Shown in pieces: positions 1 to 64,000 of a stretch of DNA of 64,000 nt (position 1 is its first letter; each line of letters opens with the position of its first letter). Origin of the DNA: Phlyctochytrium arcticum (Eukaryota > Chytridiomycota > Chytridiomycetes > Chytridiales > Chytridiaceae); the NCBI GenBank assembly GCA_025602905.1, contig JAHLKI010000016.1, positions 654,571 through 718,570 of the forward strand, written 5' to 3'. The translations under genes and the position numbers were made by a program. The notes under the pieces were generated by a model. That model saw only the letters and a program-made list of their open reading frames with translations, did no database searches and was not told where the DNA came from.

Positions 1-2424
1 CATTGGTAAATCTCCATTCCCCAGTCCAGAAGGAAGACTGCATCAGATTTGAGAGACCAAAACGCTGGGTCCAGCTACAGAAACAAAACGTTAGTTCAAA
101 TGAACATTTCCCAGCCAGCCAGTGTGAAACTTACCAATCGCAGCTTGATTTCTCGATTACCATAAATCATATAGAGTCGCAATGGATACCGCTTCTTTTG
201 CGCCACAAACAAACCGCTTTCAGCAGCCTCGGACGTGGCAACATGAGCAAATTTGTTGCCAAAGAGGGTTTGAAATTCTACACTCTCCTCGTTTGGGCAC
301 TCTCGCTCTACTCCGCCATTGGCCCCTGACCAGTTTCGCAGCCCGGTCCCAAACATAGCAGCGCAAAAACGCTTATCAACCTCTGCCTCGCTCCCTATCC
401 ACACCCAAATCTTATGCTCCATGGCATCCCCTTCGTCATCCAATGCCCATGAGGGCCTATCTTGACTACTCTTGGGCGTATTTTCGAGCACGATGTAGCA
501 ATCCGCTACGCAAAATTTGCCAAACTTGGATTTGGGAACCGGGATGGGTTTCAGCGCCTCAATTCGGAACATGGTAACACCCTCACGGTGAACTATATCA
601 TCGGGAAATATGTCGGAGTAATCAAGGGATGGGACTTGTTGACGCATAGCATCTGAGACGGATTTCAGTTGAGGAGGAGGGGGTGGCGGTGGTGGATGAG
701 CTTGTGCTTCCAAGGCCGACTTGACGGATGCGTCCAAGTTGTCTTCTTCATCTTCCGGAAGTTCATGGGCTCTATTCAGCGCCATCGTAGTCAAGGCATT
801 GATAAATACACTTCCTTGCGCAACACGCTCCTTCTCCTGCTCCACCAATTGCTTGCCATCCAGAGCATTACGATGATGCAGGACGGCAATTTCCGGATTT
901 TCCGTTGGTGCTGAAAAGTCCGCTCCATAAAACTCTGCCGTTTGCAAAACATACTTTTTCTCTTGATGCAGCTTGGTCTTTGGTGGATGATTTGTGAAAA
1001 GAAGAGTCGGATCAGAGGCAACATCGTCAGGGAAAGAAAAGGTGGACGCAGCAGAAGTTAGTAATTGTTTCAGGTAAGTTATTGACGATCGGATCCGCCG
1101 TTCCAGCGGCGAACCCGGATCACATTTAACCCCATCTTCACTCGGACCTGCCGACAAATCACCATCTACCCCAACGCCAACCAATCCTCCAGCTTTGTTT
1201 ATGTTCACGAACCCGGCCCTCCCGTCACTACATTCGTTGAGCATTTCCGTCTCTGTCAGCTCATCACAACACGCCAGCAAGTGATCGAGGTCCTTGGTTT
1301 CATCGGTGCTCGCTTCACGGTCGCAGGCGTCCCGGATCATGTCCGTTTGTAGAGAGTTTCCCACAACGGTCCATTCGTTGTCGTTGTCACACAATTCAGC
1401 AGCAACGGTATCGCAAACAGAGGAGAGGACGGTCCAGCTCAGGTTCCGGCGTATTTCAGACGATTTGGTGATGGGATCAGACGATATGGTGGAGATATCA
1501 GGAAGAGTGTGGGGAGTGTCGGTCGTCTCCATACATTGCCAACGAAATTGCGGCTGAAAAGGGAAGCGGGCCTTGCGGATCTGGAGAAAAGCGACCTTGG
1601 TATATCGTCACGCCGCCCTTCCTTTCTTTACTGAGATCAACTTGCTTGCGTGTGATAATGAGCTTCCTGGGGGTCCCTCAATTGGTGGTTTTGTGTGATA
1701 GCCGAGAGCTTTTGGCACATTTCCGACAGCGCAGCACTGGCCAAGATCCTTCCCCGCCAGCCCTAGCCCGGATTCGCGCGACTAAGCACCTTTACCAATC
1801 GCGTCTCCGCTTTGCATCCGACACTTTCCCTTCATACCCAGCTTCTCCAACCCAGCCATGCAGCAAACCACTATATACTAGCAACCATAGACTCACCTGT
1901 CGTCTCCGTACGGTCCGGCGCCTCTTTTCCATCTCGAGTTTTCGATCCGTCTGATACTTTTCCCGATCAAGCTCGCGCTCGCTTTCTCGTTGCATGATTC
2001 GTATCTGACTGTCCCGTTCCCATTGCTTGAGTTTGGCCATGGACTCGCCAATCTTGTTGTTCCATGTTGATATGGTTGCTCGACGGTCAACGTGCAATTT
2101 CTTGTGATCCTGTCGTCGACGTTCCCGGTCAGACCGATTCTTCTCGCGTTCGGCGGCCAGCTGCTTTTCAAGATCTTCTAGTTCGGGGTCCTGGGCAGGC
2201 GAATTTCGTAATTTAGAGCGGAGGGATCGAATGGCTGCTAGTGGATCTGAAACTGCCAGAGCTTTTTCGGCGGAAAGGTCGGGGATGAGGAGGGGTCGGC
2301 TGGTGGAGCGGGTCATCCGAGGTGAATTGCCATCCACAGGTTCTAGAGAGCTGGTCCGCGATATGCCTTTCCCAACACCAGCAGCTGCTCGCAGCTCGGC
2401 TGCAATGACTTCGGGCCGGCTCAT
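1..2424 (-). CDS. Gelsolin-repeat protein with coiled-coil N-terminus (3' end off the window)
   Basis: Predicted actin-binding or actin-severing protein of the gelsolin/villin superfamily. Proposed exons on the minus strand are 2424-1897, 1553-135 and 74 to beyond base 1. The introns (1896-1554 and 134-75) have GTGAGT...CAG and GTAAGT...TAG borders and both keep the frame. The first exon encodes a charged coiled coil rich in E, R, K and Q (about residues 70-170). The second has a Pro/His-type linker with a run of prolines, then a gelsolin-like fold that begins near the segment IFPDDIVHREGVTMFRIE and continues through a KIWVWIGSEAEVDKR stretch. The last exon reads LDPAFWSLKSDAVFLLDWG and then IYQ, the classic opening of a further gelsolin repeat. 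Joining the coiled-coil exon to the gelsolin exons is inferred from one 343-nt phase-0 intron, longer than the others here. If that is wrong, the gelsolin protein starts at the ATG at 1532 and the coiled coil belongs to a separate gene. Confidence 0.72.
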
Positions 2425-3322
2425 TGCCGTGCTGTCGTTGATTTAGAGTTCGAATGGTAGGTAGGCCTAAGTATGACCAGGTACGCGAATGGAACTCTTC
2501 CGGATGTCGGATAAAGACGGTTTTGCAATGTTTGCGACAGATCTGGTAGGTAATGGTCTTAGTATGAGGAAGTTGTAATTTGATCGCAGTCTTCTAACCT
2601 AATCCCCCAATGCTCAATACGCAATTGATGCCGTCCAGTAACTTATGCCCGTGAATCCTCAGATTTCTATACAATCCTGCCAATTTCGTCTTACACACCC
2701 TGCTCTTGATTCCAGCGAAAACAACAGTATAGAACTTTTGCCGTTGCCGGCCTTCGAGACGTTTTCCCGCCCAGCCACGCACGGAGATTAAACAGTAGGA
2801 AGGCTGCGAATACCACGTGTGACCGAAAATAAATAGCAACAGGTTTATTTTTGGACACTGCAGACGCAAGGATACTTTTGCAGATCTAGATCCCTATAGT
2901 TCAAAGTGATTGAAACTCGTATTGTTGTGGGATTTTGGCTATTTTTCTAAAGTCTCCAAGGTGGAAGGGGAAAAACGAGCAACGATATCGAGACTTGATT
3001 CAATTATTCCGTGTATGAAATTACTTTTGGTTTTAAAAAACCACGTACACACAATCCACCAAGCGTCAGCGTCGTTGTTACCACTTCTTCTGAACCCGAG
3101 AAAACAAAAAAGAAACTTCAGTAAAGAGCATAACAATGAATGAAGGGGAAACAAGAACAGGTAACATGAAGGGGGAAAGGTTACAATGCCTACACTTTTT
3201 TGCAGGCAAAAGGAAGTAATGTTTTGAACGAAAAACAGATAAAGGAGAATGACTTTGTTGGGGAAGCTTCTTGAGAGGGGAAACAGCAAACGAGCTGTCG
3301 ATTAGGCAAGGGCATTTGACGC
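2425..3322. other. Intergenic stretch
   Basis: This stretch holds the upstream region of the gelsolin-type gene and the downstream region of the histone H1 gene. The two genes lie on the same strand. I see no conserved ORF, RNA gene or repeat; the short ORFs on either strand have no recognisable similarity. Confidence 0.6.
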
Positions 3323-4401
3323 TTACGGGATAGCAAGGCGGGAGGAAGATCGGACTCCTGCCTTGCGGGGGGTAGGGGGCTTTCGGGCAGTGGTCGCCTT
3401 CTTTGCTGATGAAGAGGTAGCCTTCTTCGCGGCCGCAGTAGCAGATCGCTTGGTAGGTGATTTTTTAGTAATGGTAGCCTTGGCACGGGGAGCCTTGGCC
3501 TTGGCGGCAGCGCCAGTCTTTCCCTTGGTGGTGGTAGCAGCAACGGCCTTGGTTTTGGAGGCAGCGGGTGCCTTGCGCTTGGTGGTGGTGGTGGCGACTG
3601 TGGTAGCGGCCGCGGCGCGCGACTTGGAGGCAGCGGGTGCCTTGCGCTTGGTGGTAGTGGAGGTGGTTGTGGCCTTTTTGGTGGGTGTGGGTTTGTCGGA
3701 TGCACTGTCTTCAGCGACCTTTGGCTTCTTGTTCAATTTGACGGGTCCGGATGGTCCTTTGGGCTGAACAAAGGTTCCATCTTCAACGCCCTTTTTGATG
3801 GCGGCGGTAATGTGAGTGTCGGCGCGCTCATTTAGACCCTAGAGAAAAGATGCAGGATAAGTATATGGGCTAAGATTGATGGAAGCGTCAAGTGTTGCAT
3901 TCAGGCAAGATGCAAAAGTGAAACGCGAGAGCAGGACCACGCGATCCTCCAAAAAATGTCCCACCCCACACTGAGCAGTACAGTGATGATAACGCGTCCC
4001 AAGACCCAAAAGCCAACGGGCAGCGTGACCCAAAAACGGCCAAGACGACGACAACAACGAAGCTTTCCGTACCTCAAAGTTAGCGTGAATGTACTTCTTG
4101 ATTTGGGGACGGGAAGTGCCAGAGCGTTCCTTCTGCAAGTCAAAAAAAATCAAAGAAGAAAAAAAATCAGTTCAGAGCGTGTCTGAAATGCATAGGCAAG
4201 TCCTCTGATGGGCGGAGTAGTGCTTCAAGAGTGACAATCGCGCCAAAAAGAAGAGAAGAACATGCGCAATCCAATGGCAGTTCATATACGGTGGAGGGAG
4301 AGACTTACCAGGGTTGCAATAGCCTGCACGATCATTTCCTTGAAGGCGGGGTGAGCGGCGGTCTTGCGCGCGGCGGATTTCGTTGCGGTGGAAGAGGGCA
4401 T
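3323..4401 (-). CDS. Linker histone H1
   Basis: Chromatin linker histone that binds the nucleosome dyad and linker DNA. Three exons are read on the minus strand: 4401-4309 (31 codons), 4132-4073 (20 codons) and 3838-3323 (171 codons plus stop), giving 222 aa. All junctions are phase 0 with GTAAGT or GTACGG donors and CAG or TAG acceptors. The winged-helix H15 domain spans about residues 16-85: AHPAFKEMIVQAIATL, then KERSGTSRPQIKKYIHANFE, then LNERADTHITAAIKKGVEDG and a VQPKGPSGPVKLNKK wing. The remainder is the typical basic tail of Lys, Ala, Thr and Pro with two KRKAPAASK repeats and SPxK-like sites. The start is the first ATG of the H15 exon. The in-frame upstream extension is low-complexity and probably untranslated. 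Confidence 0.95.
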
Positions 4402-6254
4402 GGTTGGTAGGTTGCTGGTGGTAGGTGGGCGGGGTCGTCCGGAGGTTGTGGTGGTGGTGGTGGTGCTGCGGGGCGGGCCTTGACCTGGGGAAGAAGGAAA
4501 AACGAAGGACGAGATTGGGAACGGGAGTCGCGGGGGGAAAAGCGCGACGGGTCTCACGGCGCGAAAGCTATAAACGGCCATAAATCTTGCGTAAGCGGCG
4601 GTGTTAAAACTGGGCCGTGCTGGTATCTTAATGTGCCTTAATTGGGCCTGATTGGCGATCATATCTTTCTTTGGCCAGATGGCCAGATGGCTATATGGAA
4701 TTCCTCAGCGTTGAGCAAAAACTATTTTTTCGCATACAATCATACAATCGTCGACAAGAACCATAAAACTATTTGTGAGCTTCTCTATATATATAATTTA
4801 TTGGTCGATCTGCAGTGTCAATACGCATACCGACGTTGTTGATGTCAAAATGTGGCATTTGAGGGAGGGCAGAACGAAACCTCAATGAAAATCCAAGAAC
4901 TCCAGCTAATACAATCAGTTGAATGAGTATGGGAAATGCGTACATGAATGTAATTCCTCATTGCCCCATACATTTGAAGCATTTGACTGCATGGATCTGC
5001 AAAAGAACAATAGAAAATGATTTCAGCAAACGGAGCTGCTCCAAGCATCTGGTATAGCGGCGCAATAATAACTCCATTGCTCCAGCCTCGGTCCAGCCTA
5101 TGCATCCCGAGCTATTCAATGGGATGCAATGACAATTGCAGCAAGCGTCTATCGATACATGCAGACCACACATTTATCTAAGTTGCGTAAAAAGTCATAC
5201 TTACCCAAGACATTCTTATGATAAATAGCAGTTCTGGTTGGTTTAATTTGATATGAGACTACCCATAAATCCCAGCTTTATGCAAAGTAAAGAGTTCCCC
5301 GCCGAATCCCCGGGCCAGCTTCAGCAGATGAAATACAACTTTTCCGGCTAAAACAAAAAGTTTTCTTTTATCCAAGCCAACATTATTTGGCGCAGAAGTT
5401 TTCGCGGTGAGCAGCCGCCAAACTTCGCCCAGAAGACTCGTTCACGAAGAAATAGCAAAGGAACAAAAGTATCATATCATACTTTTCTGAAGGTTCTGTG
5501 GCGATCTCTCAACGTATCATATAGCCAAGCTCGCAAACCTGTCGCAAACTGTGAACGTATTTGCAGCCATTGGCAGCTTTCACGGAAGTTTACGGGTGTA
5601 GCTATCATTCCCGAGAGTGTAATACCAAAGCGCAACTTGTAACCTGCCGAAAACTTACCAAATTCAACCAACTCGGCCGCCCAATTATCTTTTTATTCTC
5701 TGGATCCGGTCGACTCGTCAAGTCTTGACAGTTCAGCACCCCGCGCCAACGCAACCCCCTTCGTTTTGGCAGCTCGTATAAAATCTTTAGCCAGCGTGTT
5801 TTCTTTCTTCCCAGCAACCAACCGTAATCTGGCCCGGATTCCGCACTCAGCCAATAAAACAAAGCTTACATATAAAAGAGAGGTTGAGCCAAACTTTTGC
5901 CCCATCCGAGCTTCTTGGCGATATCTTACTTAGGTTAGTTTCGCTCCACAAAGTATTTTCATCAAAACTGCGTATTGATCTTTGACTCAAGGTTAAGATA
6001 ACCTTTATAACAGACAGCCATTTTCTACCTTTTACAAGTATCCCAGCGAGCTAACTCGAGTACAAAGTTGCGACCTCCCTTTGTCCACCTCTTTTTCGGG
6101 GCTTGATCTTGGCAAACAACAGTGTTTATCCCCGACTTCATAACTTCGGTATATCTACACCCTTGCACCCTCCAGTTATTTTGAAACCTACGCAAGTTCC
6201 CGCGGAATACCTTGGATATATCTTCAGGACAGCAAATTGAACACCTGCAACAAA
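4402..6254. other. Intergenic region between divergent genes
   Basis: A 1.85-kb spacer between the H1 gene (minus) and the four-repeat gene (plus), so it should contain both promoters. The H1-proximal part is GC-rich with a GGT/CCA triplet run near 4450. I found no convincing coding sequence; short ORFs near 4.85-5.9 kb have no recognisable domains. Confidence 0.55.
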
Positions 6255-9200
6255 ATGTATCCACACTCACATTCGAGCAGCTCCCATCCTTCAGGGGCCC
6301 ATCACCATCATCCAGCAACGCTACCCCCGCCAATGCCCCACTTGTCGTCGCATGCGTCAGCCAATCACAGCTCTCAAAGCGCTTCGCACGGACATCCTGG
6401 ACTATCCCCCCATGACCGTCCTTACCTCAGTCGCCGACCGTCCGTGCCATTATCGATCACCTCGCCTGGATTTCACGCTCAACGTCAAGACTCTCCTTCG
6501 GGGTATGGAGGTTCCCATCCATCATCCGCTGGCATGATGCTCACCAGTTCCGCCGCCGTTACATCCCCGTCACCCACCATGCCTTTCGGCTCATCTTCGT
6601 TTCAAGCTCCCGACACGTACCGCGAAAAGTACATTCGTGCCCTCGAGGAACGTATATCTATTGCCAAAGAACTGGTCGAACGGGATGCCGTCATTCGCGA
6701 ACGAGATGCATTGTTACGAGAGCGAGACGCAGAACTTCACCGTCTCGAGCGGGATCTGATTGCCATTGGTGATGAAAATAGGGCTTTGAAAGAACATATT
6801 CAAAATCTGGAGGATCGGCTGCGGGAAGATCAACTGCGAAGGGCAGATGAGTCGCATCACGGCCACTCAAGGTTGGATGAACCGCATAGACCTAGACGGC
6901 CTCTTTACCTGGACGCACCTCCTGGCTCCACATCTACGCCGACACGAGGGTACTCGGGACGCGACAGGGATAATTATCGGTCCATACCGTACCATGAACG
7001 TGCCTCGCCCAGTTCGGAGAATAACACCTATCGCCGCTTTAATGTCTGGAAGAGGGATCATGGCAAACAATATGATTCTCCTGACCATGAGTCAACAGCT
7101 TACAAGAATTGGCTACTCACTGACCGGGAAATCCGCAAGTATAATGCGATACATCAGAAAAATTACAATACCAACGAAATCCTCTACCGTCATGATGCCT
7201 ACTCGGACGCTTCACGAGAGAGAGATGCCTATGATGAACAATCTGCGGTGGATGACCTCCCGGATCACTCGACACAACTCAGGCGAGACTCGAGGGACAT
7301 TCGCACAGGACCGACGAAATCAGCCAATGCTAGTCCGCATCCACAAAGCCATGCTCCTCCGTCTCGTACCAGTCCTATCGACCTTCCAACAGCAGACGAC
7401 ATCGAGCCTATTCAGGCTGATAATTCATCCGTCGCAGAAATAGAGGATATCTCACCCGAGCCCATGGAAGAAATGACTGCCCGAAAATCTGAATCCGCGC
7501 CCGGAACTCCCTCCCCCGGTGAAGCATGGACTTCCTTATTGCGCAAGGCATACCCGGGATCCCTCTCGCAGCTCAAACCTACCCAGCGTGCTCAAATTGG
7601 GGTTGCAGTTCGAGATTTCCTGGTTCAACGGCTTGGCCCTGAAAAGGGCGCAGAAAACCAAGTACGGGGATTAGGTCGCTCTACGGGTTTGGTGGATGCC
7701 ATTCCCAGCGAACTGCACGCAGATTTTTCGGACTGGTTCGGGCAGCAGATTGAAAAGGGCCTGCTAGCTGGAAACGGCAAGCGTAAGCGGAATAGCTTAA
7801 ACGCTCGCACGGATGTGCCATTGACACCAGCATCTGCGGGTCCATCCTCGGCAGCAACAGACGGTCAGCCCGAGACTCCGACCTCTGCGACAAAACGGGC
7901 AAAAATGGCCTATTCTCCTGATGTGATGGCATGGACGGACTTGGTCCGAACCCGCTACCCAAATTTCCACGCCAATGTCCCCCAGATGAGTATTTTTACC
8001 AAGGCATTCTTGCGCACCCATGATATTCCCGATCAGCGGTACCCGGCCGTAAACACCAACAAGATGGCATGGGGGATTCCTGCGAAATTCCAGGCAGAGT
8101 ATTTGGAACGATTTGAAGAGAGCTTTCCCAATTTACGAGTTGGAGATGCGAATCTCAAAAGCGAACCCAAGGGCTCGACGAGTACTGGTGAGTCCCCAGA
8201 TTTTTTGGTGGAATGTGTGCATAAGGAAAAGAGTTATTAATTAAATAAATTTTAGCCGGGATCAGCGGAAAGGGTATTACGGAGCGGCTAGTCCCCAATG
8301 CTCCCCGGGAGGCCATGTTTATCCCATCCAGCCCAAAACCCAATAGGCATACACGTTTGCTCAATGCCACTAGCAGCAACCCTGTTCATTCAGTCGCCTC
8401 TACACCCATCCATTCACCTCCGACCCAGTCGCGCATCATCACTGCGTCGGGCGGTTCCCGGGGCGGTACCCCTCATCCTTCCGTTCCCGTCAACGTCCTC
8501 ACGTACCAAACACCCGAAGGCCCCGCGCAAACCCAGCTGACTGTTTGGACAGAGCTTGTCCGCCGGAGGGATGGGCCGTATCTAGACGCAGTGCCCAAAC
8601 CCATGTGGAACCGGATCCGAGCCGGAACCCGCATCTTTCTTGAAAGTGCCTTACCCCCTTTGGGTGTCCGTGTCGAAGACTGCCTTGCGAGTGTGGGTAA
8701 AGGCCGGCGCACGTACGGGATCCCCGAAGTCGTTGAACCAGCGTTCTGGCGCTGGTATGATACGGCAAAATTGTCTGAATTCGGCGGTTTTACGACTTCT
8801 ACCCCCGTCAGTCGCGTTCAGTCGCCCGTGGTGACACCGAACAAGATTCCATATACATCCCAATTCAAGCTCATCGCACCCCAAGGATCATCATCATCAG
8901 CACAGCAGCATCAACCTGCTGCCCCCCAGACGGATTCCCCCAACCTTTACCTCTCCTATGACCGCACTACCCCCCAGCAACCAGCTACCCCATCTGATAA
9001 ACTTTCCCCCCTCCGGTCAATTCAAATCCCTAAACTACGTGAAAATACAGATGGACCCGTCCGGTATACGCGAATCCTCCAGTCCCTCCATCCGCGCTAC
9101 AACGCTCTTCCCCGGTCGACACGCCTGGCCATGAAGAACAAAGTCAAAGTATTTCTCGAGCACCAAGTCCCCGAAAACCGCCGCAACGAATGTCTGTTAT

Positions 9201-9508
9201 TCAACAGCGATGCAGGGGGGAAATATACATTTGCCGTGCCCAAATGGTTAGAGCTGCCGTTCCGCGAGTGGGCTTTGGTGGCTTTGGACGCTTTGGGGGT
9301 GCAGGCCAGTTCCGACACTGCTGCTGAGCAATCTGATCTACCCCGGGAAGACGAGGAGGATGATGGGGATGTGTCGGATGATGAAGCTGAAGAGGATGGC
9401 GAGGAGGATGAGGTGCCGACTAGTCGAGCCACCACGCCTCCTATTCCGGCTGATCATCTGGAAGAGAGTATGGTACCATCGCGGCCGTCTACACCGTCTT
9501 CAGCTTGA
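6255..9508 (+). CDS. 1,061-aa coiled-coil protein with four copies of an unrecognised ~70-aa domain
   Basis: I do not recognise the family. There are two exons, 6255-8187 and 8256-9508, with a 68-nt GTGAGT...TAG intron in phase 1. I chose the ATG at 6255 over an in-frame one six codons earlier because it sits in a better context (AAAATG) and opens the His/Ser/Pro-rich tract. About residues 125-200 form a coiled coil rich in RERDALLRERDAEL-type heptads. Four related segments follow, starting near residues 424, 559, 741 and 914. They share an opening of (A/V)WT-x-L-(V/L)-R-x-x-YP (degenerate in the fourth), then R-x-x-x-x-FL, then a G/A-(I/V)-P motif and a final W or Y helix. The C-terminus is strongly acidic (EDEEDDGDVSDDEAEE), then Ser/Thr/Pro-rich. 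This architecture suggests a nuclear regulatory or scaffold protein, but that is inference only. Confidence 0.8.
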
Positions 9509-9880
9509 TGTTTGTAAATATGTGATTAATGTCATAAATTTTGTATTTTGCCTCCAGAAATCTGCTATTATTACCTCCCGAATACGAACTAGTCCAACAA
9601 ATCTTCTTAATTCAAACAAAGATGACAGCGCATTGCATGTTTCACGGCAACCTTTGCTGCCAAGTCTATTACATTATAGTACTAAAAAAATTCACACACT
9701 CTATATATATATGCAACACGGTCCAAACACAAACAGAAAATAATATAAGAAAAACCAAAATTCATGCATGGTCCGCATTGGGTGCGTAGTTGGGCATGGC
9801 CTATAGACGTAGACCCCACTCGGACGTAAAAAAAAGGTGAAACAATTGCTTTTTTCTTCGCCACAAGTTCTGCTGGGTGT
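9509..9880. other. Convergent 3' intergenic region
   Basis: A 372-bp AT-rich gap between two convergent genes, presumably holding both polyadenylation regions. No gene is visible. Confidence 0.6.
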
Positions 9881-12539
9881 CTACCAGTTCATACGATTGG
9901 TGGTGGTATTGGGATATTCTGTTGGCGAGTAGGTTTGGGTAACCGGCGAACTCCGAATGCCCGAACCGGTCGGGTACCCAATCTGCACATTCAAGTCCGA
10001 ATAGCCACTGAAGCTGCTCGAAGCCACTGATGCCCGGCGCAAATTTGCAGCCGAATTGCGTCGCGAGCTTTTCGGGAGAGTCGATAATTGAGATGTGTGG
10101 GTGAATGCCAGATGGGAGGGGTTAAAGTTGGCGGCGAGGGAGGAGGATGGGTTTGAGGAGATGGAGAGGCGGGGGTCCATTGCGCTTAGGGGGATACGGG
10201 ATAGACGGTCGTTGTTTTTGATGGGGATGAGGGGGACGGGTTTTGTACGTACGGCTGGCAGAGATTTGGATAAGTTTATTTGTATCTTTCGGAAATCATG
10301 ATATGGATACTTACTTTGTTGGCCGGCGCGCACCAGGGCATTGATCCATGATACCATGGCCAACTGCGATTCTGCCACAAAGTGGAAAGTCGGGGAGGCG
10401 GGATGGATGGCCATGAACGCAAATTTTCCGTGTCCAGGGTCAGAGTCGGGCAAAATTTGACAATTCTTGGTCAGCGGAATTTCCGCAACGAGGCGCGGCT
10501 CATCCTGGCTTTTCAGAATATGGAGCATGTCTCCGTTCAGGATACACCACCGTTTCTTCCAGCTGCGGCGCGAGTCGGCACGGACGCTTAGGTACCCGCT
10601 GAAATCCGGGCTGGGGAAATGGCGCTCAATATCGCGAGGGGCAGCATCAAGAGACGGGATGGAATCGGTTTTTTTGTCTGTACGGTTACGGGAAAAGTTT
10701 CGGGCAATGCCACGGATTCGGTTGGAGCGGGATTTGGGAGGAGGTCGTAGAGATCTGTGGGTAGATTGTCAGTTGTGGGGACAGGATTATGTGCCAATCT
10801 ACTTACGAAGAGATTTCGAGGATAGGGGACATGGGAATACCAATCATACCACCAATGTTCGTGGTTGATATGGGGGACTCTTGAAGCTTGGGAGAGGGCG
10901 TCGAAGGTTCATTGTACTAAAGGAGAGAAAAAGAGTGAGTACATGTACCGAGATAAAGAATGGACAAAGAACTACGTACGCTGCCCGAAATTGAAACTCC
11001 TGGTACAATGGGACTGGGCTTGTTGGTTTCTGTGGGAGGATTTCTGTGACGAGGTTGGTCGAAAGACTGTCCGCGTGGTGGAGGAGTAGGCGAAACCGTT
11101 GAAGCACTCTGCTGGACGGATGTTGACAGAGGCAGATTGTCATCACTTTCGTTATTCGCAGCCGGTGATGATTTGTCGGTATCATGCTTGGGTTCCATGC
11201 GTGATCGAACGGATTTCAAAGTGTCCAAAGAGGGTTTCGACTTTGTAGAGCGTGCCGTTCCGAGATCATAGTAATAATCACTGAGAGTAAAGTATGACAT
11301 TGTTTTGCGTAGCCGCTCGTCGGCATCATTTGACGGTGATTCCTCAGTTTCAGGCTCCATTTCGGGCAGCATCGGTTTGAGCGGCTCGAATCTCCATTTG
11401 CTTTCCGAATCCTGAGGGAGGGTGTGGATGAGTGAAAAGTACATTTTATTTGCCGCCGCGCGCCACTCACCAAAGTATCGTCTTCTGTCGCAAAGCCAGA
11501 GTCCTGAGACTGAACTTTCGAAGGGACATGTCGATCCGGGCCGGCAGTTTCGACTTGAAGTACCTCCTTGGTCTGATTGGTTGCCGCCAAAGAATTGTCC
11601 TTATCGGATGGGCGTGGGGGTTTGGCGGTCGCATCTTCAGGTACTTTCTGCGGCAATGGCATGGCGGCAGACTCTTCGCGAAGGGCCAAAATGCAGTGTA
11701 AGAGGTTGATTCGATCCCCTAGTGACTCCAAGCCCAATTCCCGCAGTGTGGAAAGGTTCAGTTCCAAGAGGCGTTTGCCATTGACGGTATTTTCTAGAAG
11801 CGAAAAAGCGTAAGCATGACTTGTTCAACGACGGGAAGCTCAACATGACATACCCTCAAAAATCGGAATAGTATGGCTAAAACCCACATCTGCTAGCCAT
11901 TTCCCAACTTGATCAGCAGCCCAGCCAGTAGGATGTACCGAATGTGGCAAAGACTTTAGAGTACCAGTCACTACAGCTTGATTGGATGTGATATTAGGAA
12001 GCTGTTTTGACGACCGATCAAAGGACATTCGACGAGCAGCACGAGAGAAATAATTGGATATGGATGATTCCTTTTCTTTTGGTTGTGGACTGGCCGATCT
12101 GTTGTTGTGCACAATGGGCTCTAAGCGGTCGTTGCTGGCAGAGAGCACGGTGTCGACGGACGACACAGAAAGAGGGGACATGGGTTGAGAAGAAGGGTCG
12201 AGATTGACAAAATTTACAGGGAAAAGCCCGGTTTGTCCACGATGATTACGTCCCTATGGAAGTTGGATAAGTAACTCCGTTTCAATCAAAAGTTTGGCTA
12301 CAAGTCATTCTTACCCGCCACCAGCCGTCATTGTACATTTCGTCCCGCTCGAGAACCACTACTGGCTCATTAGCACCAAAACTGATTTCATCTTCTTCTT
12401 CCTAAAAGGTTCCTCCATCTATTAATATCCCAGTGCATTGTAAAACATAGAAAAGTACACTCACAGCGTTAAAGTCATGTTTGCCATGGACAACAATCGG
12501 GAGCGGTCTGTCATAGAACTCGCCCCTGCTTGCGGCCAT
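9881..12539 (-). CDS. SH3-SAM-PH polarity protein, Boi1/Boi2/Pob1-like
   Basis: Likely a cortical scaffold acting in polarised growth and exocytosis, as known for yeast Boi1/Boi2 and fission-yeast Pob1. Eight exons on the minus strand splice without frame errors to 746 aa: 12539-12465, 12401-12315, 12253-11854, 11793-11471, 11411-10980, 10916-10807, 10754-10315 and 10254-9881. The SH3 domain is at about residues 20-75, including DFNAEEEDEISF, a DGWW motif and GLFPVNFV. The SAM domain is at about 158-230, with GWAADQVGKWLADVGF and LRELGLESLGDRINLL. The PH domain is at about 527-622, with SGYLSVR, WKKRWCIL and a closing MVSWINALVRA helix. Between SAM and PH lie Ser/Pro-rich linkers with a PTPPPRG motif. 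The domain order matches the Boi/Pob1 family. The last intron (10314-10255) is exactly 60 nt, in frame and stop-free, so both spliced and retained forms are translatable. Confidence 0.9.
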
Positions 12540-13690
12540 GGCTACTATGTGGGTAACTAGAGAGTGTAGAGCCTTGCTTTTACGGCCTTTGACAAGATGA
12601 TTGCTATATACTCGAGTAGGTCGATCTCGTTGAGGTGGTTCAATATGGGACGAAGCGGAGTTTCAGATTTCGCGAATGTAGTTGTAAAGGATTCTTTGAG
12701 CTACGGCGTTGGGGGAGTTGCTTGAACTTTTGGAACAGGGCCTTTGGGAGTCGTCTGCCCGGACTTTTGATATAGGTCTTCAACGTTAGAGTTCCAGCAA
12801 ATGGGTAAAAATGCCGGCCACCGTCGTCGTCGGCTGGAGACGGCTGGCTGCGGTATACTTGGGGTTTAGGGGTCCTTTCTTTACGGGTCTTGCGGCGAGG
12901 CAGGCGGCCGATGGGGCCTGATGTGTTTACTGCCGGAATCCAGCGCTGGCTGACGGACGTAAAACACTTGTTGCTGGTCGAATTCCAGATAAATCCTCTT
13001 GAATTCTGCTGCTGGCGAGGTTCAACCGGGCTTTGGGCAATTTTGCATCTGGTGGCGCGGCCCCGACGACCAGAAAACGCGTGGTCAGCATTGAGCTTCC
13101 TACCAGGACATAGATCGTGAGTAATACATTATATGAATCCCGGAAGTCAAATGCTTCTAGGGATCATAAAGAGCTTGAGTCAGGTTCTCAGGGCGTATCA
13201 TGTTTGTTTTATGTTTGTCTATGGAAGCTTTGGGCGGTAAATTATGGCCTAGAGGACCGCTTGATGACAGTTGAGGTGGGGCCGAGAAAGAATGTAAGAT
13301 AGATCCAATATAAGCAGTAAAAGACATCCCGATAGATGCATCAAAGCCTCTAAAGCTCGGAAACTGATTGCACATGGATCCTTCCTGTAATGTCAACTTG
13401 TGGACGAGAAGGTTGCATGTCTCAAATCATTCGCCAGAGAGCAAGGTGACCGGGTCTTTCTCCATCTCTAGTACAAGATCTTGCTCCCCACTTCCTGGGA
13501 CCTATCATACTTGGGGAGCATCAACGGCCAACGTTCCTACTCGAGTATGGCAGCTGTATGGCAGGACTCTCGGCATCCTCGTTGTCCATCCATAGGCGAA
13601 GCAGGCAGTCGGCGTCCTCTGCGAGTCGTAGATGCATAACCGTATCTGTAGCCCAGAAGATTCCTTCGACAATATAGCCCGTCCATCTCA
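12540..13690. other. Intergenic region without a recognisable gene
   Basis: About 1.15 kb upstream of the Boi/Pob1-like gene. Short ORFs on both strands lack domain similarity, and none pairs convincingly across introns. I see no simple repeats of note. Confidence 0.5.
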
Positions 13691-13714
13691 AGGAGATGCG
13701 GCTCAGATGCTCAG

Positions 13715-14100
13715 ATGCCAAAAAGGAAGGAAGCGGAGATGGAAAATACTTTTGAACCAGCGGCACAGCGATTCACCGGAATTTCACCTCACCGGCGCGC
13801 AGACTATTCTCAAACCTACGGTACTAATGCTCGACCTGGACTTATTACTGCATACGGTGTATGGGCCGACCTAACGGTGTGAGAGGGCTCGAGTACGGTG
13901 GAAGTACCACCGATACGCAACTTAACGCAAGGCAATTGCGAAACTGACGCTCGAGACGACCATGGACGCTAAACCCCCATCCTGCCGGAATCTTGTCTCC
14001 ATAGAGAACCCGCACAGGAAGCCATACATCCCTATCTTGTAATGTAGTGTCGGGACGGTCCAGTGCTGAGAGTATGGAACCCGTCCAGGTGAATCGGTAT
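13715..14100 (+). pseudogene. Decayed copy of the DUF1769 promoter and first exon
   Basis: This segment resembles the region upstream of and including exon 1 of the DUF1769 gene at 17000-17420. The last 75 bases align almost base for base (GAGAGTATGGAACCCGTCC and GGTGAATCGGTAT are shared with exon 1). The start codon is changed from ATG to ATA, and four extra bases after it break the frame. Further upstream a shared GGAAGCGGAGA block and a CAGCGGCACAGC/CAGTGGCACAGC block extend the match by several hundred bases with many substitutions. Similarity stops abruptly after CGGTAT. The rest of the gene is absent, so this is a partial, old duplication. Confidence 0.75.
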
Positions 14101-14429
14101 GGTTTCGAAAAACAAACGACTCTTCAGCTCAATTATTTGTTTGTGTGGATCGACTCAGCAGTCCTTCCTGGTCTTTCCCAGGGTTTCTCCGGACATCATC
14201 GACCATAAGATTGTTGTTGTTTTCGTCGCATCGTGGAAAGTATGTGAGTATAAAATCGTATCATGGAAAATGATGAACAATAATGCAGATAATTCAAAAA
14301 ATATTCACCGAACATATTGAAATTGCCCGCCCAATCGCTGTTGAGGTCAACTCTCGATAATGGAACTGATAAGGGGCGGGTCTGCAACAAGTCTCCCCAG
14401 AGTTGAAAATGATATTTTCTGGCAAGGAC

Positions 14430-15374
14430 ATGCTGGTGAAGACATGTTTTTGCCTTCTTCTTCTCGAATCAGTATACACAGCCCCGGCCTGTCATCCCGA
14501 TGCCCCCGAAACGACCAGCGTGCAGTATGTCAGCATGAATGGCTCAATTATTTCAATGGCGCGGGCCAGTTGCTACCATGATGTTGCTTTCTACTACAAC
14601 GATGCGTATCTGGCCCGTCCAAAACACCAACATGCTTGGCTGGAGCCTTGGGTCAGGCAAGCCGGGGGCTACATGCTCAAACACTTTGGAGGATGTGCTG
14701 TTCCCCGGATCAATACTGGCATGAGTGGTACCCGTTGCGAGAACTTTGGCGCTCCCAAGCCGTTGGTCCTCTTTCTGTTTTTGACCCCGGCCAACTTTCG
14801 CACTTGGTCTAATACGCGATATCATGAAATGGACGGCGGCAAACGAAACAGCATCAAATTTGAGTCAATTTTCTTCAACGACGATCAGATCAAGGATGTT
14901 CTTGGGCACGAAATGGGCGGTATTTCCGAGCTGATGACGCATGGGACATTCCATGAGTATGTGGGGACACTCGACTTGTGGAGCAAGGGGGGCGGATTCT
15001 CCCAATTTCCGATTTACGACTTTTTCCATCAATCTCGGGATTTCTCCTCTCGTGATCGGTGGTATAGTAAGCGAGGTTCAAATCTATGGTTCTTGTTTTT
15101 TCACGGGCTTTGGCTCGAAACTGGCCAGAATATCCACTTTCTGACCAAGTTCTGGAACAACTACTCGCTCCACTACCCAAAATCGTACAATTCGACCACC
15201 CAAGTATGGACTCAGGCTGGCAACATCAACATTGGGGAGGTGATCCATTTTATGAGTGCAGCCGTGGGCCGCAATTTGACAGCAACTGCATCGTCTCGAT
15301 TCACAACAAATTGGAAACCGGAAACCTATTTTGCCGCTGTAGCTGAATATCCAGCGTTAACTTACGTGTCGTAG
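14430..15374 (+). CDS. Secreted protein of unknown function with a HEMGG motif
   Basis: I chose the ATG at 14430 because the next residues form a classic signal peptide (MLVKTCFCLLLLESVYTAPA), with cleavage likely after the Ala run. An in-frame ATG at 14403 would add a short basic leader. The mature protein of about 295 aa has four Cys in its first 80 residues and several N-x-S/T sites. A DVLGHEMGG segment resembles the HExxH motif of gluzincin peptidases, but the second His is replaced by Gly. An Asp/Phe/His-rich segment (FPIYDFFHQSRDF) and a GEVIHFMSAAVG helix follow. M60-like or other secreted metallopeptidase ancestry is possible but unproven. The reading frame is uninterrupted. The position downstream of the duplicated DUF1769 promoter may bear on its expression. 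Confidence 0.65.
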   Translation: MLVKTCFCLLLLESVYTAPACHPDAPETTSVQYVSMNGSIISMARASCYHDVAFYYNDAYLARPKHQHAWLEPWVRQAGGYMLKHFGGCAVPRINTGMSGTRCENFGAPKPLVLFLFLTPANFRTWSNTRYHEMDGGKRNSIKFESIFFNDDQIKDVLGHEMGGISELMTHGTFHEYVGTLDLWSKGGGFSQFPIYDFFHQSRDFSSRDRWYSKRGSNLWFLFFHGLWLETGQNIHFLTKFWNNYSLHYPKSYNSTTQVWTQAGNINIGEVIHFMSAAVGRNLTATASSRFTTNWKPETYFAAVAEYPALTYVS

Positions 15375-17351
15375 TTTTCCCACCTTATAACTGTGTTCCG
15401 CATGATTTTCAATAGTCCTCCTGCGACCGAGTTAGATAAATACCCTAGAAGTGGAGTGGGAAAACTGTAGATTGCATATGCTGTATGTTTTGCGTGATGT
15501 GATGTTGCGGGGTAAAATGAAGCAGTAAAAGGATCCTTCACCATTTTATTTTTTTTGGCAAGAATCATAGTTTTGAACTCATTTTTGGTGTCCTTAACTG
15601 CCAACAGTCCGAGGGCACCGAGTATATCAATTGGGGTCTCTCCACAGGTCTCAGAGTCAATTGGGTCTCTCAGGTCTCAAAGTCAAACAGCCCTGTTTCG
15701 TAAAAACATCAACCCCGCTGCGGGGGATGCAACTTCGCATATATATATACCGCTCCGACCCTCTCATCCCCCGCATCAAATCGATTGGAACGACGCTGGA
15801 GGGTGTAGATCTGTGAGAAAAATCGCGTGCCGCAGCAACATGGCGGGTGCTGTAAAAGCAGCCTGTCCCTGCTGTTACTCCAACCATGCCCGACATGATG
15901 ATTCCCGGTATGTGAGAAGTGGATTCTTTGTGACAGGACCTGGACTTATGTATATACCTTTCGCACTATAGACATGCCCGATGTGGGGACCCTGACATTG
16001 TACACACCTAACCTCTCGGAGGCGGTCACCGCAGGACCCCCCGACACACCCAACCCCTCCGAGGCTACCGCCACGGGGCCCGACCCTCGGCCCACCCCCA
16101 CACCCCCCGGCCAACGCAAGCGGCGCAAGCGCAACCCCACCCACACCCCATCCTACCCCTCAACCACCACCGGCAGTCCGCGCCGCGTGGTGAATCTAGT
16201 AATCAATTTGTATATACTCCTTTGAAATAAAAACGATCGAAGAGCGATCCTCTGGCCCTCTTTGCCATTCAACTGTCATACTGTATCGGCTGATCATTGA
16301 GAAGGAAAGTTACAGTGTAAATTATTTGACATGCAGACTGAGGCAGCTCCAGGATCAATAAATGCGCTGAAGTTAGAAGTTTACAATGTATCATACAATA
16401 ACCTTTGCAGTATTCATTGCACCAAATATCGCCGCTCATTTCATGTGAATAAATGTTGTGGATGACAGCAGAACTTGGACAGACAGACTTATAGGAGAAT
16501 GCACACATGCGTTAGAACGCGTAACGCGTACAATATGCTATAGGCAACAGGGTATGAGTTCCCTTCTAGAAGGCCAACCCAGGCTGCCTTTTTAGATTTC
16601 ACGCAAAAGCACACAGGCTGAACCAAATGAATTCAAAAAAAATTGCATTGCCTGCGTTGGCGAACAACAAGGATGAAAGTTCCCACGACCCTATTACCAA
16701 CGCGCGATCTTGGCAGATTGTATATACTATCCAATCGGCTTCCAGCAAGATTCAGGACTCCAAGCCTACAATTGTATTGACAGTTCAAAAAGCTGTTACA
16801 CTCCAGGCTCACCACTCAGTTGATAGAGGTGGGAAGTACCATCCATGGAAGACAAATGGTCTTAATGTGGTAGTCAATCTTCATTTGCACCATGAAATCC
16901 CCAAGACATGCTGTTGGTGAGTTGCTCCAAAACAAGAGCAGTACTATTGGAAATGCTGTTGGAGATGATTCTGATATAACTTTACAAAACCCGTCAACCA
17001 ATGGAAGCGGAGACTGCCGGCTGGAATTTCGGCGCTGGAAAATTGAGTTTTGACCAGTGGCACAGCACCCTTTCACGTCACTGGCAACTTTGAAGTTTGG
17101 CGCGCCCTTGCGGCTCAGAATCGGCGAAATCTTGAAATCTTGCTTGGAAAATCTGTTGCATTTTACAGGTAGGTCGTTAATTTTAGGCGTAGCAACTATA
17201 TCTTTGACTGAATTTTGTATAAGGGCTCTAGTGTTGATACGCAAAGGCAACTGCTGAAACCGACGCGCGAAAGGACAACGTGCGGCGAAACCCTGGGGCG
17301 ACATCTTTCCTCATTCCATTGCAAAACCACACAAACACAGAGACAATAGCC
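15375..17351. other. Intergenic region
   Basis: About 2 kb between the secreted-protein gene and the DUF1769 gene. A short GGTCTC/AGGTCTCA-type repeat occurs near 15630-15690 and a C-rich Thr/Pro-coding stretch lies at 16000-16170. A possible mini-exon pair at 15840-15907 and 15972-16010 would encode only about 36 aa, and I do not call it. Positions 16990-17350 are the parent of the duplicated promoter segment found at 13.7-14.1 kb. Confidence 0.5.
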
Positions 17352-18476
17352 ATGCCTCCCTATCTGGTAGTGTCGGGAGGGTCCAGCGTCGAGAGTATGG
17401 AGCCCGTCCAGGTGAATCGGTATCCACTGTTTATCAACAATGACCATTTTGTAAGTTAAAATCTGGCATGAAATCCCACAACCATGAGAGACATCAAACT
17501 AAAATGAAACGGAACAAAATAGGAAGGACTATTGATTATTCGCCTCAAAGACTTTGACGAGTCCAAGCTCCCTCCCGCCCCTCATCTGCCATCGCACACC
17601 TACCTAAATGCCACCGAGTACTTTAAATCCAGGTCCCGGCAGTTTTCGTTCCAAGTCGAGGGCCAATTCAAACAACCCGTCAATGGCGACAACCTCTATT
17701 GGGACATTTCCTTTCCCGAGCCTTTGACGGGCCTGCCATTCTTTACTCCCATGGTCGTCAAGTTCCTGCAGTACCTGGATCCCGCCACGGAAATTGACTT
17801 TTACGCCAAAGAGCAGTATGTGCGGTCGTCGGTGCTGACCATGATGAATGCTATTGCGTGCTGGAAGCCTTTGCCGCTCAATTCGGAGGAGCAGGCGGTA
17901 GTGGACGAGCCCATTGAAGGCCAAGATTCGGCCGAAGTCAGCGATAGCGAGGACAATGGTGCCCCGACGAGTAATAATAATGGCGCCCAGCAGCAGTTGG
18001 ATTTGAGTGTCAATAGCCTCGACAGTGATCGTCACTCGATCGCATCGACCAACGGAAAGCCGGCCCCCGCCTATACGATTACGCGTAACGGCTCCCAGGA
18101 ACGGATCCTACAACCGGAAACCCTGCAGAACGGTGTAAGCGAGGACCTCGCACTCATGATTTCGTCCATGCGCCGGCTCTCCCACGGTCAAAAATCCGAC
18201 AATGAGCCCCCCCGCTCGGATGTCGCCAAACGGCGAAAGTTTTTCCTGGACCAGACCGCCCGGGCCCGCGTGGCTTTTCAGCCTGATTATGTCTATGCGT
18301 TTGAGAGTTTTAACCCGCACATGTGCTTCAAGGACTTTACGGCTAAGATACCCGGTTTCAACATTGATGTCAAGAAATATTTTCCAAGGCGGCGGATGGT
18401 GCGCGTGTCCATGTGCTCCAAGGACAAGTCGATTACTTACCTTACCTTTGACGTTGAGCTTGTAGATGAAAAGTAG
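17352..18476 (+). CDS. DUF1769 family protein
   Basis: This is a conserved fungal protein of unknown biochemical role, 350 aa. Exon 1 is 17352-17450 (MPPYLVVSGGSSVESMEPVQ and so on, 33 codons). Exon 2 is 17523-18476, joined in phase 0 across a 72-nt GTAAGT...TAG intron. The family hallmark appears in exon 2: RLKDFDESKLP, then a SRQFSFQVEGQFK strand, a WDISFPEPLTGLPFF motif and KFLQYLDPATEID. About residues 170-240 are a Ser/Asn/Glu-rich insert. The domain resumes with RRKFFLDQTARARVAFQPDY and ends with a RRMVRVSMCSKDKS strand, typical of the C-terminal half. Known members are largely uncharacterised, so no function is proposed. Confidence 0.9.
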
Positions 18477-18764
18477 TTGATTCTTTCCCCTTCCCTTTTA
18501 CTACTCTACTATAATACATATCTTTATCCCAAATCTGATCCCAAACAGGAATCTCAAATCCCAAGGCAAGTGGCTGTGTAATTCCAACACGTGACCGTAA
18601 CCCTCGCCCAGCGCTCCGGGCAGCGCCCCCAAGCGAAAGTTGCAGCAGGCATCCGCCAAAAGGTTCCTTCCCCACACACAACGGATCAGAGTGCATCGCT
18701 CCTTCGGGTTAAATCGCTTGCTTTGCAACAGAATCCATCCATCCATCTCAAAAACATATCAACC

Positions 18765-19379
18765 ATGTCCAACCTGTCTACCGCCGAGGCTGCCTGCGTT
18801 TACGCTGCCCTGATCCTTAACGACGACGGTGTCGAGATCACGGTATGTTATTTTTTTGGAATTGCGAACAGGGCCGAAGGGAATGATGGGTGTGGAAGAG
18901 TGGGATTGGGACTGGGATGGAGACGCTCAGGAGTGGAAGAGAGGAGCAAGATTTTTGGTGCTGGGTTGGAGAATGAGGAGATTCTTTTTGAGCCATTTCA
19001 GAGAATGCCCGCCATTTACAAACACTATCCTAACCTCCCCTTTATTTCCAAATAGGCCGAGAAGATCAACTCTCTCATTGCCGCCGCCGGTGTCGAGGTC
19101 GAGCCCATCTGGGCCACTCTCTTTGCCAAGGCTCTCGCCGGAAAGGACCTTAACGACTTCCTCTTCAACGTCGGATCTGCTGGCTCTGCCCCTGCTGCTG
19201 GTGGTGCCGAGGCGGCCGCTGGAGGTGCTGCCGCTGAGAAGAAGGAGGCCAAGAAGGAGGAGGCCAAGGAGGAGTCTGATGACGACATGGGATTCGGTAT
19301 GTGTTTATGATTTTCGATTTTGTTGATATGTGAATGGGAAGACTGATTGTTTTGTTTTTTTGTAGGACTCTTTGACTAA
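18765..19379 (+). CDS. RPP1: 60S acidic ribosomal protein P1
   Basis: Stalk protein of the large ribosomal subunit, which pairs with P2 on P0 and recruits translation factors. Three exons, 18765-18842, 19056-19296 and 19366-19379, encode 110 aa. The introns begin GTATGT and end TAG, and the last exon contributes only the terminal LFD. The N-terminal dimerisation domain starts [20 protein letters not shown] and continues after intron 1 with [20 protein letters not shown]. It is followed by an Ala/Gly hinge and a Lys/Glu tail ending [12 protein letters not shown], the signature C-terminus of P-proteins. The ISYAALIL-like opening and the WATLFAKAL motif mark it as P1 rather than P2. Early intron placement and a 3'-terminal micro-exon are common in ribosomal protein genes. 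Confidence 0.96.
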
Positions 19380-19482
19380 GTATTTGTTTCTGTACCTCCT
19401 TTGGCATAAATTCAATACACATTCGTTTCCGATCAACAACATTATCTATTTCATTTTTCTTCAGTTGTGAGCTTTGGATGGC

Positions 19483-20330
19483 TGTCCCTGTCCAGGCTGG
19501 TCCACGACGAACCGACTCTTCTCTTTTTTGCTGCGGGCGGTGGTTGAGGATCGTTTAATTTGGGGATGTGGGAGAATATTGGCTGAGCAGGACTTGCGTT
19601 ACGGGCGTGGGAAGAATTTTTGGTTGAGTATATAGCGGATACTTAGGGAAAGAGTATGTATTTCAGCATGTCTTTGCGTATAGCCCAAGTTTTGTAGATA
19701 GTTTACTGGTGATATTGCGATGTCCCTGTCCAGACTGGGACTCTTCTCTGCAAGTGGTGGTTGAGGATCGTTGAACTTATGACATGGGGGCTGAGCAGGA
19801 CTTACGTTACGGGCCGTGGGGAGAGGTTTTGGTTGAGCATATAGCGGATACTTAGGGAAAGAGTATGTATTTCAGCATGTCTTTGCGTATATCCCAAGTT
19901 TTGTAGATGGTTTACTGGTGATTGTTGCGATGTCCCTGTCCAGACTGGCCGACTCTTCTCTGCAGGCGGTGGTTGAGGATCGTTTGATCTTGGCACGGGG
20001 GCTGGGCAGGACTTACGTTATGGGCGTGGGGAGGTTTTGGGTGACCATATAGCGGATACTTAGGGAAAGAGTATGTATTTCAGCATGTCTTTGCGTATAG
20101 CCCAAGTTTTGTAGATAGTTTACTGGTGATATTGCGATGTCCCTGTCCAGACTGGGACTCTTCTCTGCAAGTGGTGGTTGAGGATCGTTGAACTTATGAC
20201 ATGGGGGCTGAGCAGGACTTACGTTACGGGCCGTGGGGAGAGGTTTTGGTTGAGCATATAGCGGATACTTAGGGAAAGAGTATTTATTTCAGCATATTTG
20301 CGTATATCCCAAGTTTTGTAGATGGTTGAC
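19483..20330 (+). repeat. Tandem repeat, four units of about 207-238 bp
   Basis: The phrase TGTCCCTGTCCAG recurs at 19483, 19721, 19931 and 20138. Each time it is followed by a GTGGTTGAGGATCGTT segment (GCGGTGG in some units), an AGCAGGACTTACGTTA segment, and AGCGGATACTTAGGGAAAGA with CCCAAGTTTTGTAGATRG. Units differ by substitutions and small indels; units 2 and 4 are the most alike. The block starts about 100 bp downstream of the P1 gene. There is no coding potential. Confidence 0.9.
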
Positions 20331-21244
20331 TAGTCCTTCAGTGTCGGGGGAGCTTTTGTCCCACCGCACCCAACTGCTGCATCATTTACTTTTGGGCCAA
20401 TTGCCAAAAGTTCCTGTTTGTTCACTGAAGAATTAGATGGAGGAAAGCCAAAAATAAAAAAAAATCGCACAACCACATGCCCATTCTTTTTTTTGTTGTC
20501 TCTTGGGTGAGAAAGTGTATGAGAATGTCTCTCCCCCTGTATAGCCAAAATATTGATCGACTCCATTATGATGGCAAAACTTCCTTTCTTTCTATATAAG
20601 CTTGTATTGTCCCCCCCCCCCCCCCCCCCCTAATACCATTTTCTTATTTGTTTTTTTTTTTCCATATTGTTTTTTCCCGCAACAAAAGGTTCTTTTTGGC
20701 ATCATCTAACCCCCACCAAACTTTTTCCGTTCTGATAAAGTCTTGGTTTTTTTTTGGGGGGGGAGCGTGGGAGAAAATACACTTTTTGTATCCGAATTGA
20801 AATGATTGGGATATCGATTTCTGGTACAAACCACAGAGATGTTTTTTTGTTTTTTTTTTTTTGGTTGATAATGCACAGTGAGTATAAATCTATCTGTTTT
20901 GAATTGTTGGATGTAATGTATGTGTTCTTTGTCCTCAGTTTGACCGAGTTCTTTATCTCGCACTCTTTCTTTTTTTTTTTTTGTTCCATATATCAAAAAC
21001 TCCGAATCATATAGAATCGGATTCTTGGCATATGCGGGATATCCCTACCCGCAAAAAAGGGGTAGCCTCTCTCTTTATGATGAGCGTGAGAACAAAAATA
21101 AAAAAAATAAATGGGTGCGGAGTTTACGAGGTTTGATAAAGGACGGTCGATATACCAAAACGCAGAATATGTGTCATGTATAAAGGGTTAAAAAATGCAA
21201 AATTTGTGTGTAATGATATAAATATAGTGTCTATATCTACATCC
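20331..21244. other. Low-complexity intergenic DNA with homopolymer runs
   Basis: Contains a run of 20 C at 20611-20630 and several T runs of 9-13 around 20650-20980. It lies 3' of both the P1 gene side and the minus-strand 664-aa gene. I find no gene. Base counts in the homopolymers may be affected by sequencing error. Confidence 0.6.
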
Positions 21245-23239
21245 CTACGACTTTTTATCTTCACTTGACGTCTCGGTCGTATCTGTTAATGGACTCGGTG
21301 ACGACGCCGACGGTACTGGATCCTGTGGGCGGGGTGGAGAAACAACGACTTCCATGAAGGAGGGGGGTGAGATGGGGGATGATGGTGTTGATGAGGATGT
21401 AGTTGTTGTTGTTGTTGTTGTTGTTGTAGTTGTTGTGGTTGTCGAGTCCCGTTTTAGGGGTGGAGAGGGTGGTGGGTCTTTGTGCCGGGGGAGACGAGAC
21501 ATTACCGCGTTGTCGTCGTCGGCGTCAGATACAGTGGAGGGCGTCCCCTCCACCTCCTCCAAGTGATGAAGAAGAGGAGGAGGAGCCGAATCTTCTTCTT
21601 CTTCTTCTTCATCAGGCGTCGGATCCGTATCCGTGGTAGTCCCCGCCATCCCATTCGGAATCCGGGGAGGACTGTTCGTCGTGATCAATCCCTCTCCCGT
21701 CGTCAAACTCTGCGACGACGACGAATTGGAATTGGTAAAAGGCCGGTAAAAGTAATCCCGTTCTTCCCTCTGTGCAGTCGTAAAGGGCGATTTACGCGGG
21801 CGACGAAGGGATGGTTGAGTTTTACGGGAGGGAATGATGTTGGGTGTGGGTGTGGATTGTCGAGTCGTTTCCATATCCTCAGGTTTCTGTTTATTGGCCC
21901 CCAAAGAAATAGAAGAAGAAGAAGAAATCTCTACTTCCATCCGCCTATGAGCCCGCGTAAGTCGTTCCTCCAGTATCGAGCGTCTAGCACACGCAGATGA
22001 ATTCAGGCGGTCCGCTTCCCTCTCCAACCGTGCAGCCGCATCTCGTAATGCAGTCAATCGCCACTCGGTCGGATCGGAAATACCATCAGAAGGTGCGGGC
22101 ACGGCTTGCACCCGCATGCGTTCAAGGAGGTGAGCGTTTGTCCAGGCCTGCCGGTTTTTTTCGTTGGTGAGGACAGAGAGGATGTAGGCTAGGGCGGTTG
22201 GGGTGGGTGGGGGGTGTTGGGAAGGGGGTTGAGGGGGTTGAGTGGGTTTGGACGGGGGGTGGTGGGAGTGTTGGTAGTGGGGGTGCGAGGATTGGTATTG
22301 TTGGGGTGGGTACATGTATGGATAGATTGGGTGATGGTGATGGGGGTGGAAGGTATGTGCTGTCGGATGTGCTGGTGCTGCCCCATTATGTTGTTGTTGT
22401 TGTTGCGACGTAGTAGGCGGCGGCGGTGGGGGTGGTGGTGGTGGTGGTGGTGGTGGTGGTGGTGGTGGTGGTCGTCCCTGCTGCTGCTGCGCCATCCGGT
22501 CAGTATTCCCACTACTACTACTACTGACATCTGGGACATGATCAAACGGCGTAGGAGCTGAAGCAGACCGGCCGGGGTAATACGGCTGTCCGTACCCTGA
22601 AATCGTCACTGGAGTATGGGATGAGGAGACCCGGTAGGTCCCGCCACCGCCCGCGTAAGCTGCCGAGTAGTGCCGGGGTGAGGGGTGGTTGGTTAGCCAT
22701 GTGGGTGAAGATTGTGTTTGTTGTATTGGGGGTGGGGGTTGTTGGTACACTTGTGAGAAGGGGTAGGGGCGGGGGAACCCTTGATGCTGCTGCTGCTGAT
22801 GTGGTAAGGGTTGATGTGAGACTTTACCAGGTTGCACAGCAGCAGCATTATACTCGGTAGGGTGTTGGAACCCGTCAAATTCTTGTGACTGTTGTTGAGA
22901 CTGTTGTTGTTGTTGTTCTTGTTGACGACGGTACTCGGGAAACCAATGTTCAGTATTGTTGGAGAGTCCTTGTATACTTGGTTGGGTCAGATGTCCTCCA
23001 CCACCCCCAAACGCGTTCATCGCGGTACTATTACTCCCATTAGGAGTCGAGTAGATGGGTTGTTGAGGACTACCACCAACGACAGCCGCAAGCCCTGCGG
23101 CGGCCGCAAACCCGGCAGCAGCAGCCTCGACAGCCGCGACTTCGACCATGGACGCGGCAGCCGCCAGATCCTGACCACACGGGGGGGCAGTTAATGTTTC
23201 TGATTGTGTTTGTGATGTACTAGAGGGGATAAACGACAT
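21245..23239 (-). CDS. Low-complexity Gln/Pro/His/Thr-rich 664-aa protein
   Basis: I do not recognise the family. The frame is open to 23542, but I start at the ATG at 23239 (MSFIPSSTSQTQ) because its CAACCATG context is better and the upstream codons look like 5' leader. The protein is Ala-rich near residues 25-65, then Gln-rich, with a long polyproline run (about 22450-22470), poly-His and poly-Gln tracts and a poly-Thr run near the C-terminus. One ordinary segment stands out: ALAYILSVLTNEKNRQAWTN, followed by a helical stretch with LRDAAARLEREADRLN and EERLTRAHRRMEVEI. It is a likely small helical domain and the only good handle for homology searches. The composition suggests a transcriptional co-regulator or RNA-binding scaffold, which is inference only. 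Confidence 0.65.
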   Translation of the reverse strand: MSFIPSSTSQTQSETLTAPPCGQDLAAAASMVEVAAVEAAAAGFAAAAGLAAVVGGSPQQPIYSTPNGSNSTAMNAFGGGGGHLTQPSIQGLSNNTEHWFPEYRRQQEQQQQQSQQQSQEFDGFQHPTEYNAAAVQPGKVSHQPLPHQQQQHQGFPRPYPFSQVYQQPPPPIQQTQSSPTWLTNHPSPRHYSAAYAGGGGTYRVSSSHTPVTISGYGQPYYPGRSASAPTPFDHVPDVSSSSSGNTDRMAQQQQGRPPPPPPPPPPPPPPPPPPPTTSQQQQQHNGAAPAHPTAHTFHPHHHHPIYPYMYPPQQYQSSHPHYQHSHHPPSKPTQPPQPPSQHPPPTPTALAYILSVLTNEKNRQAWTNAHLLERMRVQAVPAPSDGISDPTEWRLTALRDAAARLEREADRLNSSACARRSILEERLTRAHRRMEVEISSSSSISLGANKQKPEDMETTRQSTPTPNIIPSRKTQPSLRRPRKSPFTTAQREERDYFYRPFTNSNSSSSQSLTTGEGLITTNSPPRIPNGMAGTTTDTDPTPDEEEEEEDSAPPPLLHHLEEVEGTPSTVSDADDDNAVMSRLPRHKDPPPSPPLKRDSTTTTTTTTTTTTTTTSSSTPSSPISPPSFMEVVVSPPRPQDPVPSASSPSPLTDTTETSSEDKKS

Positions 23240-25836
23240 GGTTGTTGTTGTGGTGTGAGTAGATGGTGATGAGATGCCCCGCGAAAATGTGTTGGGTTGA
23301 CGATGAAGATGAGCAGAGGGTTCGATAATTTTCGAGAAAATTCTGCGGATTCTTTGCAAGGATGGCTCAGACGCACACGACGACGCGTTGGGGGGTGGAT
23401 CTTGCTGCTGGTGAGCGTCAGACGATGGGTTACAGTGAGGATGAGAAATGATGAAGGATCTGTGGGTGTTGAAAGGTAATGCGTGTCCGTGTGTAAAGAC
23501 TTTTTTGGAACAAAAAAATTGAAAGTTGCTTGCGAAAACCAATAGAACGGAGGATTTTCAACAACAACGGTTCAAGTATGAAAGAGAATGCCGTTTCAAA
23601 AATCTCTCTCTTGGTCGGGTCTCGTAACTCTTTCGTTTTGTTGATTTTCGGCCTCACTGGGATCGCGTAAACAGATCGGAGGGTTGTGTGACTTTTTGGG
23701 GGCTAGACATTGAAGAGAAGTTGACGGGTGAAGGGGTAAAAATGAGCCCTTTTGGGTGCGGGTATGGAACGAGTTCAACAGCCTTACCTGACACTTTTTT
23801 TTGCTGATGGGGATGTGAATAGTTGCAACAGGTCGAAAGCGCAGGGACAAAAGTTCTTATATACTCGAGTGTAATAAACCCAGATCCACGGGGGATTGCC
23901 GTGCGTGGGGGATGAGTGTGTCTTTCAATGAATCATGCTGCTGTCACTGTCTGATTCTGGCGATTATGCCTTGAACAACGTAAAGTCCACGGAGCCAAAA
24001 GTACGGATGGAACAACGTAAAAGGGTGGGGTAGCGCCTCCGTGTATATGTTGTTCTATATTATGCTTTTGTTCCCTGTTCCCGGGAGTTCTATGATATAC
24101 TCCATCCCGAGACAAAAACTAAACTCCGCCAGTGTCCCGAGTGCGAAAGGCGAATATTCGCCGTACGGATATGGAGACGTATCCTCCGCTGGCAAAACGC
24201 ACGGCGATCCCCCGCACTCACTCACTCTGAAGAACTCAACTCACGCCAAACAGCGAGCGACCCCGACGAATCCAGCCAAAAAGCGAGAGCCGAGCCCCCC
24301 ACGGGTGATGTCACTCGCCGCACCCGGCTACTCGGCTCGGCTCGGATCGCCAAAAAAGGATCGCCGCCGCCCGGAACCGCGGTACGCTCTGTTTTGACGT
24401 CATGTTTCACGCCGCTCGCTCCGTCAATATAAACAAACGCTTTGTCTAGCCCCTTCCTTTTGTTTATTTTGATACAGTGTGTATACGTACTCGAGGTAAA
24501 CAAACGAAAAGGCTCCACGGGGGGTGCTCGACGCGTGAAATCTATCCACTGACTAACCAGTTCCCCGCACCAAAATCATCCAGAGAATCCCCGTTTCTGA
24601 TATCCAGCGCCTTATGTACGTACGGGCATGGCCGTCGAAATGCATGTCAGGCACATATGAGCACTCAAGCTCTCAAAGCGCGATAAATCTATATCCCGGT
24701 TTGGGAAGTCCTATAGTCTGATTGGGACGTTCAGCGACTCAAAATGGGATAGATGAGCATAACGCGGTGAGTGCTCGTTCGTATGGCCTATACTATCAGT
24801 GGCAGAGAGCCACTTTTCAAATTTCTGCTCTGCCAATCTCTGGGAGATACCGAAAGGCATCATGAAATCTTTGCTTCGCCATCTATACACACCATGGTTT
24901 CAGACGTACATTTAGACCACGTACTATACCAAATGAGAGACACAGGATGATTTGGTAGATGCAAGTGCTACTACCGCACTTCTTGGCACTAGCTCGTCGA
25001 GGGAAAAAAATTAACTGACAAAGCTGAGGAAACAGGATCTTAAATCAATACGGGGGTTCACACAACATGGTGCAAACAATACTCCGATCCCGAGCATACC
25101 ATGCGTTTTTAATAACAGACTTGATTGGTTTCAGGGATGTATAGGGATGAGTGAAGGGAGGTTGGGGTGAGGTTCGTCATGAAAGGTGCAAGTACGTTAC
25201 ACCCCAAACATGTAAAGGACATTAGGCCTTGAGGAACATAGCAACAGTGGTAAACAATCAGGAACAGACCCGAGCCCGGCACCCTATGGGTTTTCTTGGG
25301 GGTTCCTGAACATAAGAGTTGGTGTGTTGGGCTAAAAAAACATCCGAAGAAAATCTGACCAACGCCAATTGAAAATATTTTTTGCACGTGGGAAAGTTTC
25401 GGCGCGTCGACTGCAATCTGCTCACCCCGACATTTTTGGCATAACACAGTTTTGCTTGAGACGGACAGGCCGTGAACGGCATTCAGAGAGAATCGGGAAG
25501 AGGAAAATTGATTTGCATCATTTTGATTGCCTTTCTCATTTGCCACATGTTGGGACCTCACCAACAATCTGTGAGACTCGGAGACGTTAGATTTACACTA
25601 TTCAAGATCAGCAGCCGACGGTAGTTAGCTACCATACCATAGTAGAAAGATTAAACAACCGTTCATTTGGCTCTATATATATATACCACTTGCTGGACAC
25701 TACATAAATGCAAGACCTACTGGTTTCAACTCTTTCTGCTGGGAAAAAGAAAAAAAGTATACGTGCGCATAAGTACGCTTTTGAGAAATGTCAAATAATA
25801 TATCACACATTCCCCCCCCCCCCCCCCCGCCGATGT
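23240..25836. other. Intergenic region upstream of the Gypsy insertion
   Basis: About 2.6 kb. The first 600 bp is the leader and promoter of the 664-aa gene, and a possible donor (reading GTAAGG on the minus strand near 23787) could start a 5'-UTR intron. A TATATATATA run at 25675-25683 and a C run of about 17 at 25812-25828 lie close to the Gypsy element. No ORF in this stretch shows a recognisable domain. Confidence 0.5.
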
Positions 25837-25841
25837 ACCGG

Positions 25842-26077
25842 TGCAGCGGGCTCGTGGTTCGCTGCGCATTGTCCGCACCACTGCGCAAACAGCGCAGTGC
25901 CGTGCCACATCACACGTGTTGTTTTGTTTTTCTTTTTGTATATCCCATCCTGCACTGTACATTTTCAGACTCTTTACGCTTTCTCTTTACTCTGCGCTAA
26001 AGCAATACACAACCCGACTCACGCACCCTGGGAAGGTGCATTACCGTCCATACCACTTTTTACCCGAAAACGCTACA
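25842..26077 (+). repeat. 5' LTR of the Gypsy element
   Basis: 236 bp, TG...CA ends, matching the 3' LTR at 32601-32836 base for base as far as I can read. It contains an AT/T-rich TTTTGTTTTTCTTTTTGTATAT stretch that could serve as the promoter. Confidence 0.93.
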
Positions 26078-26091
26078 TGGTAGCACCACCC
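26078..26091 (+). promoter_or_regulatory. Primer-binding site, probably initiator-Met tRNA
   Basis: TGGTAGCACCACCC starts directly after the LTR. TGGTAGC is the complement of the GCUACCA 3' end typical of eukaryotic initiator tRNA-Met, the usual primer of Ty3-type elements. The remaining bases were not checked against this organism's tRNA. Confidence 0.7.
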
Positions 26092-26200
26092 CATCAGCAA
26101 TCCTACTAGCCTCAAACCGTCCGTTTACCCTTTCGACTCGACCTTTCGCTTCTACCTCTTTCGCTTCTTTTACTTCTTTCTACTCTTTGTTCCGTTCAAC

Positions 26201-27601
26201 ATGGGTTCTGGACAAAAGCAGGCTGTGGCGCGCAAGACCAAAAGCAAAGGCAAGCCGAGTGAAGAGGGCCCCGTCTCTAGTACTATAGAGAGCGGACCTC
26301 CTCTCCTGGGTGAAGACCAAACTGAGGCTGGAGAGATCGGCCAGCATTCTGAGACATCCTCCATTGCTGGAGAAAGAGATGCTCAGGAGACTGGTTCGAC
26401 CAGCACAGACAACCATGCGGGAGGCGTCGTACCCATGATGGTCGACGAAGAGCCCCCGAGAGACGTGGTTAGGCCCTCTGAGGGACCTACGGGGATGACT
26501 GGTGTTTCCCTCTCGGGTAATGCCACCCCCGCGGCGTCCGCTCTTGGAGGAGCCATCGCTGACGTCGCGGACAAGCAACAGCTTACGGCAATTCTCACAT
26601 CCTTGACGGAGGAGATTGCTTCGCTCAAAGCTGACGTGGCCGCTCGCGATGGCAATGGCCAACAAGGAAACTTGTTTGATTCAATGCAAAACAAGTCACT
26701 CCAGCGCAAAGCTGAAAATGCCATGTTCTCGGGAGAGGGTAGTGACGTTGCGTCACACAAGAAGATCCGTGACTTCTTGGATAAGCATTATGTTTTCCTT
26801 GACCATTCTCCCGCCAACGAGGACCAGCGCGCGGGGCGATCGTTCGTGGATTACATGGAACGCGCCCTTGAGGGAACAGCCAAGGACTGGTTTTCCTCCA
26901 TGACCCTGGCCGAGAGACCCGCAAACCGGGAGGAGTTTGAAGCGAAGCTCAGGGAGCGCTTCGAGCCACGAAACCCGCGGGACGCCATTTTGGCCAGGCT
27001 CCGTCAGCTCACGTGCCGAAATTACTCGGCCTATATCTCCGCCTTCAACAGGATCACTGGCGAATTGAGAACCACCAGCACCGCCCGTAGCCCCATTGAC
27101 GAAGATCAGATGCGACGCTACTTTCGTGACGGACTGGAACGGGGAGGGGAATTTTGGAGTCGCCTGATGCAGGCTGTTTTCGGAATGCATCCCGACGCCA
27201 ACCTCACCCAGATCCAAACGGCTACCACCCAAACCCTCCAAGCGTGGGGATGCGACAATGACGGGGTCTATGTCCCTGTCGCGGGTGGAACCGGAAAAGG
27301 CAAGGGTCCCGCCTCCGTGCCGGCTGCCAATAATGGCCCGGCGAAGAACGGTGGTGGAAAGAGTCCCAAAGCCAACGTCTCTGCGGCAAATGGCAAAACC
27401 CACAACCATGGTAAGCCCTATGCTTACCAAGGGCGTGGAGCCAACGCTGGAGCCAGCGGATCCGGGTCAAGTTCATCTCCCGGACTTCGCAAAAACAACC
27501 AGCAGGCCGAGTCAGACCGCATCTGGTGCTACTGCTGCGGTAGTGGCGACCATTGGTCTGCCAGATGTCCCAATGCCAAACGCCGCGATCCAAAAAACTA
27601 G
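26201..27601 (+). CDS. gag: Gag of the Gypsy element
   Basis: 466-aa capsid/nucleocapsid protein that forms the virus-like particle and packages element RNA. The N-terminal 110 residues are low-complexity. A retrotransposon gag domain follows (about residues 170-350), with FVDYMERALEGTAKDWF, LRERFEPRNPRDAILARLRQL and a YFRDGLERGGEFW segment. The C-terminal region is Gly/Asn/Lys-rich and ends in one CCHC zinc knuckle (CYCCGSGDHWSARC) close to the stop. The stop codon TAG lies immediately after an A AAA AAC heptamer, so part of the product is expected to be extended into pol. Confidence 0.93.
   Translation: MGSGQKQAVARKTKSKGKPSEEGPVSSTIESGPPLLGEDQTEAGEIGQHSETSSIAGERDAQETGSTSTDNHAGGVVPMMVDEEPPRDVVRPSEGPTGMTGVSLSGNATPAASALGGAIADVADKQQLTAILTSLTEEIASLKADVAARDGNGQQGNLFDSMQNKSLQRKAENAMFSGEGSDVASHKKIRDFLDKHYVFLDHSPANEDQRAGRSFVDYMERALEGTAKDWFSSMTLAERPANREEFEAKLRERFEPRNPRDAILARLRQLTCRNYSAYISAFNRITGELRTTSTARSPIDEDQMRRYFRDGLERGGEFWSRLMQAVFGMHPDANLTQIQTATTQTLQAWGCDNDGVYVPVAGGTGKGKGPASVPAANNGPAKNGGGKSPKANVSAANGKTHNHGKPYAYQGRGANAGASGSGSSSSPGLRKNNQQAESDRIWCYCCGSGDHWSARCPNAKRRDPKN
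27592..27598 (+). promoter_or_regulatory. Programmed -1 frameshift site A AAA AAC
   Basis: In the gag frame the codons are CCA AAA AAC TAG, so the heptamer fits the X XXY YYZ rule exactly and abuts the gag stop. Slipping back one base joins gag to the pol frame (AAA AAA CTA GAT). I did not identify a downstream pseudoknot or stem by eye. Confidence 0.8.
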
Positions 27602-30600
27602 ATCCGGCAAGCAATAACGACACAGGTCGTTTGCCGCAGGATGGTTCGGTCAGATTAGATAATCCTTTTGTTTTTAATAACTTTTCTAATTCAAATACAA
27701 CCGTATCCATCAATACTGTGTCCACTTTTACATTTACCGAAGAAGTTCAGTCCTCGAGTCCACAATCACAAGCTACGCAACGAGGAGATACACGATCGGA
27801 GGTCAAGGAATCATCAAAACCGATGCAGCCGTCTGGCGTTGTTCGGGTTGCACCGATTGGAGGTTCCTTGGATGAAGATCGTTATGCTCCACGCCGTGTT
27901 GCTTGTGGACCTGAACCGGTAATTGCTCAAAATGCCTTTGTCGTTCATGCGAAGTTGAATGGCAAGATGGCCCGTATTCTTGTCGACACCGGGTGCGATA
28001 CCCTGATGATCAACGACAAGTGGGTCAGGCAACATAAGTTCCCAACCTATCAACCCAGCTCTACTATCGAAGTAGAATGGGGAGACGACGGAGAAACCTT
28101 CAAGTCGAATCGAATGATGCTAGGAGCCCTGGACCTCTACTGCGATCACAACAAATGTTCCTTCGGTGAGCTACCGTTCATTGTTGCGCCATTACGCGTA
28201 GATGCCATTGTGGGACTACCTTTCATTCTCGGCCTTGAAGGACTCCAGATTGACAAGGTTGATGAACGTCCTCGCATGTCTTTCATGTTTGAAGGCGTTC
28301 GTCGCCTATGCGAAGCAAGACCGGTTTCACGAAAACGTGAGCAACAACCATCCTGCAATGCTGCCCACTTACGTGCGTTTGACTGCAATCTCGACTCGCC
28401 TCGCCTTCAATCACCTCTCGCCTCGGTCAAGGACGTCAAGACCCACCTCAAGGCTGAAAAATTTCTCCGAGCGATGCGAAAGAAGGAGTTCACATCAGTT
28501 TTTGCAGTCAATGTCAACGTACTCCAGTGGATAGATGGCAACGGACATATCCGCGAGGCACCGGCCTCCGCGCGAGTTACCGCGGCTGCAAGTACAAGTA
28601 GTACCGACAGCGCGGCCAATGGACAAAAAGCTCCGGACGAAGATCCGCTAGCGTCCATTCCGGAAGACAATCCGTTACTGCCAATCTTACGAAAGTTCAA
28701 GAAGACAGTTTTCACAGAGCTACGCACGTTACCACCTTCTCGGGGCGAAGACGACTTCAAAATTGAAATCGACGGCGTAGAAAGACCTCTGTCGGTGCCC
28801 TTGCGTGCAATGGGCCCGAAGGAACTGGAAGAACTTCAACGGCAAATTACAACGTTGCTTGCCAAAGGGTGGATTCGACACTCGTCCAGCCCGTGGGGTG
28901 CAGCAGTTCTCTTTGCGCCAAAGAAAGACGGCACTCTTCGTTGTTGTATCGACTACCGAGGGTTGAATAAACAAACGAAAAAAGACCGAACACCTTTGCC
29001 GCATCTTGGAGAATTGCGACACCGCACCGTTGGCAAGAAATACTTCTCCTCTCTTGACATTAAGGAGGCCTATCACTGCGTTCGGATTCGCGAAGGTGAT
29101 ATCCAGAAGACGGCTTTCAAGACGCGTTTTGGACATTTCGAGTATGTTGTCATGCCATTTGGGTTGACTAATGCACCCGCAACGTTCCAACGCATCATGA
29201 ACAAAGTCTTCGGGAACATGTACGACGACTATGTTATCTCGTACCTTGACGATATCCTCGTTTTTTCAGATACGCTTGAAGAACATCAAAAGCACGTCGA
29301 AACTGTTTTGGCAACTCTTGAATCAAGCGCTCTGTACGTCAAACCATCCAAATGCTCGTGGGCAGTACAGGAGGTTGAATTTTGCGGTCATATGTTGGGA
29401 ACATCCGGTGTGCGAATCTCGGACAGCAAAGTTGCTGCCGTGAACAATTTCGCCACTCCCAAGAACTTCAAAGATATTCAATCCTTCCTCGGTTTGACGA
29501 ATTACTTGTCATCTTACATTGACGAGTACGCAAGGATCGCGCATCCCCTATCGGAGCTACAGTCTGGCAATAACCCGTGGAAATGGGGCGATGCGGAGAT
29601 ATCAGCGTTTAAAACACTGAAAGAAAAAATCTCAACGGCTCCTGTTTTGACGCCGTACGATCCTGCCAAAGAAGTCTATGTGTTTTCGGACGCATCCGGC
29701 TTCGCCATCGGTGGATGGCTTGCTCAGCCAGTTGACGCAGACGACCCCATGCCCTCTCCGTTACCTACGACGGTACATGGATTCAAAAACCTGCCCAAAC
29801 TGCGACCGGTCTTGTATTTTTCCCGAAAATTACAAGATGCGGAGACACGGTACCCGGTCCACGAACAGGAACTCCTCGCCCTCGTCAAAACGTTGAAAGC
29901 CAACCGACAGTTCCTTTTGGGACGCCATTTCCGCGCGTTCGTCGATCACAAATCTCTGATCTATTTACAGGATCAGCAGCATTTGAGTCGACGACAAGCG
30001 AATTGGGTCGAGTTCCTTCAACAATTTGACTTTGACATTGAGTATCTCCCTGGCGAATGGAACACGGTGGCCGATGTCCTGAGCCGAAACCCCTATTATG
30101 CCCCGCGATGTGCTGATTGCGCCCAGCGTGTTACGATCAACGCCATCGCCGTGCATTCCGCCAGCACTCCGAGCGACAAGTCTAATCTTGTTGTGTCGGT
30201 CAACGCTGCGCGTGCCAAGAAACGTGCCAAGAAGCAACTTGCACAGGCAACACAACAACTCGAGCTCCCCGTTGACCTGACGGTTTGGGCCGAATTGTTG
30301 CTTACAGACGACTTCGCTCTTCAAATGCAAAAGACACTTGAAGACAAGGCATCGGCGCCGCACACCTTGACGGTCCCTGAACGGCGTTATTCCGTGGAAG
30401 TCCTTCCGGAGAAAAGCAAAAACGGTGAAACCCTCACCTTGCTCCGTTACGAAGATCGCCTGTATGTACCCGATGCCCTCCGAAGTGCATTGCTCGCGCA
30501 ATATCACGATACGTTGGTTACGGGTGGCCACACTGGTAAACATTCGACATATGGTCGTCTGCTGCAAGAATACCATTGGCCGACTATGGAACGCGACGTT

Positions 30601-31917
30601 GCAGCTTATGTTCGCACATGTGCAACTTGTCAACGCTTCCGAAGTCCCGCACGAGGTGTCGGACTATTACGCTCGCTCCCAGTGCCTGATAAGCGCTGGC
30701 ACACCATCGGCATGGATCTAGTCTCACTACCTAGGACGGAATCGTGGGGGGGGAAACCTAGCCATAACGGCGACTACTACGATGCCGCCCTGGTCATAGT
30801 CGACTATCTGTCAGGACGTGTGTACCTCATCCCTTGCAACATGGAGGTTTCGAGTCAAGAGCTTGCGTATCTCTTCACCCAGCACTTCTTCAAGAACGAA
30901 GGTGCTCCCAAGGTCATTGTCAGCGATCGCGACAGCCGCATCTTAGCCGAATTTTGGCAATCTTTTACCGCTGCTCTCGGTATCAAGTTAGAGGTGGCGA
31001 CCGCTCGACATCAGCAGACAGACGGCAAATGCGAACGCAAAATCAAGTCTGTCAAAAACGTGCTGAAGGCCTACATAGACGGCGATGGCAAGAACTGGGT
31101 TGATATCCTACCCTTGGTTGAGTTTCACCACAACTCAACACCATCAAATACCGGCTATGCCCCGTTCATGATCGACAAAGGCCGCCTCCCACAGGTCAAT
31201 GGTGGACACCATACCAGGGAAGGTCTGCAGGAGATATCACAGCCAACAAATCGGCAAGTAGCCAAGTTTGTTGATACTCTCCATGAGATCGAACGGGTGG
31301 TACAACAACGGTTACGCGATGCACAAGATGTGCAAGCAAGGAACCATGACAAGGGTCGGCGGACGCTCATCTTCGAGAAGGGCGATTCAGTTTTACTCAA
31401 ACGCAAAGGGATCCACATTCCAGCTTTGGGTAAGCTTCCGGAGAAACTTCGCCAGGATTGGCTTGGTCCATTCAAGGTCAAAGGAACCGGACCGCACCCT
31501 GATACCTACACGCTGGAACTACCTCATCCAATGCGTATGGTACATCCGACATTTCATGTCGACATTCTGAAGCCGTGGCACAAACCTGGCTCTATTACCC
31601 ATCGTGCCACGAAGGATGCGCCGGAGCCTGTGCTGGTCAACAGCGAGGAACTTTGGCTCATCGACCGTATTCTGGACGAGCGGATCCGTCACAAGAAGCG
31701 GAAATACTTGGTTCAATGGGAAGGCTTCGGGCCAGAGGACTCAACTTGGGAACCGCGGGAACACCTTGAGCAAACCGACGCGCTGAAAGCATGGGAACTA
31801 GCACGCCCCTCAGCACCCAAGAGTTCAAAGCGAAAGAAAGCCCAAAACGAAGCATCGGCAACTGACATTTCGTCTACAGCCGAGCCCCCATCGAAACGTT
31901 CACAACGCAAACGCTAG
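27598..31917 (+). CDS. pol: Pol of the Gypsy element (PR-RT-RH-IN-chromodomain)
   Basis: Polyprotein read in the -1 frame relative to gag; the first ATG in this frame is at 27553, inside gag. The aspartic protease carries the DTG triad (ARILVDTGCDTLM, near 27984). The RT has WGAAVLFAPKKDGTLR, MPFGLTNAPATFQ and YLDD (29242-29253). RNase H shows FSDASGFAIGGWLAQ and the VDHKSL motif. Integrase has an HHCC zinc-binding region (TGGHTGKHSTYGRLL through CATCQR, about 30520-30640) and the catalytic core with MDLVSLP, VIVSDRDSRI and the final Glu in HQQTDGKCERKIKS. The C-terminus carries a chromodomain (about 31650-31790) including KKRKYLVQWEGFGPEDSTW, which classifies the element as a chromovirus. 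All catalytic residues I can check are present and the frame is unbroken. Confidence 0.95.
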   Translation, partial: LDPASNNDTGRLPQDGSVRLDNPFVFNNFSNSNTTVSINTVSTFTFTEEVQSSSPQSQATQRGDTRSEVKESSKPMQPSGVVRVAPIGGSLDEDRYAPRRVACGPEPVIAQNAFVVHAKLNGKMARILVDTGCDTLMINDKWVRQHKFPTYQPSSTIEVEWGDDGETFKSNRMMLGALDLYCDHNKCSFGELPFIVAPLRVDAIVGLPFILGLEGLQIDKVDERPRMSFMFEGVRRLCEARPVSRKREQQPSCNAAHLRAFDCNLDSPRLQSPLASVKDVKTHLKAEKFLRAMRKKEFTSVFAVNVNVLQWIDGNGHIREAPASARVTAAASTSSTDSAANGQKAPDEDPLASIPEDNPLLPILRKFKKTVFTELRTLPPSRGEDDFKIEIDGVERPLSVPLRAMGPKELEELQRQITTLLAKGWIRHSSSPWGAAVLFAPKKDGTLRCCIDYRGLNKQTKKDRTPLPHLGELRHRTVGKKYFSSLDIKEAYHCVRIREGDIQKTAFKTRFGHFEYVVMPFGLTNAPATFQRIMNKVFGNMYDDYVISYLDDILVFSDTLEEHQKHVETVLATLESSALYVKPSKCSWAVQEVEFCGHMLGTSGVRISDSKVAAVNNFATPKNFKDIQSFLGLTNYLSSYIDEYARIAHPLSELQSGNNPWKWGDAEISAFKTLKEKISTAPVLTPYDPAKEVYVFSDASGFAIGGWLAQPVDADDPMPSPLPTTVHGFKNLPKLRPVLYFSRKLQDAETRYPVHEQELLALVKTLKANRQFLLGRHFRAFVDHKSLIYLQDQQHLSRRQANWVEFLQQFDFDIEYLPGEWNTVADVLSRNPYYAPRCADCAQRVTINAIAVHSASTPSDKSNLVVSVNAARAKKRAKKQLAQATQQLELPVDLTVWAELLLTDDFALQMQKTLEDKASAPHTLTVPERRYSVEVLPEKSKNGETLTLLRYEDRLYVPDALRSALLAQYHDTLVTGGHTGKHSTYGRLLQEYHWPTMERDVAAYVRTCATCQRFRSPARGVGLLRSLPVPDKRWHTIGMDLVSLPRTESWGGKPSHNGDYYDAALVIVDYLSGRVYLIPCNMEVSSQELAYLFTQHFFKNEGAPKVIVSDRDSRILAEFWQSFTAALGIKLEVATARHQQTDGKCERKIKSVKNVLKAYIDGDGKNWVDILPLVEFHHNSTPSNTGYAPFMIDKGRLPQVNGGHHTREGLQEISQPTNRQVAKFVDTLHEIERVVQQRLRDAQDVQARNHDKGRRTLIFEKGDSVLLKRKGIHIPALGKLPEKLRQDWLGPFKVKGTGPHPDTYTLELPHPMRMVHPTFHVDILKPWHKPGSITHRATKDAPEPVLVNSEELWLIDRILDERIRHKKRKYLVQWEGFGPEDSTWEPREHLEQTDALKAWELARPSAPKSSKRKKAQNEASATDISSTAEPPSKRSQRKR

Positions 31918-32600
31918 TGACGTCAAGGAAGATGTGTTTCATATTCAAAGTATCACATTCTCAATGAGAGAATACCGCATGACTGCTATCAAAGCAACGA
32001 GTGTCCTCTTGCAACACTTCACGTCATTCATTACTATTCGGGACCTCCCATCCCATATCTTGATACTACCTACGCGCGCGCACCATCTCAACACTTTGAG
32101 ACCCACATCCAAGGTTGCTCCTTGCTGACGACGCGTCTCGCACGTCAGAACTCCGGTAGGCCTGATCAGCCTGAGCTGAGTTGATGCATCATCTATGCAT
32201 AGGTGATGAGAGGCCGGGGAAACATTTATCTCCGTCATTACGCGTAATTTCCTTCAACGCAAGGAAACACATCCTTACCTTCGTACCTGTGCGAACATGC
32301 GCACACGGTTGTTGCACAATCTGCAACGAGAGTCTCGGGGAAGCTGCAAGTAGCAGCTATTCATGCCTGTGACAACAGTGAAATTGACTTGGAGGTGATC
32401 CAACACAATTCAGGTGACCAAACGTCTGGCGTTGTTCGGTTTGTTCACTTGCACCGCTGGCTTCTATACACGTCTGGCGTGTTCGGTGTATAGTTGCCCG
32501 GTGAGGTTGTGCTGGTGACCTGATACTTCAATCTTTCTGCTGACACACGAACCCTGATCTGAAGCCTCGCTCCTCTTTCCAGCATCGAGTCTGAGGGGGG
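31918..32600 (+). other. Noncoding 3' region of the Gypsy element with polypurine tract
   Basis: About 680 bp between the pol stop and the 3' LTR with no convincing ORF. It ends in GAGGGGGG (32593-32600), directly next to the LTR, which fits a polypurine tract for plus-strand priming. Confidence 0.75.
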
Positions 32601-32836
32601 TGCAGCGGGCTCGTGGTTCGCTGCGCATTGTCCGCACCACTGCGCAAACAGCGCAGTGCCGTGCCACATCACACGTGTTGTTTTGTTTTTCTTTTTGTAT
32701 ATCCCATCCTGCACTGTACATTTTCAGACTCTTTACGCTTTCTCTTTACTCTGCGCTAAAGCAATACACAACCCGACTCACGCACCCTGGGAAGGTGCAT
32801 TACCGTCCATACCACTTTTTACCCGAAAACGCTACA
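32601..32836 (+). repeat. 3' LTR of the Gypsy element
   Basis: 236 bp, matching the 5' LTR. It is followed directly by ACCGG, the second copy of the target-site duplication. Confidence 0.93.
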
Positions 32837-32871
32837 ACCGGTATATAACACACACTCCACAAAACTGGCTG

Positions 32872-33093
32872 TGAGTAAAAAAACTCGGATCTCCTCGTTC
32901 CGGGAGCACCTCAAGGCTCCCAATATATACAGGAAACATAGGTCTATGTGATACATGATGAAAGACATAAAGCACAGCAATGATGTAGGAATGCTGTGCG
33001 AACGGCCAAGGGTAACCATGTGGTGGTATCCGTGGTGCTCAGGAATGACACCTGTCAGTGGCAGACGCGACACTATCATAACCATTCTTGTCA
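32872..33093 (-). repeat. 3' LTR of the Copia element
   Basis: 222 bp, reading TGAGTAAAA...TTCTTGTCA on the plus strand. Next to it at 33094-33103 the minus-strand reading AAGGGGGAG is a polypurine tract. Confidence 0.92.
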
Positions 33094-33218
33094 CTCCCCC
33101 TTGTCGCTAATGCCGATTGCAATAGCGCTTCTCAGGTAGCTCATTAAAAACCTGCCTGCAAAACCCAATGGGAAAAAGCTAGGACCAGGGGAAAAAGAGT
33201 GTACCGAGGAAAAAGTGT

Positions 33219-36200
33219 TCACTCCCCCTGAAGGGTGGTGGAAACACGTCTGAGGCCGATTCCGTGTACTAGTCGTTCGTGGGCAACAGCACCCAAGCTC
33301 TTCGTGAATAAATCGGCCAAGTTGTTGGATGAAGACACCTTTCGCACATCAATTTCCTTTCCCAAAAGTTCGCGGATATGGAAAAACTTGGCAATATAAT
33401 ATCGAGCCCTGCCCTTTAGGGAGATGTGCGGTGTTTCTGTTGTAAGTTGCGCGATGCAAGCCTCATTGTCTTCATAGATAATTGTCGGTGCCGCTGAGGA
33501 TGCTCTGTCATTAACTCCTGTGTTGGAGCGCATGGTACTGGCCAGTGATCGGATATGAAGGCATGCTTCAGTAGCTTCGTGTAATGCCATGACTTCGGAA
33601 TAGTTGGTAGAGGTGGCTATCGTAGTTTGCTTGGTCGATTTCCAACTAATGGCGGTTCCATTTCGCAAGAACACATATCCAGTTTGTGATCGGCCGGTAT
33701 GCGGATCTGACAGAAAACCAGCATCTGCATATCCAACAATCCCTTCATCCTTAGCATCGCAATTGGCTTGATATAGTAAACCGAGCTCAAGCGTTCCACG
33801 TAGGTAACGCATAACTGTCTGTACTCCAGTCCAATGTCTTTTTGTTGGTTGTTGGGAGTAACGAGCAAGGAGGTTTACAGCAAATGCTATATCTGGGCGG
33901 GTAGAGTTGGCTAAGAACATGAGCGCACCAATGGCTGGAAGGTATTGATTGTCTTGCGGCAATAGGACATCCTTTTCATCCTTCGGGTCGTAAGCTCTAA
34001 ATGGATCCGTTTCCGGATCCAGGGACCTGCATACCATGGGGGTCCGGGCAGCTTCTGCCCGATCCATCCGGAAATGTTCTAGGAGTCGCCTGGCGTACGT
34101 TGTTTGGTGGAGCATAATACCGCCATCCTTCAGGTATTCAATTTGGATCCCCAGGCAGTAGGTAGATTGTCCCAAGTCCTTTGTATCAAATTTGGCGCTT
34201 ACAGCGGCTGTGGCATCTTCCACGGCTTTATCCGTTCCGATGAATGTCAAATCATCGACATAAATGGCAATGATGACGAACTGGCCATCCGATAGATACT
34301 TGAAGAACAGACACGGGAAGAGTTGATCTTGTTTGAATCCCTTGGACAGTAGAAAGTCGCGCAGATGTATAAACCAAAGTCTGCCTGCTTGTTTGAGACC
34401 ATACAGAGCTTGAATGAGTCGCATACAGTGGTCATCTGATGGGGCCTTGCCGTCGCTCGTGAATCCTTCTGGAACGCGTATGTAGACTTCCTTGTCCAGT
34501 TTTCCGTATAGATAGGCTGTGACAATATCCGTGATTCGCGCGCGTACTCGTTTGCTGTTGCTAGCCAAAAATGCCATTAGGAATCGGTATGCCATCCCGT
34601 CCAATACAGGCGATGTCGTTTCTTCGTAATCAACGCCAGGCCGTTGACTGAAGCCTTGAGCCACAAGTCTTGCTTTGAACCGTACAATCTGTCCTTGGCC
34701 ATTGCGTTTTAGGTCAAAGACCCATCTTGCACCAACGCATTTGACTCCTGGTGGTTTTCTTTGAATCGGCCCAAAGACATTTCGTTCACGCAATGAACTT
34801 AACTCGGAAAAGATAGCTTTTCTCCACGATTGCCATTCGGGAGACGCTCTCGCTTCTTCATACGAAGAAGGTATCTTGATCTCTTTGTCTCGCACGCTCT
34901 CCAGCGTGTTGTCTTGCGACTGAGAAGCTTTTGCTAGAACAGCCTTTGCTGACTGAATAATCACTTCTTGAGTGAAGCTGCTGGGCTCGTCGATCTGCGG
35001 CACGTCGACACCTTCGAGAGGTGTTTGCTGACCAGGAGCTACCTGGTCCGATCCGTTGGTTATAGATTGTTCGACGGATTCCATGTTTGTGCCCGCAGAG
35101 ACATTTTCTTCACTCCCCCTCGAGCCTGCAGCCACTATGCGCCGCTGTCGCGGTTGTTTGTCTTTCGATCCTGCAGGGCGTCCCCTTTTTCGTCCCGCAA
35201 CGGGAGCAGTATCGCGCGCTGGTACAGCGTTGGAGGTGGGCAAGACCTCCGGCATATTGTGAGATGGGGGGAGGAACGGAGTCGTAGTGACCCTTGATGT
35301 GTTGACGAAACCGTCCGGGGTATTCTGCGCAATGCGCTGAAAATCCAAAATCTGTTGGACGGCCGTCTCGCTCTCCTGCGTCGGAGGATCATGATGAATG
35401 AAGCTTGAATTTGGGGAATCAACTGATCTGAACATCCGGATGATTGTTTCAGTGTCAGTTTTCGCACTAGCTGCCCCTAATGCCCCCAAAAAGGGGAATA
35501 ATTCATCATCGAAGACGCAATCGGGAAATCGTGCCTTAAGGAGAATGCCTGTTTCAGGTGCCAGATAGCGCACAATTGATGGGGAATCAAATCCAACATA
35601 AATGCCAAGACGTCGTTGTGGTCCCATCTTCTGTCGCTTCGGTGGTTCTATTGGAACCCAAACCGCGCACCCGAAAGTTTTCAAATGAGCGACCGATGGC
35701 GGGCGCCCGTCCTTCAACTCCATAAGCGATACTTGTGTATGAATTGCCGGTCGGTAACGCAGGAGTTTGCCAGCATGCAAAACAGCATGACCCTACGCAC
35801 TAGCCGGTAAATTTGTCTGGAGAAGCAAAGGACGCGCGATCCAAACGATCCTCTTGACCAGATTTTCAGCAGCACCATTCTGCTCATGCACATAAGGAAC
35901 AGAATATTCCGCTTTGATGCCGGCAGCTTCACAGTAGTTGAGGAAGGTAGCACTCATGAACTCGGCAGCATTGTCCAAGCGGATGGTGCGGATGGGGTTG
36001 TCTGGGAAATAACCTTTGAGCTGAGAAACGGTGGATATAATGCGAGCGCAGGTCAAGTTCTTTGATGCCAAAAGAAAAACTTCCGTAAATTGACCAGTCG
36101 CATCGCCGATAACTTGAAAGTATCGAAAACTGCCGCATGGTGGCTCAAATGGTCCGCACACATCAGAAAATAAATGACTGAGAAACGCCGGTGGTGAATA

Positions 36201-37967
36201 CTTTGTCTTCTCAACAAAGGGTTGCCGAATCAACTTTCCTTCCGTACACGGGATACATAGGCAGTGTTTGCCAGCAGCTGTCGTAATCTTGTGGACGGAT
36301 AATGGGCAATCCCGTACGGCGCTAATCAGACGTCGCATCATGCCTAACCCCGGGTGCCCCAACCGCGTATGCCATAATTGATACTGGTTCAAAAGAGTTG
36401 TATTTGCTACGACGGCGTTTATGTGTACAATAGAGGCACCTTGTTCTACGGCTACCGCTACAGGCTTGACGATGGTCTTATACAAGAAATTTCCGTTGTT
36501 GGTAAATCGTTCAAGACGTTCCATTCTACCTTGCGGGTAGATTTTGACCAGCCAGAAAGAGTCTTCTCCCTCTTCAGCAGTTGCATCCTTGAAGTCCTTG
36601 TAGCCGCTGGCCGCAATCGATCTGACGGAAATGAGGTTACGGGGAGAGTCTGCACAGTAAAGTGCATCCGGGTCGGAAATGACGGTCCCGTTTGGTAACT
36701 TGAAAACAGCATGTCCACGGATGCCAATGCCTTGTCCCGCAATTGTGGTGAGGTTAAAAACCTCCTCCGGGCGTAGTGTCTTGAAAAATTGTTTGTCGCG
36801 CAAGACCGTGTGGGTGCTTCCTGGGTCGTAATATGCTGTACATTTGCTAGTGTCCTTGGTCGTTGAGGAAGAGTTGATGGATGTGTCAATCATATTGAAA
36901 CATGGATCGTCCGAGAACTCAGCAACTGCAGGTGCTGCATCAACAAAATTTGCGATCATCAAATTTGCCCCTGGGTTTCCCTGTGGATAATTGTTGCCAT
37001 TCTGGTTGCCATTCTGGTTGCCATTCTGGTTGCCGTTCTGATTGCCGTTGCCCTTGCTGGCTTGCAACTCCCTCCAGAGTTTCTTCACATAGTACGAAGC
37101 TTCACACCTCTTGGCAATATGTCCTTGTCTGCCACAAGCAAAACATTCCCCGTTGGCATCTTTCTTGTTGGACGAATGGTTGCGATTATTGTTTTTGTTA
37201 GAGTAGTTGCGATGATTGCGGTTGTTGTTATTTCGTTGCCATTTCCCTTTCTTGCCCGACTTGCGGCCTGTAACGGAGTTCAATACTTGTGGAGTAGCAT
37301 TGGTGGTTGTCGGAGTGGGTGGCTTGATTCCGCGGTCTTCCTCGGCCTTCAGGCGGTCTGTGTCCCGCTTCATGTCTTTACGGATCGCATCCATGAGCTT
37401 GTCAAACTTCGTGATGTTCCGATAGACATTTGAAGCCATGTTGGTAGGCAGACCCGACAGCGTTTTTTCGATCAAGATCAAGAGTGCTTCATCGCAAGGA
37501 ATCTTGCAGGTAAGCATTCTTCTCTTGAGGTTGAAAACTCTCTCAGTCCAGGCATCGACGGTATTGAAATCTCCGAAATGTAGCTTGATCCACTCTTCTT
37601 CTACTCCCTTTCGGAGTTCAAGCGCTATCTCTTGGTATCTCTCTGTTATCGCTGCCCACAGAGCCTTGCTGGTTCTTTCAAACTGGAACCGGGCTAACGT
37701 TGGCGGGGCTAGGTCAAGGCGTAGGAACAGTAGAACTTCTTGGTCCATGCTTGCGGTATTGGCATCAAGGTTCACAACGTAGGACGATAACAGTACTCTT
37801 GTAAGGTTTCGTGTGGCGAGCACTCGTTCAGTATTGTCTCTCCATTGCGCGTAGTTGTTCCCTTCATAGTCCAGTAGGTCATACATAGGGTTTGGCAGTT
37901 TGAAGATGTCAAAAATGGGTCGAGACATAGCCGGCATAGCTGGAGTTGCAGACGTGCTATCCGCCAT
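33219..37967 (-). pseudogene. gag-pol: Copia Gag-Pol polyprotein, interrupted by one TAG
   Basis: One reading frame runs from the ATG at 37967 to 33219 except for a single TAG at 35795-35793, giving 724 aa and then about 857 codons in the same frame. Gag has a UBN2-type region, an Asn/Arg/Lys-rich basic part, a CCHC knuckle (CFACGRQGHIAKRC) and an NGNQ tandem run. The protease motif reads YYDPGSTHTVL, so the usual D-S/T-G is D-P-G. Integrase shows HTRLGHPGL, CIPCTEGK, SDVCGPFE, RLDNAAEF and the Glu in HEQNGAAENLVKR. The stop lies just after LPASA, where related elements carry Trp before GHA, so a TGG-to-TAG change is the simplest explanation. RT has RWVFDLKRNGQG and YVDD (about 34255). RNase H has GYADAGFLSD and YEDNEACI. 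Natural readthrough cannot be excluded. Confidence 0.9.
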
Positions 37968-38018
37968 AATGGGTGGTTAATGGATGGTTAAACTCAATGG
38001 GAACTGAGGCTCTTAACC

Positions 38019-38240
38019 TGAGTAAAAAAACTCGGATCTCCTCGTTCCGGGAGCACCTCAAGGCTCCCAATATATACAGGAAACATAGGTCTATGTGATA
38101 CATGATGAAAGACATAAAGCACAGCAATGATGTAGGAATGCTGTGCGAACGGCCAAGGGTAACCATGTGGTGGTATCCGTGGTGCTCAGGAATGACACCT
38201 GTCAGTGGCAGACGCGACACTATCATAACCATTCTTGTCA
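38019..38240 (-). repeat. 5' LTR of the Copia element
   Basis: 222 bp, matching the LTR at 32872-33093, followed by GGCTG. Just inside it (38018 downward, minus strand) is GGTTAAGAGCCTCAG. This is one base different from the anticodon-arm complement GGTTATGAGCC used by half-tRNA-primed Copia elements and would fit a tRNA with a CUU anticodon. That primer assignment is tentative. Confidence 0.92.
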
Positions 38241-38930
38241 GGCTGCGTTTTTGGTTTCCCGAATAAAATGTCTTTGTTTTTGTTCTCATTTCTACTCAGC
38301 AGAACAGCAAACGTTGACAAAGTGAAATGTTATCGGAGCCTAGTTACTATTCGAAACCATGTGATATGCAATGTTGGATGGATGCCCTGAGATGCCTTTA
38401 TCTAAAATACTTTTGGGTACTCTGTTAAACAAAACAGAAACTTGGGGTTGAAAAAAGGCAGAGAGGAGGGCATTATATTGTACTGTTTGAAATCGAGAGC
38501 TCGCAGATTATGTTGGGCTTTATCAATCAATACCATTTTCGCGGGTATTTTTTCTTGGGGGGTTGATGAAACAGTTTACAATTCTTCGGCAGTGGTTTCG
38601 AAAGAAACTGTTTTCCTCCGCGCACCCCTGCCCGTCCATTTTCGGCTTTATTTTTCGCCTTTTCCGGCCTTTATTACTTCATTACGTAATCCTGGCTCGC
38701 TCCACCTTCTCCTTCTCCTCCCTCCCCGTATTCTCCATCATACGCCTTCCTTGCCCTGCTTTTCATAATTCATAATTCATACCTTCCCCGACCTTTGTTC
38801 CCCTACCCTTCCCAACTCCTGCCGATTCTTGCGCATATTCGTGCTATGCTTTTTCCCTTGCCGTTCTGCTTGCCGTTGCATTCCACGTTTTGTACTTTTT
38901 CCCAAAACTTACTATTATCTACTACAAAAT
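38241..38930. other. Spacer between the Copia element and the MULE cluster
   Basis: About 690 bp starting with the second GGCTG. It is pyrimidine-rich near its right end. No recognisable gene is present. It may be original host DNA or the remains of an older element. Confidence 0.5.
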
Positions 38931-39220
38931 GTCCGTTCCCTTGTTCCTCCAATTTCGCTCGTGTGGTCAAAACTGGGCAAAACTTTACCTTTGCATTTTC
39001 TCCAGTTACACCATTTCGCCCACAATCGTTACCGTACCGTCGACCCACTCGTCCAGTTGGGCAGAGCCTTTCCTTGTTTCCTCCATTGTGTACCTAGTTC
39101 GCTCTTACTTATGGTTATCCTTCTCTTATGGTTATGTTTATCTTTCATGATGTTGGGAGGAATCCTTGCGGCGTGCCTGCATTCAGTGCATTGCGCGAAC
39201 GCGCGGAGGCCACTACCACC
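38931..39220 (+). repeat. Left outer inverted arm of the MULE cluster
   Basis: Matches the reverse complement of 53743-54010 over nearly its whole length. Shared blocks include GTTCCCTTGTTCCTCCAATT, CGTACCGTCGACCCACTCGT and ATGATGTTGGGAGGAATCCT. A few short indels distinguish the two arms. The arms may be the terminal repeats of an older element into which the MULEs inserted, or the outer part of long MULE termini. Confidence 0.85.
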
Positions 39221-39224
39221 ACGC

Positions 39225-39325
39225 GGACGTGACTAGGAATCGTACAGTCGGGCTAGGAATCGTACAGTCGCACAGCCACCTGAAATATGGACCGCGCGCT
39301 ATCTTGAATCTCCGCTCAGATTGAC
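39225..39325 (+). repeat. Left terminal inverted repeat of MULE copy 1
   Basis: 101 bp, the inverted match of 41940-42040. It contains two tandem copies of a CTAGGAATCGTACAGTCG motif. Confidence 0.88.
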
Positions 39326-39495
39326 AAAGGTCATTCCCTGCTGTGAGATCTGTACCAAGATCTGTACAATATCCAACGTGAGAGCTGTGTACGCACTACC
39401 CAACGTCACCTTTGAGTAAGAAGAGCCGCATACTGCTTTCTTGACGAGCAGAATATAACCTATCCTTTCTATATTTCTTTTTGCCGCAGACCGTC

Positions 39496-41806
39496 ATGAT
39501 TGCTGGACCGTACAGTGATCTTATTAAAGACAGAGAAGCTTCATCAGCGATTCAAAGCCTGCAACATACCGGGCACATTACTCAAGATGGAAATAGTAGT
39601 AGTACTCAAGGTGGAAATAGTAGTACTACTATTGGGACCGCCCGGAGTGCCGATGCAGACGAACTGAAAGCGACAGCTTTTGACACCCTGGAGGAGCTCC
39701 TTACTCATGCAAAGGCGAATGCGGAAGCAAACGGTTTTGCTCTGACCAGAAGGAGTAACAATGAAAGGTTCTATCTTCAATGCGGTCGTTGGGGAACGCT
39801 CCGCGAGAAAAAGGAGGCAACCATGGAGTCTGATTCAAAGACGCGCAATCGTTCAAGCTTACGATGCGGATGCCAATTTCAGCAATACGTTGCCCAAGAC
39901 AAAAGAGGGTTAAAGGGCCCCAAAAATCTATGGTACTTGCACGAATCCTCCATTGAACACAACCACAACAATTCCGCACCTGTAGCCTATGCTGCTTATC
40001 GACAGTTCAGCAATGTACATAAGGAGTACCTAAGGCAGCACGCAAGAACAACGGTGAAAGAGCTGGTTTTGTCATTTCGTAAAACCTTTCCGGGTCATCC
40101 GGTAATCGATAAGGATATTCGCAACTTCCGGACGCTTGAGCAAATGGAAGCTGCGAAGGGCAGATCTGCTATAGAGTGCCTCTTGGACGGACTTCACCAA
40201 CCCGAATCTAGCTATATGGTTAGCTACCAAACCAGTGATGATGGTGCTCTTACCCACTTGTTTTTCGCTCATGAGAAGAGCGTTGAGAAATTAAGGCAAT
40301 TTCCGGACGTACTAATATTGGATTGTACTTATAAAACGAATAAGTGGCAAATGCCGCTTTTCAATATCCTCGGCATAGACAGCACTGGAATGTCCTTTAC
40401 CGTAGGTTACGCGTTCTTACGGGGTGAGACTGAGGAAGACTACACTTGGGCCTTACAGAACCTAGCTGGCCTTCTGGTAGGCAGCCGCGGGATTAAGACA
40501 GTGTTCGTGGACTGCAGCCGTGCTTTGATGAATTCCTTGGAGGCGGTCTTCCCAGGTATATTCCCAGCCGTTAATGAAAATGATTTGCGGTCTTTTAATT
40601 ACTTTGCTCTAAGGTCTTAATGTTCTACTATGTATTTTTCATATCGTGGAAAACGTGGGAGCTCAACTGCAGCGTAAATATCCTCACATATCGGACGAAG
40701 ACAAGCAAAACATTCTTACTCTATGGAACGCTGTCGCCTACGCTGCATCCTTGGAAGATTATGCTGCAGCTGTTGGAGCCATCCGCAATGTACTCGATGA
40801 CTACTACCCAGCGATGCGAATGTACCTAGAGGATACATGGCTTGTGCATCATAAACGGTTTGTAAAATTTTGGACAAGCCAGGTATTAACGCTAGGCATT
40901 AGAGCCACATCGCGAGTCGAAGGCTCGCATCGCTGCCTCAAAGATTGGCTTCACAATGGGGTGGGAGACTTTTTGACCGTATTTTCCGCCATGGATACGT
41001 TCATCAACAAGCAACTCATTGACGTAGAGAACCAATACTTAAGAGAAAAAGACAGATTGTCCTCAAAGATGCGCGAAATCTTAGACGAGACACACCAAAT
41101 TCGGGAGCATGTTTCCAATGTGACCTTCAACGATCACCTCCACGCCAATATCGAGGAGGCTCGCAAGCAGGGTCCTCTGCAGCAATGCAATCACCAATAC
41201 GCTGTCACAATGGGCTTACCTTGTCCCGATCAAATTCGCTATGATTACAACCTTACGATTCCGCTGTCGGCTATTCATCCCGCATGGAGATATGATCCTT
41301 GCAATGCCAGTATTGATTCCTACTTTCTCCCCGACGCGACAACAGATTACCGTGCGCGTCTTGTCGCTGAGCTGGCAGCTGTTCAAAAGCGTTTCGATGC
41401 CCTACAAACAACATCTCAGCGACAGCGTGCGGTGCAACAGCTTAGCCAGGTGGGAGTGATCAGCGGTTCTGTCCTGAACCCGGTACGCACCAGGCGCGTC
41501 GATGTATTGGCGGAGCATCGGGCAGCATCCAAACGTCAACGGATCGACACATCCACCCGTGCGGATCCTACTTTATCGGCGCATGTTGCGAGGGAGCAGC
41601 AGGAGCGTGCCGCCTCGTCCTCCGCCGCTAACAGGCAGAAGCCAAAGTGTAGCGTATGTCGGTCTGAAGACCACAAGGCAAACCGGTGCCCTGAAGCTCG
41701 CAGGAGAGAGGCCGCGCGTATTAATGCTGCCTGCGGAGTGAATGAACCGATTGAAGAGAAGATTGAAGAAGATATTAGTATCCTTATTGACATGTCACTT
41801 AGCTAG
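39496..41806 (+). CDS. MULE transposase, copy 1
   Basis: 750-aa transposase in two exons, 39496-40555 and 40614-41806, with a 58-nt phase-1 intron (GTATAT...AAG). The start is the ATG shared with copy 2 (MIAGP). A FAR1/WRKY-GCM1-type zinc domain lies at about residues 55-165 (LRCGCQFQQYVAQDKRG through the EHNHNN His pair). The MULE DDE core follows: LILDCTYKTNKWQMPLFNIL carries the first Asp, and VFVDCSRALMNSLEAVF carries the second after the FTVGYAFLRGETEEDYTWAL segment. The catalytic Glu region is in exon 2 (SRVEGSHRCLKDWLHNGVGD). A SWIM-like CNHQYAVTMGLPC motif comes next, and a CCHC knuckle (CSVCRSEDHKANRC) near the C-terminus. The intron position is the same in copy 2, which supports the model. 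No disabling mutation is visible. Confidence 0.9.
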
Positions 41807-41939
41807 CTCAGATATTTCAGTTTCCTTCTAGATAGCATATGCGTATAGGGTTTCTCCTAATTTTAGTGCCAGCTCTCATGTTTTAGTAATTCACATTGTC
41901 TTCATCCGCGTCAGTCAACGACGGCCACAGGGGCCAGTG

Positions 41940-42040
41940 GTCAATCTGAGCGGAGATTCAAGATAGCGCGCGGTCCATATTTCAGGTGGCTGTGCGACTG
42001 TACGATTCCTAGCCCGACTGTACGATTCCTAGTCACGTCC
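41940..42040 (-). repeat. Right terminal inverted repeat of MULE copy 1
   Basis: 101 bp, inverted match of 39225-39325, immediately followed by AAGGCGGAG. Confidence 0.88.
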
Positions 42041-42250
42041 AAGGCGGAGGGCCGTGACTAGGAATCGTACAGTCGGGCTAGAAATCGTACAGTCGCACAG
42101 CCACCTGAAATATCGACTGTCTCTGCGTCAGACTCGCGTGGAAATAATCGCAACGCGCGAACCGGCACACACAGATATATATATAAAAGAAACATCCTAC
42201 GAAACGAAAATAAGAACACTACAGAACTACGAACACTACAATGATACTAG

Positions 42251-43764
42251 CTACTCGCTCATCGCCAGGTCCATGAGTATACTCACATCCTCGTTAATTG
42301 AATCGTCTAGACCACCAGCGCTAAGGTCACTCATGCCATTAACATCAACAAAGTCGTCCACATTACCAGCAGCACCACTACCAGTAGGCGTCACAGCAGG
42401 TAAACCACAGGCAGCCCTAATGCGCGCAGCCTCCCTCACGCGAGCTACTTCGCATCGCTTTGCATTGTGGTCTATAGATCCACACGCGCTACATTTGGGC
42501 TTCGCCCTGGTAGCTGCCTTGGCCGTTGCGGCACGCTCCTGCTGCTCTCTAGCTACATGCGCCGACAACGTAGGATCCGCACGGGTTGAGGTGTCTGTTC
42601 GTTGGCGTTTGGAAGCGTGATGCTGGGCCATAGTGTCGGCACGCTTGTTCCGTACCGGGACCAAGACGGATCCGCTGATGATTCCAAACTGGGTGAGTTG
42701 TTGCAGGGCACGCTGCCGTTGGGATGCCGTTTGCAAGGTATCAAACCGCTTTCGTACAGCAGCCAGCTCAATTTCTAGTCGCTCATAGGGATCCATTGTC
42801 GCATCGAATGGACAGTATGGATCAATATTGGTATCGCTAGGATAATATCGCCAAGCCGGATGGATGGCTGACAGTGGGATCGTCAGGTTGTACTCGTAGC
42901 GAATTTGGTCGGCGCAAGGTAAACCCATTGTGACGGCGTACTGGTGATTGCACTGTTGCAGAGGACCCTCCGTGCGAGCTTGGATAATACTGTCATAGAG
43001 GTGGTCATTGAAAGTAACGCGCGAGACATGTTCCCGAATCTGATGGGTCTCATTCAAGATTTCGCGCATCTTCGTACTCAAACGGTCTTTTTCGACGTCG
43101 AATGCGTTCTGGATGTCGGTGAGCTGCTTGTCAATAAAGGTATCCATAGCGGCAAATATGGTCATAAAGTCGCCGACCCCATTGTGAAGCCAGTCTTTAA
43201 GGCAGCGATGCGACCCTTCAACTCGGGATGTAGCCCTAATTCCCAGCGTTAGAACCTGACTTGTCCAAAACTTCACAAACCGCTTATGATGGACGAGCCA
43301 TGTATCCTCTAGATACATGCGTATCATTGGGAAATCGTCATCAAGTTCGTCCCAAAGTGCTTGAACAGCGGCCGCATAGTCCTCAAGGGTTGCAGCATAG
43401 ACGACTGAGTTCCAAAGTGTGATAATACTTTGCTTGCTTTCGTCCGTAACATCAGGGTATTTGCGCACGAGCTGGGCGCCGACGTTCTCCACAATATGAA
43501 AGATACAAAGCAGGACACTAATTCCTGATAAGAAAGTAAATAACCCAGCACAAATAAGCCTCGTTTAAGCTGAAAAGATACCTGGAAAGATCGACTCCAA
43601 GGCATTCATCAAAGCAGGGGCACAATCCACAAACGCAGTTTTGATTCCGCGGCTGCCTGCCAAAAGACCAGCTATATTGTTCAACGCCCAAGTGTAATCC
43701 TCCGCAGTTTCGCCTCGCAAAAACGCGTAACCTACGGTAAAAGACTTTCCAGTGCCGTCCACAC
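42251..43764 (-). pseudogene. MULE transposase copy 2, 3' part
   Basis: Distal end of exon 1 (43764-43582), a 57-nt intron (43581-43525, GTATCT...CAG, phase 1) and exon 2 (43524-42251). It encodes the segment from DGTGKSFTVGYAFL through the second catalytic Asp, the SRVEGSHRCLKDWLHNG Glu region, the SWIM-like CNHQYAVTMGLPC and a C-terminal CCHC knuckle (CSACGSIDHNAKRC). The frame continues exactly from the 5' part at 52676-53438 if the inserted DNA and one CACAC copy are ignored. The gene is broken only by the insertion. Confidence 0.9.
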
Positions 43765-43828
43765 TGACACGGTGCATAGACCCGAATTCCCTCTAAGAGG
43801 GAATTCGGGTCTATGCACCGTGTCAGTG
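43762..43828. repeat. Perfect 67-bp palindrome at the insertion end
   Basis: Two 33-bp arms around a single central A at 43795. The left arm starts CACTGACACGGTGCATAGAC and the centre is CCCTCTAAGAGGG. Its first three bases fall in the CACAC duplication; the rest is inserted DNA. It would form a long hairpin. Confidence 0.95.
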
Positions 43829-44017
43829 ACTGGGTTCCTATATAGATTTGACCTGGTCAAGCGCTTAAGATGCCGCCCGAGCTAATAGTATATATACATA
43901 GTTATATGGTTACATAATACAGATCTATCCTATTAATAGAACTTTGACCAGATCCTGACCAGATCCAAGATCGAGTCAAATCCGAGGGCAACCGCCCATC
44001 TTGCCTTGAATCTCACA

Positions 44018-44356
44018 CTAATCTATCTGTATCACTTCTGACTCGATGACGTCATCCGCCGTCTCTATTATATCGATATTCCGAACCCACACTTCATTCG
44101 TCGTCAGATACAATTCTCTGACTTCCTCTGGCATATTCGTCACGTCTACGCGGCGGGATGTCAAGATCTTGAACTTTAACTTCTTCAAAATTGTCCCTCG
44201 CTTGATTTGATGGCTTGTTATATTCCGCAGCTTCATTGTCTTCTTGATTGTCGCTAACAAGTCTGTATGTTCCTTTATCAGCTTCTGCGCTTTCTTAAAC
44301 TCTTCCGATTGATCCAAGTCTATCAGACGTTCCATCTTCTTCTCCAGGTAATCCAT
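44018..44356 (-). CDS. 112-aa orphan protein
   Basis: I do not recognise it. The N-terminal 45 residues are helical and rich in Glu and Lys (MDYLEKKMERLIDLDQSEEF). The middle is basic (HQIKRGTILKKLKFKILTSR) and the C-terminus is acidic. It is the first gene inside the left end of the insertion and shows the AT-rich codon use of its neighbours. Expression is unproven. Confidence 0.45.
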   Translation of the reverse strand: MDYLEKKMERLIDLDQSEEFKKAQKLIKEHTDLLATIKKTMKLRNITSHQIKRGTILKKLKFKILTSRRVDVTNMPEEVRELYLTTNEVWVRNIDIIETADDVIESEVIQID

Positions 44357-44582
44357 TGATGCTAACTTGATGCTATTTGGCGCTAACTTGATTCTAACTG
44401 TGGATATCTGAGGCAGGACCGTCGCTTTATATACTCGTGATTGTATCGATACCTTTTCTTTCTATGGATCGGAAAGACTCTCTTGCTCCTTCACTGCCGC
44501 TTATTCGCCCCGAGGTCCCATGCTACATGTCGCCACTTGTCGCTACTTGTCGCTACACTTTTAGCAAAAAGTAGGAAAAATA

Positions 44583-44624
44583 CCACAAACGTAATAAACG
44601 TTTAAGTGTGTTTTACGTTTGTGG
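44583..44624. promoter_or_regulatory. Inverted repeat CCACAAACGTAA ... TTACGTTTGTGG
   Basis: Two perfect 12-base arms separated by 18 bases (AT-rich, containing a further AAACGTTT palindrome). It lies in the only sizeable noncoding gap of the AT-rich part of the insertion, between the minus-strand 112-aa ORF and the plus-strand receiver-like ORF. It could be a shared control element or origin-like site. Confidence 0.5.
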
Positions 44625-45037
44625 AAAAATCACGACTTCTTCAAATTGCTGAATATGATGAAGTATGTGGAAAAGTGATTAGATGACCCTCACCGCAACA
44701 AAACGCAACGGGGAAAATCTTGGACATATGACTCACACTCTTGGTCAGACAATACCATCTCTATTCTTTATTGATTCGGGGATGATTCTTTAGCTATTCG
44801 AATCTATTCCTCTCCTTTGACTGGAAGAAGAACAAGAACAGAATATTATGTATTCTTTCAACTCGTCGACTCGAACAATCATGTAGTTATAAGTCAAAGA
44901 ACTCTTTTTTCTTTGAGATACACTGTGAGATATTATTAGTGTCCAGTTGCAACATTCTTTACTTTCCAATATTATTTTTTTCTGTACATGACTGTCCACG
45001 TTTCTTTTCGCCTCTAATAGTAAAACACGCCATGTAA

Positions 45038-45428
45038 ATGATCATCGTAGTCGACGACAATAATTTCACTAGGAAACTTGAAAATGATTAATAGCATTAC
45101 TCAAGAACAAGTCTTGCTATCATCTACCATGATGCTTTTCGACGTATTCAATGATAATTACGATGATATAACTTATGTCTTTACTGATATGTTACTCAAT
45201 GAACATATTCAGGATCCAACCTTCACGTATAAACAGGAAGGGCTGAACCTGATAGCGTGGATTCGCCAGGCAGAAAAGGATAACATGGTCTCTGAAGGAG
45301 TGAAAATTATAGCATTCTCTTCTGATGCAACATTGAAGCACAAAGCATTAGCTGCCGGAGCGGACCTGTTCTACACCAAGCCCATCACAAAAAAAGATAT
45401 TATCGATATTCTAAAACCAGAATCATAG
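45038..45428 (+). pseudogene. Two-component receiver domain, broken by a frameshift
   Basis: The product resembles a single CheY-like receiver. The first frame from 45038 reads MIIVVDDNNFTRKLEND then stop, which is a receiver beta-1 strand with its acidic pair. The next frame from 45078 continues with a DDITYVFTDMLLNEH segment carrying the expected phosphoacceptor Asp. It then shows the Ser-Ser/Thr region (IIAFSSDATLKHKALAAGAD) and the conserved Lys in TKPITKKD. A +1 shift near 45080 separates the two parts. It may be a genuine mutation, a sequencing error, or recoding. Alternatively the second ORF is used alone, which would lack the acidic pair. A free-standing receiver is unusual in a fungal mobile element. 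Confidence 0.75.
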
Positions 45429-45473
45429 ACGCAAAACAAATAAGCTTTTTTCTTTCTTTAAGGTATTCTGGTC

Positions 45474-45803
45474 ATGAGAAAAAATAAATTTAGAATCGTT
45501 TCAGAATCCGGCGTGGAGATTCTTGTTTGTCGAATGGTCATTTTTAATGAAGATCAGTTGTCTAGGATTATATACAACTTGAAAGGCAAAGGCGAACATT
45601 TTTTCATATTCGTGCCAATTAATGTACTTAATCGAAATTTATTCGAAAAGATTATTTCAATATCAAGCGTACTGACCCCCCGTAAGAATAAGCAGCTTAG
45701 ACGTGAATTCCTGGAATCAGGATACTTGAATATTTGTGAAAAATGTGTTGCGTTGGGTTGCGACAAAGACAATTCAATTGAGTTGCTCGAATTGATATTC
45801 TAA
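45474..45803 (+). CDS. 109-aa orphan protein
   Basis: I do not recognise it. It starts 45 bases after the receiver ORF on the same strand. It has alternating hydrophobic strands (IVSESGVEILVCRMVIF and FFIFVPINVLN) and a late CEKCVALGC cluster of three Cys. Its last four bases overlap the end of the convergent fibre-like gene, a compact arrangement typical of viral genomes. Confidence 0.5.
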   Translation: MRKNKFRIVSESGVEILVCRMVIFNEDQLSRIIYNLKGKGEHFFIFVPINVLNRNLFEKIISISSVLTPRKNKQLRREFLESGYLNICEKCVALGCDKDNSIELLELIF

Positions 45804-48800
45804 AATTCTAGAAATTGAACATCAATTCGCGAATTGACATCCATGGAAACGTTACCGGCAGCATAGAGTTGAAATGTATGGTTCCCGGGTGTTAAATTTC
45901 GAGAAATAAATTGGAAAGGGATTGGTATATGAACATCGGCTAGGTTGAAAAAGAACACGAATGATTTTACCAATATGTTATCGATTTTGATGGCAAATGT
46001 GATGTTCTGTTGTGTTGTCGTTGCAAAGGGTGATATACACCCAGTCCAAACCTGGGTCCCTCTTGTAGTAGTAAAGTTAACAAGATCAGATGAATATGAG
46101 CTATCACTGAATACTGTAGTTGCAACAGGCAATTTCAGATTGACCCCATTTACAGTAAGTGAATTTCCCACAGTGAGACTATTCGCAACATTTACATTTC
46201 CATTTTGAAGAATATCGAGCGACGATGCGAGACCGCCAGTAGCAAACCGAATATTGCCTGTTGATGTTCCAGAACCATTAGAGCGTAATACTATATCACC
46301 CGCAAGTGAATTGGAACAAAAATGTGTATTCGTTGCTGCTCTCCCGATTAGAGCAGTTGAAGCACCCCAATACAAGGAACTACTAGCTGATGAAGAAAGA
46401 TTGATATTCGTTCCTACCGTCAATTCAGTACCGACATACAGTTTTTTGGCAATACTAGCACCACCTGCAATTTGGAATGCCCCAGTATTGATTGCAGTTG
46501 CATCTGTTGTGGTCGGTATATTGACAATTGATGCTTCAATCCTTAATGGAAGAAAAGTACCGTTACTCTTAATGGTTGATTGGATAACACCGAAACCTTG
46601 TGATGTGTCATACACCATGAAGAGACCAGGTGTAGTTATAGAAGTTGTGAAAGGACTGGAATGTCCCTTGACATAGAGATATGAACTCGTAGTGAGCATG
46701 GTAGTATCTAGTTTTGCAAAGGGTAGAATACCACTGACATCACTTGAGGCAAGGTCTATCATTGACTTGTTCGCCAATGTGCCAAATACAGGTTTACCAG
46801 GTAATGTGCTCCATTGAATATCTAAAGTAAATTTTATATCATCAGCGTTATAATCTGCTATTAAAGGTTGAAGTGTACTTGTATCAATTTTAGTAATTGG
46901 GAGAATACCGGTTACCTCGGTTGTTGAAAGGTCGATAGAATTCTTCAAGGACAACGAACCGAATACTGGCTTACCTGTGACATTCCCCCAATCAATATTA
47001 CCGCTAGATGCCGTACTCGATAATCCCAAAGTTGTCTTGAATGATGCTGCATTTCCCGAGGTGATCAAAGGTTGAAGTGTACTTGTATCAATTTTACTAA
47101 TTGGGAGAATACCGGTGACTAGTGAAGTCGACAAGTCGATTGTGTCAAGATTTGATAATGCTTTCAACTGACCTATGCGTGTCTCAATGGGTGTAAAGCG
47201 GTTGTCTATCGCAGTTTGTCTCGTATTGTAGGTCGATGTCAATGTGTAATTTGAGAGGGGGATTGCACTGATTGATGTATTTACGAAAGATTCTGTTGCA
47301 ACCTTTAAAGTCTTTGTAAATATATCATCAGTGGCATAAAGTTTTTTGCTGACCGTTACAGCACTTGTTCCCAATCGCATCAATTCTTGTAATGTTCCGC
47401 TCGACCCTGTTGAAGCAGAAATAACCATTGACGAGCCATAAGTTCCATCATCTATTGTAGAAATTTGACTCGTAACTTTCCCATTCAATGGAGCAAACTT
47501 AATACTTTCTGTGGCATTACTGTCTTGAACAAGAGACAAATTGTCTAAATATTTCGCTGCTCCAAATCCTCCGCTCTGACCATAAATCACAAGTGTTATA
47601 TTCGTGGATAGAGGGACATTGCTCGAAGCATTTGTCCAACTCGTTACCAGAATATTATTGACATAGAGAAATGCGGTATCGTAAACGACCTTCATCCTTA
47701 CCGTTGCAAAAACGTCTCGAGGCAATGATGCAGCGACTTCTTTGTATGTTCCGTCTGGAGTATGCAAGCGAGTGTAGTTAAAATATCCGGAAAACGATGC
47801 TGCATAACCACCACAGTTTATTGTAATACCCTCATCTTGCCGAAAGGAAGAATATAGCAGATCACATTGAACCGTCCAGTATCTTCCTAGATTCGGGATT
47901 GTATAGGCAATGTTCCCATTGGAATACGTTTGGTTGTTTTGTTGAAGAATTACATATTTGTTTGTAGTGTCATAAGTTGCATTCCCGGACAACGTACCTG
48001 TCGGAGTGCTTGTGAAATTATCCGTAAGAATAGTAGTTGTAGTATTATCAACACCAATTAGGGAAATTGCATCTTTGATGAGATTTTGCTTCAAAGTAAT
48101 GGCTGAATCAATAGCAGTTTGTCGTGTATCGTAAATGCTCTGGGAAACCTTTGTTGCAATTGAAGCATCAATGGCAATTTGTCGCGTATCATAAACAGAT
48201 TGCGACACTTTTGAAGCAAGTCCGCTTGTTAATGATATATTCAAAGCATATACACTCAAATCAGGTGCGCCAGATACGTTGGCATATGGTAGTTTGTTAT
48301 TTGAATCTATTACATTTTGTTTCAATGCAAGTCCGCTTGTTAATGATGTATTCAAGGCATAAGGTGTCAAATCTGGTGTACCACTCACAAGACTATATGG
48401 TAATTTTGCAGAACTTGTAATGAGATCCTGTTTCAACGCGAGATTCGGAATATTCGACAAAAAACCGTAATCGAGACGATTCGATGCTGATATTATATTC
48501 TGTTTTGTGGCGATTGAAGAGTTGATGTTTCCCAAGTCTATATTCCGATTTAGAAAAACAGACAAATCAGGCGGTGTTGAAATATTCGAATATGGAATTT
48601 TGTTGGTACTAGTGATCTTTGGTTGATAATTGGTTGCAATATCGGTTTCAACACCTTCAATTACGGAATTTACAATTTCTAGATTTTGTATAATTGGATC
48701 AATCAATTGACTCACGAGGCTCACGGTACTAGGCTGAATTATTTGGGAGTCATACTGGCGCAACATGTCTAAATTCACCGCTTGTTGTGGGTATTCAGTA

Positions 48801-50830
48801 GCAATACCTAACCATCCACATTGAGGCGGCGTATCGAAGAGCAACCTTGTGACATCGCAGCCGTTTGAATCAGGTAGAGTCACGGTTATGACATTACTAC
48901 CTGGCTTCATTTGAATATTGCCGTTTGAATCCAATATGGGATTTCCATTCACATCCTCCTCGCGTTTCCTTTCTCTCCCTAGAATAGTGATGAATCCGGC
49001 ACCAAGGCCGGTAAGGGCACCGCCTAGCATTCCAGAGCCTATGGCAGAAATAGCCGAACTAGCTGACCCTATTACACTACCACCCGCGCCAAATAAACCA
49101 TTTAATGGCCCTACAATACCGCTCAAACCTCCACTGACTGAAACGACCTCGCCTCCTCCCGATTTCAGGACTTGATTCGCACCTTCTCCTGTTTGCTCTT
49201 GAATGGGATCTTCAGCTGTTCTTTCTGTTTTGAAACTGTCTATGGTTGAAATTGTATAACCGATGCCAGGGGAACCAACCAATATCACGCCACTACCTGC
49301 CGTCAAGGAAAATGAATTAGAGATTGTCTTTCCCGCTACCGTAATCCCATTACCACCAACATATGGTGATTCATCAGGTGCCTCGTATTCATAGGAACAG
49401 GAGATGGTGTTGCCAGTGATCTGAATATTATTTCCTGCTTGGTAGTCGCCTTGGAACGTATTTCCTATACGCTTGACTCCATTAGACGCTGACAAATTTT
49501 CTTCAATGTGAGTCTTGGTGCTATCCATTTGAAGCCCACCTGATACTGTAAGATCCAGACTGACCTCATGTGAGGAATTCTGATAAAGACCATTGCTGAA
49601 AGAGAGCCCGGATGAAATCTTACCTTGAGAATCGACTCGTATAGACGAGTTGTCTACCAAGGGACTTGGGTTTACTGAAAGATTCATATTCGTGTCAACC
49701 GCTAAACTCGCATCAGTATTCAATTCAACTATTTGGTCTCGAATCACAACTGCTCCACTCCCCTGGTACACACCCTTCACGTATTCGGCAGTTGTTGCCT
49801 CATAGTCACTTGGATTGCTATTTGGTGATAGATTCACATGTCCCACACTAAGTTCATTCAGTGTCTCTGAATACGTAAAGTCACTAGTTCTATTCAAACC
49901 TGCAATCCCGTTGTCATAAGGAATCTGCCCTAATCCCTGACTTCTAAACGCCAGCTTGTTACCCGTCTGCTGAAAATTTTCATGGTCCACCTCGAGTTTG
50001 ACAAGTGATCCGTCAATGGATTCGGTAATATCTCGATATACTGATATGGCGCCGGCTCCCTTGAGACTCTTGGAAACATCCTGTGTTTTTGCTTTTAATT
50101 TGTTATAATCTACTTCAAGTGTATCTTCATCAATTCGTAAGGAGACTTGACCGTCGATTTCATCTAATGGGTATTCGAATACCAACTTGTCGGGAATAAG
50201 AGCCTTCAACTTTCCACCGTCTATATCCATGGTATCATCATCAATCTTGAGTGACAATTTGTGACTATTTAGAACATTGTAATAGAACGGATCAGAGATT
50301 TTGAGACTCAACCCTTTTGCAAATAGATTCAAATCACCGTCAAGTATAGATTCTGCGTCTTCCATATGAGATGCATACCTTAATTCAATTTCATCGTCGT
50401 CATTGTAGAAGAGCGGACTGTTCAATTCAGGTGGATCCTGTTTCTTGGCTGCTAATTGATTTTCATCGTTAATAAATAATGAATCATTGTCATACTGAAG
50501 AGACACCTGATGGTCGTCGCTTGAATACTGAAGAGGTAGACGAACGTCTGCCTCAATGGTTGAAAGATTTCCTTCGGAATCTAGAACGAGACGACTATCA
50601 TCGTAAGCAAGAGAGACGTGTGCGTTACCCTGTGTCAGAGTGGTTTCAATTGGCGCTTCTGAGGATAAAGAGTTTATTTTAAGTATTCCATGTTTATTCT
50701 TAACAGTGGCGACATCGATACTGGAATATTCGTCTCCTTTCAATTCGCCGCTTATGAAGCTGTTTTGAATATTTGTATTGTCAAGGGTGCGAATACCCGA
50801 GGCATTGCGCGAGTTAATACCTGACATCAC
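45800..50830 (-). CDS. 1,676-aa fibre-like protein with adenovirus-type shaft repeats
   Basis: Single exon; the largest ORF in the window. Residues about 70-260 are beta-spiral repeats like adenovirus fibre shafts, for example PLQYSSDDHQVSLQYDNDSL and LSLKIDDDTMDIDGGKLKA, and weaker copies run to about 460. Residues about 550-615 are Gly/Ser/Ala-rich and hydrophobic (GIVGPLNGLFGAGGSVIG), resembling a membrane or glycine-zipper segment. Residues about 745-920 are phage-like tail-fibre repeats with an ALKQNVIDSNNKLPYANVSG pattern. Residues about 925-1100 look like a jelly-roll, lectin-type module. Three further repeats of the IDLSTSLVTGILPISKIDTS type lie at about 1200-1380. The C-terminal 130 residues form a beta-rich tip. 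A trimeric receptor-binding fibre is the natural inference. The exact viral group is open. Confidence 0.85.
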   Translation of the reverse strand: MMSGINSRNASGIRTLDNTNIQNSFISGELKGDEYSSIDVATVKNKHGILKINSLSSEAPIETTLTQGNAHVSLAYDDSRLVLDSEGNLSTIEADVRLPLQYSSDDHQVSLQYDNDSLFINDENQLAAKKQDPPELNSPLFYNDDDEIELRYASHMEDAESILDGDLNLFAKGLSLKISDPFYYNVLNSHKLSLKIDDDTMDIDGGKLKALIPDKLVFEYPLDEIDGQVSLRIDEDTLEVDYNKLKAKTQDVSKSLKGAGAISVYRDITESIDGSLVKLEVDHENFQQTGNKLAFRSQGLGQIPYDNGIAGLNRTSDFTYSETLNELSVGHVNLSPNSNPSDYEATTAEYVKGVYQGSGAVVIRDQIVELNTDASLAVDTNMNLSVNPSPLVDNSSIRVDSQGKISSGLSFSNGLYQNSSHEVSLDLTVSGGLQMDSTKTHIEENLSASNGVKRIGNTFQGDYQAGNNIQITGNTISCSYEYEAPDESPYVGGNGITVAGKTISNSFSLTAGSGVILVGSPGIGYTISTIDSFKTERTAEDPIQEQTGEGANQVLKSGGGEVVSVSGGLSGIVGPLNGLFGAGGSVIGSASSAISAIGSGMLGGALTGLGAGFITILGRERKREEDVNGNPILDSNGNIQMKPGSNVITVTLPDSNGCDVTRLLFDTPPQCGWLGIATEYPQQAVNLDMLRQYDSQIIQPSTVSLVSQLIDPIIQNLEIVNSVIEGVETDIATNYQPKITSTNKIPYSNISTPPDLSVFLNRNIDLGNINSSIATKQNIISASNRLDYGFLSNIPNLALKQDLITSSAKLPYSLVSGTPDLTPYALNTSLTSGLALKQNVIDSNNKLPYANVSGAPDLSVYALNISLTSGLASKVSQSVYDTRQIAIDASIATKVSQSIYDTRQTAIDSAITLKQNLIKDAISLIGVDNTTTTILTDNFTSTPTGTLSGNATYDTTNKYVILQQNNQTYSNGNIAYTIPNLGRYWTVQCDLLYSSFRQDEGITINCGGYAASFSGYFNYTRLHTPDGTYKEVAASLPRDVFATVRMKVVYDTAFLYVNNILVTSWTNASSNVPLSTNITLVIYGQSGGFGAAKYLDNLSLVQDSNATESIKFAPLNGKVTSQISTIDDGTYGSSMVISASTGSSGTLQELMRLGTSAVTVSKKLYATDDIFTKTLKVATESFVNTSISAIPLSNYTLTSTYNTRQTAIDNRFTPIETRIGQLKALSNLDTIDLSTSLVTGILPISKIDTSTLQPLITSGNAASFKTTLGLSSTASSGNIDWGNVTGKPVFGSLSLKNSIDLSTTEVTGILPITKIDTSTLQPLIADYNADDIKFTLDIQWSTLPGKPVFGTLANKSMIDLASSDVSGILPFAKLDTTMLTTSSYLYVKGHSSPFTTSITTPGLFMVYDTSQGFGVIQSTIKSNGTFLPLRIEASIVNIPTTTDATAINTGAFQIAGGASIAKKLYVGTELTVGTNINLSSSASSSLYWGASTALIGRAATNTHFCSNSLAGDIVLRSNGSGTSTGNIRFATGGLASSLDILQNGNVNVANSLTVGNSLTVNGVNLKLPVATTVFSDSSYSSDLVNFTTTRGTQVWTGCISPFATTTQQNITFAIKIDNILVKSFVFFFNLADVHIPIPFQFISRNLTPGNHTFQLYAAGNVSMDVNSRIDVQFLEF

Positions 50831-51453
50831 TATTTACTTATAAGAAATCAAATGAAATAAAAGCTCTGTCTCTTAACACAATTGCGTTAACAGGCAATAG
50901 CGAATCAACGACAAATTTGACATCCATGGTTTCTCAGATTCGATGGTACTTGGCCGATTGATGGTCTCGGTTGTCGGTCGATCGGAAGATAGAAGACGGC
51001 GAAAAGAAGTGAAAAAAAAGAAGCTTTGAGGGAGTTAGCAATCAGCGAGCAGGCGGAATGTGTTCAGTCAAAGTCAAATGTTCATCGGCCACGCCGCAAA
51101 GTATTGCCTCCCGACGTCCAGAAGCCCCAGCAGGCATAACGTGCCCCGATAGATACCGCTGTGCGCTCAGAAGAAGGTACGACCAAGCGACCCCAACTCA
51201 CTCCAACTCTAAGCACCTCTCGTCCCCGTAAACACAGCAACCATCCAGTTTCATCGGCGAACCAGCAAGCAGCTGCTCCAGCAGGACGAGAGATGCGAAT
51301 ACCCATCCTGCTCCCTCATTCAGCGTCGGTGGGCCAGGCACTTCCCGAAAAGACACCAGGCCCCAGCAGGTCCTTCAACGAAGCCCCTCGATAGATACCC
51401 GGCGTCCGTTCCTAGATAAAGTACACATCCCACTCATACGTCCACATCTTTGA
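50831..51453. other. Junction between AT-rich and GC-rich parts of the insertion
   Basis: Leader of the fibre-like gene (a TTATAAGTAAATAG stretch just upstream on the minus strand could be its promoter), followed by an abrupt change to GC-richer sequence near 51 kb. No convincing gene. Confidence 0.5.
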
Positions 51454-51878
51454 ATGAGATCGCGGGACAGTTCCTGCGGTGCCCGGAGATACCGTCACTA
51501 TCAGCTTCCAAGCGCCGTAGGCCGCAGCGAGCACTTTTACGTGCCCCGTGAGATGCCACAGGAACCAAAGATGAAGCAGCGGGCAACAGCCCCAGCAGAA
51601 CCGCAGGCAAGAAACAGACCTAAGCTAGCCAACGCACACCCACCTTTTTCGCAGTCTGTGTTGCGCGCCAAGCTGTCCAGCTCCGGAAAACAAGAGTCAG
51701 AGCAAGAATCCCGAATCCGGGGCAAGATTGTATGGCCCGTGTCTGCAGCAGCGCGACGCGAGGCAAGCAGGGGGAATGTGGATGCTATAGTAACAAGGGA
51801 GGCACAGCACACTATCACTCATACCCTCAGACCTTCCCACGCAAAAATCTTACGCATCTTCCAGTTCGAGAGCTCGAC

Positions 51879-52610
51879 ATGTCCTGCACTTCAAAAACTG
51901 CGAGATTTCAGGCGTATGACTTTGTCAGCACTCTATCAGCTGCAGCGACTCTCCCCCCCCAAACTGACGACTTCTGGAAGAATCTGATTCAACATATCGG
52001 CCAAAACCCAAACCTCTACACCGAACGCGTATCCTGTTCCTGCCCTCGGTCCAGAACAACGATTCTCGATCTTGACCACCTTGCGTCTGATATTCAAGGT
52101 TCCATTCAGCATCGCGTCACTGGCCTGGATTTGTCAAAAGCTGGCCCCATTTTTATGAATGCCGCCGCCAGGCTGATAGCATCTGCACACAACCTACCCA
52201 TTGCCAGAGTCGAATCAAGGACAAAAGGAGAGAAGACACGCGCCGTGTTCCACTGGGACTTCGCCCAGGATGCTGTCAATTTCACCAAAAGCTTCGTAGA
52301 GAGAAAGAAGTATGGGAAGGCAGAGAAGTTCTTCCAAACCAATCCCTGGATTGGCGGACCTGAGGCCCAAAACCAAGGAAACCCATCAGCGACATCTACC
52401 GCATCAGCCCCATCTGGCTCTTTGATCCGCACCACCCCGACCACCGCAAGTAACTTGGCTATCACCCCCGCAGCAACTGCAGTACTTCTCAAGGCAAAAT
52501 ATCCTCATGTTGAAGAATGGAGACTGGCGAGTCTGGCTGACTCCATGCACACAGTGGGGAGGGAGGCGGCCAAAGATGTGTTCAAGACCATCTTTGGTGG
52601 AGATGTTTAG
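51879..52610 (+). CDS. Orphan protein of about 243 aa in the GC-rich end of the insertion
   Basis: The open frame runs from 51732 (292 aa). I prefer the internal ATG at 51879 (MSCTSKTARFQAYDFV) because the earlier part is Cys/Arg-rich and unlike a protein. It has a helical FWKNLIQHIGQNPN segment, an ILDLDHLASDIQGSIQHRV stretch and a basic-aromatic KTRAVFHWDFAQDAVNF motif. A Ser/Thr/Ala linker and a C-terminal helical domain ending in DVFKTIFGGDV follow. I know no family with this layout. The stop is 60 bases from the right end of the insertion, so it may be the element's own accessory gene. Confidence 0.5.
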   Translation: MSCTSKTARFQAYDFVSTLSAAATLPPQTDDFWKNLIQHIGQNPNLYTERVSCSCPRSRTTILDLDHLASDIQGSIQHRVTGLDLSKAGPIFMNAAARLIASAHNLPIARVESRTKGEKTRAVFHWDFAQDAVNFTKSFVERKKYGKAEKFFQTNPWIGGPEAQNQGNPSATSTASAPSGSLIRTTPTTASNLAITPAATAVLLKAKYPHVEEWRLASLADSMHTVGREAAKDVFKTIFGGDV

Positions 52611-52675
52611 CGTAGTGCACGCATGTATATATGTACAAAAATATTTTCAATTAGGATCTGCACTATAACACACAC

Positions 52676-53438
52676 CAAGGATGTTGAAAAGCGGCATCTG
52701 CCACTTGTTGGTTTTGTATGTACAATCTAAGATCAGTACGTCCGGGTATTGTTGCAATTTAGCGATGCTCTTTTCATGCGCAAAAAATAAGTGCGTTAGA
52801 GCACCATCATCGCTGGTTTGGTAGCTAACCGTATATTTGGACTCAGGTTGATTCAGCCCGTCCAACAAGCACTCTATGGCAGATCTGCCCTTTGCTGCTT
52901 CCATTTGCTCCAGGGTGCGAAAGTTGCGGATATCCTTGTCAATGACTGGTTGATTCGGAAAGGTCCTGCGGAATGACAGAACAAGCTCTTTCACCGTTGT
53001 TCTGGCATGCTGCCTCAGATAATCCTTGTGCTCATCATTGAATTGCCGATATGCGGCAAATGCAACGGTTGCGGAATTCCCGTGGTTGTGCTCATTGGAG
53101 GATTGGTGCAGGTACCACTTATTCTTGGGACCCTTTAACCCTCTCTTGTCCTGCGCGACATACTGCTGGAATTTGCACCCGCATCGCAGGCTTCCCCGGT
53201 TGCGCTTCTTCTGATCCTCTGAGTCTACGGTGGCTTCCTGCTTCTCGCGGACAGATCCCCAACGAGAGCAACGAAGATAGAACTTCTCGTTGTTGCTAGT
53301 TCTTGTGAGTGCAATTCCATTTGCTTTGGCTTTAGCCTTGGAATACTCGAGAAGCTCGTCAAGAGAATTGAAAGCAATCGCATTAGCTGCCGCACCAGTT
53401 TCTGCAGTCGCAGAATCTGTGGACGGTCCAGCGATCAT
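52676..53438 (-). pseudogene. MULE transposase copy 2, 5' part
   Basis: Starts at the ATG at 53438 (MIAGPST) and covers the FAR1-type zinc domain (LRCGCKFQQYVAQDKRG and the EHNHGN pair) and the first catalytic Asp in LILDCTYKTNKWQMPLFNIL. At 52671 the frame runs into the insertion and stops a few codons later. The rest of the gene is at 42251-43764. The ORF otherwise matches copy 1 without frameshifts. Confidence 0.9.
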
Positions 53439-53742
53439 GGTGAGCTACAACAAACGGAAGGAAACCCATCCTGTTTAATGCGTCGCCATCGGCGGAAAGA
53501 CGTAAACTGGGGTTCTTACTTTTAGTGATGCGTTTGGAAAGTGTGTATGTGCAGGTAGATCCTCACGAGGGCGCTGTGCGTCGAGAATCTAGAGATCTCG
53601 AGCTGGATCTGGAGCGGAGATTCAAGCAACGCAGAGACAGTCGATATTTCAGGTGGCTGTGCGACTGTACGATTTCTAGCCCGACTGTACGATTCCTAGT
53701 CACGGCCAAGGCGGAGAATATGATTATGTAATGCGGTAGCGC

Positions 53743-54010
53743 GGTGGTAGTGGCCTCCGCGCGTTCGCGCAATGCACTGAATGCAAGGATTCCTCCCAAC
53801 ATCATGAAAGATAAACATAACCATAAGAGAAGGATAACCATAAGTAAGAGCGAACTAGGTACACAATGGAGGAAACAAGGAAAGGCTCTGCCCAACTGGA
53901 CGAGTGGGTCGACGGTACGGTAACGATTGTGGGTAACTGGAGAAAATGCAAAGGTAAAGTTTTGCCCAGTTTTGACCACACGAGCGAAATTGGAGGAACA
54001 AGGGAACGGA
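53743..54010 (-). repeat. Right outer inverted arm of the MULE cluster
   Basis: Inverted partner of 38931-39220. Similarity ends after GGGAACGGAT. No clear target duplication is visible at the outer ends of the two arms. Confidence 0.85.
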
Positions 54011-54897
54011 TATTCAATTTTTGAGCCGTGGTCACTGGTCCACGTAGGTTTTGTGCCTGGTATCCCCCAGAACAAATAAAATCAATGACTTTTCCGGTAA
54101 AGGAACCTTCCAAATCCGGGCAGTTCATACTTTGGCACTAGCTACCCCAATCTCATCAATGATTTCAATGACTTTCTCCAGGCTGGCAACGCGTTGGTCA
54201 AGTTCCCACACATATAACGGCTCTTTGATGCTTACTCACGAATTTCGATTCCGGGGTAAGCTTTCTCCGGTGAAGACACATATTGGCTTTCTGAGAACCG
54301 CTGATGGGTCGAACTTAAACTCCATTTTCTCAGTGGGTACACACACTTTGCTCAACCGAACTCAGGTGAGTTGGGTATGCTGGGGGTTTATCCCTTAGTC
54401 CCCGTACTGGACCCAGCGGGAACGTATGCAACTTTTAACGTAAGCACAACTAGTACGCTCCGTCTAATTCTTTTCCCCCACCGACGCTCTGTATTTTTAG
54501 TCCCCTTCCGCCTCTCTCAACCCAATAACACATATACACAACTACCGGTAGATACGCAATTCTCCTTTGACGCTAAACTGGACTATGGATAAACCCTCAG
54601 CTCTGTATAGCCTTTCGGGGCTAGGTTCCCTTGCGTACGGTTTAACGCGTCTCGGTTTGCCGGGTTTGAGCGTGAAATGCGTAAGACAAGCATCTTCGCA
54701 TCTCAAGATCTCCACAATCCTCCCACAGCACAACGCATACAGTTCAGAACGATCAACAACACACAACACACATCTCCCTCCCAAAAGCGACTAACGGCTC
54801 CCTCCTAAAAACTACTGAAAACTTCAATCTACTGACAAATCAACACACAACACCATCAACCAAACCAACGTCCGTAACAACACATATTTGCGTCAAA
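54011..54897. other. Unassigned stretch before the Helitron remnant
   Basis: No complete gene. Short frames here may include decayed upstream parts of the Helitron protein. I could not place a Helitron 5' TC end. Confidence 0.4.
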
Positions 54898-56137
54898 TTG
54901 CGTGCCTCATGGAACAAAGAAAAAGTGGAACAAGCCGGCGGCGTGCACATCGAGCAGTTGCGAGCAGAGTTTGAACGTCGGAAAAAGAGGGCCGCGGGAG
55001 TATATACAACAAACACGAATGGGGACAGTGCAGCGGCAGCCGTAATGAGTTCAGTCGATGCCAGCAGTGCGAAAATGGTAGGGTCCAATCAAGAAAGGCA
55101 GGATATCCGGCGAAAAGTAGACTCGATGGCGGTGCAAATGGGGGCACCGTCTTTGTTTTTCACGTTCTCTCCAAATCCGAGGGGATATGCCACATTAGCG
55201 GTATGGTCGAAAGGAAATTCCACAGATAACGCAACAAGCCTGGACGAACTTCAAACCCAAGATTTCCCGGCGATCGACGAAATGAACACCATTGTTGGGC
55301 AGAACCCATTCTTGCAAGCAATTCGGTATCAATACAACATGGAAGTTTTGATGAAATACGTTTTCGGATGGGAGAAAAGACCATACCGCCAGAACGGAGG
55401 ATTTGGCACGACAGAGGGGGTATACTTCGCGAAAGAATCACAAGGCCGTCTCGCAATCCACGCGCATGGGCTCGTATGGGTCGGTGGTATGCCCAGAACG
55501 CAGAAGGAGTGGCAAAAGAAGTTTGAAATACCAAGTTTCAGGAACGCATACGACGACTGGGCGCAGAAATTTTTTTCACACGAATTGCCAATTCTCGAAT
55601 TTGTTGCTCTAAAGGACGGGATGGCCCTCCCCTGCCTAGCGCCGGAATGCTGTGGAGAGTTGGTACGAAAAAAACTTGGCGCCAATGAAGGGAGGGACCT
55701 CACCGCCCGTTGTAGCCGAGTGCAAACTGTGTCAACAATCATTCAATTCAGATGAAATCGTCGACGGACTTATCGATTTCGTGGCCAACGGAATTCCTGA
55801 GGCAGACCGGTTGTAGACGTCCGTCCAGGTAGTCAAAGAATTGAGAGCCACATCGCGGGGGTTCGTCCATGGGGACCGGGCCGCGTTAAGAGCGATCCAA
55901 ATGACTCGTAGCCTTCAGATGGACCAGGTACACTCGTATCGCCATTGTGAATCTTGTGACAAGAACCAAAAAACGACGGAATGTAGATACCACTTCCCAC
56001 GCAGAGAAGAACCTTCTGCCGGATTCGACACCAAGGGCAAGGATATATTTCTGGATATATTTGTGATGACCGGGATACAGTATGTTGATGTTAAGCCGGA
56101 ATGGTTCATTAAACTTAGGGTGGCAACTAACTACTAG
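54898..56137 (+). pseudogene. Helitron Rep/helicase N-terminal fragment
   Basis: The frame 54898-55755 matches the Helitron helicase-like N-terminal region: QMGAPSLFFTFSPNPRGYA, QNPFLQAIRYQYNMEVLMKY, and ESQGRLAIHAHGLVWVGG, which carries the HUH endonuclease motif as HAH. After a frame change, 55841-56137 contains QVHSYRHCESCDKNQ and a CRYHFPRREEP motif that belong further along the same protein. The PIF1-type helicase domain is not visible. Several stops and frame changes show that the gene is decayed and truncated. Confidence 0.75.
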
Positions 56138-58884
56138 CTTGTAGGACGTCTTCAAATCTGGCCACCATTTTAAGTATTGTTTCAGGAGTACGTTTAATCA
56201 AAGGCAAGAGTAATGCATGTGAAAACACGGACGAAGATGCGGGGGCTCTCAAGCACCGTATGTGATATATAAACAAAGTATAGGGGCGAGTATGATAAAA
56301 GCTCAAGTCCTGCATGGCATGGTAGTTCCGGGGGGGCAACAGTCGTCGAAGCTGAAGGACGGCTACAGTTCATTGGACTTGGTCAGTTCAAGAAAAATGT
56401 TTTACGGCAATTTCTGTGCCCGTGAAGTGAAGAACACACCCCTAACATAGCAGACATCATCAAGCGAAGAGTCAAGGCGACCAAAGTCCTGTAGTTTGTC
56501 TTACTGTTCTCTATGTAGCTTTGTGTTTCAGTCTTGCACAATTTCAGTGTCGCGAGAGCGGGCGGGATGCAAAAAAGATGATTATACAGAAAGAAGTCCG
56601 ATTAGAAAGCGTCCCAGGAATCATTGTAAGACAGCCAAAAAAAAGGTAAGGCGCATAGCTATGAAGGAGTCGATAGCCACATTCACGCGGCCCCAACGCG
56701 CGTAGGGGAAGGGGTCAGGGTGAAGGACATTTTTTTTCGCAGGCACACCCCGTTTGCACGGTAATGGCTCAACGTCGAACGTCCCGCGGCGCGGCCATCA
56801 ATGAGAAGCATGCAGGGTTACAGTGGGCCACAGCCCTCTGAGACTTGCAGCAAAAGAGGTATCAAAGGTGCAAAACCACGCCACGCCAGAAAGTCGTCTG
56901 GTTCAAGGAGAGTACCGATCCACTGGCTGGCAGCCAGCAACAGGATACCACATGCACGCGGCCCCAACGCGCGTAGGGGAAGGGGTCAGGGTGATGGGCA
57001 ATCTTTTCGCAGGCAGGGGGATTGATACCGATGCGCCTGATGCCCGCGCCCAACTCATCGTACACAAGTCCAAAGTGACCTGAGGCGAACGTACGCGTTC
57101 CGCCCGATGAAAGCGTGGCACGCCGAGAGAAATCTCGCGACACCGCCAGCCGAATGGAAAGCCTCTATGGATACCACTCTGCCCTCTCGCACTAACCTTC
57201 TTGACTCCCTTAAAAATAAGAAACTTCCCACGTTTCACAGGAGAAACATTTGTGGCACAGCTTTTCCTGTAGCGCCGATGTCTAAAAGGATTGGCGCGTG
57301 CACCTGCACTTATTTGACTTTGCGCGGCGTCGGCATCCCTTTGCGCTTGTGTGCTCGCGCGATGTCTGGATGGATGCCTGGCACTGCTGACATCGGAATC
57401 GTTCTACTGTACTCAACTTCTGGTTCTGTCTTTATCGCCACCTGCAATGATTTCAGCGTCAGAGTCAACCTACGGTGAACGGAGTAAAATATACACGCTC
57501 ACCATGATGCGCCACAGGTCCAGCAGCAACACGAGGCAAACGTAATGACCGCAAGTGGTTGAGGGCGTACAGTCCCGCATTCTCAAGCGTCATAGCAAAC
57601 ACGCCTAGATTATCTCCTAGTCAAGTTCTCAATGTAAGCCTTGAACATGAAACCAATCTCAATGCGGAAACGTACTTGTAAATTGCAACCCGTACGCTTT
57701 ACTGCCGACAACATCCGCGTAAAGACTGACTCTCAAAAAGACTGCTGGCTTCAAAAGTCTTCGACGACAGCAATGAGGTCCGGAATGGCGACGACGTACG
57801 GCGTAACGGAACCAGTGGCTGACGAGAGGGGGAGAAGCAAAGACAGAAAGGGGACGACGAGTCAGCCTGGTGCGGTTGTAATTAGCAATAACAACAGCAA
57901 CGTACCTCGACCAATGGCGACTCCGGCCCAGGCTCCTGTAGGAAAGCAGGATGGAGCCGATATGCCAAGCACTTTCGCAACGAGAGACTTGGCAAAATGG
58001 ACACGCAATACGACTTTTTGAGCGTCGTGGACCAGGTGAGCACCTGGGCCGCCGCGCGCATGCGGGGGAAGACTGGCATCAGAGCAAGGGAAACGGCGCG
58101 GCGAAACTTGGACCATAACGTAAGTGTCGTTCCCAAATGCTGTCGGAAATTTGGGGAAGGAACTCCTTTCAAGTGCACCCTTTTCGGCACCAGCAGGAAA
58201 CTCGTAATGGTGCCTCTGAGGCTCTGATGAAACGCTGGGGCAGTGAGGCGGCGCATGGCCCGCACCGCATCTTTTGACCCAAGCTAAAGGTCGGGGGGAA
58301 GAAAACTCGGCAAGCTCGGGAGGACCACCCGGCGCCCTCGTGGGTGTCGTTTGGCGCGGACAAATCGAGGTTGCGGTCCAGTTCGATGTTGCTGCGGCGC
58401 AGGTCAAAATGTGGGAGGAAGATGCGGTCCAGTCTGGCGCTGCATTGGCGCAGGCTAGATCTAGAGGAGTCACTGCTGGTTTTATATGGTGTGGGGAAAA
58501 GTCGACATTGATGTCCAGACTGGTGTTGTCGCGGCACAGACTGGAGTCCCAAAGAAAGAAGACTGGGCGCTCAAGCCCAGGAGGAAAAGACTCGCAACAA
58601 TCCGGCGTCAGGTCTGGTCTGATGTGCTGGCCAAAATGTTAATTTTGGTTCAGCCTAGTGTGCCTGATGTCAGTGCGCAGCAGTTCCGAGTCAGTTAAGG
58701 AAGCCGGCATTGGAAGAGTCGACTGGCGGTGAAAAGACACGCTAGGATGCTGGCCGCACGGTTTATAGCGCTTCCAGCGCTCCGGAATGTGTGGATGGAT
58801 ATAAACGGTTCGCGTAGCGGCTTCAACGGGTTGGCGTTCTTGCGTTTTCCAGTCGCAGTAGCTCACCATACCTTTTGATTACAG
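56138..58884. other. Unassigned repeat-like DNA
   Basis: About 2.7 kb with no convincing protein gene. It contains the direct repeat pair at 56683 and 56953, and an LTR- or leader-like character cannot be excluded. ORFs near 57.9-58.5 kb on both strands have no recognisable domains. Confidence 0.4.
56683..57018 (+). repeat. Pair of direct repeats, about 66 bp, 270 bp apart
   Basis: ACGCGGCCCCAACGCGCGTA followed by GGGGAAGGGGTCAGGGTGA occurs at about 56685 and 56955, and TTTTCGCAGGCA follows in both. The two units are nearly identical over about 66 bp, with small changes in the T run. Confidence 0.85.
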
Positions 58885-59226
58885 TTCAAGGCCGACGAGG
58901 AGTGGACGAGGTACTGGCAGCTCAGCGACACCCGTGAGACGTCCAATATTCGCTTAACCCAGCAAGCACTCCGGCGGCAAATTGCGTTCGGCGAGGTCAT
59001 CGCGCAGGAAGATGAGGCCGACGCCAAGCAGCATAAGCGACAGCGGAGCGAGTCGCCTGAGCCTGAAGAAGCGGAAGAGGAGATTGGATGTAGTAGCCGA
59101 GACTACAGACCTGAATACGATACTAAAACTGACTGTGTTGAGCAATGTATTCAAGAATTCAAGTATAGAATGATCTATACTATCGACCTAAAGAACTCTA
59201 CTTTACAAAAGTCCGACTATCTATGA
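58879..59226 (+). other. Orphan exon-like ORF
   Basis: The frame opens after a TTTTGATTACAG sequence that looks like a splice acceptor (exon from 58885) and runs 113 codons to a TGA at 59224-59226 with no ATG at the start. It encodes EEWTRYWQLSDTRETSNIRL followed by Gln/Glu/Arg-rich helical sequence and an acidic SPEPEEAEEEIG tract. I could not find its upstream exons with confidence. It may be the last exon of a gene or transposon ORF disrupted by the neighbouring elements. Confidence 0.3.
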
Positions 59227-59306
59227 AAGGGGTTTTTCGAACGTGGCGCAGGGTCGCACCAGCGATCCCGCCGTTCTAAATGTCCGCGTGAATCAAACTC
59301 GTTCTC
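59227..59306. other. Short gap next to the second Gypsy element
   Basis: About 80 bp between the orphan exon and the integrase stop; the 3' LTR may begin here. Without the partner LTR its borders cannot be set. Confidence 0.4.
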
Positions 59307-60908
59307 CTACATCCTCCCCAAAGGCACACGTCGAGTGCGCAGCACTCGCACGGGGGGCTCAACCGAAGAAGCGCTGACCACAGGAGGCGCGTCGGGCAGG
59401 GACGGAGACGGCAAAACACTGACGGGGGGCAACGCAGAAACAGGAGCGGCAGGGGCGGCCGACTCCGGGAGCAGTTGCTGGTACTCGGCGAGTTCACGCG
59501 AGTTTGGATGAAAATGGGTGATGGGCTCCCAAGTGTCGGCAGCAGCCGAGAATCCTTCCCAACGAACCCGGTACTCAGTTCGTTTCTGTCGACGGTTCCA
59601 ACGGTGATCGAGAATCTTTTCAACCTGCCACGTTTCTTGGCCTTCGTCATCGAGCATGGGAAAGTCGCCAGGGAAGCGATCAGGAGGACCGTGGTATGGC
59701 TTGAGCAAGGAAACGTCGAACTTCGGGAAAATACGCCAATGAGCGGGGAGTTCCAGATAAACTGTTCGACCAGAGTGTTCCTTGACGTAGAAAGGGCCAG
59801 TCCACTTGTCTTTGAGCTTGGCCACCGTTTGATACTTCAACTTGAGGTTTTTGGTGCTCAGAAGAACGCGATCGCCCGGCTGATAGGAAATTTGCTCCCT
59901 TTTGCCCGTGTTCGCACTGAGGACCTGATCAACTTTTGCTGTACGAGTTGAATCCGCCGCATCCATGCGTAGCGTCTCGAGGTTCAAAAGCCACTCATCG
60001 GCGTCTTGAGGTCCAGAAGGCGTACCGAGCAAAGGCTTGAGCATGGAGGGAATAAACCCGATCGTGAGAGTGAAAGGGCTGTGACCGGTCGTGCGCGAAA
60101 CGGCAGCATTAGCGCGAAACTCGAGGAGGGGCAAGGCGGAGAGCCAGCGCTCATGGCTCCCGTCGATCATCGCCCGTAAACTTTCATTGAGATCACGGTG
60201 TCGACGCTCGACCTGGCCATCAACGTTAGGTCGGAAAGCGGTGGTACGACGAAGTGCTACAGGAAATGCGGCCATCACAGCCTCCCAAAATTTGGAAGTG
60301 AACTTCGTATCCCTGTCACTTAAAATATCCAATGGCAATCCCCATCGGGAATAGACCCGTTCCATAAAGAGGTCAGCCAGATCGCGGGCTGTACCGGTCG
60401 ACTTCCAGGGAACCAAGAGGGATTTACCGCTTGGTCGATCTTGGATATGCCAGACCATGTCGTAGTCACGGATTGTGGGAAGAGAACCAACGAAGTCCAT
60501 GGCAATGTGCTCCCCAAGATGGCCAACGATAGGCATGGCCATGGCCAGACCTGGCTCGGGAACATAGCGAGACTTGGCCCGTTGACAGCGGTCACATTCG
60601 CGAACAAACTCAGTGACGTCGCCAAACATGCCTTTCCAGTAAAATCCATTGCGTAAATGAGTGTAGGTGCGCTCAGCTCCAACGTGAGCCAGCTCCAAAT
60701 GGGCAATTTCAATGAGCAGCGTCTGGAGACGAGTGTCCGACCACTTCATGGACGAGGGAACCACCAGGCGAGTCTCGTCGAGAAAAAGAAAGTCGTCGTG
60801 AACTGAGAACCCGGGGTGTAGGGTAGGCTCGGCCCAAACTGGGCCCCAACGGGAATCTTCTCGCAAACAGGTCACCAGAGCCGTATCAAACCCGTCACCA
60901 AAGGCCAT
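59307..60908 (-). CDS. Integrase and chromodomain ORF of a second Gypsy chromovirus
   Basis: 533 aa on the minus strand. The zinc-binding HHCC region reads HLELAHVGAERTYTHLRNGF through CDRCQRAKSRY. The catalytic core follows with AMDFVGSLPTIRDYD, ILSDRDTKFTSKFW and the Glu in FRPNVDGQVERRHRDLNE. A GPFYVKEH module and a chromodomain (QKRTEYRVRWEGFSAAADTW) precede a Pro/Ala/Ser-rich tail. It starts with ATG two bases after the stop of the upstream ORF (TGACAATG), so it is either reinitiated or separated from one polyprotein by a single frame change. Confidence 0.88.
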   Translation of the reverse strand: MAFGDGFDTALVTCLREDSRWGPVWAEPTLHPGFSVHDDFLFLDETRLVVPSSMKWSDTRLQTLLIEIAHLELAHVGAERTYTHLRNGFYWKGMFGDVTEFVRECDRCQRAKSRYVPEPGLAMAMPIVGHLGEHIAMDFVGSLPTIRDYDMVWHIQDRPSGKSLLVPWKSTGTARDLADLFMERVYSRWGLPLDILSDRDTKFTSKFWEAVMAAFPVALRRTTAFRPNVDGQVERRHRDLNESLRAMIDGSHERWLSALPLLEFRANAAVSRTTGHSPFTLTIGFIPSMLKPLLGTPSGPQDADEWLLNLETLRMDAADSTRTAKVDQVLSANTGKREQISYQPGDRVLLSTKNLKLKYQTVAKLKDKWTGPFYVKEHSGRTVYLELPAHWRIFPKFDVSLLKPYHGPPDRFPGDFPMLDDEGQETWQVEKILDHRWNRRQKRTEYRVRWEGFSAAADTWEPITHFHPNSRELAEYQQLLPESAAPAAPVSALPPVSVLPSPSLPDAPPVVSASSVEPPVRVLRTRRVPLGRM

Positions 60909-60910
60909 TG

Positions 60911-63900
60911 TCAGGGCTGCCGCAGGGTAGCTTCAGACGACGCGCTCTCCCCAGAGCAAGCCATTACTCGCGCTTCAGGGGACGCGGAGAAGGATTCCGA
61001 AGTTCCGGCGCCATTGAAGGCATTCCAACGCCAAGCCGAGCCCTCATCGCCATCGTCATTATCGATCGTAGGCTGAGTGCTGGCGTCTATCACACGATGT
61101 CCATCCCAAAGCCGAGAGAGTGTGTCAGCTAGCACATTGTCCGTTCCCGCGATATGCTGCCATGTGGGTGCAAAAGACGTCAAATACAAACTCCAGCGGG
61201 CATCCCGGCGATTCGCAATGGGAGCAGACATACCCATGCCTTGTGGGATCAGAGCCTCATGATCAGTACAGACAGTAAATGCCACGCCCCGTAAGAAATG
61301 TTCGTAATGGGACAGGGACTCGACTACCGCCAACTTCTCTTGCTCTGTAGTCGTATAGTTGCGTTCGGCGGCGGCATATGCGCGCGACCAGCACCGGATA
61401 GGCCATGCATCCTTCCATGTTCCAGATACCGGACCTTGGGCCAAGTAGCCAGCAATTCCCACGAGACTAGCATCGGTGATAAGGTAAGTACGAAGGTTAG
61501 GATCGTCGACCGCGAAGACTCGGAGCTGCATGCACCGAGACATCTCATTCTTCATGCGATCCCAAGCCGCTTGGTGTGTAGGGGTCCACATGAACCGACC
61601 GTTCATGTTGAAGGGGGGAGGCCGGGCAGTAGACTTGCGTCCTTTCGTCTTGCGATGCTTCACGACATCCGCCAACAGCGAACGTTCCGCAACCGTATCC
61701 AGCGAATGCTCTGCCACAAATTGAAAGGCACCCAACATCCGATCTACTTGGTCAATGGACGTGGGCGTGGGAATGTCCAGAATTGTCTTCATGACCTTGA
61801 CTCCAGGAAGACGAACGCCGCCACCGATCAAACTCCCCAGAACCTCCATCTTGGGGGGACAAAACTCGTAAGATCCGATGTACCATTCGCATTCTCGGAA
61901 CCGAGCCAGCAACCACAGACACTCCGACGCATGCTCGAACAAGGTACCCTTGGTAGTAACGACGAAGTTGTCCAAGTATGGGCGAATGCTCTTACCGAGC
62001 TTAGGTCCAGCGGTAACCTCAGAAGGCCGTTGGAAATTTGCCACGCCATTGGTATCTCCCATTGATAAAACGCGAGACCGGAACTGGCCCGACGGAGTCA
62101 AGAAGGCAGTATGCTTCTCGCAATCCGGATTCACACGGAACTGCTCATAAGCACTAATCTGATCGAACTGACTTGCAAAATCCGCCGCCTGTACCGCATC
62201 GCGAATGCCATCAGTATTTGGAAGTGTGTATCGCACCAATTCCTTTTGCCGGTTACGGGCACGCTCATCAAAGACGAGGCGACCAGAGACAGGGTCCTTT
62301 TTGGGAACAACAAATGTTGGCACGGCTTCCGGGTCCGATGACCGATACCATCGCCCATCCCGCTCGTATTTTTCCTCCTTGTCCCGCATCTGCTGCTCAT
62401 AGCGTAAGGGGTAACGAATGGCTCGTTTCGGTAGTGGCGGCGCATCGCGTTTCATAATGAAGGTATGGTTCATGCCTTCGCGTAGTGGAGGAAGCCCGGG
62501 AGGCAAAGTATTGTCGGGGCGAATCACTCCAATCCCTTCACCAAAGGTCCGAACAATATCAGTGGCCATGTCTATGGTAAGATCCGAGCCTGGTTCCTTC
62601 AGAGCTTCCAATGCCGCAGCCCATGCAGGAAACATAGCAGGCCCCGTGTCCGAGATGGAGATGGTTCGAATAACATCGAAGGCGGGGGGTGCGTCTAGGG
62701 GGGATTCCTCGATATGATTTGCTTGAATGGCAGTAATGGCCCGTACCAGCTTATGCTTCTGCGCGTGTGGAACTTCCACGCCGTGCTCAATAGTACCGCC
62801 AATCACCAAACGATCGGTGCTCCAACACTGTTGCGCTCCGACCGCGGCCAGCCATTCCGTCCCCAAAATACCGTCAAAGCCGTCCACGGCTCCAACCTCA
62901 AAATACACCCGACGGGACACGTCGAGCACTTGCACCGTTTGCACTGTCCCGGCCGCCGATGTCCCATAGGAGCCACGAAAGCCAGTCCCGATTTTGCGAC
63001 GTTCACTGTGATCAATACGTCCAAATCGGTGCATCTTGACAAAACGGTTATCGAGCATCTGAACGTTGGCCGCGGGATCCACCAGTAACACCGCGTTGTG
63101 ACCACCAACTTGTGCAATGATAGTATAAACTTTTCCCACGGACGTCGGCCCGCCCACAACCTCTTTCCAATCCTTCACAGATTGTTGAGGTGAAACTGAA
63201 TCTAAATTGTTCCCAGGTTTGTCGTCAGCGTGCGGTTGCCTTTGCCGCATCGTTTCTTCAGACATTGGATTGGTGATCGGGACAGAGACAGTAACCGCGA
63301 CACCTGAACTGCTTGGCGACATGGGGAAATCACTCGCCAGCAGCGGAGAAGGGGGCGCATGGCTTTCGTCGTTCTCCTTCTTCTTGACCGGGGAACCTTT
63401 CTCGGGCTTCACCCTCCGCCTCCCGTCCTGCCAGGCGGTAACAGCATCGGCATAACTCCGACCCCCCTGACTAAAACGAGACGCCGGGGACACCTTGCCG
63501 CCCAGTGCAGCAATGCGAGCGTCCCCTTCATTATCTACCTGCTGAGCGGCTGCAGGATTTGAGCTCGGACCGGGTACTGCCTCCTCTGGGGCAGCCGAGG
63601 GAAATCGAACTATGGTAGCATTGACACTGGCCCCACCAGGACATTTGTTTGCAACATGACTTTTCCGTTGACACTTATAGCAAGTAATTCCCGAGACACG
63701 TTTAGCATACTCCTCCGGTGTCTCTACTTTGGTGTAGGTTCGGGCAGGTGTCGGAGGCGCCAATACAGGTGAAGGCGCGGAATTTGTAGCCGACGAAGAG
63801 GGTGTCTTTGCTGCCGCACCGGCCCGCATTTCCTTCGCCAACTCCGCGCGAAGCTTCTCCCGCAATTTTTGATATTGCTCACGGGGAAGCCTGCCGTTCA

Positions 63901-64000
63901 TCGCGGGTGTAGAATCGCCGGTGTTATGTCCTTTCCCTTTCCTTTGAGCCACGCGAAACTGGTCTTCCAAACCCATTTCATCGACCAAATCCTCTTCCTC
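60911..64000 (-). CDS. Gag-protease-RT-RNase H ORF of the second Gypsy element (5' end off the window)
   Basis: The open frame reaches the right edge, so the start is outside. In order it has a zinc knuckle (CYKCQRKSHVANKC, about 63650) and a retropepsin-like region whose active site reads LLVDPAANVQML (near 63080), where D-T/S-G would be expected. RT follows with FVVPKKDPVSGRLVFDERAR, DQISAYEQFRV and YLDN at 61978-61967 in place of YLDD. A connection domain and RNase H follow (LITDASLVGIAGYLAQG, CTDHEAL). The ORF is otherwise intact over more than 1,020 codons, which argues against simple decay. No LTR could be identified because the other end lies outside. Confidence 0.88.
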   Translation of the reverse strand, partial: EEEDLVDEMGLEDQFRVAQRKGKGHNTGDSTPAMNGRLPREQYQKLREKLRAELAKEMRAGAAAKTPSSSATNSAPSPVLAPPTPARTYTKVETPEEYAKRVSGITCYKCQRKSHVANKCPGGASVNATIVRFPSAAPEEAVPGPSSNPAAAQQVDNEGDARIAALGGKVSPASRFSQGGRSYADAVTAWQDGRRRVKPEKGSPVKKKENDESHAPPSPLLASDFPMSPSSSGVAVTVSVPITNPMSEETMRQRQPHADDKPGNNLDSVSPQQSVKDWKEVVGGPTSVGKVYTIIAQVGGHNAVLLVDPAANVQMLDNRFVKMHRFGRIDHSERRKIGTGFRGSYGTSAAGTVQTVQVLDVSRRVYFEVGAVDGFDGILGTEWLAAVGAQQCWSTDRLVIGGTIEHGVEVPHAQKHKLVRAITAIQANHIEESPLDAPPAFDVIRTISISDTGPAMFPAWAAALEALKEPGSDLTIDMATDIVRTFGEGIGVIRPDNTLPPGLPPLREGMNHTFIMKRDAPPLPKRAIRYPLRYEQQMRDKEEKYERDGRWYRSSDPEAVPTFVVPKKDPVSGRLVFDERARNRQKELVRYTLPNTDGIRDAVQAADFASQFDQISAYEQFRVNPDCEKHTAFLTPSGQFRSRVLSMGDTNGVANFQRPSEVTAGPKLGKSIRPYLDNFVVTTKGTLFEHASECLWLLARFRECEWYIGSYEFCPPKMEVLGSLIGGGVRLPGVKVMKTILDIPTPTSIDQVDRMLGAFQFVAEHSLDTVAERSLLADVVKHRKTKGRKSTARPPPFNMNGRFMWTPTHQAAWDRMKNEMSRCMQLRVFAVDDPNLRTYLITDASLVGIAGYLAQGPVSGTWKDAWPIRCWSRAYAAAERNYTTTEQEKLAVVESLSHYEHFLRGVAFTVCTDHEALIPQGMGMSAPIANRRDARWSLYLTSFAPTWQHIAGTDNVLADTLSRLWDGHRVIDASTQPTIDNDDGDEGSAWRWNAFNGAGTSESFSASPEARVMACSGESASSEATLRQP

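Follow-up and report, generated by a model that had tools for sequence, protein, structure and literature searches.

The window analysed here, a 64,000 nt stretch of the Phlyctochytrium arcticum genome, contains two copies of a MULE transposon, the second of which is split by 8,906 bp of foreign DNA. The features of this region are listed below; C-numbers, here and throughout, denote contigs of the P. arcticum genome.

39445-41806, + strand: MULE copy 1, uninterrupted, which served as the reference
42254-43764, - strand: MULE copy 2, remainder of exon 1 and exon 2
43760-43764: left target site duplication (TSD), CACAC
43765-52670: integrated unit of 8,906 bp with TG...CA ends, very probably a sub-genomic piece of a polinton-like virus (PLV); 99.8% identity with elements on C18 and C41
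43765-43825: terminal palindrome, predicted to form a hairpin, with its outer edge at the putative integrase terminus (perfect palindrome called at 43762-43828)
43765-44802: part of a terminal inverted repeat (TIR), around 1 kb, common to the full-length elements
44018-44461, - strand: ORF within the TIR, 112-147 aa, no assigned function
45051-45428, + strand: response regulator receiver-like gene (PF00072, 1.3e-4, under the cut-off)
45462-45803, + strand: ORF of about 110 aa, no assigned function, also present in the C26 and C23 elements
45800-50833, - strand: fibre-like protein, a 1677-codon stop-to-stop frame with similarity to adenovirus fibre
50860-52670: GC-rich R segment, left limit approximate, with a single-arm clade II-type terminus at its end
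51624-52610, + strand: R segment ORF, a 328-codon frame giving 292 aa from the ATG used
52657-52670, - strand: right terminus, reading TGTTATAGTGCAGA on the minus strand, 14 nt identical to clade II palindrome arms
52671-52675: right TSD, CACAC
52671-53444, - strand: MULE copy 2, N-terminal portion of exon 1, the host transposon hit by the insertion

The unit begins TGACACGG and finishes CTATAACA (43765-52670), with exact borders, and the 5 bp sequence CACAC is found on both sides of it. Removing the insert and one copy of the TSD restores an empty site, across which a 322-codon frame is open; a second frame of 437 codons lies beyond an intron-like break, a layout similar to that of copy 1 (391 and 397 codons). 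The original prediction of a unit within a transposase gene, flanked by a CACAC duplication, is therefore borne out, but its description of a transposase open from end to end holds for exon 1 only, as the second frame comes after the intron-like break. Chance is not a serious explanation, given the restored empty site and the correspondence of both junctions to termini known elsewhere in the genome. A chimeric assembly is conceivable in that near-identical copies at other loci could mislead an assembler; however, the exact TSD, the restored transposase exon and the finding that the right border is not a free end in any other copy found make this extremely improbable.

The composition of the insert is not uniform. 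Between 44 and 51 kb the GC content is 0.36-0.45, compared with 0.46-0.52 in the 1 kb bins at 40-44 kb on one side and 53-55 kb on the other, whilst the bins covering its last 1.7 kb reach 0.49-0.55; the insert is AT-rich in the former part. The predicted viral-type fibre protein is a genuine 1677-codon ORF on the minus strand. Its similarity to adenovirus fibre (PF06536) is weak in the window copy, falling just under the cut-off (E 1.9e-4; 21.6 bits against 22.7), but clear in its relatives (P0009, 2.3e-7; P0010, 4.8e-14); searches of this ORF against PHROGs and PDB sequences returned no match. The N-terminal frame of the receiver-like gene is disrupted relative to the 131 aa copies in C18 and C41.

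Other loci of the genome hold endogenous PLVs of 25-33 kb, with whose right third the unit shares 99.8% identity. It is collinear with the C41 element and with that on C18, from which it differs by six mismatches and three gap openings across 8,906 bp; over the 3,313 bp of C15 compared there are no mismatches and one gap opening. The full relatives have the size (14-40 kb), TIRs and integrase expected of PLVs, whereas the window unit has no second TIR and no integrase. They also encode a double-jelly-roll major capsid protein: the Pfam match to Capsid_N lies under the cut-off (4.6e-4; 20.2 bits against 24), but the structural model (pLDDT 60) matches the PBCV-1 capsid in Foldseek (E 2e-12, probability 1.00, TM 0.51). 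An RVE-chromodomain integrase is present in the full elements (rve, 8.1e-12; Chromo, 9.4e-14), as are, in C18, an A32-type packaging ATPase (Pox_A32, 7.8e-10) and a PrimPol-D5 protein (Prim-Pol, 2.7e-15; D5_N, 2.1e-7); domains of the latter were tested in C18 only, with C41, C26 and C23 having ORFs with an identical start. Genome-wide, the leftmost 1 kb of the unit had 79 matches, the capsid protein 57, counting fragments and distant clades, and the integrase 103, many of these to the chromodomain only. This census is based on pattern and protein matches, with C15, C2, C4, C40 and C45, like the majority of clade II elements, only partly read.

Nine elements, of 15.8-33 kb, have palindromes at both ends, with TIRs of 1-2 kb in the four measured (C41, C18, C26 and C23). 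All nine have an exact 5 bp TSD just outside the TG...CA termini; these represent eight independent sites, as the C3 and C1:1308k elements share their flanks. A 5 bp TSD also flanks the clade II element on C9 (GAGAG), as it does the window unit. None was found at the incomplete copies C1:1509786-1512701, C20, C14 and C1:1736774, nor at the right break of C1:1324339, hence some derivatives form in another way.

The right end of the unit has a different affiliation from the left. The R segment is present in C15, C18 and C41 (four copies) and partly in C17, and the only other matches to its ORF are distant ones, all inside one clade II element (C4:1418536 and 1421502), the similarity being weak (27% over 78 aa, E 4.3e-5). 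Clade II palindromes also carry the terminal sequence TGTTATAGTGCAGA, which is present as a single arm within the C15, C18 and C41 elements. As the inner palindrome arm of intact clade II ends is missing, this is not a standard terminus; a cryptic integrase site is rejected as an explanation in view of the clade II ends. The last 1.7 kb probably has its origin in a second PLV clade and not in host genes.

The original prediction would have been refuted by an absence of other copies with the same borders, which was borne out only in part. The left border recurs at both ends of the C41 element and at the right of that on C18, and the right border inside the C15, C18 and C41 elements, but no second free-standing 8.9 kb unit combining the two was found. 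The window copy pairs a clade I telomere with a single-arm clade II terminus, which indicates that a sub-genomic unit was integrated. We consider it very probable that the segment is a non-autonomous piece of an endogenous P. arcticum PLV, which arrived in a single recent integration, likely catalysed in trans. The left end would be an intact clade I virus telomere, and the right end a clade II-type terminus internal to viruses of the C18, C41 and C15 type, upstream of the fibre gene. The most likely enzyme is an RVE-chromodomain integrase encoded by a full-length virus; this integrase would take two TG...CA ends of linear viral DNA and join them to a 5 bp staggered cut.

Alternatively, a full 25 kb virus could have inserted first, its left two thirds being deleted afterwards. 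Deleted and rearranged copies do exist in the genome (an inverted dimer on C1, C20, and half palindromes on C13 and C1). However, the right border lies exactly at a TG...CA terminus motif identical to a clade II end and directly abutted by CACAC, such that a deletion would need to halt precisely where the opposite end has its TSD; we regard this as highly unlikely. A giant virus fragment is likewise rejected: the relatives of the capsid are PLV-type chytrid proteins, and full elements measure 15.8-33 kb and bear TIRs. Large DNA virus insertions, which the original prediction mentioned as known in some fungal genomes, are not supported as an explanation here; the segment is instead a truncated copy from a family of endogenous PLVs that has entered this genome many times. 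The idea of a discrete mobile unit carrying viral structural genes, with a target duplication, is supported. The unit had also been predicted to be non-autonomous or mobilised by an unknown enzyme; the former is upheld, but the latter is not needed, since full-length members with 5 bp TSDs encode an integrase that can supply the missing function. An integrating virus may, on this evidence, shed non-autonomous pieces with transposon-like behaviour.

The left end of the unit is a palindrome with a predicted folding energy, as single-stranded DNA, of -37.3 kcal/mol (z -16); the original prediction had overlooked it, as it had the related copies in the genome. In total 31 terminal palindromes were found, representing 15 different stems, and 30 are perfect, although the search pattern itself forces the outer seven pairs; its motifs came from a handful of elements, and any element that ends differently will have been missed. 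Compensated changes indicate covariation in one stem family. The outer edges of the palindromes are the integration sites. In the 204 kb scanned there were no other palindromes with arm lengths of at least 14. Loops occur in both orientations; those at the two ends of an element agree on one strand in five of six cases, which is not significant (p = 0.11), and the exception, C23, led us to drop the rule that they always do so. The population hence has the terminal palindromes, concerted arms and flip/flop loops characteristic of hairpin telomeres.

Environmental relatives were also sought in IMG/VR, where a single weak match of 60 residues was detected, whilst the capsid profile, the helicase and the integrase gave no match. 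The palindrome pattern identified eight contigs, seven of which pair 10-16 of 16-31 positions; the eighth, L062, pairs 15 of 17 (14 bp arms, 6 nt loop), but was rejected as a relative, as by eye its ORFs are tailed-phage-like and the hairpin lies behind the capsid gene.

Polintons have protein-primed ends, whilst poxviruses, asfarviruses and chloroviruses have hairpins. There are 14 matches to the protein-primed polymerase family pPolB (PF03175) genome-wide, with pPolB-type elements at C3:282k, C7:987k and C25:411k. None of the 14 falls inside C9, C4:1407-1431k or any of the nine clade I elements that have both ends. By analogy with poxviruses, the palindromes may represent hairpin telomeres, closed in the free virus DNA and copied by the PrimPol-D5 protein in place of a protein-primed polymerase. 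We tentatively propose, with a confidence slightly short of even, that this PLV lineage has lost protein-primed replication and that its closed flip/flop hairpins, copied by PrimPol-D5 as in poxviruses and asfarviruses, would, once opened, serve as the attachment ends of the RVE-chromodomain integrase. Sub-genomic units and solo palindromes could then integrate too, each arm, even one of a foreign clade, being taken as an end.

It is quite possible, if on balance less so than not, that the palindromes are instead double integrase-binding sites, with symmetry maintained in the host genome through repair templated by cruciforms and without any closed hairpin telomeres. Consistent with this, each arm of every one of the 31 palindromes carries the outer motif TGNNRCGGTGCATA, a solo 52 bp palindrome with the TSD GTCGC is present at C17:430583, and integrated DNA cannot reveal closed ends. 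However, it is whole stems that vary, beyond the integrase motif alone, and the two loop orientations, the absence of pPolB matches inside the carriers and the presence of PrimPol-D5 in clade I all argue for telomeres, as do the perfect arms in C18, whose two TIRs differ by 11%. A further suggestion, that hairpins are formed by the tyrosine recombinase-like protein p481 acting as a protelomerase, appears unlikely. The residues R, K, R, H and Y, read by eye as the tyrosine recombinase set, are invariant across four aligned copies, and 12 of 16 genome matches are in elements with GGTGCAT palindromes, with one beside the half palindrome on C13 and three elsewhere. Yet the palindromic-ended clade II element C9 has no p481 match, and the hhalign probability with phage N15 TelN is not credible at 4.6%; no resolvase or integrase family was matched in Pfam, NCBIfam or PHROGs, and the structure model is poor (pLDDT 48.7). 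No protein database relative was detected at E 0.01 either, a weak negative, as annotated P. arcticum copies are also absent there.

Chytrid PLVs are already known from Spizellomyces (Bellas & Sommaruga 2021, PMC7805220), such that it is the palindromic, putatively hairpin-forming ends that are new here. The S. punctatus group is alike in its chytrid host, integrated state, TIRs and capsid, which is 44% identical over 99% of its length to SPPG_02195, presumably the capsid gene of the published element; P. arcticum differs in having many copies in one genome. Chitinase, reported in 52% of that group, was not found among the subset of ORFs given to Pfam. The same paper describes 16 eukaryote-integrated elements, three with TSDs of 5-7 bp, in which those bearing repeats have a tyrosine recombinase or RVE integrase. 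EMALEs, the endogenous virophages of Cafeteria, a different host, also have TIRs and TSDs mostly of 3-5 bp; their mid-GC types carry an rve integrase gene together with one for a predicted tyrosine recombinase (Hackl 2021, PMC8547959). Neither 'hairpin' nor 'palindrom' occurs in the main text of either paper, and no PLV population with perfect, covarying terminal palindromes in one fungal genome was among the literature matches listed. Polintons/Mavericks and adintoviruses share the double-jelly-roll capsid, A32 ATPase, RVE integrase, TIRs and adenovirus fibre similarity (PMC12220804, in part); Polintons sensu stricto differ in having pPolB, not found in the palindrome-ended elements here, and a TSD of 6 bp, rather than the 5 bp of all nine two-ended clade I elements, C9 and the window unit.

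The closest parallels to the ends themselves are the telomeres of poxviruses, asfarviruses and chloroviruses, which have (near-)perfect terminal palindromes, two loop orientations and a D5-type domain in common with these elements; vaccinia, for instance, has hairpin telomeres (PMC8956199). By contrast, the P. arcticum palindromes, of around 47-69 bp, are known from integrated copies alone, no resolvase was found, and their outer edge appears to double as the integrase terminus. The palindromic ends may explain both the copying of the virus and its insertion, and, as they occur where no pPolB was detected, a switch from protein-primed to hairpin ends becomes testable. If the telomere reading is true, the hairpin state belongs among the polinton-like viruses, where the ancestor of the giant viruses is sought.

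The second of the two MULE copies in the window is interrupted by a segment of 8,906 bp, around which the CACAC duplication of the original prediction is present. The claim that the transposase would be open end to end without the insert is true of the first exon (322 codons open) and fails beyond it, as both window copies encode the transposase in two separate frames, divided by what looks like an intron. A search of the P. arcticum assembly (31.5 Mb in 91 contigs; elements are named by contig, the window being C16:654571-718570) found the segment to differ from an element on C18 by six mismatches and three gap openings; on sequence comparison it is the right third of a C18-like polinton-like virus (PLV). 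The insertion is two-ended and flanked by a target-site duplication (TSD), its ends being one telomere and one foreign terminus.

Features of the window
43765-52670: inserted PLV segment
45051-45428: response-regulator gene, disrupted copy
50860 (approximate) to 52670: GC-rich R segment
51624-52610 (+): R gene
54685-56137: ORFs of Rep/helicase type that, on inspection by eye, resemble a Helitron; they lie downstream of the MULE

Searching the genome with 1 kb from the left end of the segment gave 79 matches, of which many form inverted pairs around 19-33 kb apart. The complete sequence was read for the elements on C41, C18, C26 and C23, and nearly all of it, in stretches, for that on C1.

Genes of the C18 element
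Capsid protein (Capsid_N 4.6e-4, below the Pfam cut-off)
A32-type ATPase
RVE integrase with a C-terminal chromodomain
Prim-Pol with D5_N

In a structure search, the C18 capsid model (pLDDT 60) hit DJR capsids, including that of PBCV-1, with a best E value of 2e-12. Seven relatives of the capsid were found in 5.8 billion proteins; of the five that are named, Spizellomyces and Powellomyces account for two each and P. arcticum for the fifth. The predicted viral-type fibre is borne out: the family carries a long fibre gene, with clear similarity to adenovirus fibre in relatives of the window copy. A response-regulator receiver gene (PF00072, 1.1e-7 in the C18 copy) is intact in C18 (L027:5028-5423) and C26, a phosphoreceiver in a eukaryotic PLV. 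C26 and C23 also have D12-type and C5 DNA methyltransferase genes, the family matches being on the C26 copies and the C23 ORFs having the same starts. A protein of around 481 aa (p481) was assigned by eye to the tyrosine recombinases; family searches with it gave no match, and comparison with N15 TelN revealed no kinship.

The pattern GGTGCATN{15,45}ATGCACC, which imposes the outer seven pairs of a stem and leaves the inner pairs unconstrained, occurs at 33 sites in the genome (reversed control, 0). Two are chance matches; the other 31 are palindromes, which have 15 distinct stems between them. Apart from a loop of 0-5 nt, pairing is perfect in 30 of the 31, and the remaining one has a single mismatch. 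Of the 71 genomic occurrences of TGNNRCGGTGCATA (reversed control, 3), 62 are the two arms of these palindromes and nine are single. A scan of 204,004 bases for palindromes with arms of at least 14 and loops of at most 5 found 11, each an element end. In one stem family of six distinct rows, four of 28 pairs vary, each variant being compensated; 100% of cells are paired (0/500 shuffles), compared with 31-43% in slid controls, and four pairs are changed on both sides (2/500 shuffles), while further pair types are not above shuffles (470/500). Loops are present in both orientations, and their plus strand agreement between element ends, in five of six informative cases, is not significant (p 0.11).

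All nine elements found with two palindromes (clade I) have an exact 5 bp TSD directly outside TG...CA, so integration takes in the opened palindrome as a whole. The remaining 13 of the 31 palindromes belong to elements with only one palindromic end seen or found, including that in the window.

Target-site duplications of two-ended clade I elements
C41: GACAT
C18: GTCAG
C26: GTAAC
C23: GTTAC
C15: GACAT
C2: AGCTC
C3 and C1:1308k: TGCCG, same flanks
C4: CCGTT

The flanks of C1:1308257-1324039 (15.8 kb) and C3:1361088-1387132 (26 kb) are identical in the bases read, so that this pair is either a duplicated locus or two versions of one site.

A second integrase clade (II) is represented by C9 (integrase 41% identical). 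Its terminal inverted repeats (TIRs) are 99.9% identical over the 1,967 bp compared, its TSD is 5 bp (GAGAG), and its terminal palindromes, perfect on the right and with one mismatch on the left, have arms beginning TGTTATAGTGCAGA. The right border of the window segment is exactly TGTTATAGTGCAGA, as a single arm. Allowing one mismatch, this sequence has 29 sites in the genome (controls, 0 and 1).

Sites of TGTTATAGTGCAGA
20: arms of 10 palindromes
3: half palindromes, or ends whose partner arm has decayed
4: unpaired arms, one in each R segment (C15, C16, C18 and C41)
2: isolated

Elsewhere in the genome the R gene matches only sequence within C4:1407-1431k, an element of clade II (27% identity across 78 aa, E 4.3e-5). 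Together with the border, this makes it probable that the R segment is what remains of a clade II element inside a virus of clade I; the window unit would then span from the clade II terminus of this remnant to the clade I telomere. At C17:430583-430634 there is a solo 52 bp clade II-type palindrome with a 5 bp duplication, GTCGC, on both sides, which is a telomere integrated by itself, enclosing no virus. Clade II integrase genes at C9:368425-406126 and C18:111503-148608 form inverted pairs facing outward, suggesting long TIRs or inverted dimers.

We propose that the viral RVE integrase, working in trans, would insert linear viral DNA. The genome has 14 matches to protein-primed DNA polymerase B (pPolB), and the nine two-ended clade I elements contain none of them, nor do C9 and C4:1407-1431k; C18 encodes a PrimPol-D5. 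Ends that are palindromic, covarying and in two orientations, with no pPolB match in their elements, are as expected of hairpin telomeres, which we propose for the free virus. The contrast with pPolB elements is one-sided, since it draws only on the ends of palindrome-ended elements, with both flanks read for just one clade II element. Alternatively, the terminal palindrome may be a symmetrical integrase site, with cruciform repair keeping its arms perfect. The TIRs of C18 differ from one another by 11%, yet its palindrome arms are perfect; C18 and C2 have unlike stems at their two ends, with the TSD still intact. Counting against the overall reading are incomplete copies without a TSD (C1:1509786-1512701, C20, C14, C1:1736774 and the right break of C1:1324339), half palindromes cut at the centre (C13, C1:1512701, C18:115177 and C18:129757) and the partial decay of clade II palindromes. 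A requirement for p481 was rejected, as C9 has palindromes but no p481 match.

Every target that could be recognised is itself mobile: the window unit lies in a MULE, the C18 element in a Ty3 element and the C26 element in a pPolB-type Polinton. In the last case (C26:366725-401019), the clade I PLV was judged to lie within the Polinton from the coordinates of matches to capsid, integrase and polymerase that flank it. As six of eight flanking ORFs tested against Pfam had no family, a preference for mobile elements is only suggested. The idea that an integrase chromodomain targets silent chromatin comes from work on chromoviruses, and such targeting would fit the chromodomain found here.

Among the titles listed for chytrids and polintons, only PMC7805220, which in 2021 described a group from S. 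punctatus, treats chytrid PLVs, and none of the papers found to name P. arcticum has a viral title. At least among the polinton and palindrome titles listed, none concerns palindromic PLV ends, though a prior description is possible. By word count, 'hairpin' and 'palindrom' are absent from the main texts of PMC8547959, PMC10120064 (the survey of which left out fungi), PMC4642659 and PMC12220804; in PMC12747079 terminal hairpins come up a single time, in connection with giant viruses.

Two rearranged copies were also observed. C1:1324339-1343380 is a 19 kb inverted dimer, the arms of which are 99.96% identical over at least 5.6 kb; it contains capsid genes and MULE pieces, and its right arm lacks a telomere and, at the break, a matching TSD. 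Head-to-head dimers are expected of hairpin-ended genomes. C41:135187-144850 contains three extra tandem copies of a 2.6 kb unit, composed of the R segment and the start of the fibre gene, representing either real amplification or an assembly effect.
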